Translations under genes and position numbers: made by a program
Part shown: positions 1 to 38,609 of the stretch, in pieces
Layout of the letters: each line of letters opens with the position of its first letter
Position numbering within the stretch: position 1 is the first letter of the stretch
Notes under the pieces: generated by a model
The model's input: the letters and a program-made list of their open reading frames with translations, nothing else
Told to the model about the DNA's origin: nothing
The model's database searches: none
Assembly (NCBI GenBank): GCA_026129165.1
Contig: JAHCIP010000015.1
Location: 1-38,609 of the forward strand
DNA from: Anaerolineae bacterium
GTDB lineage: Bacteria; Chloroflexota; Anaerolineae; Epilineales; JAHCIE01
DNA length: 38,609 nucleotides
Direction of reading: 5' to 3'

Positions 1-27
1 AGACGATTGGCGGGGGAGAGTGAAAGC

Positions 28-145
28 TTCGTAGTGCGTAATGCGTATTCCATATTTTCTGTCCGAGATACGAAATACGCACTACGAAATACGTATTACG
101 CATCACGCATTACCCAATCCCTAATCCTTAATCTTTAGTCTTGAA
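28..145. repeat. Degenerate heptanucleotide tandem repeat, upstream of murJ-like gene
   Basis: From 69 to 145 the sequence divides into eleven consecutive 7-bp units ending two bases before the murJ ATG. The sixth base is A in all eleven and the first base is T in ten. Units drift from TACGAAA and TACGCAT to TCCCTAA and then TCTTGAA. A second block at 28-62 has the same period (units such as TGCGTAA) and is partly complementary to the right block. No gene or convincing promoter was found in 1-147. The function is unknown. Confidence 0.75.
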
Positions 146-147
146 TC

Positions 148-1743
148 ATGTCCCAGCCTTCCCTCGGCCGCCGCATCTTTCGTGACACCGCCACCGTCAG
201 TATCATCGGCACGGCCGGCCAGGTGGTCGCCTATCTGATGACGGCCTATGTGGCGGCGACATTTGGGGCGGACTGGCGAACGGATGCGTTGGGGCTGGCG
301 CTGACCATTCCCATGTTTACGGCCAATGTGGTGCGGGAGGCCGTGCGGTCAGTTCTGGCGCCCACCCTGGTTGAGTTACGCGTGCGTGGGTCGCCCCGCC
401 TGGTCCATGTGGCCCGCCAGGGGGTGCTGGTGGTGACGGTCGGCGCGGTGGGTCTGGCGCTGCTCCTGGCGCTGGTGACACCAACCCTGTCTACCTGGCT
501 CGGCTATCAGCTATCCGACGCCGGGCAGGACTTGCTCCACCAGTTGAGCCTGGAACTGCTGCCCATGCTCCCGCTGTTGTGTCTATCTGGCGCGCTGGCC
601 TCCATCCTGGTCGCGCAGCACCGTTTTGGCCTGACCGCGACGTTACCCGGTGTGGACGCCGTCATCAAGATCGGTGTCATCGCACTCTGGGCGCGCGCCA
701 TCGGCATCCACAGCCAGGCATGGGGGAATGTTCTGGGCGCGGTGGCGGGCGTCGTTGTCCTAGGCGTGGCCGTGTGGCGGCTCGGCTATCTGGCCGCGCC
801 CGCCGGTGCTCCCTCGGCGGTGGAGGCCGGACACGGGCCGAGCATCGGCCACGAGATGCTCTACCCGCTGCTAGGCCTGAGCCTGCTCCAGTTGAACCCC
901 TATGTAGATCGGTTTATGGCAAGCCCCCTCCAGCCCGGCTCGGTGACGGCGCTGGGCTACGCCGAGAAGGTGGCCGCCATCCCGCACATCCTGTTCGGTG
1001 CGGGCTTCTATGGCGTCATCCTGACCCACTGGTCGGAGGTAGCGGCGTCCGAGGGGCCAACTGGTTTGCGGCGGGCGCTGCGTAACGCAACGGCGATGGT
1101 GATATTCCTGCTGGCGCCAGTGGTGACACTCTTCGTCGCGCTGCGCAGCGACCTGGTGGCCCTGCTGTTCCAGCGCGGCGCCTTCGACGCCCAGGCGACG
1201 GCGTTGACCTCGGCGGCGCTGGGCTTCCTGGCCGTCGCCCTGCTGCCCAACTACCTGTCGCTGCTGGTCTCGCGCGCCTTCCTGGCCCTCCAGGACCGCC
1301 GCGCCCCCATGTGGCTGGGTATCGGCAATGCTGTGGGCAATGTGACGCTCAACTGGCTGCTCATCGGCCCGCTGGGACTGGCCGGCATTACCCTATCCAC
1401 GGCCCTGACCCTGACCCTAGTGACAGTGGCAGGCTGGGTCTGGCTGCGCCGCCGTCTCGGCGCGCTCGATCTCGTGAGCCTGGTCAAGCCCACTGTCCAG
1501 GTAGCCCTGGCGAGCCTGGCGTGCGGCCTGGTCGCTCTCCTGATGCGGAGTGTGATCCCTGGGCAGGGGAGCCTGGCCCTATTTTTGCGGCTGGCGCTGG
1601 GCGGCGGCGCGGGGCTGCTGGTATACCTTGCCCTGACCTGGCTGTGGCGGGTCGAAGAGGCCGCCAAGGTTCAGTTCCTGGTTCGCAGCGCGCTACAGAC
1701 CCGCTTAGGCCGCTGGCAGAGCAAGCCTTTTCGACAGAATTAA
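148..1743 (+). CDS. murJ: MurJ/MviN-family lipid flippase-like membrane protein
   Basis: This is a 531-residue polytopic inner-membrane protein with a MurJ/MviN layout and about fourteen hydrophobic segments. The N-terminal stretch with FGADWRTDALGLALTIP resembles the FGA...DAF...RIPN region of the family. The family flips lipid-linked precursors such as lipid II across the cytoplasmic membrane. Because the gene is followed directly by three glycosyltransferases, the substrate could be another polyprenyl-linked glycan rather than lipid II; this is inference. The start is 2 bp after the heptad tract and has no obvious Shine-Dalgarno sequence. The stop lies inside a 9-bp repeat that runs into the next gene. 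Confidence 0.85.
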   Translation: MSQPSLGRRIFRDTATVSIIGTAGQVVAYLMTAYVAATFGADWRTDALGLALTIPMFTANVVREAVRSVLAPTLVELRVRGSPRLVHVARQGVLVVTVGAVGLALLLALVTPTLSTWLGYQLSDAGQDLLHQLSLELLPMLPLLCLSGALASILVAQHRFGLTATLPGVDAVIKIGVIALWARAIGIHSQAWGNVLGAVAGVVVLGVAVWRLGYLAAPAGAPSAVEAGHGPSIGHEMLYPLLGLSLLQLNPYVDRFMASPLQPGSVTALGYAEKVAAIPHILFGAGFYGVILTHWSEVAASEGPTGLRRALRNATAMVIFLLAPVVTLFVALRSDLVALLFQRGAFDAQATALTSAALGFLAVALLPNYLSLLVSRAFLALQDRRAPMWLGIGNAVGNVTLNWLLIGPLGLAGITLSTALTLTLVTVAGWVWLRRRLGALDLVSLVKPTVQVALASLACGLVALLMRSVIPGQGSLALFLRLALGGGAGLLVYLALTWLWRVEEAAKVQFLVRSALQTRLGRWQSKPFRQN

Positions 1744-1768
1744 CAGAATGCTCAGAATGGACAGAACG
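1733..1768. repeat. Nonamer repeat (CAGAA core) across the murJ/GT2 junction
   Basis: Four 9-bp units with the core CAGAA lie in a row (1733, 1742, 1751, 1760). They cover the last codons of the flippase gene, its TAA stop and the first codons of the glycosyltransferase gene. The period is nine, so this differs from the heptad tracts. Confidence 0.6.
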
Positions 1769-2692
1769 ATCACTCAGCCGCGTGTCGCCGTCGTCATCCC
1801 CTCCCTCGATGGGCAGGTGGACGCCTTGCGCGCCTCCATCGCCCGTCAGACCCTCCAGCCCGCCGAGGTCGAGGTGGCCGTCAATATTCGGCCCAACGGC
1901 AAGGCGCGGAATGTGGGCGTGGCGCGGACGACGGCCGAGCTTCTGGTCTTTGTGGACGACGACGCGGTGCTGGGCGGCGACAATACGCTGGCGAACCTGG
2001 TCGCGCCGCTGCTGGCCGACCCGACCATTGGCATCACGGGCGCGTCCAAGCTCATCCCGCCCCATGCCGACTGGTTCCAGCGTTGGGTGGCCCGCGAGGT
2101 GCCGCGCATCGAGCACGCCGTGGTGAGTCAGCCCCTGGAGACGAACCCGCCGCTGGACCGCCACGGCTACATCGAGATAACGACCACCTGCTGCGCCATG
2201 CGGCGGGCCGTCTTTGAAGAAGCGGGCGGCTTCAGCAACGACCTGATCCGAGGGGTGGACACCGAGTTTTTTTACCGCGTGCGCCGTCTCGGTTACCGCT
2301 TCATCCTTGTGCCGCGCACCTGGGTCTACCACCCGGCCCCGCGCACCCTGGCCGGCCTGCTGCGCAAGCACTTCCTCTATGGCGTCGGCCATGCCCAGGA
2401 GGTTCAGCGCGACCCGACGCGGGCGGCCGGCCGTAACCTACGGACACCCCTGCACGCATTGGCCTACGGGCTGTTCCGCACCGCCATTCTCATTCCTAAC
2501 GTCTTTCTGCCCTACTCCTTCGCTGCGCCCTCCTGGCGGCCTGGCTTCAAGCCGCTCAAGGCGCTGACCAGCTACGTCGGCGCCCTGGGCTACATCTATG
2601 GCTGGTATCGCTATCCCTACCGCAAGGAAGACGGAGGGAAGAGGGGCGAAGGTGTAGGGAATATGGAACAGGGAAGAGGGGAGAAGGAGTAG
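1748..2692 (+). CDS. Family 2 glycosyltransferase
   Basis: A 314-residue GT-A fold glycosyltransferase. The N-terminus RVAVVIPSLDG is the nucleotide-binding strand of GT2 enzymes, the VDDDA motif supplies the metal-binding aspartates, and RGVDTEFFYRVRRLG matches the acceptor/catalytic acidic region. A hydrophobic segment after residue 235 may anchor it to the membrane. It probably adds a sugar to a lipid-linked or surface glycan with the adjacent flippase and GT4 genes. The start has no clear ribosome site; ATG 1757 is an alternative. The last ~22 residues (KEDGG...EKE) are low-complexity and encoded by a heptad repeat tract, so the natural C-terminus was probably overrun by the repeat. Confidence 0.85.
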   Translation: MLRMDRTITQPRVAVVIPSLDGQVDALRASIARQTLQPAEVEVAVNIRPNGKARNVGVARTTAELLVFVDDDAVLGGDNTLANLVAPLLADPTIGITGASKLIPPHADWFQRWVAREVPRIEHAVVSQPLETNPPLDRHGYIEITTTCCAMRRAVFEEAGGFSNDLIRGVDTEFFYRVRRLGYRFILVPRTWVYHPAPRTLAGLLRKHFLYGVGHAQEVQRDPTRAAGRNLRTPLHALAYGLFRTAILIPNVFLPYSFAAPSWRPGFKPLKALTSYVGALGYIYGWYRYPYRKEDGGKRGEGVGNMEQGRGEKE

Positions 2693-2698
2693 GAAGAG
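2629..2698. repeat. Heptad tract (GGGAAGA-like) in the GT2 gene tail
   Basis: A purine-rich tract with a 7-bp period. GGGA-like cores start at 2636, 2643, 2650, 2657, 2664, 2671, 2678 and 2685, and the seventh base of each unit is A. It encodes the end of the preceding protein. Its final AGAGGG lies just before ATG 2704 and can act as that gene's ribosome binding site. Confidence 0.7.
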
Positions 2699-2703
2699 GG
2701 ACA

Positions 2704-3837
2704 ATGCGGTTTGGACTGGACGGACGTTATATCCGGGACCACTTTCCCGGCATCGGTCGCTATACCTATCACCTGGCGTGCGCCGTGGCCGACGCCGCGC
2801 CCGACGACACGTTGGTCGTCCTGCTCAACGAGCGCCAGGAGAACTCGCGCCACGCGCTGGCCGACCTGACCGGCCGGCCCAACGTCGAGGTCGCGCTGGT
2901 GGCCGCGCCGCCCTTCTCGCTGCGAGAATACCTGGACCTGCCACTGGCCGCCCGCCGCTACCGTCTCGACCTGCTCCACTCGCCCTACTACGTGAAACCC
3001 TACTGGCTGCCCGTGCCCTCGGTCACCACGGTCTACGATGTCACGCCAGCCCGCTACCCGGAGGCCTTGCCGTCCCGCCGTGCCCGCTTCGTCTTTGAAC
3101 TCACGACGCGGCTGGCGATTGAGACATCGGCCGCCCTCCTGACGCTGTCCGAGTCGGCACGGCGGGACATGCGCGAGTTGTTCGACGCCCGGCCTGACCG
3201 TATCACCGTCACCTATCCCGCGGTGGACGCGACATTTACACCGCGTCCGGCCGACGAGGTGGCCCGCGTCCGGGAGACATTGGGCTTGCCGGAGGCGTAT
3301 ATCCTCTACCTGGGTATCAACAAGCCGCACAAGAACCTGGTGCGCCTGGTGGAAGCCTTCGCCCGCGTCGCGGCGGCTCTGCCCGAGGTGACGCTGGCGC
3401 TGGCCGGCAAACCGGACCCACGCTACCCCGACGCCGTCGACCGGGCGCGGGCCTTGGGCCTGGGCGACCGAGTCCGTGTGCTGGGCGCCATCGCCGAGGA
3501 CAGCCTGCCCGCCCTGTACACGGGCGCCGCGCTGTTTGTCTTCCCCTCGCTGTATGAGGGCTTCGGCTTCCCGGTCCTGGAGGCGATGGCGTGCGGCGCG
3601 CCGGTGATTACCTCGTCGGCCAGCAGCCTGCCGGAGGTGGCCGGCGAGGCCGCGCTCTTGGTCAATCCGGTCGACACTGACGTCCTGGCGCGGGCGATGC
3701 TGGCTGTGTTGCAGGACGGCCGCCTCTGGACGCGGCTCCACCGCGCCAGCCTGGCCCGCGCCGCCGAGTTTAGCTGGACTCGAGCTGCCCAGCAGACGCT
3801 GACTATGTACCGGCGGGTGGCTCGGACCGCGCCCTGA
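2704..3837 (+). CDS. Family 4 glycosyltransferase
   Basis: A 377-residue GT-B enzyme. The N-terminal half has the glycine-rich [10 protein letters not shown] loop. The C-terminal half has the [18 protein letters not shown] segment and the [17 protein letters not shown] motif (the E-x7-E nucleotide-sugar signature of GT4 retaining transferases). It likely transfers a sugar from a nucleotide donor onto a lipid-linked glycan in the cytoplasm. It sits 11 bp after the GT2 gene and 59 bp before a second GT4 gene. Its stop codon falls in the loop of a palindromic repeat. Donor and acceptor cannot be read from sequence. Confidence 0.87.
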
Positions 3838-3846
3838 ACGGCGCGG
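3827..3846. repeat. Palindromic repeat with CTGAAC loop, copy 1
   Basis: Seven-base arms (CCGCGCC and GGCGCGG) flank a CTGAAC loop. The TGA stop of the GT4 gene is inside the loop. A second copy follows at 3861 and related copies lie at 25113-25186. Confidence 0.7.
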
Positions 3847-3860
3847 CGGCCTGCCTAACT

Positions 3861-3880
3861 CCGCGCCCTGAACGGCGCGG
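3861..3880. repeat. Palindromic repeat with CTGAAC loop, copy 2
   Basis: Identical in arms and loop to the element at 3827-3846, in direct orientation with a 34-bp offset. It lies in the short gap between the two GT4 genes. No T-run follows, so it is not a typical intrinsic terminator. Confidence 0.7.
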
Positions 3881-3896
3881 CGTATCTCAAAACAGT

Positions 3897-5006
3897 ATGC
3901 GTATTCTCCACGTCTACAAAGACTACTACCCCATCCTCGGCGGCATCGAGAACCATGTGCGGAGCCTGGCCGAAGGGCAAGCCGCGGCGGGACGTTCCGT
4001 GACGGTGCTGGTCACGTCGCTGACGCGCCAGACGGAGGAGGTTGAGTTGAACGGCGTGCGGGTCGTCAAGGCCGCCCGGCTGGCGACCGTCGCTTCGACG
4101 CCGCTGAGTCTGGCCCTGCCCCTCTGGCTGCGCGATCTACCCGCCGATATCGCCCACCTCCACTTCCCCTATCCGGTGGGTGAGGTGTCACTCTGGCTGG
4201 CGGGTCGGGCGCGCCGCACCGTCATCACCTACCACAGTGACGTCGTGCGCCAGGCGGGGCTGCTGCGCGTCTACCGCCCCCTGATGCGCCATCTGCTGCG
4301 CCGCGCCGACCGTATCCTGGCGACCAGCCCCCAGTATGCCGTCAGTTCGCCCTACCTGCGCGAGAACGCTGACCGCGTGACGGTCGTCCCCCTCGGCATT
4401 GACCTGGCGCCCTTCCTGACCACCGACGCGGCCGGCCGAACCGCCATGCGCTCGCGCTACGGGACACCGCTGCTACTCTTCATGGGCCGCTTGCGTTACT
4501 ACAAGGGATTACATGTGCTGCTCCACGCGCTGGCCCTGGTCCCCCAGGCGCGGCTGGTTGTCGCCGGCAGCGGGCCGCTGGGCGACGAGTGGCAGGCGCT
4601 GGCGGGGCGGCTGGGGCTGGCTGAGCGCGTCCACTTTATCGGCGACGTGTCCGACGCCGACCAGCGGTCGCTCTATCAAGCCGCCGACGTGTATGTGCTG
4701 CCCGCCACGCACCGCAGCGAGGCGTTCGGCGTCGCCCTCGTGGAGGCGATGGCGTCGGGCGCGCCGGTGATTACCACCGAAATAGGCACGGGAACGTCCT
4801 ATGTCAATCAACATGGCGTCACGGGGCTGGTGACGCCGCCCGACGACCCGCCCGCCCTGGCCCAGGCTATCCGCGATTTGCTGGCCGACCCTGACCGCCG
4901 GCGACGGATGGGCGACGCCGCTCGCGCCCGCGCCCAGGCCGAATTCGACCGCCCGACGATGCTGGCGCGGGTTGAGGCGGTCTATCAGGATGTACTGAAG
5001 CACTAG
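3897..5006 (+). CDS. Family 4 glycosyltransferase
   Basis: A 369-residue GT-B glycosyltransferase. The start MRILHVYKDYYPILGGIENHV is the classical GT4 N-terminus with the GG loop. VITYHSDVVRQ carries the conserved acceptor-side histidine, LLFMGRLRYYKGLHVLLHAL begins the donor domain, and SEAFGVALVEAMASGAPVI is the E-x7-E motif. The protein resembles PimB/mannosyltransferase-like enzymes, but the sugar cannot be assigned. It is in line with the preceding GT4 gene and followed 15 bp later by the acetyltransferase gene, which suggests one transcription unit for surface glycan assembly. Confidence 0.87.
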   Translation: MRILHVYKDYYPILGGIENHVRSLAEGQAAAGRSVTVLVTSLTRQTEEVELNGVRVVKAARLATVASTPLSLALPLWLRDLPADIAHLHFPYPVGEVSLWLAGRARRTVITYHSDVVRQAGLLRVYRPLMRHLLRRADRILATSPQYAVSSPYLRENADRVTVVPLGIDLAPFLTTDAAGRTAMRSRYGTPLLLFMGRLRYYKGLHVLLHALALVPQARLVVAGSGPLGDEWQALAGRLGLAERVHFIGDVSDADQRSLYQAADVYVLPATHRSEAFGVALVEAMASGAPVITTEIGTGTSYVNQHGVTGLVTPPDDPPALAQAIRDLLADPDRRRRMGDAARARAQAEFDRPTMLARVEAVYQDVLKH

Positions 5007-5021
5007 CCTTCAAGGGGAGGT

Positions 5022-5975
5022 GTGATGGGAACCTTTCGCCCACTCAATTTTGAGACCGATCTGCCTCGGGTGGCCGAGATTATCAACCAGATTGACCTGG
5101 AGCCGGTCACGGTTGCCCAACTCAGCGAGTGGTGGACGCGAGAGACAGAGGGCGAAATCTGCCGCCGCGTCGTGTTGACTGGGCCAGACGGGGCGATTGC
5201 CGCGTATGGCATGACGCGGCGCCAGCCCTGGGATAAGCCAGGCCGCTTCTGGCTGGTGATAAAGGTGGACGAAGCGCAGCGGCGGCAGGGTTTCGGCGGC
5301 CGGCTGTATGACCATCTCACCGGCTTCGCCCTCGACCAGGGGGCCGCCAGTTTCGAGACTGAGGTTCGCGATAACTTCCCAGAGGGGCTGCGTTTCGCCG
5401 AGCAACGGGGCTTTTATATCCGCCGTCACAACTTCGAGTCGGTACTGCGCTTGGCGGGTTTTGACGAGACCCCATTCGCCGGGGTGATCGAGGCCCTCGA
5501 GGCAAGCGGCATCCGCTTTTCCTCGCTGGCGGAGATGGGCGACACCGAGGCTGCCCGCCGCCGCCTCTACGCTATCAACCGCCGGCTGGCGTATGACATT
5601 CCCGGCTACGATAACGAGGTGGCCCCGTTTGAGGAGTTCGACCGCTTTGTATTCCAGGCGTCGTGGTATCGCCCTGAAGGGCAAATTGTGGCGCTGGACG
5701 GCGAGCAAATGGTCGGCCTGGCGGCGGTCGGCTACTTTCCGGAGACAAACTCCTTATACAACATGTTCACTGGGGTTGACCCAGCCTACCGAGGGCGGCA
5801 CATTGCCCTGGCCCTCAAGCTGCTCACCATCCGCCTGGCCCGGCAATACGGCGCCGACTACATTCGCACCAACAACGACTCGGACAATGCGCCGATGCTC
5901 GCCATCAACCGCAAGCTGGGCTATCAGCCCGTGCCCGGTCTGTACTGGATGACCAAAATCCTGAGCGAAGCGTAG
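5022..5975 (+). CDS. Tandem GNAT-domain N-acetyltransferase
   Basis: A 317-residue cytoplasmic protein made of two GNAT folds. The first (about 1-145) has the acetyl-CoA pyrophosphate loop in VDEAQRRQGFGGRLYDHL. The second (about 150-317) has the looser VDPAYRGRHIALALK, followed by TNNDSDNAPMLAINRKLGY, the typical beta-strand/asparagine end of GNAT enzymes. GGGGAGGTG just upstream of ATG 5022 is a strong ribosome site. The substrate is unknown; position after the glycosyltransferases would allow glycan modification, but GNAT proteins are often unlinked to neighbours. Confidence 0.85.
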   Translation: MMGTFRPLNFETDLPRVAEIINQIDLEPVTVAQLSEWWTRETEGEICRRVVLTGPDGAIAAYGMTRRQPWDKPGRFWLVIKVDEAQRRQGFGGRLYDHLTGFALDQGAASFETEVRDNFPEGLRFAEQRGFYIRRHNFESVLRLAGFDETPFAGVIEALEASGIRFSSLAEMGDTEAARRRLYAINRRLAYDIPGYDNEVAPFEEFDRFVFQASWYRPEGQIVALDGEQMVGLAAVGYFPETNSLYNMFTGVDPAYRGRHIALALKLLTIRLARQYGADYIRTNNDSDNAPMLAINRKLGYQPVPGLYWMTKILSEA

Positions 5976-6016
5976 CATCGTACGCCTCCGGCTTTCCTCC
6001 GCCGCGCCAGTGGGGC

Positions 6017-6022
6017 TATAAT
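6017..6022 (+). promoter_or_regulatory. Possible -10 element before the small membrane protein/kinase pair
   Basis: A consensus TATAAT hexamer lies 52 bp before ATG 6075 in the gap after the acetyltransferase gene. No good -35 is visible at 16-18 bp, so the call is tentative. Confidence 0.4.
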
Positions 6023-6074
6023 TGAAGAAGGCATGATTCTTGCGGCGTTTATGGGAAGCTAAAGGCGGCGCGTT

Positions 6075-6287
6075 ATGCTACTGGACCTGGCCCTGGCCCC
6101 GCTGCACGGCGGCACAGGCATCTGGGATGAAGTCATCTCGTGGGGCGTTTTTATCATCGTGGCCGCCATTGTTGGCCTGTTTTTCTATCAGCAGTGGCGG
6201 GAGCGTGATGAGGAGGACGACCTCGACGAGGAGGGCTTGCTCGACGCGGCCCTGACCACTGAGACTAAAGACAAAGACGTGTCATGA
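6075..6287 (+). CDS. Small single-pass membrane protein
   Basis: A 70-residue protein with one hydrophobic segment (about residues 21-38, VISWGVFIIVAAIVGLFFY) and a strongly acidic cytoplasmic-looking tail (ERDEEDDLDEEGLLD). I do not recognise the family. Its stop overlaps the start of the next gene (ATGA, 6284-6287), so the two are translationally coupled. It may anchor or partner the PAS/kinase-like protein that follows; this is inference from the overlap. Confidence 0.7.
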   Translation: MLLDLALAPLHGGTGIWDEVISWGVFIIVAAIVGLFFYQQWRERDEEDDLDEEGLLDAALTTETKDKDVS

Positions 6288-7270
6288 ACCGTAACCATAC
6301 TCTGACCTCTATTCTCGACGTACTGCCCCTGGGCGTCGCCTGGGTTGACACCACCGACCGCATCACCTTCATCAACCACACCCTGGCCGAGTGGGGCGGC
6401 CCGACCACCCAGGGCTGGGTAGGCCAGACATGGGATAGGTGCTGGCGCACGCTGGATGGGACCGTGGAGGGCGAGGAACTAGCGCTCGGCGGCCGATACT
6501 TGCGCCGCCGCCAGGCGCCCCTGGCCGATGAAGGGCGGCTGGAGATCTTCGAGGATATCACCGCGCTGCGTGACTGTGAGGACGGTCTGCGTGAGATGTT
6601 CATCGTCTGGGACGAAGCGTCCGCCTTCCATGCCCATGAGTTGCGTAACCCCCTGACGGCGATTCTTGGCTTTGGGACGCTCCTGCGCGACCGGGCCACG
6701 GCCACCGAGGAGAAACGTCGTGAGTGGGCAGCGCGCACCGTCGAGAAGGCCCAGACCATGCGGGAGAGCATCGAGGTATACTCGACGGCCTCCCGTTTCC
6801 TCGCCGAGCGCCACCGTTTCCAGCGCCTGGCGCTAAATCTAGCTCAGGTAGTAGAGGATGTGGTCCGCGACGTCGCGGACCATAACATCGCCTTATTCAG
6901 TACGCCTTGTTGGGTCAACGGGGACGCCGACCGACTGCGTCGGCTGGTCCGGATTCTTGTGGCCCATGCTCTGAGCCACGCCTCCCATGTCAGCCGCGTC
7001 CAGGTCCGCCTGACGGTGGAGGAGGGGCAGGCCGTACTGCGGGTGGGCGATAGCGGCCAGCCGCTGCCCGCCGAGGCCCAGGCGGCCATCTTTGAGCCGC
7101 TGCGCCCACACAATGGCACGCCGGGCAGCCGGGTAGACCTGACCATCGCGCGCGGCCTGGCCTCGGCGCATGGGGGTACCCTGGAGTTCGCCAGCCTGCC
7201 TGAGCAGGGTAACACGTTTACGCTGACCCTGCCCGTTCTCTCAGACGAGGATATTCCCACGAATAGCTAA
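6284..7270 (+). CDS. PAS/histidine-kinase-like protein with degenerate ATP-binding motifs
   Basis: A 328-residue soluble protein. Residues about 8-100 form a PAS-like sensor (LPLGVAWVDTTDRITFIN). HELRNPLTAILGFG is a HisKA H-box with the phospho-acceptor at His118. The C-terminal part is a HATPase_c-like domain ending in SAHGGTLEFASLPEQGNTFTLTLP. Key ATP-site features look altered: the N-box asparagine position in LVAHALSHAS is His228, the G1 box reads GDSGQPL, and the glycine-rich GxGL of the G2 box is replaced by SRVDL. It may be a pseudokinase or sensor scaffold. No response regulator gene is adjacent. It overlaps the small membrane protein gene by 4 bp. Confidence 0.8.
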   Translation: MNRNHTLTSILDVLPLGVAWVDTTDRITFINHTLAEWGGPTTQGWVGQTWDRCWRTLDGTVEGEELALGGRYLRRRQAPLADEGRLEIFEDITALRDCEDGLREMFIVWDEASAFHAHELRNPLTAILGFGTLLRDRATATEEKRREWAARTVEKAQTMRESIEVYSTASRFLAERHRFQRLALNLAQVVEDVVRDVADHNIALFSTPCWVNGDADRLRRLVRILVAHALSHASHVSRVQVRLTVEEGQAVLRVGDSGQPLPAEAQAAIFEPLRPHNGTPGSRVDLTIARGLASAHGGTLEFASLPEQGNTFTLTLPVLSDEDIPTNS

Positions 7271-7274
7271 ACCG

Positions 7275-8300
7275 ATGCCTGACAAACGCCAGACCCTGAA
7301 TGTACTGCTGACTCTGCGCTTCACCCCGGCCCAACTCGACAAGCTGCGCGCTGTGTCGCCGCGTCTGCACATCCAGCAGCGCACGGTGCGTCAGGGGATG
7401 AAGGTGACGGATGTCCTGGACCCCCGCGTCCACATCCTCTACACCGTCAGTACCGCGTTCCCGCTGTCGATGACGCCTGACTTACAGTGGGTTCAACTCC
7501 ACAGCGCTGGTGTCGAGCATATCATGGACACCGACCTCTGGCGCAGCGACCGGCCCCTCACCAGCCTGAACGGCATCCACGCCGTTCCTATCGCTGAGTA
7601 TGTCATCGCCCTGCTCCTGGCGTTCGCCCACCGTGTGCCGCGCATGTTGGACTACCAGCGGCGGGCTGAGTGGGCTACGGAACGGTGGGCCAACTTTGTG
7701 CCCTGGGAGGTACGGGGCAAGACCTTGGGGTTAGTGGGCTACGGGGCGATTGGCCGCGAGGTGGCGCGGCTGGGGCAGGCGTTGGGAATGCGGATTGTGG
7801 CGACCAAGCGCACCGCCAGCGACCCGCTTTACACCGGCTGGCAGCAGCGCGGCGTGGGCGACCCCGACGGTCGGCTGCCCGAACGCTTCTATCCGCCCGA
7901 AGACTTGCGCGCCCTGCTGGCCGAGTCGGACTATGTCGTGGTCACGACGCCGCTGACGCCGGCGACAGAGCGCCTCATCGGCGCGGCGGAGTTGGCTGCC
8001 CTGAAGCCGTCCGCCTTCCTGGTCAACGTGGGGCGCGGCGCGGTCATAGACCAGGCGGCGCTCGTCGCCGCGTTGCAAGCAGGGCGGCTGGCTGGCGCGG
8101 GCCTGGATGTGTTCGACGTGGAGCCACTCCCCGCCGACAGCCCTCTGTGGGGTATGGATAATGTGATTCTTTCGCCCCACATCTCCGGCTTCACCCCCCG
8201 CTACGACGACTGGGCCACGGACCTGTTCGCTGAGAACCTGCGCCGCTTCTTGGACGACGAACCCCTCATCAACCTGGTGGACCGCAGCCGCGGTTATTAA
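7275..8300 (+). CDS. D-2-hydroxyacid dehydrogenase (NAD-dependent)
   Basis: A 341-residue member of the D-isomer-specific 2-hydroxyacid dehydrogenase family. The Rossmann loop is LGLVGYGAIGREVARLG. The catalytic Arg lies in LVNVGRGAVIDQAALVAAL, Glu in DVFDVEPLP, and His in LSPHISGFTPRY. Such enzymes interconvert 2-oxoacids and D-2-hydroxyacids (glyoxylate/hydroxypyruvate reductase and phosphoglycerate dehydrogenase relatives). It lacks the ACT regulatory domain of long SerA forms. It begins 4 bp after the kinase-like gene, so the two are probably co-transcribed. The exact substrate is not readable. Confidence 0.87.
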   Translation: MPDKRQTLNVLLTLRFTPAQLDKLRAVSPRLHIQQRTVRQGMKVTDVLDPRVHILYTVSTAFPLSMTPDLQWVQLHSAGVEHIMDTDLWRSDRPLTSLNGIHAVPIAEYVIALLLAFAHRVPRMLDYQRRAEWATERWANFVPWEVRGKTLGLVGYGAIGREVARLGQALGMRIVATKRTASDPLYTGWQQRGVGDPDGRLPERFYPPEDLRALLAESDYVVVTTPLTPATERLIGAAELAALKPSAFLVNVGRGAVIDQAALVAALQAGRLAGAGLDVFDVEPLPADSPLWGMDNVILSPHISGFTPRYDDWATDLFAENLRRFLDDEPLINLVDRSRGY

Positions 8301-8314
8301 TCTCGGATCACAAG

Positions 8315-8348
8315 AACCTCCCGAAGGTTCTAAAACCTTCGGGAGGTT
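8315..8348. repeat. Palindromic repeat with CTAA loop
   Basis: Perfect 15-bp arms (AACCTCCCGAAGGTT and its complement) flank a CTAA loop in the gap between the dehydrogenase and dtd genes. No T-run follows. It resembles REP-like intergenic palindromes and shares its loop with the terminator hairpin at 9209-9254. Confidence 0.7.
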
Positions 8349-8379
8349 GGAGTTACGTAGGCTGTAGATGGAGGTGCAG

Positions 8380-8832
8380 GTGCGCGTTGTCGTACAGCGG
8401 GTGAGTGAGGCGTCGGTGACGGTCGAGGGCGAGGTGGTCGGCGCCATCGGCAGAGGCCTGTTAGCGCTGGTGGGGGTGCGCGAGGGCGATACCCACGCCG
8501 AGGCGGACTGGCTGGCGGCCAAAATCGCCCAACTGCGTATCTTCGCCGACGCCGAGGGCCGTTTCAACCTATCGGTGCTGGATGTGGGTGGGGCGGCCCT
8601 GGTGGTGAGCCAGTTCACACTGTATGGGGACGCCCGTAAGGGCCGCCGTCCCGACTTCATCCGCGCGGCGCGGCCTGAGGACGCCGAGCCGCTGGTGGCC
8701 TACCTGGTCGAGCAGCTTCGCGCCGCCGGCGTCCCGACGGAGACGGGCCGCTTTGGCGCGCACATGGCTGTGCGGCTGACCAACGATGGTCCGGTGACAC
8801 TCATCCTCGAACGAGAGCCGGAACGCTCATGA
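8380..8832 (+). CDS. dtd: D-aminoacyl-tRNA deacylase
   Basis: A 150-residue cytoplasmic homodimeric enzyme that hydrolyses D-amino acids (and glycine from tRNA-Ala) from mischarged tRNA. Both family signatures are present: [17 protein letters not shown] and the C-terminal NDGPVT motif. I chose GTG 8380 because the product then begins (M)[12 protein letters not shown], as family members do, and because GGAGGTG at 8370-8376 is correctly spaced. ATG 8368 is in frame and would add four residues. It is isolated from the dehydrogenase gene by a palindromic repeat. Confidence 0.92.
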
Positions 8833-8858
8833 GATTCTCATATTTTGTGAAGATTCCG

Positions 8859-8889
8859 TAAGAAATTCTTAAGCTAATGCGTATATACT
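8859..8889 (+). promoter_or_regulatory. AT-rich promoter-like region before the zinc-ribbon gene
   Basis: An unusually AT-rich stretch contains a 13-bp palindrome (TAAGAAATTCTTA, 8859-8871) followed by TATACT at 8884-8889. The 70-residue gene begins 93 bp downstream. A -35 box is not clear; the palindrome could be an operator. The 149 bp between dtd and the next gene hold nothing else. Confidence 0.4.
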
Positions 8890-8981
8890 AATAACCCATA
8901 CCACCAGGCAACTCGACCAAGTTGTATTTTGTCAGTCAGAACGAGGCATTGCCGCAGCCTCCCACGTCAGGAGGGAATGCT

Positions 8982-9194
8982 ATGAACTGGGTTCCGTCTC
9001 AGGTGGCGTCCATTATCATGAACTATGCGCACAACGGCGTTGCATACTGCCCCCACGACCATAGCCTGCTTACCGTTGTCCCCCGTACAATCCCCGGTTC
9101 GCGTTACATTATCACCGTCCATGTGTGCCCGACGTGTGGTAACGATACCAGTTCAGCGATTCCTCAAGTGAAAGGTCTCCGTCTAGCCGTGTAA
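8982..9194 (+). CDS. Small zinc-ribbon-like protein
   Basis: A 70-residue protein of unknown function. CPHDH near residue 23 and CPTCG near residue 54 make a likely C-H/C-C zinc-binding pair separated by a beta-rich stretch (YIITVHV). ATG 8982 was chosen because AGGAGGG lies six bases upstream. It stands alone between dtd and a strong terminator, with an AT-rich leader, so it probably has its own transcript. It could be a small regulator or rubredoxin/zinc-ribbon-like accessory protein; no family is recognised. Confidence 0.7.
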   Translation: MNWVPSQVASIIMNYAHNGVAYCPHDHSLLTVVPRTIPGSRYIITVHVCPTCGNDTSSAIPQVKGLRLAV

Positions 9195-9208
9195 TCTATC
9201 CGCCGACT

Positions 9209-9254
9209 AAAACACCGCCGGTCGAGAGTCTAAACTCTCGACCGGCGGTGTTTT
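9209..9254. terminator. Bidirectional intrinsic terminator
   Basis: Perfect 21-bp arms flank a CTAA loop. The GC-rich stem ends in TTTT on both strands, so it can stop transcription of the + zinc-ribbon gene and the - oxidoreductase operon, which converge here. Confidence 0.9.
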
Positions 9255-9309
9255 ATACCACTTGCTCGCCCTCCCAGTCAGGGCAGGGGTGATCGATGCT
9301 ACGGCGGGG

Positions 9310-10380
9310 CTATGCGGTAGGCTGCCAGCCAGGGTAATAGGGATGGTCCGGGCCAAGCGGCAATGTCACGGGCGCGGCCGTCGCCGATGAGTAGTACATG
9401 GCTGTTACCAGTTCCAGCGCCTGCCGCGCATCGCCCAACGTCACTGGCAGGGGCGCGCCGTGCCGCAGTGCCTGGTAGAAGCGGTAGAACTGGCCGGGGA
9501 AGCGTTCGGGCAATGGGTCGAACTCGGCCAGGGCCGTTTCGATGCGGGCCGCTGCCTCCGGTGTGTCGGGGGTGAACGTCCACGGCTCGTGGGAGTTGGT
9601 GTAGGGGCGGGTATTGCTCTCGGCGGTCAACTCGCTGAAACAGAAGCGGTGGCGCGAGATTTCCTCGGACGAGCCGAGGGTAACGGCGCACGTCGCCAGC
9701 GACCCGTCGGCCATCTCCAGCGTGATGGCCGCGCAGTCCTCCGTCTCAATGGCGTTGACGCGCGTGCTGGCGCGGGCGTAAACCCGCGCGACCGGCCCCA
9801 GGATGTAGGTCAGCATGTCATGAGTATGCAGCGCGTGACCCAGGAGCGTGCCGCCCAGTTCGGTGGCCCAGCGGCCGCGCCAGGGAACGGCATAGTACGC
9901 CGCCCGCCGCCGCCACATCGTCTCCACCGTCGAGACATACGCCTGCCCCGCCACCCCTCGCTCGACCAGCCACTTCAGCTTTTGCAGGCCGTGCCCGAAG
10001 CGATATTGGAAGATGGGCATGACCACCCGCCCGGCCGCGTCCGAGGCGGCCTGGAGCGCGTCTACCTCGCGCAACGAGCCGACCAGCGGTTTCTCACACG
10101 CCACGTGCTTGCCCGCCGCCAGCGCCGCCTGGATCTGCTCGAAGTGCAGGAAGGGCGGCGTACACAGGTCCACGACCTCCACCTCGTCGCGGGCCAGCAC
10201 ATCCTCGAAGCGAGTCAGTAGGGGCAGCCCGCCGAATTGCGCCGCGACTTGCTGGCCGCGCTCGACGTTGACATCGCAGACGGCGACCACCTGGTACTGG
10301 TCGGGCAACTCCTGGTAGGCGGTCAGGTGCGACTGACCGATGCCCAGGCCGACGACGGCCACGCGAATTGGCTCGCTCAT
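9310..10380 (-). CDS. Gfo/Idh/MocA-family oxidoreductase
   Basis: A 356-residue NAD(P)-dependent dehydrogenase. The N-terminal Rossmann loop is VAVVGLGIGQSHL, and the catalytic lysine sits in the family motif CEKPL. The C-terminal alpha/beta domain includes the HALHTHDML helix typical of substrate binding. Relatives oxidise or reduce sugars, inositols and sugar acids. Its start overlaps the stop of the next upstream gene by ATGA (10377-10380). It is the last gene of a three-gene operon with another Gfo/Idh protein and a ThDP enzyme, so it probably serves one catabolic route; the substrate is unknown. Confidence 0.87.
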   Translation of the reverse strand: MSEPIRVAVVGLGIGQSHLTAYQELPDQYQVVAVCDVNVERGQQVAAQFGGLPLLTRFEDVLARDEVEVVDLCTPPFLHFEQIQAALAAGKHVACEKPLVGSLREVDALQAASDAAGRVVMPIFQYRFGHGLQKLKWLVERGVAGQAYVSTVETMWRRRAAYYAVPWRGRWATELGGTLLGHALHTHDMLTYILGPVARVYARASTRVNAIETEDCAAITLEMADGSLATCAVTLGSSEEISRHRFCFSELTAESNTRPYTNSHEPWTFTPDTPEAAARIETALAEFDPLPERFPGQFYRFYQALRHGAPLPVTLGDARQALELVTAMYYSSATAAPVTLPLGPDHPYYPGWQPTA

Positions 10381-11396
10381 GCGCCCCCCAGGCGCGCCGC
10401 CTGTGCCTCGGCCTTGAGCGCCAATTCCGACGCCAGGAAGGCGTGGGCGTGCGGCATGGCGGTCTCGGTGCGGTTCAGGATGTCGTTCACCAGTTGGCGG
10501 CCATAGGGCAACTCAACGTCGTTGCAGTCGTGGTACTGCACGCCCTGGTGATTGACCAGGAACAGGTGATTGGCTCCCGGCCGCCCGGCGATGTCCGCGT
10601 TCTTGCGCACCTCGATGTAGCCCTCGGTTCCCAGCACCGTCAGCCGCGTGTCACCCCAGGTGGGCAGGCCGTCGGGCGTGTACCAGTCCACGCGCACATA
10701 GCCCGTTCCGCCGTTGCCGCGCAGCACGGCGTCGCCAAAATCCTCCAGGCCGGGATACTGAGGGTATTTATAGTTCGCCACCTGGGACGCGACGACGTCG
10801 GCCTGGGTCGAGCCGGTGAAAAACAGGAACTGATCCATCTGGTGCGACGCGATGTCGCACAGGATGCCGCCGTACTGCTCCTTGACGAAGAACCACGCCG
10901 GCCGGGTGGGCAGGTTGATGCGGTGGGGCCCCAGCCCGATGGTCTGCACGACGCGGCCGATAGCGCCAGCCTGGACGAGTTCGCCCGCCTTGACGGTGGC
11001 CTTGTTCTCGAAGCGCTCGCTGTAGCAGATCGAGAAAATCTGGCCCGTCTCCGCCTGGACCCGCCGCGCCTCGGCCAGTTGGTCGAGCGTCGTGAAGCCC
11101 GGTTTGTCGCTCATATAGTCCTTGCCATGCTGCATGACCTGGATTCCCAGCGGCGCTCGCTCGGCGGGGATGCCCGCGCTGACGACAAGCTGGATGTTGG
11201 GGTCATCGAGAATGGCGTCCGGGGTGGAGACGCGGCGGGCCTGGGGGTAGGTTTGGGCGAAGGTCGCGGCGAGGTCGTCTTCCGGAGCGTAGAAAGTGGT
11301 CAGGGTCGCGCCCGCCCGCAGCATCAGGTTGACCTGGCCGTTAATGTGATTGTGGTTGATGCCGATGACAGCGAATTGGACGGTAGGTTGGGACAT
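10377..11396 (-). CDS. Gfo/Idh/MocA-family oxidoreductase, divergent
   Basis: A 339-residue second Gfo/Idh/MocA protein. The N-terminal loop reads VIGINHNHINGQ rather than the canonical GxGxxG, and the lysine motif is SDKPG in place of EKP. Substrate-domain features such as CDIASHQMDQFLFF (conserved His) are kept. The changes suggest an unusual cofactor mode or substrate, though family members with DKP are common enough that activity is plausible. It lies 11 bp after the ThDP enzyme gene and overlaps the next Gfo/Idh gene by 4 bp. Confidence 0.84.
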   Translation of the reverse strand: MSQPTVQFAVIGINHNHINGQVNLMLRAGATLTTFYAPEDDLAATFAQTYPQARRVSTPDAILDDPNIQLVVSAGIPAERAPLGIQVMQHGKDYMSDKPGFTTLDQLAEARRVQAETGQIFSICYSERFENKATVKAGELVQAGAIGRVVQTIGLGPHRINLPTRPAWFFVKEQYGGILCDIASHQMDQFLFFTGSTQADVVASQVANYKYPQYPGLEDFGDAVLRGNGGTGYVRVDWYTPDGLPTWGDTRLTVLGTEGYIEVRKNADIAGRPGANHLFLVNHQGVQYHDCNDVELPYGRQLVNDILNRTETAMPHAHAFLASELALKAEAQAARLGGA

Positions 11397-11407
11397 GGTT
11401 GAGTCCT

Positions 11408-13132
11408 TTACATGGAAATCGAGCCTTTGCGGAAGTCGGTTTTGCCCAGCCGGGCATTGATTAACACCGGCCGGCCGGACCGGGCAACCGCCTGCGCCTG
11501 CCTCAGCACATCGGTCGCCTGGTCCGACGTGGTGATGGCAAAGCCGGCCGCGCCGAAGCCCTCGGCCACACAGTGGTAGTCGGTGTGGGCCAGGACGGTT
11601 CCGACGGGGTCGCCCAGCAGTTCGACCTGCTCGCGGGCGATCTGGGTCCAGCCGGCGTCGTTGCCCACGACGGCGATCACAGGGATGCCGTGGCGCACAA
11701 AGGTGTCGAACTCGCTCAGGCTGTAGCCAACCGAGCCGTCGCCGTACAGGACCCAGACCTCGGCGTCGGGGCGGGCCAGCTTGGCGCCCAGCGCGAAGCC
11801 CGCGCCGACGCCCAGCGTCCCGAACGCGCCGGGGTCGAGCCAGGTCAGCGGGCCGCGTGGGCCGACGATATACGACGCCGAGCCGACAAAGTCGCCGCCG
11901 TCGGCCACAATCAGGGCGTTGTCGGGGAGAGTGGCATCCAACTGGCCGAGCAGGTAGAGCGGGTTGACGTTCTCGGTCGTCTCGTCCATCTGCTGGCTGA
12001 TTTCGGTGTTACGCGCCTCGTCACGCGCTCGCAGTGTCGCCCGCCACTCGGCCCACCGTTCGCCCGGCTTGACCTGCTCCGCCAGTTGACGCAGGAACAG
12101 GCCGGGGTCGCCCAGGATGCCCAGCTGGGGCTGGCGGTTCTTGTTCAAGTCCACGAGGCCCCGGTTGACCGAGATGTAGAACGCCTGGCGGCCAATCTGG
12201 CGGCCATAGTCCAGGCGGAAGTCGGCCGGCACGCCGGCCAGGATGACCAGGTCGGCCTCCTTGAGCGCCGCGCGCCGCTGGTGGCGCATCTGGAGCGGGT
12301 GGTCTCGACCGAGCAGCCCGCGCGCCATACCCGACAGGTAGACCGGCGCCCCCAGCCGTTCCAACGCCGCCGCCGTCTCGCCTATTTTGGCCACCTCCAG
12401 CGTCGCCTGGCTGCCGATGACAAGGACAGGGCGCTTCGCCTTCTGCAGCCGTTTGGCGGCCTCGCGCACCTGGCCTGTGTGGGGCGCGGGCGGGGCGACG
12501 GTCAGGCGCGGGCCGATGGTGACGCGGTCCGCGCCGCCGAACAGGCGGTTGACGTGCCGCCGCATGTACAGGCCAATGGCCGCCTCGCCGAGGGACTTGG
12601 GCCGCCCTTTGAGGCCGTACCACGGGCGGACGACGGTCTCCGGGTAGAGGAGGTCCACCGGCGCCTCGACAAAGACCGGGCCGGGCACGCCGCTCTGGGC
12701 CTCGCGGAACGCCTGCTCCAGGCTGGGGACCAGGTCGCGGACGCGCTGGACACGCGCCGACCACTTGACCAGCGAGTGGACCAGGGACATCTGATCAATA
12801 TCCTGCAAGGCCCCTCGTCCCTGGAGGAAGGTGGGGGCCGCGCCGCCAATGAGGACGATGGGCGACTGGGCCATCTGGGCGTTCTTGAGCGCCGTGACGC
12901 TATTGGTGACGCCCGGCCCGGCCGTCACCGCCGCCACGCCCGGCCGCCCGGTCAGGCGGGCCACCGCGTCGGCCGCGAAGACCGCCGTAGCCTCATGCCG
13001 CGTGTCCACGACGCGCATGCCCCGCGCCTTGCAGGCGACGAGGATAGGCGAGATGTGCCCGCCACACAGAGTAAACAGAAACTCGACGCCTTGCGTCTGC
13101 AAGACTTCCGCGACTAGATCGCCGCCGTGCAT
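11408..13132 (-). CDS. ThDP-dependent enzyme, ILVBL/HACL2-like (acetolactate synthase-like)
   Basis: A 574-residue ThDP enzyme with PYR, central and PP domains. The N-terminus ([20 protein letters not shown], then [19 protein letters not shown]) closely resembles animal ILVBL/HACL2, a 2-hydroxyacyl-CoA lyase-like relative of acetolactate synthase. The glutamate in TRHEA activates Th[21 protein letters not shown] with VVGNDAGW is the GDG...N Mg-ThDP motif. ATG 13132 is preferred over an in-frame TTG at 13165 because GGGAGAGG lies just upstream. No small regulatory subunit gene is adjacent, which argues against a role in branched-chain synthesis. With two Gfo/Idh genes downstream, cleavage of a 2-hydroxy or 2-oxo acid intermediate is likely. 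Confidence 0.85.
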
Positions 13133-13164
13133 AACCCTCTCCCTAGAACGAGAAGGGCGCTTCA

Positions 13165-13197
13165 AGACATGACAGGTCTCAGAAACCTGTCATGTCT
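13165..13197. repeat. Palindrome upstream of the ThDP operon
   Basis: Perfect 13-bp arms (AGACATGACAGGT and its complement) flank a 7-nt CTCAGAA loop, in the leader of the minus-strand operon. It could be a leader hairpin, operator or a REP-like element. Confidence 0.65.
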
Positions 13198-13243
13198 GTC
13201 CCTACCCTCTTTATAATCCTGTAGATGGTATTCATCGCTCTGC

Positions 13244-13272
13244 ATTATAGGCCCCTGGCGGGGATGAGCCAA
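13244..13272 (-). promoter_or_regulatory. Sigma-70-like promoter for the ThDP/Gfo-Idh operon
   Basis: On the minus strand TTGGCT (13272-13267) and TATAAT (13249-13244) are separated by 17 bp. Transcription would start near 13237 and give a leader of about 105 nt containing the palindrome at 13165-13197. Confidence 0.65.
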
Positions 13273-13310
13273 CTCAGGCGGGCTTTATCGCCAGATTAAG
13301 CCAATGCGTG

Positions 13311-13316
13311 TATAAT
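13311..13316 (+). promoter_or_regulatory. Possible -10 element before the MOCOS-like gene
   Basis: TATAAT lies 42 bp before ATG 13358. No good -35 was found at the right distance. Apart from this, the minus-strand promoter and the palindrome, nothing is seen in 13133-13357. Confidence 0.45.
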
Positions 13317-13357
13317 ACGAACGCCTGGGGCAGGCGCTCATTGTCGCTGGAGGCGTT

Positions 13358-14800
13358 ATGGTGTCAATCAACGACCAAGTCGTCGAGTTGGACGGGCTGG
13401 CGGCGGCCCTGGCCGCCTTTCGTCAGGCGTATCCCGACTTCGATGTGGCGGCGGTGGCGGCGCTGCGCGCGGCAGAGTACAGCCGCCTGGACCATCTGGA
13501 CCAGGTCTACCTGGACTATACCGGCGGCGGGCTATATGCCGAGTCGCAACTGCGCCAGCATATGGAGTTGCTCAGCCGCAACGTCTTCGGCAACCCCCAC
13601 TCAGCCAATCCCACTTCCCTGGCTTCGACGCGGGTGGATGAGCACGCCCGCGAGTACGTCCTGGAGTACTTCAAGGCCTCGCCCGCCGAGTACGCCGTCA
13701 TTTTTACCGCCAATGCCAGCGGCGCCCTCAAGCTCGTCGGCGAGTCCTATCCCTTTGGCCCTGGCGCCCAGTACCTGCTCACCTTCGATAACCACAACTC
13801 GGTCAACGGTATCCGCGAGTTCGCCCGCCGCCAGGGCGCCCGGTTTACCTACGTCCCCGTCGTCCCACCTGACCTGCGCGCCGATGAGGCGCAGTTGCTG
13901 GCGCTGCTTGACCAGGCCGACCCGGCCTATCCCAACCTGTTCGCTTACCCGGCCCAGTCCAATTTCTCCGGCGTGCAGCACCCGCTGGAATGGATTGAGA
14001 TGGCCCGCGGCCGAGGGTGGGACGTGCTGGTGGACGGCGCGGCCTTCGCCCCCACCAACCGCCTGGACCTGAGCGCCTGGCAGCCGGACTTCGTTCCCCT
14101 GTCGTTCTACAAGATGTTTGGCTACCCCACTGGCGTTGGCTGTCTTATCGCCCGCCGCGCCGCGCTCAAGAAGCTCCACCGCCCCTGGTTCGCGGGCGGC
14201 ACGATTACCCTGGCCTCGGTCCAGGCCGACGGCTACTTCCTGGCCGAAGGAGAAGCCGGCTTTGAGGATGGGACGATCAACTACCTCGGCCTGCCAGCCG
14301 TCGAAGCGGGCCTCAAGCACCTGGAGGCGGTCGGGATAGACACGGTCCACGACCGAGTGATGGCCCTGACAGGCTGGCTGCTCGGCCAACTGGCGGTCTT
14401 ACGCCACAGCAACGGCACGCCTCTCGTCCGCATCTTTGGCCCCCTGGACACCGACCGTCGGGGCGGCACGATTACCCTCAACCTGTATGACCCACACGGC
14501 AACCTGGTAGACTTCCGCCGTATCGAGAGCCTGGCGAACGCGGCCAATATCTCGCTCCGCACCGGCTGCTTCTGCAATCCGGGCGCGGGCGAGGTGGCCG
14601 GCGGACTGACCAGGGAAGACTTCCACGACTGTTTCAAGAACGACGAGCGCATGACCTTCGAGCAGTTCATCACCGCCATGGACAGCAAGCACCCGGGCGC
14701 GGTGCGCGTGTCGCTGGGCATCGCCAGCAACTTCACCGACGCCTACCGCTTTGTCGAATTCACCCGCGCCTTCCTGGACCGCCCGGCGGCCAGTATCTAA
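13358..14800 (+). CDS. Class V aminotransferase, molybdenum-cofactor-sulfurase-type
   Basis: A 480-residue PLP enzyme resembling the N-terminal cysteine-desulfurase-like domain of MOCOS/ABA3. VYLDYTGGGLY, FGNPHSANPTS, VIFTANASGALKLVG and SFYKMFGYPTGVGCLI match that group; the lysine in SFYKMFG (Lys252) should bind PLP. RTGCFCNPGAGE places candidate persulfide cysteines at 404 and 406. The eukaryotic C-terminal MOSC domain is absent. Known relatives mobilise sulfur from L-cysteine to the molybdenum cofactor or other acceptors, but no molybdoenzyme gene is nearby. GGAGG in the leader precedes the start, and the giant exported protein gene follows after 23 bp, so the two may be co-transcribed. 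Confidence 0.85.
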   Translation: MVSINDQVVELDGLAAALAAFRQAYPDFDVAAVAALRAAEYSRLDHLDQVYLDYTGGGLYAESQLRQHMELLSRNVFGNPHSANPTSLASTRVDEHAREYVLEYFKASPAEYAVIFTANASGALKLVGESYPFGPGAQYLLTFDNHNSVNGIREFARRQGARFTYVPVVPPDLRADEAQLLALLDQADPAYPNLFAYPAQSNFSGVQHPLEWIEMARGRGWDVLVDGAAFAPTNRLDLSAWQPDFVPLSFYKMFGYPTGVGCLIARRAALKKLHRPWFAGGTITLASVQADGYFLAEGEAGFEDGTINYLGLPAVEAGLKHLEAVGIDTVHDRVMALTGWLLGQLAVLRHSNGTPLVRIFGPLDTDRRGGTITLNLYDPHGNLVDFRRIESLANAANISLRTGCFCNPGAGEVAGGLTREDFHDCFKNDERMTFEQFITAMDSKHPGAVRVSLGIASNFTDAYRFVEFTRAFLDRPAASI

Positions 14801-14823
14801 GTGCCATGACGATGGGGGGGATA

Positions 14824-17800
14824 ATGTCCAGGCCACGAATGACGTTTCTCGTCGGGCTGCTCGCTGTGCTGGGATGCGCCTGGCTGCTCACCTCCAGCCA
14901 GGCCCTGGCCCGACCGGCCGGTGAGACGGGCGTGGGGCGCAAGCTAGCCGCCCCCAACACCGTCTTTCCTGTCAACCAGTTGGACGACCACGACGACGGG
15001 ACATGCGACGCCGACTGCACCCTCATCGAGGCTATCAACGCGGCCAATAGCGCTGGCGGCTCGAGTGATGTTGTCCTTCCGACCAATGCCACCTTCCTTC
15101 TGACCCAGATTAACAATTCCGACGCCACCTACGGCGCGAATGGCCTCCCCATCATCACCAGCGACATAACGATCCAGGGGAACGGCTCGATTATCGCCCG
15201 CGACACGAACGGGCCAGCCTTTCGCATTGTCCAGGTGGGCGGCGACGGGAAACTCACCCTCGATACCGTCACGCTCATGGGCGGGCTGGCGAATCTGGGC
15301 GCAGCCGAGGGGCGGCGGGGCGGGTGTATCTACAACCGCAGCGGCAGCCTGGGCGTGGTGCTGATGAAAAGCACGATAGATGACTGCGTAGCGTCTAATG
15401 CGGGTGGGGCAATCCTCAATGCTGGCCCGCTAACCCTTAACTCCTCCACCATCATCCAGACCTCGGCGACGGGTTTTACCATCTGGAACGAAAGCGGGAA
15501 CCTCCAACTCAACAATGTCACTATGTCGGGCAGCGGCCTCAGTTCCGGCATTGGTCATGGCGCCGGCAGCTCGACGACGATTACCCAGAGCACTATCACT
15601 GGTTTCAACAGCGGCGTCATCACCGCCGGCCACCCGGTGACCGTGACCCAGAGCATCGTCGCTGGCAATACGATCTTCCAGATCAATGGGGCCTATACCG
15701 ACGGCGGCGGCAACTATACCGGGACTGCCCCTCAGTTGAGTCCCCTGCGCTACTGGGGGGGCTCCACCAAGACGCGCTACCCGGCGCCCGGCAGCCCGGT
15801 CCGCAACACCATCGCCTCCTGCGCTTCGTCGGTGGACCAGCGCGGCCGGACGCGGCCCGCGCCGGGCAACGCCAACTGCGACGCGGGCGCGGTTGAGGCC
15901 AGCGACTTCGCGGTTACGACGACGGCCGACAGCGGGGCCGGCTCGCTGCGCCAGGCCATTCTGGACGCCAATAACCAGGCCGGCCTGGACCTGATCTACT
16001 TCAGCATCGGCAGCCCCGGCGTTCAGACCATCCAGCCGACCGACGCCAACCCCCTGCCCAACATCACCGACCCTGTGGTGATTGACGGGCTGACCCAGGG
16101 CGGCTCGGCCAATAGCGGCACGACGAGCCTGAATGCCGACCTGCGCGTCGTCATTGATGGCAGCTTGCTCACAACGGATGTGAACGGCCTGAAGCTGACC
16201 GGCGACAACAATGTCATTCGCGGTCTGGTCATCAACCGCGTGTCACCTTTCGCCTTTTTTACGAACGCCGACGGTATCGAGGTGGCGTCCAACGGCAACC
16301 GCATCGAGGGCAACTACATCGGGACGAATCCGACGGGAACGACCGCGCTGCCCAACTCCTACGCGGCTGTGCGTGTGACGGGGAACAACAATATCATTGG
16401 CGGTCGGACGCCGGATGCGAAGAACCTGCTGTCGGGCAATACCAATCAGGGCGTTTATATCGTTAATGCCTCCAATAACATCGTGCAGGGGAATTTTATC
16501 GGGGTGAATGCGGCGGGGACAGCCACCTTGGCTCAGGGGTATGGCGTATCCACTGTGTTAGGAGGCTCGAACAACACGGTGGGCGGGCCTCTCGCCGGCC
16601 AGCGCAACGTGATTGCCGGCCACACCTTCTCGGGTGTCTATACCGTCAGTCCTACAACCCAGACGCGGATCCTGGGCAACTATATCGGGACCACCTCGGA
16701 TGGCAGCGGGGCGCTAGGCAATAACGACGGTATCGAGATTAACGGGTCCGACGATAACATCATTGGCGGGCCAGTGGGAACGACGCCAGGCGGCGCCTGT
16801 ACGGGTGACTGCAACCTGCTCTCAGGCAATACCAACGACGGTGTCTATGCCTACGCGACGAGTAATAGCCGTATCCAGGGCAACTATATTGGCGCCAACG
16901 CTTCGGGGACGGGGGCAATAGCCAATGGCGTGTATGGCTTGTATCTCCTGGGCGGCACGGCTGGTAATAGCATCGGTGGGACAACTCCCAACGCCCGCAA
17001 TATCATCGCCGGCAATACCTCGGATGGTATTCTGCTCACAAGCGGACCCAAATTGACTACGATTCAGGGCAACTTCATTGGGACCGACACGACGGGGGTC
17101 GCCTCGCTGAGTAATGGAGGTGTGGGTATCCACCTCCTCTCGGCATCCAGTAACACGATTGGCGGAACAACGGGGACGACGCCCGGCGGCGGATGCGCCG
17201 GGGCCTGCAACCTCATTGCCAGGAATAGCATCGGAGTGTACATCGAAGGCAGCGGTTCGTCTGGCAACACGCTCCAGGGCAACTTTATCGGGACCAATGT
17301 GGCCGGCACAGCCGCGCTCAACAACACTAGTGAGGGCATCCTCATCAACCAGGCGCACAGCAATACGATAGGCGGCACGACCGCCGGTGCCCGCAACGTG
17401 ATTTCCGGCAACGGGACGTTTGGGATTCAGATCGCCAATGGGACGGCGACGGGCAACGTCGTCCAGGGTAACTTTATCGGGACGGATACGACGGGCACGG
17501 CCAATCTGGGCAACGGGAATGATGGGGTGCTGATCGCGGGCGCGCCGGGCAACACCATTGGCGGCGCTACGGGCACGACGCCGGGCGGCGCGTGTACGGG
17601 CGCGTGTAACCTGATTTCGGGTAACAACAACCACGCCATTGATATCACCGGCAGTAACGCGACCAGTAACGTGGTCATCGGCAACTTCATCGGGACCACC
17701 GTCAACGGCACGGCGGCGCTGGGTAACCTCGCGGGTGTTTATATCGAAAATAACGCGAATAACAACCGCATCGGGACCAATGGTGACGGTGTAGCGGATA

Positions 17801-20800
17801 CCGCCGAACGCAATGTCATCGCTGGCAACCTGCACAGCGGCGTTCAGATCCATGGACCGGTCACGGGCACCATTGTAGCCGGTAACTACATCGGCGTGGC
17901 TACGACGGGTGCGGCGGCGCTCGCCAACGAAGACGGCGTCTTAATCGATAACGGAGCCCAGTCGAATACCATCGGCACGAATGGCAGCAATGATGCCTTC
18001 AATACGGCCGAGCGCAACATCATCGCCGGCAATCTGAACACCGGCGTGCGATTGATAGGCCCAGCCACCAACAACAATGTCATCGCGGGCAACTATATTG
18101 GCCTCAACGTAACTGGCACAGCGGCGGTGGGGAATGGTAATGGCGGTATTTTCCTGGGCGTCGTCAGCCAGAGCAACATCATTGGGACCAACGGCGATGG
18201 GGTCGCGGACGACGCCGAACGGAATGTCATCTCTGGCAATACGGGCGATGGCATTGCCATTAGTAATTTCAACTCGGTCTCGAATGCCATCCGCGGCAAC
18301 TATATTGGCACGGACGCCACGGGCAACGTTGACCTGGGTAATACCGGCCACGGTATCTCTATCAACGGTCCCAGCGCGACGTTGATTGGCGCGGCGGTCG
18401 GTACGACTCCCGGCGGTTCATGTACGGGCGGGTGTAATGTCATTTCGGGCAATAGTGCCGATGGTGTCTACATTGCTGGGACGACAGCCAGCGGTACGCT
18501 TATCCAGGGCAACTTTATCGGTGTCAATGCGGCCGGAGCCGCCGCGCTGGGCAATGACGGGCGCGGCATCCTGATTGAGAATGCGCCGACAACGACCATT
18601 GGCGGGACGACGTCTTCGGCGCGCAACATAATCTCTGGCAATGGCGGGAACGGCATAGAGGTCTCGGATGTCGGGGCGTCGGGAACCATCATCCAGGGCA
18701 ACTTCATCGGGACCAATGCCTCCGGGCTGGGAGGCTTGGGGAATACTGAGGATGGCGTTAGGCTCACGACGGACGCCACAAACAACACCATCGGCGGCAC
18801 GACGGGGACGACGCCTGGCGGCGCGTGTAGCGGAGCGTGTAACCTCATCGCCGATAATGGCGGAAACGGCATCAGCATTACCAATCCGGGGACCGACAAC
18901 AATGTCGTGATTGGTAACTTTATCGGTACGGATGTCAACGGGACGCTAGACCTGGGTAACGACAGCGGGGTCTATATCGCCAGTGGCGCGACCGGGAACC
19001 GAGTCGGGACGAACGGCGATGGAACGGCTGACGTGGCCGAGCGTAACCTGATCTCAGGTAACTATTCAACCGGTATTGTGATCCAGGGCGACAGCACGAC
19101 CGATAACATCGTCGCCGGTAACTACATCGGAGTGGACACGACGGGCCTGGTAGGGCTTGGCAATAGCAATGGCGTGCGGCTTGACAGCGGCGCGCAGAAC
19201 AACCGCATTGGGACGGATGGCAGCAACGACGCCTATAACAGCGCCGAACGGAATGTCATCGCCGGTAATGCGGGAACAGGCGTCCTTATCACCGGTCCAG
19301 CCGCCGACGGAAATGTCATCGCTGGTAACTATATCGGCGTGGATGCCACGGGGGCGGCGGCTCTCCCCAACCAGGGCGACGGTGTGGCGATTACATCGAA
19401 CGGTAAGAACAACCGAATCGGGACCAACAGCGACGGGATTGCCGATGCCGCCGAACGCAATATCATCTCAGGTAACTTCTACAACGGTGTTACCATGAGT
19501 GGCATAGGCTCGACGGGCAACGTCGTGGCGGGCAACTATATCGGGACGGACGCGACGGGGACCGTCAACCTGGGCAATCTCGGCGTCGGCGTCTATATCA
19601 CGTCCGCGCCCAACAACACGGTGGGGGGCACGGCGCCCGGCGCGGGGAACCTGATTCGCGGCAACGACCGCGAGGGGGTCACGGTCCGCTATGCTCAGGC
19701 AACAGGCGACCGCATCCTGGGTAACTCCATCAGCCAGAACGGGACGCTGGGTATTGACCTCAATCCCACCACGAGCGAAGAGACTGGCGATGGCGTGACC
19801 CCCAACGATGTAGGGGATGCCGATAGTGGGCCGAATAACCTGCAAAACTTCCCGGTCCTGCAACAGGTTGAAGCCCACCCGGCTGATACGTTGGTGCTCG
19901 GGACATTGAATAGTACGGCCAACGCGACGTTCCGTATCGAGTTCTTCTCCAATGTAGCCTGTAACGCCTCGGGGTACGGGGAAGGCGCGACCTACCTTGG
20001 CTTTACCACCGTTAATACGGATGGCAGCGGGAACGCGCTTATCAATGCGACGCTGCCCATTACCGTGCCCTCCACGGCCACTATTACCGCCACGGCCACC
20101 AATAGCGGCAACAACACCTCCGAGTTTTCGGCCTGCCGCCAGGTGCGGGCATCGAATCGCAGTTGGGCGACGGCCCGCACCATCCCGCTGACGCTTATGG
20201 CGGAGCCAACCCGGCTGGAAGGCTCGGACAGCCAGTTCCTGACGCAGCAGGACGATTCGGCCTGGTTCAAGTTTACCATCCAGCCCCATGCCGAGGTCCA
20301 GATTGATCTGACCAACCTACCGGCCGACTACGACATGGCTCTGTACCGCGACCCCAACCTGGCTTACCAGAAGCTCAACGAGCCAATCACGCCGGTCGAA
20401 CTGGCGCAGCGCGCCGCGCCCGAAGGGTTCCTGCCCGAAGGGTTCCTGCCCGAAGGGTTCCTGCCCGAAGGGTTCCTGCCCGAAGGGTTCCTACCCGAAG
20501 GGTTCCTGCCCGAAGGGTTCTTGCCCGAAGGGTTCCTGCCTGAAGGCTTCCTGCGCGAGAAGTTCCTGCCCGAAGGGTTCTTGCCCGAAGGGTTCCTGCC
20601 CGAACCGTTCTCCCTGGCGGAGGCAGAGAGTCTGGTCTCGGTATCGGCCAACAAGGGTACCGAGAACGAGCGTATCATCCGCAAGACGTATGACAACACG
20701 GGTGAGTGGTATATCCAGGTCAAGGGTAAGAATGGCGCCTTCTCCCTCAATAACGCCTTCGATATCAAGGTCCAGATCTTCGGGAATTTCTGTGAAGGCG

Positions 20801-23800
20801 TGGGGCCGGTGACGGGGGCGCTGCCCGTCGGCGTCAGCGGCGGCTACAAGACCTTGATTCTGACCGACTTCACGCGTCTCCCCGGCACAGCCACCGAGAA
20901 GGCCGCTCTGCAGGCCCAACTGGCGCAGTTTATCAGCCGTGGCGAAGTGGCGGGCGTGGTCATTGACCTGGGCGAGTTGGTCCTGGGCAATCCCAAGTAC
21001 CCACGGGTCGCGGCCGCGAACGCCGCCGCCCAGACCGCGACCAACTGCCCGCTCGCCAAGAACATCCTGGCGAGTGAAATCAAGCAGGTCATCACAGCCT
21101 ATCGTAACGTCAACCCCGTCGAATATGTCGTTCTGCTCGGTAATGATGGCGTCGTGCCGTTCTTCCGCTATCCCGACCGCGCGGGCCTGGCGAACGAGAA
21201 CGGTTACTTCCCGCCGGTGATCGAGAACACCCACTCGCAGTCGTCCTTGCGGCTCGGTCAAGTCCTGGGTCAAGACGAATATGGGGCGTCCAAGTCGGTC
21301 CAGCGCAACGATTACAATTTGCCGCTGCCTGACCTGGCGGTGGGCCGCCTGGTCGAGTCGGCGGTCGAAGCCACGGGCGTTATCTCGTCCTACATCGCGT
21401 CAGGTGGCGTGCTGACGCCCAGTACGGGCCTGGTAACAGGCTACGACTTTGTAGCCGACACGGCGAACGCCGTGAAGACCGAACTTGACGCCGGCCTCAA
21501 CACCACGGTGGACAGCTTGATCCAGCCGGAAGGGCTACCCCCCAGCGACTCCACGGCCTGGACGGCGTCCCAACTCCGCACCGCCTTCCTCGGCAGCCGC
21601 CACGACATCACGTTCTTCGCCGGCCACTTTAGCGCGGTCGGTGCGGAGGCCGCCGATTACAAGACCCGTCTTACCAGCGCCGAGGTGGCCGAGTCGTCGG
21701 TCAACCTGGTCAATGCCTTTGTCTACAGCATTGGTTGCCACTCGGGCTACAGCATTGTGGACGGCCACGATGTGCCCGCTGTGACGGAGGAGCCGGACTG
21801 GGCGCAGGCGTTCGCGCGCAAGCGTATCACGAGTGTCATGGGCACGGGCTACCAGTACGGTGACACCGAGTTTATCGAGTATAGCGAACGGTTGTATCTG
21901 CAATTCACGCGCGAACTGCGCACGGGCAGCGGGCCGGTGCCCATTGGCAAGGCGTTGGTGAAGGCCAAGCAGGGGTATCTCGCGGCCAAGCCTCAACTGC
22001 GGGGCATTGACGAGAAGGCTCTGCTCATTGCGACGGTGTATGGCCTACCCATGTACAGCATCAATATGCCCGGCGGCCGGCTGGCGCCCTCGGACACCAC
22101 CTCTATCGTCCTGTCCACGACGCCCGTCCCCGGCTCGCCGTTTGTCCTAAGTACGGCCGATATTACCGTCACGACCGTCATTACCCCCCAGACGAAGACG
22201 CTCACCAATGTATCAACCAACACCAGCGTGACAACGACTTACTTTGTCGGCGAGGACGGGGTGGTGACGAACCCGCTGGAGCCGGTCCTGCCGCTCCAGA
22301 CCGAAGATGTGAGCGTGACGGGCAATACCCTGCGTGGCGTTGGCTGGCGCGGCGGTCTGTACACCGATCAGAGCGGGCTGACGCCACTGACGGGCGCGCC
22401 GGTTACGGAGTTGAGCGCGCCGCACCCGAACTTTAGCACGAAGACTTTCTTCCCCAGCCAGCCCTACACGACCAACTACTTCGAGGCGCTGTACGGCGAG
22501 GATACCTTCCTCAACCTGATACCGGCGCAGTACAAGTCGGACGCGCTTGGTTCAGTGACGGGGACCTTCCGCAAGTACGGACAGATGCGCTTCCGCCTCT
22601 ACTACAGTAACTCGACCAGCCAGGCCGCCAAGTCGCCCCCACCGGCGGTGAAGACCGTCCAGACGGTCTATAGCTCGCCGGCCGTGACGTTTACAGTGCA
22701 GGTGGAAGGTCAGGCCTCGGCAGGCATCGAGGATGTCTGGGTGGTCTATACCGCGCTCCAGGGTCCGTTGCACGGTGAGTGGAAGGCCCTGGACCTGAGC
22801 CAGGTCATCGCCCCGCCGAAGCGGGCGGCGACGCGTGACGCCACAACCCTGCAAACCTGGCAAGCCGCCCTAACGCTGCCCCAGCCTCAACCGGCCGGCG
22901 ATATTCTGTTCGCCGTCGTGGCGGCCAACGGCGTCGGCCTCGTCACGCTGGACACCAACGGCGGGGCCTATTACACGGTTCAGGTCGGCCCGCCGCCGGA
23001 ACCGCCGACGCTAAACACGACGCTCACCCTGAGCCTGCCCGCTCCGGGCGCGTACCGCGATGCGCGTACTTTCCAGGCCACGCTGCTCCAGGACGGCACG
23101 CCGCTGCCCGGTCAAACCATTGTGTTTGATCTGGGTAGTACGTTGCGCGAGGCCACCACCAACAGCAACGGCGTCGCGTCGTTTACGCTGACCATCAACC
23201 AGCTACCGAACGACTACGAGGTGTTTGTCAATTTCGAGGGCGCCAGCCCGTACAAGCCCTCCTCGGCCAGCGATACCTACACGGTGGAGAAGCAGAATAC
23301 GGTCATGGCCCTGACCTCCACATCTACCTTACCCGTCACAGTTCAGTATAGCGACCCTACGACGTTCCAGGCGTTCCTGAAGGACGACGAAACGCGGCCC
23401 ATCCCGGCCAAGACCGTCTTCTTTGTGCTCACGGGCGCCCAGACCGACGCCGTGCATGACATTACCAATGACCAGGGGCGGGCGATTATGGCGGCGCCGG
23501 TCTTGCCAGCCGGCACGTACTCTGTGACGGCCTACTTCGCCGGGACTCTACCGGCAGTCACTGGACAAACCACCATCATGGACGAGCGCTACAACCCGTC
23601 CCAGTCCTCCCAGGCCACCAGCGCGCTGATCATCACGCCCGAAACTGCCACCGTCCAGTACACTGGTGAGACCAACATTCTGGTGGGCACAACGCTGGAC
23701 CTGGCCGCGACGGTGATGCAGGACAATGATGGCTCCCCTGGCGATCTGCGCCTGGCTCAGGTTCAATTTGTGGTCAAGAATAGCTCCAACTTTACCGTGG

Positions 23801-25044
23801 CCACCCGCACCGTGACAGCCGACATCAATGGGGTGGTGACGGACACGGTGCCGAGCCTGGCCCTGGGGAATTACACCATCGAGACGACGGTCCTGGGCGG
23901 CTATTTCGCGTCGCTGTCGCCTGTGTTGACGCCGCTGACGGTCCAGGTCCCCTCGACCATCACCCCCACTTCGACCACGACGCCGACCCCCACCACGACC
24001 GCCACCCCGACGGTGACACCTACCGCCACGTCGACGGCGACACACACCGCCACGCCGACGGCTACGCCCACCTCTACGGCCACCGCGACGGCGACGGCCA
24101 CGGCGACAGCGACACACACCGCCACGCCCACCTCAACGGCGACGGCGACCGCGACGGCCACACCAACCGCGACAGCCACACCAACCGCGACGGCCAGTGC
24201 GACGGCTATGCCAACGGCCACGCCCACCTCAACGGCGACGGCGACCGCGACGGCCACACCAACCGCGACGGCCACGCCAACCGCCATATCAACCGTGACT
24301 GGAACACCGACCCAAACGGTGACGCCTGGCGCACAGACGGTAACGCCGACCCCAACCCCGACGCGCACGCCGATTATCCCGTCGAAAGCTGGCGCTGTGC
24401 GTAGCGGGACGTGGTACTTGCGCAACTCCTTGTCGAGCGGTTCAGCCGATCTCGTCTTTAGTTACGGTTTCGCCTCCGACGTGCCGCTCATGTGCGATTG
24501 GGATGGCAATGGCAGCAAGACGGTCGGCGTCTTCCGCAACGGCGCGTGGTACCTGAAGAACGCCAACGCGGGCGGGGTCTCTGATGTGGCTATCGCCTAT
24601 GGCATCGCTAGCGACGTTCCTATCTGCGGGGACTGGGATGGGGATGGCGTTGAGACGGTGGGTGTCATCCGTGGCAACGTGTGGTATCTCCGCAACAGCA
24701 ATACCAGCGGCATTGCCGATATGGTCATGGCCTATGGTCTAGTCGGCGACAAGCCAGTCGTCGGCGATTGGAACGGGGATGGTATTGACACGCCAGGCGT
24801 CTTCCGCGACGGAACGTGGTACCTCCGTAACAGCAATACCAGTGGCACGGCCGACTTCTTCTTTAGCTTTGGCTTGCCGCCCGGCGATGTGCCGCTGGCA
24901 GGCGACTGGAACGCCGACGCGGTGGACACGCCGGGGGTGATTCGAGGATCGTTCTGGTTCTTGAGGAACAGCAACACGTCTGGGGCGGCCGACCTCAACT
25001 TCAGCTATGGCGCGCTCGGCGATAGAATGATTGTCTGGCGATAG
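14824..25044 (+). CDS. Giant exported multidomain protein: beta-helix, PPC-like, C25-type protease, Ig-like, stalk
   Basis: A 3406-residue protein. Start ATG 14824 follows a G-run (14814-14820); ATG 14806 is an upstream alternative. Residues 1-29 are a Sec signal peptide ending ALA. A CSLREA-like segment (DGTCDADCTLIEAINAAN) and choice-of-anchor-type beta-helix follow. Residues ~480-1645 carry 17 NxIG beta-helix turns. Residues ~1780-1990 form a PPC-like beta-sandwich (LPADYDMALYRD...GEWYIQV) interrupted by a PEGFL pentapeptide array. Residues ~2010-2420 resemble gingipain/C25 caspase-fold proteases, with His2268 (FFAGHFS) and Cys2305 (SIGCHSG) as the likely dyad. Three Ig-like domains, a T/P/A-rich stalk and five ~45-residue C-terminal repeats complete it. 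It is probably a cell-surface or secreted protease/adhesin. No LPXTG, T9SS or PEP-CTERM signal is visible. Confidence 0.88.
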   Translation: MSRPRMTFLVGLLAVLGCAWLLTSSQALARPAGETGVGRKLAAPNTVFPVNQLDDHDDGTCDADCTLIEAINAANSAGGSSDVVLPTNATFLLTQINNSDATYGANGLPIITSDITIQGNGSIIARDTNGPAFRIVQVGGDGKLTLDTVTLMGGLANLGAAEGRRGGCIYNRSGSLGVVLMKSTIDDCVASNAGGAILNAGPLTLNSSTIIQTSATGFTIWNESGNLQLNNVTMSGSGLSSGIGHGAGSSTTITQSTITGFNSGVITAGHPVTVTQSIVAGNTIFQINGAYTDGGGNYTGTAPQLSPLRYWGGSTKTRYPAPGSPVRNTIASCASSVDQRGRTRPAPGNANCDAGAVEASDFAVTTTADSGAGSLRQAILDANNQAGLDLIYFSIGSPGVQTIQPTDANPLPNITDPVVIDGLTQGGSANSGTTSLNADLRVVIDGSLLTTDVNGLKLTGDNNVIRGLVINRVSPFAFFTNADGIEVASNGNRIEGNYIGTNPTGTTALPNSYAAVRVTGNNNIIGGRTPDAKNLLSGNTNQGVYIVNASNNIVQGNFIGVNAAGTATLAQGYGVSTVLGGSNNTVGGPLAGQRNVIAGHTFSGVYTVSPTTQTRILGNYIGTTSDGSGALGNNDGIEINGSDDNIIGGPVGTTPGGACTGDCNLLSGNTNDGVYAYATSNSRIQGNYIGANASGTGAIANGVYGLYLLGGTAGNSIGGTTPNARNIIAGNTSDGILLTSGPKLTTIQGNFIGTDTTGVASLSNGGVGIHLLSASSNTIGGTTGTTPGGGCAGACNLIARNSIGVYIEGSGSSGNTLQGNFIGTNVAGTAALNNTSEGILINQAHSNTIGGTTAGARNVISGNGTFGIQIANGTATGNVVQGNFIGTDTTGTANLGNGNDGVLIAGAPGNTIGGATGTTPGGACTGACNLISGNNNHAIDITGSNATSNVVIGNFIGTTVNGTAALGNLAGVYIENNANNNRIGTNGDGVADTAERNVIAGNLHSGVQIHGPVTGTIVAGNYIGVATTGAAALANEDGVLIDNGAQSNTIGTNGSNDAFNTAERNIIAGNLNTGVRLIGPATNNNVIAGNYIGLNVTGTAAVGNGNGGIFLGVVSQSNIIGTNGDGVADDAERNVISGNTGDGIAISNFNSVSNAIRGNYIGTDATGNVDLGNTGHGISINGPSATLIGAAVGTTPGGSCTGGCNVISGNSADGVYIAGTTASGTLIQGNFIGVNAAGAAALGNDGRGILIENAPTTTIGGTTSSARNIISGNGGNGIEVSDVGASGTIIQGNFIGTNASGLGGLGNTEDGVRLTTDATNNTIGGTTGTTPGGACSGACNLIADNGGNGISITNPGTDNNVVIGNFIGTDVNGTLDLGNDSGVYIASGATGNRVGTNGDGTADVAERNLISGNYSTGIVIQGDSTTDNIVAGNYIGVDTTGLVGLGNSNGVRLDSGAQNNRIGTDGSNDAYNSAERNVIAGNAGTGVLITGPAADGNVIAGNYIGVDATGAAALPNQGDGVAITSNGKNNRIGTNSDGIADAAERNIISGNFYNGVTMSGIGSTGNVVAGNYIGTDATGTVNLGNLGVGVYITSAPNNTVGGTAPGAGNLIRGNDREGVTVRYAQATGDRILGNSISQNGTLGIDLNPTTSEETGDGVTPNDVGDADSGPNNLQNFPVLQQVEAHPADTLVLGTLNSTANATFRIEFFSNVACNASGYGEGATYLGFTTVNTDGSGNALINATLPITVPSTATITATATNSGNNTSEFSACRQVRASNRSWATARTIPLTLMAEPTRLEGSDSQFLTQQDDSAWFKFTIQPHAEVQIDLTNLPADYDMALYRDPNLAYQKLNEPITPVELAQRAAPEGFLPEGFLPEGFLPEGFLPEGFLPEGFLPEGFLPEGFLPEGFLREKFLPEGFLPEGFLPEPFSLAEAESLVSVSANKGTENERIIRKTYDNTGEWYIQVKGKNGAFSLNNAFDIKVQIFGNFCEGVGPVTGALPVGVSGGYKTLILTDFTRLPGTATEKAALQAQLAQFISRGEVAGVVIDLGELVLGNPKYPRVAAANAAAQTATNCPLAKNILASEIKQVITAYRNVNPVEYVVLLGNDGVVPFFRYPDRAGLANENGYFPPVIENTHSQSSLRLGQVLGQDEYGASKSVQRNDYNLPLPDLAVGRLVESAVEATGVISSYIASGGVLTPSTGLVTGYDFVADTANAVKTELDAGLNTTVDSLIQPEGLPPSDSTAWTASQLRTAFLGSRHDITFFAGHFSAVGAEAADYKTRLTSAEVAESSVNLVNAFVYSIGCHSGYSIVDGHDVPAVTEEPDWAQAFARKRITSVMGTGYQYGDTEFIEYSERLYLQFTRELRTGSGPVPIGKALVKAKQGYLAAKPQLRGIDEKALLIATVYGLPMYSINMPGGRLAPSDTTSIVLSTTPVPGSPFVLSTADITVTTVITPQTKTLTNVSTNTSVTTTYFVGEDGVVTNPLEPVLPLQTEDVSVTGNTLRGVGWRGGLYTDQSGLTPLTGAPVTELSAPHPNFSTKTFFPSQPYTTNYFEALYGEDTFLNLIPAQYKSDALGSVTGTFRKYGQMRFRLYYSNSTSQAAKSPPPAVKTVQTVYSSPAVTFTVQVEGQASAGIEDVWVVYTALQGPLHGEWKALDLSQVIAPPKRAATRDATTLQTWQAALTLPQPQPAGDILFAVVAANGVGLVTLDTNGGAYYTVQVGPPPEPPTLNTTLTLSLPAPGAYRDARTFQATLLQDGTPLPGQTIVFDLGSTLREATTNSNGVASFTLTINQLPNDYEVFVNFEGASPYKPSSASDTYTVEKQNTVMALTSTSTLPVTVQYSDPTTFQAFLKDDETRPIPAKTVFFVLTGAQTDAVHDITNDQGRAIMAAPVLPAGTYSVTAYFAGTLPAVTGQTTIMDERYNPSQSSQATSALIITPETATVQYTGETNILVGTTLDLAATVMQDNDGSPGDLRLAQVQFVVKNSSNFTVATRTVTADINGVVTDTVPSLALGNYTIETTVLGGYFASLSPVLTPLTVQVPSTITPTSTTTPTPTTTATPTVTPTATSTATHTATPTATPTSTATATATATATATHTATPTSTATATATATPTATATPTATASATAMPTATPTSTATATATATPTATATPTAISTVTGTPTQTVTPGAQTVTPTPTPTRTPIIPSKAGAVRSGTWYLRNSLSSGSADLVFSYGFASDVPLMCDWDGNGSKTVGVFRNGAWYLKNANAGGVSDVAIAYGIASDVPICGDWDGDGVETVGVIRGNVWYLRNSNTSGIADMVMAYGLVGDKPVVGDWNGDGIDTPGVFRDGTWYLRNSNTSGTADFFFSFGLPPGDVPLAGDWNADAVDTPGVIRGSFWFLRNSNTSGAADLNFSYGALGDRMIVWR
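16260..19760 (+). repeat. Beta-helix repeat region inside the giant gene
   Basis: Seventeen N(Y/F)IG motifs, usually followed by a T/V-N/D-x-x-G-T-type turn and a paired NTIGG/NRIGT or RNxIxGN motif, recur every 50-90 residues. Alternating unit types (some with a GTTPGGxCxGxCN insert) suggest block duplication. DNA identity between units is only partial, so the repeats are old. Confidence 0.85.
20419..20613 (+). repeat. PEGFL pentapeptide (15-bp) tandem array
   Basis: Nine almost identical 15-bp units encode PEGFL, followed by REKFL, two further PEGFL units and a decayed PEPFS unit. The array is inserted between strands of the PPC-like domain (residues ~1866-1930). High DNA identity implies recent slippage or duplication, so copy number probably varies between strains. 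Confidence 0.93.
23959..24385 (+). repeat. Thr/Pro/Ala low-complexity stalk
   Basis: About 140 residues of T-A-T-P-T-type sequence encoded by imperfect ACC/ACG/GCG codon repeats. Such regions act as extended, often O-glycosylated, spacers between surface domains. Several blocks are duplicated almost exactly. Confidence 0.85.
24397..25041 (+). repeat. Five C-terminal WYLRN/DWDGDG repeats
   Basis: Units of about 45 residues each begin with G-x-W-Y-L-(R/K)-N and end with G-D-W-(D/N)-G-D-G-x-x-T-x-G-V, resembling FG-GAP/VCBS-like propeller blades with possible calcium-binding DxDxDG loops. They may form a C-terminal ligand-binding or anchoring domain. Confidence 0.75.
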
Positions 25045-25047
25045 ACC

Positions 25048-25096
25048 TGACGGAGGACGGAGGACGGAATAGGGAATAGGGATGGGAGAGGGGAGA
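25048..25096. repeat. Heptad tract (GGACGGA-like) after the giant gene
   Basis: Seven consecutive 7-bp units begin 4 bp after the stop codon; bases 6 and 7 are G and A in all seven. Units change from GGACGGA to ATAGGGA to GGGGAGA. The composition resembles the tract at 2629-2698. Confidence 0.72.
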
Positions 25097-25112
25097 GCCA
25101 ATCTGAGGGGAA

Positions 25113-25186
25113 CCGCGCCGTGAACGGCGCGGTGGGGTAGCCCTGGGCGGCTACCCCGGTCGCAAGCCGTGGCGTTCAGGCCACGG
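25113..25186. repeat. Cluster of three palindromes with CTGAAC-type loops
   Basis: Three hairpins lie side by side between convergent genes: 25113-25132 (arms CCGCGCC, loop GTGAAC), 25134-25157 (arms GGGGTAGCC, loop CTGGGC) and 25167-25186 (arms CCGTGGC, loop CTGAAC on the minus strand). None has a T-run. They may still act in termination or transcript stability. Confidence 0.7.
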
Positions 25187-25197
25187 ATCACATCCAA

Positions 25198-25632
25198 TCA
25201 ATCTAGCCGTTCGACATATACGTCACGCGCCAGAGCGGCGTCCAGCGCCAGTTCGGTTTCGCCTACCTGGATGATGGGCGTGGGGCGCCGCTGGCACAGC
25301 CGCACCGGCGCGCCGAGCATGAGGCCGTAGTCGCTCAAATGTAGGAGTTGCTCCGGCTCGCTGTCACCGAGCGCCACCACTCGCCCCTCCTGGCCGGGCG
25401 CCAGGTCCAACAGGGACAGCCGGCGCTGAGCCGTCGGCGGCGCTGAGCGCGGCGTGGGTCGCTTGATCCAGCGTTCCACCCAGGTCAGGAGCCGTGACCG
25501 GGCCGGATTGACCGTGGAGTAGCCGCAGTGGGGGCAGCAGATGACCATACACTGGCTGCCCAATGGACACGAGGTATGGCAGGCCAGGCCCGCCGCGTCG
25601 AATTCGTAGCCGCACATTGCGCACCGCATCAT
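25198..25632 (-). CDS. feoA: FeoA-domain protein with cysteine-rich N-terminal extension
   Basis: A 144-residue protein. Residues 1-40 contain CAMCGYEF, then several cysteines ending ICCPHCGY, which would suit a zinc ribbon or metal site. Residues ~70-144 are a FeoA SH3-like domain (LSLLDLAPGQEGRVVALG ... HLSDYGLMLGAPVRL). FeoA assists the ferrous iron transporter FeoB. ATG 25632 is chosen because GGGAGG is six bases upstream; ATG 25638 would overlap the feoB stop (ATGA) but has no room for a ribosome site. It is the last gene of the operon. The cysteine-rich extension is absent from classical ~75-residue FeoA. Confidence 0.85.
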   Translation of the reverse strand: MMRCAMCGYEFDAAGLACHTSCPLGSQCMVICCPHCGYSTVNPARSRLLTWVERWIKRPTPRSAPPTAQRRLSLLDLAPGQEGRVVALGDSEPEQLLHLSDYGLMLGAPVRLCQRRPTPIIQVGETELALDAALARDVYVERLD

Positions 25633-25634
25633 CG

Positions 25635-27590
25635 TCATCCTCCCACCAGCCGGTGGGCCAGACCGCCCACCAGGAACGCGAACGGGAAGACAAAGGCGAC
25701 AATCGCCAGCGTCACCCGCGCGCCATGTTCCTTGAGAATCATCATGACCGTCGCCACACACGGCACAAACAGCGTGATGACCATCAGGCTGACAAATACC
25801 TGGTGCGGCGTCAGCAGCCCCGACCGCGCCATCTCGAACAGGCCGACCGCTCCGTAGTCCCGCCGCAGAAAGCCGAGCAGGAAGACGCCGGCCGTCTCCG
25901 GCGGCAGCCCCAACCAGCCGACCACCAGCGGCGTGGCGAGCCGTTGAATCAGGCCCAGGACCCCGGTGCGGTCCAGGACGAACAAGACGACCGTCGCCAG
26001 GGCGAACAACGGGATAACCTCTTTCAGATACCATTCGACGCGGGCCAGGGTTTTGAGGAGGATGTTATCCCAGGCCGGCCAGCGCAGCGGCGGTAGCTCC
26101 ATCAGGAAGTTCGATGTCTCGCCAGGGATGACCCGCGCGGCGAGCCACCCGACCGCCAGCAGAACCGCCACCATCAACCCAATCCAGACCAGGACGGCCG
26201 GCAGGGTGAGCCAACTCACCATGGCCAGGATGACGCCCAGTTGGGCGGAGCAGGGGATGCTTAGCGCCAGCAGCAGTGTCGCTAGCAGCCGTTCCTTGCG
26301 CGTGCCCAGGATGCGCGTCGTCATCGTCGCCATGGTGACGCAGCCGAGGCCGAGTACCATGGGCAGGACGGCCTTGCCGTTGAGGCCGATGACCTTGAAG
26401 GAACGGTTGACCATGACGGTCAGGCGCGGCAGATAGCCCGAATCTTCGAGCAGGCCGAAGGCCAGGAAGAAGGTACTGACAATGGGCAGCACAATGCCAA
26501 AGCCGTAGCTCAGCCCCATCGTGACCAGGCCGAACTCGCCCACCAGGAAGTCCCGCGCCAGGGTTGGTAGTGAAATCCTGTCCAGCAGCGCGATGAACCC
26601 CGGAATGAGCCACCCCTGGAAGACGGTCCCCTCCAGGCCGTCCACCAGCGTCCCGGCGCCGAACTCCCCCACGAACTTGTAGACCAGGAACAGGATGGCG
26701 AGCAGGACGGGCCAGCCGAAGACCGGATGGACGGCCAGCCGCCCCAGGCCGTCGCGCCACGCCTGGCGTCGGCTGCCCTGGCGTGTGCAAACCTCGGCCA
26801 CCAGGGCCAGCGCCGCCTGCCAGCGCGCATGGGTGATGACCTGGGCCAGCGGCCGGTCGAACTGGCTCTGCGCTTGGTCACGCATCTCGCATAGCCGGTC
26901 GAGGGCCAGGGCGTCCAGCCCCAGGTCGCGGGCCAGCGTAGCGTCGCCCACGAGAAGCATTAGGGCGCGGCCCCGACGCCCCGGTGCCTCCAGCGGCAAT
27001 AGCCCCTCGACCCGTATCAGGGCGGCTTCAAGCGCGGCGGGGTACGTCACGCGATAGCGTGGCACGTGGGGCTGGGTGAGGCTCTCAATCAGGTGGCTCA
27101 CGCCGATGCCGCGCGGCGCAATAGTCGGAACGACCTCGACGCCCAGGCGTTCGGCCAGGGCGGAGTAGTCTATGCGCAGGCCCCGCTGCTCGGCTTCGTC
27201 TGTCATGTTGACGTCGAGCACCAGCGGCGCGTCCAGTTCAGCCAGTTGCAGCGTCAGGCACAGGGCGCGGGCCAGGTTCTTGGCGTCGGCCACCTGGACG
27301 ACCGCCTGGGGCCGCTCGGTGAGGAGCAGCCGCCGCGTGACACGTTCGTCTTCAGCCTGGGGCAACAGGCTATTGATGCCCGGCGCGTCGACAATCGTCG
27401 TAGCTTGACCGGCTAGCGTGGCCTGCCCCTGGGCGACTTCGACTGTAGTACCTGGATAGTTGGAGACAGTGACATAGCGCCCGGTTAGGCGTTTGAACAG
27501 GACGGACTTACCCACATTGGGCTGGCCCGCTAGGATAATCAGCGGGGTAGCAGTCCCCCCTAGAGTGGACGCCTCAGCGTGACACGACAT
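25635..27590 (-). CDS. feoB: Ferrous iron transport protein B
   Basis: A 651-residue inner-membrane Fe(II) transporter. The N-terminal G domain has G1 GQPNVGKS, the NYPGTTV switch, G3 DAPG and G4 NMTD. The membrane part has two Gate domains; the first includes GFGIVLPIVSTFFLAFGLLEDSGYLPR and VLGLGCVTMATMTTR, and the second ends in DYGAVGLFEMA and FVPCVATVMMI. The length is shorter than E. coli FeoB (773) but usual for many bacteria. Its stop overlaps the region of the feoA start, so the two are coupled. Upstream on the same strand are two small membrane protein genes. Confidence 0.95.
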   Translation of the reverse strand: MSCHAEASTLGGTATPLIILAGQPNVGKSVLFKRLTGRYVTVSNYPGTTVEVAQGQATLAGQATTIVDAPGINSLLPQAEDERVTRRLLLTERPQAVVQVADAKNLARALCLTLQLAELDAPLVLDVNMTDEAEQRGLRIDYSALAERLGVEVVPTIAPRGIGVSHLIESLTQPHVPRYRVTYPAALEAALIRVEGLLPLEAPGRRGRALMLLVGDATLARDLGLDALALDRLCEMRDQAQSQFDRPLAQVITHARWQAALALVAEVCTRQGSRRQAWRDGLGRLAVHPVFGWPVLLAILFLVYKFVGEFGAGTLVDGLEGTVFQGWLIPGFIALLDRISLPTLARDFLVGEFGLVTMGLSYGFGIVLPIVSTFFLAFGLLEDSGYLPRLTVMVNRSFKVIGLNGKAVLPMVLGLGCVTMATMTTRILGTRKERLLATLLLALSIPCSAQLGVILAMVSWLTLPAVLVWIGLMVAVLLAVGWLAARVIPGETSNFLMELPPLRWPAWDNILLKTLARVEWYLKEVIPLFALATVVLFVLDRTGVLGLIQRLATPLVVGWLGLPPETAGVFLLGFLRRDYGAVGLFEMARSGLLTPHQVFVSLMVITLFVPCVATVMMILKEHGARVTLAIVAFVFPFAFLVGGLAHRLVGG

Positions 27591-27715
27591 GGCCTCTCCT
27601 CGCCTGGGTCAACCACCCATGGCCGCCCATAGGCCCATGATACGGTATCCGGCGGCCGCTGGCGAGAAGAGTTGTCCCTCTTACGGAAAGAATCCTTAAC
27701 CTACGACTAGATCGT

Positions 27716-28156
27716 CTAGGGCTTTTCAGTAGGCAGGGTCGGGAGGGGGAGGACGCGGGGAAAGGCGTGGATCAGGAACGCCGCCGCCGCGACGACGTAG
27801 CAGAGACCCGTCAGCACGGGCAGCGGCCAGAGGGCGTCCAGGCCGACGAGGCTTGCTAGCGGGTCGTGGAGCGCGGCCAGCAGCACGCCCAGGTTGAGCG
27901 TCGCGTAGCACAGGGCGACCAGACGTTCGTTGCCGCGCGACCCACCGCCGAGACGCGGCAGAATCCAGAACGCAACGCCAAACGCCAGTTGCACCGTCCA
28001 GCCGATGAGCAGGATGTGGATATGCGACGAGCGCAGTGTCCAAAGCCAGGGCAGCAGCGGGAGGCCCTTGTTGGCGAGGACGAGGCCGCCGAGGGTCTGT
28101 CCGATGCCCAGCCAGATCAGCGCGGTGCGGACGAGCCAGAGGCTTAAACGAGGCAT
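27716..28156 (-). CDS. Four-helix membrane protein, heme-copper-oxidase subunit I-like fragment family
   Basis: A 146-residue protein with four predicted transmembrane helices and an HIHILLIGWTVQLAFGVAFWILPR segment. The His-containing helix and GW..Q...G pattern recall parts of cbb3/NorB-type subunit I, but the protein is far too short to be an oxidase. It is a clear paralogue of the protein at 28262-28708. It precedes feoB by 125 bp on the same strand. A role in heme or redox handling at the membrane is possible, not shown. Confidence 0.75.
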   Translation of the reverse strand: MPRLSLWLVRTALIWLGIGQTLGGLVLANKGLPLLPWLWTLRSSHIHILLIGWTVQLAFGVAFWILPRLGGGSRGNERLVALCYATLNLGVLLAALHDPLASLVGLDALWPLPVLTGLCYVVAAAAFLIHAFPRVLPLPTLPTEKP

Positions 28157-28198
28157 ACCATCTTTCCCGCCTCTTTACGTTTGAAGATTGCTTCGATC

Positions 28199-28254
28199 AT
28201 TGGTTTTTGGTCTTCAGTCTTTGGTCCCTGGTTCTTGGTTCACGGTCGTCTGGC
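28199..28254. repeat. Heptad tract (TTTGGTC-like) between paralogous membrane genes
   Basis: The trinucleotide GGT recurs at 28202, 28209, 28223, 28230, 28237 and 28244, with AGT at 28216, so six successive steps are exactly 7 bp. It fills most of the gap between the two four-helix genes. Confidence 0.72.
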
Positions 28255-28261
28255 CTCCATC

Positions 28262-28708
28262 CTAGCCAGATGGTTTGCCTCTGAACGTGGGACGGACTTT
28301 AACGCGCGGCCAGATGGCGGCGATGAAGGCCCAGATGGCGACGACCTGCAAGAGCGCCGAGACGGCCAGCGCCCAGCCCCACCCGGCCGCTCCGGTCCAC
28401 GCTAGAAGGGGTTCAGCGACGACGCGCAGCAGCAGTCCAATGTTCAGCCCGCCATAGGTGATCCAGCCGAGGCGCTGGTCACCGTGGGGTTGCTCGCGCG
28501 AGAACGAGGGGAACATCCACAGCGCCACACCGCAGATGAGTTGCGTGGCCCAGCCCACCATCAGCAGGTGGTAGAACACGGGCTGGAGCGCGCCGATGCG
28601 TGGGTTCAGGTCGAGACCCTGGTTGACCAGGACCAGCGCGCCCACCAGGAAGGCGAGCAGCAGATAGATGAGCGCGGTACGGATGAAGATACGAGCCTGC
28701 GGATACAC
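28262..28708 (-). CDS. Four-helix membrane protein, paralogue of the downstream gene
   Basis: A 148-residue four-helix membrane protein. FYHLLMVGWATQLICGVALWMFPSF aligns with the His/GW/Q/G segment of its paralogue, and GGLNIGLLLRVVAEPLLAW aligns with the third helix region. The pair probably arose by tandem duplication and may form a heterodimer. The two genes are separated by a heptad tract. The likeness to heme-copper oxidase subunit I pieces is weak, so no function is assigned. Confidence 0.75.
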   Translation of the reverse strand: MYPQARIFIRTALIYLLLAFLVGALVLVNQGLDLNPRIGALQPVFYHLLMVGWATQLICGVALWMFPSFSREQPHGDQRLGWITYGGLNIGLLLRVVAEPLLAWTGAAGWGWALAVSALLQVVAIWAFIAAIWPRVKVRPTFRGKPSG

Positions 28709-28742
28709 ATCCAGGGTACCTCAATAGTCATCAAGCTGGTAG

Positions 28743-28761
28743 GGGCAGGGTTTCCCTGCCC
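28743..28761. repeat. Small hairpin in intergenic gap
   Basis: GGGCAGGG and CCCTGCCC arms flank TTT in the 86-bp gap between the membrane gene and the unknown gene. It lacks a T-tract on either strand and may be a REP-like element. Confidence 0.5.
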
Positions 28762-28794
28762 GTGGCGCGCCGTGGCGCGGCCAGCGTGCCTCTT

Positions 28795-29181
28795 CTAGCG
28801 GTGGTTGTAGAGTTCGATGCGCCAGCGCCACTCGCTTTCGTCCTCGGCGTTCCACCACTCCACTAGGATACCCACTTCGCCGCCGGGCAGCAGGACCGGG
28901 CAGCCGTAGTCGGCCTGGGTCGGCCAGAGGTCTTCGCGGTGAATCTCCCTTCCTCGCCGCGTCAGCCGTAGCATCGGGCGGTCCGCCGTCCGCCGCAAAC
29001 TCTTGCCCTCGGCCAGCAGGTCGCCCTGGTCGCTCCGCACCTGGACATCGAGGACGGCGGGCGCGGCGTGGACGAGCAAGACCTCTGTCGCCTGGAGACG
29101 TCCTCGCGCAAAGGCCAGCCCCGTCGCCGCGGCCTCGGGAAACCACAAGTCCCACACTTCCATCGCCTTGTCTTCGGCCAT
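28795..29181 (-). CDS. Hypothetical protein, beta-rich
   Basis: A 128-residue soluble protein I do not recognise. It looks beta-rich, with WDLWFPEAAATGLAFARG near the N-terminus, DYGCPVLLPGGEVGILVEWW in the middle and a Trp-rich end (SEWRWRIELYNHR). ATG 29181 is preferred over an upstream start at 29202 because GGGAGGG lies a few bases before it. It is the first minus-strand gene before the four-helix pair and feoBA, so it may belong to the same transcript. Confidence 0.7.
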   Translation of the reverse strand: MAEDKAMEVWDLWFPEAAATGLAFARGRLQATEVLLVHAAPAVLDVQVRSDQGDLLAEGKSLRRTADRPMLRLTRRGREIHREDLWPTQADYGCPVLLPGGEVGILVEWWNAEDESEWRWRIELYNHR

Positions 29182-29193
29182 AAGCCCTCCCGG

Positions 29194-29287
29194 CGCTGTC
29201 AACGGATTCGGGGAACGGATTTAACGGATGAAGCCCGTTTGTGGTGACATAATCCCTTCAATCCGCTCCTCAAATCCGTTGACAGCG
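29194..29287. repeat. Imperfect long inverted repeat with ACGGATT units
   Basis: The arms at 29194-29233 and 29256-29287 begin and end with a perfectly complementary 15-bp stretch (CGCTGTCAACGGATT on the left). The left arm has one extra ACGGAT-containing unit of about 8 bp. With a spacer of about 22 bp it could fold into a long hairpin or be a MITE-like remnant. Confidence 0.65.
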
Positions 29288-29312
29288 TGATTGCGGTTCC
29301 GACACTTGGACT

Positions 29313-29338
29313 TTGACATCACCCTAGTCCTGTACTAG
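29313..29338 (+). promoter_or_regulatory. TTGACA followed by a CTAG palindrome
   Basis: TTGACA (29313-29318) is followed by CTAGT and ACTAG half-sites around 5 nt (29324-29338). The layout suggests an operator inside a promoter spacer, but there is no good -10. It lies upstream of the Uma2-like remnant, on the other side of the inverted repeat from the minus-strand gene. Confidence 0.3.
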
Positions 29339-29411
29339 ACGGCTTGACTGAGGATGGCTACCGCCTGTAAGCTTTACCTGAACCATCGGCAAGACGAGCA
29401 AGGAGCGCAGG

Positions 29412-29504
29412 ATGATTGAGACGAAACTGGTCACGGCAGACGAGTTGTTACACATGCCCGGCCAGCATGGTTGGCCGAATTCTTTGCCCAGCCGAAGCGT
29501 CTAG
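29412..29504 (+). pseudogene. Uma2-family endonuclease N-terminal remnant
   Basis: A 30-codon reading frame starts with MIETKLVTADELLHMP, which matches the conserved N-terminus of Uma2 (DUF820) PD-(D/E)XK-like proteins, normally about 190 residues. AGGAGC precedes the ATG. After about 16 residues the match is lost and a TAG follows, 8 bp before the convergent purB stop. The rest of the gene has been deleted. The other parts of 29182-29511 hold the inverted repeat and the operator-like site. Confidence 0.6.
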
Positions 29505-29511
29505 GAAGGGC

Positions 29512-30930
29512 TTAACCGTCAAAGGTTACTATCGCTTCCCGCACGGTCTGCGCCAACGCCCGCGCCCGCTGCGGCGCATCCCCTACATACTGGCTCGCGT
29601 CCAGGAGTTCCCGCACCTGTTCCCCTCGCACAAACTGAGTCATCGCCGTGTCGCTCGCCAGCCGGTCGGCCAGCGGGTTCGGCTCCCCCGCTTGAAGCGC
29701 GGCCCAGGCAGCTAAACTGTGCTCGCGGATGACCTCATGCGCCTGCTGGCGGTCACCGCCCGCCCGCACCACGGCCATCAGCACCCGTTCGGTGGCCGCG
29801 AAGACCCCGTAGACGGCCAACTGGCGGGCGATGGCGCGCTGGTCCAGCCGCAGCCCGCGCACGACGCGCCGCATCGTGCGCAGGATTTCGTCGGCGGCCA
29901 GGAAGGCGTCGGGCAGGACCAGGCGGCGATTGGCGCTGTCGTCCAGCGTCCGTTCCAGCAGGCTGGTCGCGGCGTCGTGCCACAGGACCGTCGGCAGCGC
30001 GGCCAGGTAGCGGGCCAGGCTGTCTACCTTCTCGCTGTTAATCGGGTTGCGCTTGAAGGGCATGGCCGACGAGCCGACCTGGAGGCGGCCAAACGGCTCG
30101 GCCATCTCGCCAAACACGGGCGACTGCAACAGGCGCACGTCGAAGGCGAACTTGTGCAGCGTCTGCGCGATGCTTGCCAGCCCGTTAAGGATGTGCCAGT
30201 CCTGCTTGCGCGGGTAGACCTGCGTCGTGACAGGATAGGCGGCCAGCCCTAACTCCGCCAGGGCCAGCGCCTCCATCCTCTCCGCCGTCATCCCCGTCCC
30301 CTGTAACACCTCACAATAAGAGGCTGATGTGCCCACCGCGCCCTTGAAGCCCTTGCCCTTGAGGTTCCGGTGCAATTCCTGGAGCGTTGTGTGGTCCGTC
30401 AACAAGTCCTGCGCCGTCTGCGCCAGGCGGTAGCCCACCGTCGTCGGCTCGGCGGGCTGGAGATGTGTGTAGGCCATGCAGGTCCAGTCGGCATGGCGTT
30501 CGACCAGGTCCGCTAACTCCCCCAGCAGGCCCTTGACCTGAGCCAGAATCAAGTCGAGCGCCGCCCGCAGCCGCAGCGCGTCGGCGTTGTCCTCGATGTC
30601 CTGGCTTGTCGCGCCCAGGTGGATGATGGGGCCGCCCAGTGTGGCCTGCTCGGCGAAGGCGCGTACTTCAGACATGAGGTCGTGGTGAATCTCGGCCTCG
30701 ATGGCGTGGGCGCGGGCGATGTCCACAGCGTCGGCGTGGGCTTCAAGGTCCGCCACCTGCGCCGCCGTAACCAGTCCGGCTTGGGCCTGCGCCCGCGCCA
30801 GGGCGACCCACAGCCGCCGCCACAGCCGCCGCTTCTCGACCTCCGACCAGGTCCGACGCATCTCGTCACTGCCATAGCGCCAGGTCATGGGGCTAAGGTA
30901 AGTGTCGTGGGTGAATTCAGGGGTACTCAT
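29512..30930 (-). CDS. purB: Adenylosuccinate lyase
   Basis: A 472-residue member of the fumarase/aspartase superfamily. It catalyses two steps of purine synthesis: SAICAR to AICAR and adenylosuccinate to AMP, each with release of fumarate. Signatures include HLGATSQDIEDNADALRLR, MAYTHLQPAEPTTVGYRLA and the fumarate-lyase signature GSSAMPFKRNPINSE. Length is normal for the family. It begins 6 bp after purA, so the two AMP-forming steps are co-transcribed. The start has only a weak ribosome site, consistent with coupling to purA translation. Confidence 0.95.
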   Translation of the reverse strand: MSTPEFTHDTYLSPMTWRYGSDEMRRTWSEVEKRRLWRRLWVALARAQAQAGLVTAAQVADLEAHADAVDIARAHAIEAEIHHDLMSEVRAFAEQATLGGPIIHLGATSQDIEDNADALRLRAALDLILAQVKGLLGELADLVERHADWTCMAYTHLQPAEPTTVGYRLAQTAQDLLTDHTTLQELHRNLKGKGFKGAVGTSASYCEVLQGTGMTAERMEALALAELGLAAYPVTTQVYPRKQDWHILNGLASIAQTLHKFAFDVRLLQSPVFGEMAEPFGRLQVGSSAMPFKRNPINSEKVDSLARYLAALPTVLWHDAATSLLERTLDDSANRRLVLPDAFLAADEILRTMRRVVRGLRLDQRAIARQLAVYGVFAATERVLMAVVRAGGDRQQAHEVIREHSLAAWAALQAGEPNPLADRLASDTAMTQFVRGEQVRELLDASQYVGDAPQRARALAQTVREAIVTFDG

Positions 30931-30936
30931 GAATCT

Positions 30937-32202
30937 TTAGAGCACAATCAGCGCGTCGCGGTGAGGGCCAACGGACACAAAGCGCACTGGCGTCTGCGCC
31001 AGTTCAGCCAGGCGCTCGACATAATGACGGGCGTTGAGGGGCAGGTCGGTCCAGCGGCGCGCCTGGACGGTCGGCTCGCGCCAGCCGGGCACCGTCTCGT
31101 AGACCGGCACGGCCCGCTCCATCGCCGGCGTGTCGGGCAGCAGGGTCACGCGCTGCCCGTCGAGGTCGTAGGCCACGCAGACCTTCAACTCGTCCCAGCC
31201 GTCCAGCACGTCCAGCTTGGTAATCGCCAGGTGGGAGAAGCCGTTGAGCCAGGCCGAGTGGCCGACGGCGACCGCGTCGTACCAGCCGCAGCGGCGCGGC
31301 CGGCCGGTGGAGGCGCCAAACTCCTGGCCTACGTCGCGCAGCCGAGCCCCCGCCGCGTCGTGCAGTTCGGTGGGCATTGGCCCAGCCCCCACCGCCGTGC
31401 TATAGGCTTTCACGACGCCAACGACCTCGTCCAGGTGGCGGGGCGCCAGTCCAGCGCCCTGGCACAGACCCGCCGCTGTCGGGTTAGAGGAGGTGACATA
31501 AGGATACGTCCCCCAGTCCAGGTCGCGTAGGGCGGCCAACTGCCCTTCCAGCACAAGGGTGTGACCACGCTGGACGGCGTTCTGGACAAAGGGCAGGCTG
31601 TCCACGATGTAGGGGCGTAGGGCGTCGGCCCACGCGGCGGCCTGGGCGAGCAGGGTGGGCAGTTCGAGGGGCGGGCGGCCGTAGTCGCGCAGGCGGTCGT
31701 TGCGGCTGTCGAGCGTCAACCGCAGCCGGCGTTCCAGGTAGGCCGGGTTCAGCAGGTCGCCCACCCGCACGCCGTGGCGAGCGGCCTTGTCCGCGTAGGC
31801 GGGGCCAATGCCGCGCTTAGTCGTGCCGATGGACGCCGCGCCCCGCCGTTCGTCCTCAAGGCCGTCTAGCTCGCGGTGGTAGGGCAGGAGGACATGCGCC
31901 CGCTGCTCGAGGCGAAAGTTGTCCAGGCTCAGGCCCGCCGCGCGGAGTTCCGCCATCTCCTCCAGGAGGGCGGCCGGGTTGACCACCGTGCCCGCGCCGA
32001 GGATGCACAGGCAATTGGGGTGGAAGATACCTGAGGGGATGAGGTGCAGCTTAAACGTGCCCAGGTCGTTGACGACAGTGTGGCCGGCGTTATCGCCGCC
32101 CTGGCAGCGGATTACCACGTGGGCGTCGCTGGCGAGATAGTCAATGATGCGTCCCTTGCCTTCATCGCCCCACTGAGCGCCGACGACGGCTGTGACAGAC
32201 AT
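30937..32202 (-). CDS. purA: Adenylosuccinate synthetase
   Basis: A 421-residue cytoplasmic enzyme that converts IMP, aspartate and GTP to adenylosuccinate. The N-terminal GAQWGDEGKGRIID is the purA P-loop signature. GDNAGHTV contains the catalytic His, GTTKRGIGPAYADKAARHGVR matches the IMP-binding region, and STGRPRRCGWYDAVAV is the C-terminal substrate loop. AAGGAG lies seven bases before the ATG. It sits between the isopentenyl phosphate kinase gene (10 bp) and purB (6 bp), the next enzyme of the pathway. Confidence 0.96.
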   Translation of the reverse strand: MSVTAVVGAQWGDEGKGRIIDYLASDAHVVIRCQGGDNAGHTVVNDLGTFKLHLIPSGIFHPNCLCILGAGTVVNPAALLEEMAELRAAGLSLDNFRLEQRAHVLLPYHRELDGLEDERRGAASIGTTKRGIGPAYADKAARHGVRVGDLLNPAYLERRLRLTLDSRNDRLRDYGRPPLELPTLLAQAAAWADALRPYIVDSLPFVQNAVQRGHTLVLEGQLAALRDLDWGTYPYVTSSNPTAAGLCQGAGLAPRHLDEVVGVVKAYSTAVGAGPMPTELHDAAGARLRDVGQEFGASTGRPRRCGWYDAVAVGHSAWLNGFSHLAITKLDVLDGWDELKVCVAYDLDGQRVTLLPDTPAMERAVPVYETVPGWREPTVQARRWTDLPLNARHYVERLAELAQTPVRFVSVGPHRDALIVL

Positions 32203-32212
32203 ACAGTTCTCC

Positions 32213-33016
32213 TTAGCCTGACTGAGTCAGGAGGGTTCCACGGGTCGAGTGGCCGAGCAGCGCCGCCTCAATCGCGCCAGGCCGCAGGCCAGAGACAAGA
32301 TGCACCGTCAGATGGGGATAGGTCTCGACGAGGTCGAGCATGGCGCGGACCTTGGCGGCCATGCCGCCCGTTACATCCACTCCGGCTGCGCCCTCAAGTC
32401 CGGCGGCGATCTCAGTCCAGGCGGCTGGCGTCAGGTGAGGCAGGGGCCGGGCGTCAGGGTAGACCAGGGGGTCCTGGGTGAAGACGCCGTCCACCTGCCC
32501 GGCCAGGACGATGCGGGTTGGCTGGAGATGGGCGGCCAGGTAGTGGAAAATAGTTTCGGTCGAAATGATGCAGTAGCCGCGCCGTCGGTCAACGGCCACA
32601 TCGCCAAACACGACGGGCACGGCCCCCGCCTCCAGCAGGGCCGCCAGCGGCTCCAGCGCCAGTTGGACAATCCGCCCGTCTTCCGTGATAGCCGAGGCCG
32701 ACGGTTGCAGGCTGACAGCCGGAATACCAGCTGCCAGCAGCGCGTCGCTCATATGGCGATTGAGCCGGCCGGCCGCCGCGCCGACCTCCGCATACGCCCG
32801 CCAGTTGACCGCCCCATCGAGCATCCGCCAGCGTTTAGCGGCGACGTGACCGAACGAGCCGCTACCATGGCCGACGACAAGGCGCAGACCGGGGTCGGCG
32901 TCGAGGGCGGCGCGGATGTCTTGGGCCGCCTGGGCCAGCGTCTCGGGCCGTAAGGCGGCATCGCCCTTCTTATCGGTAATCAGCGAGCCGCCGAGCTTAA
33001 GAAAGACAGTACTCAT
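32213..33016 (-). CDS. Isopentenyl phosphate kinase
   Basis: A 267-residue amino acid kinase-fold enzyme that phosphorylates isopentenyl phosphate to IPP. LKLGGSLITDK carries the ATP-binding lysine, and VVGHGSGSFGHVAAKRW contains the glycine loop and the His typical of IPK rather than glutamate-5-kinase. DVTGGMAAKVRAMLDLV is the C-terminal nucleotide loop. In Roseiflexus castenholzii IPK functions with phosphomevalonate decarboxylase in an alternative mevalonate route. The gene lacks a ribosome site: its ATG overlaps the stop of the decayed PIN frame (ATGA), so translation was probably coupled to it. Confidence 0.85.
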   Translation of the reverse strand: MSTVFLKLGGSLITDKKGDAALRPETLAQAAQDIRAALDADPGLRLVVGHGSGSFGHVAAKRWRMLDGAVNWRAYAEVGAAAGRLNRHMSDALLAAGIPAVSLQPSASAITEDGRIVQLALEPLAALLEAGAVPVVFGDVAVDRRRGYCIISTETIFHYLAAHLQPTRIVLAGQVDGVFTQDPLVYPDARPLPHLTPAAWTEIAAGLEGAAGVDVTGGMAAKVRAMLDLVETYPHLTVHLVSGLRPGAIEAALLGHSTRGTLLTQSG

Positions 33017-33277
33017 GGTCCAGTTTGTTTTAGTCTCAGTAGAAGTTCAGTTGGCGTTAGAACGAGTACGGCTGAAGTCTGGAATCCTGTGGGGTCACGG
33101 GTGACGATAGCGTCGAGGCCAGCTTGAATAGAAGATATTGGTTAGAGTCGTAGCGACTAGATATGCATCTATCTGTCCGACATCATTCGCCTGCCAGATA
33201 GCGGCCACTTCAGTAACCCACGGCTGGCGGTTCAGCAGAACATCCAGGACGACATTCGTGTCGAGCAGGACGCGCAT
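33013..33277 (-). pseudogene. VapC-like PIN-domain toxin, internally deleted and frameshifted
   Basis: The N-terminal frame reads MRVLLDTNVVLDVLLNRQPW ... LTNIFYSS with the first PIN aspartate, then stops at 33095. A +1 frame from about 33126 reads QAGLDAIVTRDP and continues to TELLLRLKQTGP, the normal PIN C-terminus, ending at TGA 33013-33015. Together about 88 residues remain of the usual ~135, and the central region with the catalytic acidic residues is missing. The first frame overlaps the antitoxin stop by one base. The final stop overlaps the kinase ATG. Confidence 0.85.
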
Positions 33278-33516
33278 CAGCTATATTTCTCCATCCGCCC
33301 CTCGTCAATCCACTGCTGAACCTGTTCGTCTGAAGGAGGCGAGGCAGTTTCCAGCAGTCCCAAGGTACGCTTGAGGATGTTAGGTCGAGGGCGTGACACT
33401 GTGGACTGCGGCCCTAGTGTCTTCAGGATATCCTGAACAAGAGTAAGACGCCGGTCGGGCGGCCACGCCTCCACTGTTTTCAATACCTCATCGTAGTCAG
33501 CGCGAAAGACAGCCAT
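33277..33516 (-). CDS. Putative antitoxin of a VapBC-like pair
   Basis: A 79-residue protein (MAVFRADYDEVLKTVEAWPPD ... QQWIDEGRMEKY). The N-terminal half is helical and the C-terminal half has the WxDExRMEKY-type tail seen in antitoxins paired with PIN toxins. GGAGGGAG precedes the ATG. The stop overlaps the PIN start (TGATG). It appears intact although its toxin is broken, so it may be free of selection as a neutraliser or retained for translation of the downstream kinase. Confidence 0.75.
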   Translation of the reverse strand: MAVFRADYDEVLKTVEAWPPDRRLTLVQDILKTLGPQSTVSRPRPNILKRTLGLLETASPPSDEQVQQWIDEGRMEKYS

Positions 33517-33531
33517 ACAACTCCCTCCGTA

Positions 33532-34299
33532 TCACCGTCGCTTGCCCATTTCCAGCAAGACCTGGCCCAACACATCCGGCACGTCCGAGATGATAGCGTC
33601 CACGCCGAGCCGAATCAGCCGCCGCATCTCGTCCGGCTCGTTGACCGTCCAGGTGTTGATGCGATAACCGCGCTTCTTGGCCCAGGTCACAAAGCGCGGC
33701 GTGACCATGTCGTGGCGTGGGTGGAGAGCGTCGGGGCGGATCAGGGGCCGCAGCCAGGCGCGGCTCAGGTGAGGCAGTTGGTCAGGGGAATAGAGCAGGC
33801 CAATAGGGAGCGTGGCGGCCAGGTCGCGGATGCGCAGCAGGGCGAACGGGTTAAACGAGGAGATCACGACCATATCCACCATGTGGCTGCGCTTGATCTC
33901 GGCCACGACCGCTTCTTCCAGCCCGTCCGGTGTCCACGACTGCGTCTTTAGTTCGACGTTGACGACCACCTGGCGGTCGAGGACGTGGAAGACTTCAGCG
34001 AGCGTGGGGATGCGCTCCCCCGCGAATTGGGCATCTTTCCAGCCGCCCGCGTCGAGCCGCTTGAGCTGCGCCAGCGTGAGGCGGCCCACCTTGCCCTTGC
34101 CGTCCTCGGTCCGGCCCAGCTTGAAGTCGTGATGGATGACGAGCGCGCCGTCCCTGGACAGCATGACGTCGAGTTCGACGCCGTCCGCGCCCATTTCCAC
34201 CGCCCGGCGGAACGCGGCCAGCGTATTCTCCGGCGCGGCGGCGCGCGCGCCGCGATGACCGATATTCAGGAGCCGACCACGATAGATGTAGTCGAGCAT
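33532..34299 (-). CDS. Glycerophosphodiester phosphodiesterase
   Basis: A 255-residue GDPD TIM-barrel enzyme that hydrolyses glycerophosphodiesters to glycerol-3-phosphate and an alcohol. IGHRGARAAAPENTLAAF has the catalytic His and the metal-binding PENT glutamate. GVELDVMLSRDGALVIHHDF provides the E-x-D ligands and the second His. The end INTWTVNEPDEMRRLIRLGVDAIISDVP is the conserved C-terminal barrel. ATG 34299 was chosen because AGGGGG lies just upstream; a start at 34326 would add nine residues. No signal peptide is seen, so it should act in the cytoplasm on phospholipid breakdown products. Confidence 0.93.
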   Translation of the reverse strand: MLDYIYRGRLLNIGHRGARAAAPENTLAAFRRAVEMGADGVELDVMLSRDGALVIHHDFKLGRTEDGKGKVGRLTLAQLKRLDAGGWKDAQFAGERIPTLAEVFHVLDRQVVVNVELKTQSWTPDGLEEAVVAEIKRSHMVDMVVISSFNPFALLRIRDLAATLPIGLLYSPDQLPHLSRAWLRPLIRPDALHPRHDMVTPRFVTWAKKRGYRINTWTVNEPDEMRRLIRLGVDAIISDVPDVLGQVLLEMGKRR

Positions 34300-34313
34300 A
34301 ATCCCCCTAGGAA

Positions 34314-34439
34314 GAACGATGAACAAGGAGCAAGGAGCTATCAGCTATCAGCTATCAGCTGTCAGCCCTCGGCGCTGAGGCATTCGTGTCTATTCGTGGA
34401 TCCACCTGTCCGTCTTCCGTCCTCCGTCCTCCGTCGGGA
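34314..34439. repeat. Composite heptad tract in the GDPD/mevalonate kinase gap
   Basis: Ten 7-bp units run from 34314 to 34383 (GAGCTAT and CAGCTAT types), then an ATTCGTG pair 10 bp apart, then four more heptads at 34405-34432 (GTCCTCC type). The second block is the reverse complement of the GGACGGA units at 25048. The tract encodes the tail of mevalonate kinase. Confidence 0.75.
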
Positions 34440-35365
34440 AGCAGCGCCGCTGTCAGGGTCTGCCTGGCTCCCGCAGCCAGCAGGGCCTGGGCAACCGCTA
34501 CGACCTGGTCAGGTTCGACCAGCGCCAGGGCAATGCCGCCGCGCCCCCCGCCGGAGAGCTTGGCCCCCAGGGCGCCCGCCGTTCGCGCCGCCTGTGTCAG
34601 GTGGTCCAACTCTGGCGACGAGACGCCTAACTCAACCAGACCCGCTTGCGCCTGGGTCATCAGTGGTCCCAACCGCGCCGCGTCGCCGGCTGCGATGGCC
34701 TCCCACGCCGCCTCCACTAAGCCGCCCAGGTGGTCGAAGAGGGCCTCATAGGTGGCCGGGGCGGCCTGCCAGGCGCGGCGCACATCGCCGACGGCGATTT
34801 TGGTGGGGCTGGCGATACCGGTGTCGGCAATCACGAAGTAAAACACGCCGCCGACGCCTAGGGGGACAGGGGGGGCGCCGCGCACGAAGAGTATGGGCTG
34901 CTCGTAGGCTACCACTGTATTGTCAATGCCGCTGGGCGTACCGTGGAACAGGACTTCGGTCTGGTAGACCAGGGCTGAGACCTCGGCGGGCGGGGCCGGG
35001 CGGCCAAAGTAGCCAGCCAGGGCGCGCACCAGGGCCGTGGCGATGGCGGCCCCACTGCCCATCCCCCGCGCCAGCGGAATAGCCGAGCGGACCGTCACCA
35101 CCAGGTCCTGACTGCGCGGCTGGCCCAGCCAGTCCAGGGCGTTGAAGATGGTCACGGCCAGGGGATCGTCACTGTGACCTGCGTCTAGCCGCGCCTGGTG
35201 CTCGATATCGGGCGCGTATAGCCAGAGACCATCCCCCCGCGTGCCCGCCTTGACCTCAGCCGTCGCTCGCACCTGGGGCAAGGGGATGGCAATGGCCGGG
35301 CGATGGTAGACGACGGAGTGTTCGCCCATGAGGATGGCTTTGGCGGGTGCGCTGGCGGTGATCAT
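34355..35365 (-). CDS. Mevalonate kinase
   Basis: A 336-residue GHMP kinase that phosphorylates mevalonate to 5-phosphomevalonate. APAKAILMGEHSVVY is the N-terminal motif, IPLARGMGSGAAIATAL the ATP loop, GTPSGIDNTV the catalytic Asp motif typical of mevalonate kinases, and KLSGGGRGGIALAL the third GHMP motif. The start ATG 35365 fits the family; longer upstream readings are not supported. The last ~25 residues (GGRRTEDGQ onward) are encoded by a heptad repeat tract. With isopentenyl phosphate kinase on the same strand it supports a mevalonate route to IPP. Confidence 0.9.
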   Translation of the reverse strand: MITASAPAKAILMGEHSVVYHRPAIAIPLPQVRATAEVKAGTRGDGLWLYAPDIEHQARLDAGHSDDPLAVTIFNALDWLGQPRSQDLVVTVRSAIPLARGMGSGAAIATALVRALAGYFGRPAPPAEVSALVYQTEVLFHGTPSGIDNTVVAYEQPILFVRGAPPVPLGVGGVFYFVIADTGIASPTKIAVGDVRRAWQAAPATYEALFDHLGGLVEAAWEAIAAGDAARLGPLMTQAQAGLVELGVSSPELDHLTQAARTAGALGAKLSGGGRGGIALALVEPDQVVAVAQALLAAGARQTLTAALLPDGGRRTEDGQVDPRIDTNASAPRADS

Positions 35366-35374
35366 AGCGGTCCA

Positions 35375-35383
35375 ACTATACCA
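35375..35383 (-). promoter_or_regulatory. Extended -10 close to the mevalonate kinase start
   Basis: On the minus strand TGGTATAGT matches an extended -10 (TGn followed by TATAGT). It ends only 10 bp before ATG 35365, and the gene has no Shine-Dalgarno sequence, so the mRNA would be nearly leaderless. Confidence 0.4.
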
Positions 35384-35451
35384 CAATCCCGCATCACAGG
35401 TGAAACCAGGCGTACCGCTTGGCCGCAAGTGTGGTATAATCGGGTTCGACC

Positions 35452-36129
35452 TCAGGGGATGCTCAGAAGCTGCCCAATTGGGTAGAGTGGGGCGAAGATG
35501 GCGGTGTTCACCTGGGGATTCGCCGCCAGGAGCGCGGCCGGCGTGACGCCACACAGGAATGCGACGCTGGCGACCGAATCGCCGGCGCGTGTGACATAAA
35601 TGGAACTGCAGCGGCGCTTGCCCGGAGTAGCCGTTGGGAGCGCAGGCTCAGGCAGTGGTGTCACGGTGGCTAAGGGCGGCGGGGCGGGGGTGACGATCGG
35701 TGATTTGGTATCCTTGGACGGAATGCAGAGTGACTGGCCGACGCGAATCAAGTCGGGGTTAGTTAACCCATTGGCGGCGATAATAGTCGCCGTATGGGTG
35801 TGATACTGGACGGCTAACCAGGAGATGGTGTCGCCGGCTTTGACTGTATGACGGACGGCGCAGGTGTCGGCCGGGATTGGAGTACGCTGGGGGCAGACGT
35901 AGGGGGCGGGCTGCGGACAGGGATACGTCCCATAGCCGGGAACGCCGCCGCCAGACGTAATCTGGGCATTATAGACCGAGGGTTGGCCGGGCGTCGGGTT
36001 CAGGATGACCACGGCGTTCGGCGTGTAGGTGTGGGCCGTGTTGCAGGCGGCCAGCCCGCCTAGCGCCATGACCAGACACACCAGACGCACGATGGGCGGG
36101 AGACGCATCCCGTCCCACCCGATCTTCAT
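35452..36129 (-). CDS. LysM-domain lipoprotein
   Basis: A 225-residue exported protein. The signal peptide ends in a lipobox LAAC with the lipidated cysteine at position 29. A first LysM domain (HTVKAGDTISWLAVQYHTH ... VGQSLCIP) and a second, more divergent one (YVTRAGDSVASVAFLCGVT ... IGQLLSIP) bind peptidoglycan-type glycans. They are joined by a Pro/Thr-rich linker, and a Cys/Pro-rich segment precedes the first. ATG 36129 has AGGAGAGGG just upstream; the in-frame start at 36192 is unlikely because the -10 box overlaps it. It probably anchors or remodels the cell wall. Confidence 0.88.
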   Translation of the reverse strand: MKIGWDGMRLPPIVRLVCLVMALGGLAACNTAHTYTPNAVVILNPTPGQPSVYNAQITSGGGVPGYGTYPCPQPAPYVCPQRTPIPADTCAVRHTVKAGDTISWLAVQYHTHTATIIAANGLTNPDLIRVGQSLCIPSKDTKSPIVTPAPPPLATVTPLPEPALPTATPGKRRCSSIYVTRAGDSVASVAFLCGVTPAALLAANPQVNTAIFAPLYPIGQLLSIP

Positions 36130-36191
36130 CGCCCTCTCCTTTACGCATGCACCAGGTGTAAAATATGAGCAACACCGAGCATTACCTAGCA

Positions 36192-36220
36192 ACTATAATG
36201 CCAGTCTACTTATTTGTCAA
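36192..36220 (-). promoter_or_regulatory. Sigma-70-like promoter for the LysM lipoprotein gene
   Basis: On the minus strand TTGACA (36220-36215) and TATAGT (36197-36192) are separated by exactly 17 bp. Transcription would start near 36185, giving a leader of about 55 nt. Confidence 0.8.
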
Positions 36221-36236
36221 CTGCTCATGCGGCTGG

Positions 36237-36265
36237 TTGTCGTTCTCGCCCGTTTTGCCTTTAAT
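36237..36265 (+). promoter_or_regulatory. Possible promoter for cysteine desulfurase
   Basis: TTGTCG (36237-36242) and TTTAAT (36260-36265) have a 17-bp spacer, 35 bp before ATG 36300. It is divergent from the LysM promoter. The match is moderate. Confidence 0.45.
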
Positions 36266-36299
36266 ATGCTATGAGACTGAACTAGAAAGCTGAACCGCT

Positions 36300-37478
36300 A
36301 TGCCCCCGCGCCTCATCTATATGGATCACGCCGCCACAACGCCGGTCCACCCCAGTGTCGTTGAGGCCATGCTGCCCTACCTTACTGAACATTATGGCAA
36401 CCCGTCCAGCGTCCACCGTCAGGGCCGCGCCGCCCTTGCCGCCCTGGATGAGGCTCGCCGTCAGATTGCCAGCGTGCTTGGCTGCTCGCCCCGCGAAGTG
36501 ATTCTGACGGGCAGCGGCTCGGAGGCCGACAATCTAGCCATTCGCGGCGCGGCGTTGGCCCGCCGCGAGCGGGGAGGGGGGAATCACATTCTCACTAGCG
36601 CGGTCGAACACCACGCCGTGCTGCACACTGTCGAGCAGTTGAGGGATCATTTTGGCTTCGAGGCGACGGTTCTGCCGGTGGACGGATATGGCCGCGTCAG
36701 CCCGGCTGACGTGGAGGCCGCCCTCCGCCCGGACACAGCCCTCGTCTCCCTGATGCTCGCCAACAACGAAATCGGGACGCTCCAGCCCATCGCAGAGATA
36801 AGCCGCCTTGTCCGCGCGCGCGGCGTCCTGCTGCACACCGACGCGGTCCAGGCCGGGGGGCTGCTGGATATCAATGTGGAGCGCCTGGACGTGGATATGT
36901 TGACGCTCGCTGCGCACAAGTTCTACGGCCCGAAAGGCGTCGGCATTCTGTATGTGCGCCAGGGGACTCCCCTCCTGCCGACCATCACCGGCGGGAGCCA
37001 GGAGCGTAACCGCCGGTCGGGGACGGAGAATGTGGCGGGCGCGGTGGGGGCGGCGGCGGCGCTGGTGTGGGCACAGGCTCACCGCGAGGAACATGCCGCG
37101 TCTCTAGGGCGGCTGCGCGACCGGCTCATCGAGGGCGTCCTGGCGAGTGTGCCTGATACGGTCTTGACCGGGCATCCGACCCAGCGGCTACCCAACCTCG
37201 CCAGCTTCGCCATAGATCGGCTGCATGGGGCGGAGGAACTCTTACTTGGCCTGGACCTGGCGGGCATCTGCGCCTCCAGTGGCTCGGCCTGCACCTCCGC
37301 CAGCCTGGAGCCGTCCTATGTCTTGCGGGCGTGCGGCCTGCCGACAGAGCTTGCCATCGGCAGCTTGCGTCTCAGCCTCGGCTACCAGACCACCGAGGCC
37401 GATGTCGAGCATGTCCTGGCGACCCTTCCGCCATTGGTCCAGCGGCTACGCGCGCTGGCGAGGATGATGCAGGCGTAA
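36300..37478 (+). CDS. Cysteine desulfurase (NifS/IscS family)
   Basis: A 392-residue PLP enzyme that takes sulfur from L-cysteine for Fe-S clusters, thiamine or tRNA thiolation. IYMDHAATTPVHPSVVEAM and HYGNPSSVHRQG form the N-terminal signature. EHHAVLHT contains the PLP-stacking His, and AAHKFYGPKGVGILYVR has the Schiff-base Lys207. Cys331 in SSGSACTSASLEPSYVL is the persulfide cysteine. The loop is of the IscS/NifS type rather than SufS. It stands before nuoB, which needs a 4Fe-4S cluster. No iscU or mnmA gene follows. Confidence 0.93.
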   Translation: MPPRLIYMDHAATTPVHPSVVEAMLPYLTEHYGNPSSVHRQGRAALAALDEARRQIASVLGCSPREVILTGSGSEADNLAIRGAALARRERGGGNHILTSAVEHHAVLHTVEQLRDHFGFEATVLPVDGYGRVSPADVEAALRPDTALVSLMLANNEIGTLQPIAEISRLVRARGVLLHTDAVQAGGLLDINVERLDVDMLTLAAHKFYGPKGVGILYVRQGTPLLPTITGGSQERNRRSGTENVAGAVGAAAALVWAQAHREEHAASLGRLRDRLIEGVLASVPDTVLTGHPTQRLPNLASFAIDRLHGAEELLLGLDLAGICASSGSACTSASLEPSYVLRACGLPTELAIGSLRLSLGYQTTEADVEHVLATLPPLVQRLRALARMMQA

Positions 37479-37488
37479 GGGCCAGGTA

Positions 37489-37516
37489 TTGACGCTGGCG
37501 AGACAAAGACTATACT
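37489..37516 (+). promoter_or_regulatory. Upstream promoter P2 of nuoB
   Basis: TTGACG (37489-37494) and TATACT (37511-37516) with a 16-bp spacer lie just after the cysteine desulfurase stop. Confidence 0.6.
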
Positions 37517-37549
37517 TTTGGCTAGGTTTGTTGTGCTATTCATTTTTGG

Positions 37550-37578
37550 TTGACAACATACCCCCGCTTGTTTATAAT
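37550..37578 (+). promoter_or_regulatory. Consensus sigma-70 promoter P1 of nuoB
   Basis: TTGACA (37550-37555) and TATAAT (37573-37578) are both full consensus with a 17-bp spacer. The start point would be near 37585, about 55 nt before ATG 37641. AAGGAGAAGGG supplies the ribosome site. Confidence 0.9.
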
Positions 37579-37640
37579 CAGCCTGCATTTACGAGGTGGC
37601 GAGTTGAATACGCCCTGGAACATAAGGAGAAGGGTACAGC

Positions 37641-38486
37641 ATGGCTGACACCCCGAGCAACGGCCACGCGACGCCAGACGGTACAAACGGGCATCATCTC
37701 CGTCTGATGACGGAAGAGGAATTCATCAAGGGGGAGACGAGCCAGGGTATTCTGGTGACGTCTTTCAACAAATTGCTGGACCTGGTCAACCCGCTCTACA
37801 ACTGGGGCCGGCGCTACTCCATGTGGCCGATGCAGTTCGGCCTGGCGTGCTGCGCCATCGAGTTCATCTCCATGGCCGCTTCCCGCTTCGACTTCGACCG
37901 CTTCGGCTGGGGGCTGACGCGCCCCTCCCCGCGCCAGGCCGACGTGATGATCGTCTCCGGCACGGTCACCAAGAAGATGGTGCCGCAGATCGTCCGCCTG
38001 TACAACCAGATGGCCGAGCCGAAGTACATCATCTCTATGGGCTGCTGCGCCAACGGCGGCGGCCCGTTTAAAGAGGGCTACAACGTGGTCAGCGGCATTG
38101 ACCAGTATCTGCCGGTGGATGTCTACATTCCCGGCTGCCCGCCCACGCCCCAGGCCTTCCTGCATGGGCTGATGAAGTTGCAGGAAAAGATTGACGCCGA
38201 GCGCCTGACCCAGGTAGCCTGGTATCGGCGGGGTCCGTCTGAGGAAGTGCCGGTGCCCATCCTGGGGCCGGATATCATTGACCCGCGTCAGTTGCCTGAG
38301 TTGCGGGCAGCGGCCCAGGCCAGCGGCGGCCTCGCCCTTGCCGAAGCGACGGCGACGGAGACGGTGGCCGATGAGGGCGAGCATGGCGCGGTGGGCGCGT
38401 TCCACCCGGAGTGGCCGCGCAAGACCAAGAAGGGCAAGGCGGCCACGCCGCTGTCAGCAGCCGCCCGCGCCCGTATTTCGGCCTAG
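37641..38486 (+). CDS. nuoB: NADH-quinone oxidoreductase subunit B (20-kDa/PSST type)
   Basis: A 281-residue complex I subunit that holds cluster N2 next to the quinone site. The adjacent cysteines in [10 protein letters not shown], then GCCANGGGP and PGCPPTP supply the 4Fe-4S ligands. [22 protein letters not shown] is the conserved core. It has an N-terminal extension of about 45 residues and a C-terminal tail of about 90 residues rich in Ala and charged residues, beyond the ~160-220 typical length. It has its own strong promoter. The next gene is not nuoC, so this nuoB may stand apart from the main nuo cluster. Confidence 0.95.
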
Positions 38487-38492
38487 TTGGGT

Positions 38493-38609
38493 ATGCCTAC
38501 TTTGGCTGAGCTTTACTTGGACAGTGAGCCGACGAGTGTCCGGATCCAGGACGACCAGGTTCTCCTGGGGCTGGACGACGGGCGCTCGATCGCGCTGCCC
38601 CTGGCGTTG
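38493..38609 (+). CDS. DUF2442-like protein, N-terminal part (cut by window end)
   Basis: Thirty-nine codons run off the window. SVRIQDDQVLLGLDDGRSIALPLAL fits the DUF2442 pattern of a short beta-rich domain with the DGR-x-I-x-x-P-L core. These small proteins (about 80-100 residues) are often found near toxin-antitoxin or DUF4160 genes. It begins 6 bp after the nuoB stop and has only a weak ribosome site, which suggests coupling to nuoB. Confidence 0.6.
   Translation, partial: MPTLAELYLDSEPTSVRIQDDQVLLGLDDGRSIALPLAL

Follow-up and report, generated by a model that had tools for sequence, protein, structure and literature searches.

The window, by which we mean the whole stretch of 38,609 nucleotides analysed here, opens with a short low-GC tract at positions 28–145 (39% GC; window 65%), located at the extreme start of its contig (C57) and directly upstream of murJ. 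The assembly, from an uncultured Anaerolineae bacterium, is a single MAG of 6.5 Mb in 598 contigs, with an estimated contamination of 4%. The tract is built of 7-bp units, and two further tracts of the same class are found in the window. The features are as follows.

28–48, minus strand: left hairpin arm of inverted heptads, CGTANNN, equivalent to TACGNAN on the minus strand (from complementarity and lag-7 periodicity).
55–68, minus strand: conserved asymmetric loop TTTTCTGTCCGAGA, reading TCTCGGACAGAAAA on the minus strand; the same loop (TCTCRGAnnAGAAAA) occurs in many other copies.
69–110, plus strand: right hairpin arm, TACGAAA TACGCAC TACGAAA TACGTAT TACGCAT CACGCAT (from unit statistics).
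111–145, plus strand: in-phase extension of the right arm, TACCCAA TCCCTAA TCCTTAA TCTTTAG TCTTGAA, with the register unbroken from 69–110.
148–1743, plus strand: murJ, lipid II flippase (Pfam MurJ PF03023, E = 1.5e-50), a neighbour outside the element.
25046–25086, unstranded: heptad tract of the same class, passing from GACGGAG to GGAATAG, 1 bp past the stop codon of a 3412-aa ORF (period-7 scan, gene calls).
34314–34377, unstranded: heptad tract of the same class, passing from CAAGGAG to AGCTATC, at a gene junction (period-7 scan, gene calls).

Other repeats are also present in the window. Short heptad arrays (TCCGTCC, CCGTCCA) at 34409–34435 and 36402–36420 fall under the threshold of the period-7 scan, and a period-9 repeat (GACAGAATG-like) bridges the 3′ end of murJ and the beginning of the gene that follows (1733–1766), two genes that overlap in the sister genome described below. 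The 3412-aa ORF (14806–25044) carries a 15-bp unit, GCCCGAAGGGTTCCT, repeated 12.5 times at 20418–20604 as an in-frame five-residue repeat, together with low-complexity repeats of 12–96 bp near its 3′ end (23962–24299). At 8300–8367 there is another dispersed short hairpin, AACCTCCCGAAGGTT-N4-AACCTTCGGGAGGTT, which is intergenic both here and in the sister genome; it is terminator-like and does not have a period of 7.

Autocorrelation of 28–145 at lag 7, the analysis proposed in the initial annotation, gives 76 matches out of 111 compared with 28.9 in dinucleotide shuffles (z = 10.3), and none of 5000 shuffles reached the observed value. Harmonics are seen at lags 14 (z = 7.6) and 21 (z = 5.2) while the remaining tested lags are flat, and positions 28–68 taken alone yield a lag-7 z of 4.0. 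Positions 69–145 contain eleven heptads, no two adjacent ones identical, with A at base 6 in all eleven and T at base 1 in ten, and the array ends 2 bp ahead of the murJ ATG at position 148, exactly as first reported. The proposed tract of sixteen units does consist of heptads, but not of one array; the block at 28–62, taken as its earlier part, has a period of 7 but is built of the reverse complement of the unit (CGTANNN versus TACGNNN) and is offset from it by 41 bp, which is no multiple of 7. The figure of sixteen thus merges two opposed blocks, one with about 4 units and the other with about 11. A telomere-like TCCCTAA unit is indeed present, albeit as a stage in a drift that keeps the phase (TACGCAT, CACGCAT, TACCCAA, TCCCTAA), with nothing telomeric indicated; since units also change in phase in other tracts of the genome (L007, L029 and L062, for example), we regard this stretch as drift along the tract and not as a separate motif.

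Because the 28–62 block is the inverted form of the 69–145 unit, the region constitutes an imperfect hairpin. Its arms (28–48 and 68–88) are 21 nt long and 90% complementary, positions 49–67 are left unpaired, and the strand as single-stranded DNA folds 3.2 standard deviations better than shuffles (z = −3.2). Other copies, such as L018 and L006, have a right arm with a similar order of units. A non-coding, degenerate heptad tract beside murJ had been recognized correctly, although the hairpin, the genome-wide family to which it belongs and the fact that nothing links it specially to murJ had been missed.

A motif-blind self-match scan covering 700 kb, roughly a tenth of the genome, revealed 49 period-7 tracts, compared with 0–6 for each other period from 1 to 13; peaks at periods 14 and 21 are harmonics of 7. 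The initial annotation had named an absence of such tracts elsewhere in the genome as a refutation, and they are abundant. Chance, base composition or an assembly artefact at a contig edge might be invoked for a tract of deviant GC content at the very start of a contig, but this is exceedingly improbable, given that no dinucleotide shuffle attains the lag-7 value, other periods give no comparable signal, and dozens of related copies lie within other contigs and in other genomes.

The tracts are strongly biased towards intergenic DNA. Only 30% of tract bases are coding compared with 89% of the genome (about 70% and 11% non-coding, respectively), these shares resting on gene calls built from codon usage in this analysis, and 18 of 32 tracts have an edge no more than 10 bp away from the 3′ end of a gene, against 10.7 expected (P = 0.001). 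At the murJ locus itself, frame 1 of the tract is open up to a TAG at 136–138 and could be the tail of an upstream gene. Like heptanucleotide long simple sequence repeats (LSSR), the tracts have 7-bp units in tandem beyond chance and lie mainly outside coding sequence, as expected where the unit is no multiple of 3; near-perfect identity of the units is lacking, with adjacent units agreeing at 77% of positions. Unit similarity drops with distance (0.77, 0.70, 0.65, 0.57, 0.53, 0.51 and 0.45 for lags 7 to 49), a pattern consistent with units being gained and lost locally. Mismatches are distributed unevenly across the seven unit positions, and several heptad families merge into one another in phase.

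In this genome we read 29 distinct hairpins like the one in the window, with arms of TACGNAN units. Many of the 29, although not all, have in common the asymmetric loop TCTCRGAnnAGAAAA, which may lie in either direction. Arm polarity is nearly uniform, with 86 pattern matches to CGTA-loop-TACG and 3 to the reverse, these figures being matches rather than counts of loci because matches overlap. A four-unit TACGNAN pattern is found in 89 of 298 Anaerolineae genomes, with a distribution that is patchy even inside genera, and polarity is specific to each genome (205 to 0 in G229, 2 to 35 in G123 and 2 to 50 in G113), as are the loops where these were read. G229, a partial genome of 2.2 Mb from the same class, has 205 hairpin matches (e.g. 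G229:C1:14079-14128), and among the matches listed there is a near-constant loop of its own containing ACGACTGGACGG. GACGNAN arms characterize a second family, which matches 28 times in this genome and is present in 20 of 120 genomes; in G119, also of the same class, hairpins with GACGNAN arms (e.g. G119:C7:11366-11406) have the repeated loop edges AACCAATTCG / AATTGGTT. Among 33 elements, a few of them taken from other genomes, CCTA is found at 11 of 66 arm ends while other one-step variants of CGTA occur at no more than 4 each; this hints at a defined terminus, although most ends are unlike one another.

These tracts could instead be independent local satellites, each formed at its own site when a heptad present by chance slipped during replication, with the arms produced by fold-back template switching and no dispersal involved. 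Such an origin would account for the decay of unit similarity with distance, the in-phase grading of heptad families and the greater likeness of arms at the same locus (0.77, versus 0.68 between different loci; permutation P = 0.0005, allowing a one-unit shift); moreover, heptamers are a common class of bacterial repeat, for which slippage of the polymerase has been put forward (PMC4679880). However, neither an asymmetric loop shared by many loci nor a fixed hairpin polarity in each genome is expected from separate origins, and we consider local satellites an unlikely account. One loop at many loci is hard to obtain by slippage site by site, which points to copying of the hairpin.

A search with MurJ identified a single close relative, the MAG TGS_CHL1, here called the sister, which has 28 period-7 tracts in 944 kb, with different units. 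Orthologous loci had been suggested as the place to look for unit gain or loss; at the sister murJ there is no tract, and the gene ahead of murJ extends into its start. The tract of the window consequently has no special tie to murJ, and we reject its reading as a regulatory site specific to murJ. The upstream gene in the sister encodes a glycosyltransferase, of which no close orthologue was found in this genome (best identity 35%). We found 30 conserved junctions between the two genomes, some of them double-counted where loci overlap, and five distinct ones bear a tract here. The heptads of this genome are present at none of these five in the sister (0/5). At two, the corresponding position in the sister holds a hairpin built of different heptads (judged by eye), which may reflect replacement, reuse of a favoured site or a retained function; its murJ junction and one further junction have no such hairpin whatsoever.

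We also considered whether the hairpins are functional RNA or DNA structures at co-directional junctions, tuning termination, mRNA stability or translation, with the heptad sequence free to vary. Between co-directional genes lie 29 of 32 period-7 hairpins compared with 55 of 93 other hairpins, and between convergent genes 3 of 32 compared with 37 of 93 (P = 0.0017). This distribution, the excess of tract edges at gene 3′ ends, the two sister junctions holding hairpins of other heptads and the unequal mismatches across the unit would all suit a functional role. On the other hand, co-directional junctions already make up about 81% of the intergenic regions overall, and the sister lacks any such hairpin at murJ and at another junction. 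No terminator-like site is found at positions 1–400 of the window, and a T-run follows only 1 of 32 period-7 hairpins; lying between co-directional genes and lacking T-runs, these are no ordinary terminators. The window has no Rfam match and pair counts are not above shuffles, so that a structured RNA of the Rfam type is also rejected. In a fixed register, compensatory change at the variable arm positions does not exceed that in shuffles, and arm pairing depends on the fixed CGTA cores. Taken with its evidence on both sides, a functional hairpin seems to us a distinctly improbable explanation.

A G-quadruplex was discarded, since it calls for at least four runs of three G on one strand and 28–145 contains just two runs of that length, C and G taken together. 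The tracts resemble REP/BIME and MITE elements in being short, intergenic, imperfect palindromes with dozens of copies in both orientations, but differ in having arms of variable numbers of tandem heptads, no linked Y1 transposase and no target-site duplication. The genome has two Y1_Tnp reading frames, and no period-7 tract lies around either, arguing against a REP/RAYT system; the search for the target-site duplication of a MITE was negative, as the sharing of flanking words does not exceed that among permuted copies (P = 0.24). A copying enzyme and a clean empty site were sought, and none was found.

The reading that we favour, and judge to be probably correct, is that the tract belongs, as one copy among many, to a palindromic repeat dispersed between genes, with heptad (TACGNAN) arms and an asymmetric loop shared by many copies, which is copied, subsequently drifts by slippage and is not specific to any gene. 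The hairpin would have been copied into the murJ junction after the lineage split from the sister species, and its arms would then have lengthened, shortened and drifted through slippage of whole units, with the right arm continuing in phase as TCCCTAA-like units up to murJ. Presumably these changes are close to neutral, and the element would be confined to intergenic DNA since adding or removing 7 bp breaks the reading frame inside genes. Several observations count against this dispersed palindrome: the uneven mismatches go beyond neutral slippage alone, the loop is present in only part of the copies, the hairpins of other heptads at two sister junctions could reflect a retained function, and the search for a copying enzyme, a target-site duplication and a clean empty site was negative. 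Less probably, the family may represent an undescribed class of non-autonomous copying elements in the Anaerolineae. These would be recognised through their paired heptad arms, in whose unit TACG and A are fixed and positions 5 and 7 are free; each genome would have its own loop, the ends would be CCTA/TAGG, and an enzyme would spread the elements, which would be exchanged completely from one sister species to the other.

In a 2007 survey cited by PMC4679880, no class of long repeat was as common as heptamers in most genomes. The Xanthomonas GGGNATC and Nostoc GGGGA(C/T)T repeats (PMC4692102) are likewise dispersed intergenic heptamer arrays with a preference for aligned ORFs, and Xanthomonas has about 70 inverted pairs of arrays (PMC4692102). 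These are G-rich quadruplex formers with little variation among units, and 83% of sites are kept between two species (PMC4692102), whereas the Anaerolineae heptads are degenerate and not G-rich, and share neither sites nor units with the sister. In the same phylum, the available text on Chloroflexus aurantiacus describes (GATAGRA)n satellites that are also dispersed heptamer arrays and that its authors think were transposed through the genome (PMC6749651); the unit is different, and that portion of the text does not mention hairpin arms or a shared loop. The Beggiatoaceae TAACTGA repeats (PMC4679880) are similarly intergenic and near start codons of genes without a functional theme, but have one fixed unit that is repeated directly, apart from one inverted instance. 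Our literature search found no named heptad palindrome of the Anaerolineae or Chloroflexota.

Heptamer repeats and inverted heptamer pairs are thus already published in other bacteria, and the present addition is a palindrome family of the Anaerolineae that is degenerate, loop-bearing and genome-specific and whose sites turn over fast, as judged from few comparable junctions. It also advises caution, in that heptad tracts upstream of genes are not necessarily gene-specific regulatory sites. The excess of heptamers in bacteria has been on record since 2007 and its cause is not settled. The family offers natural variation, with several heptad types in a single genome, genome-specific loops, opposed polarities, and relatives with and without it, so that slippage, mobile copying and RNA function become separable through comparison of close strains.
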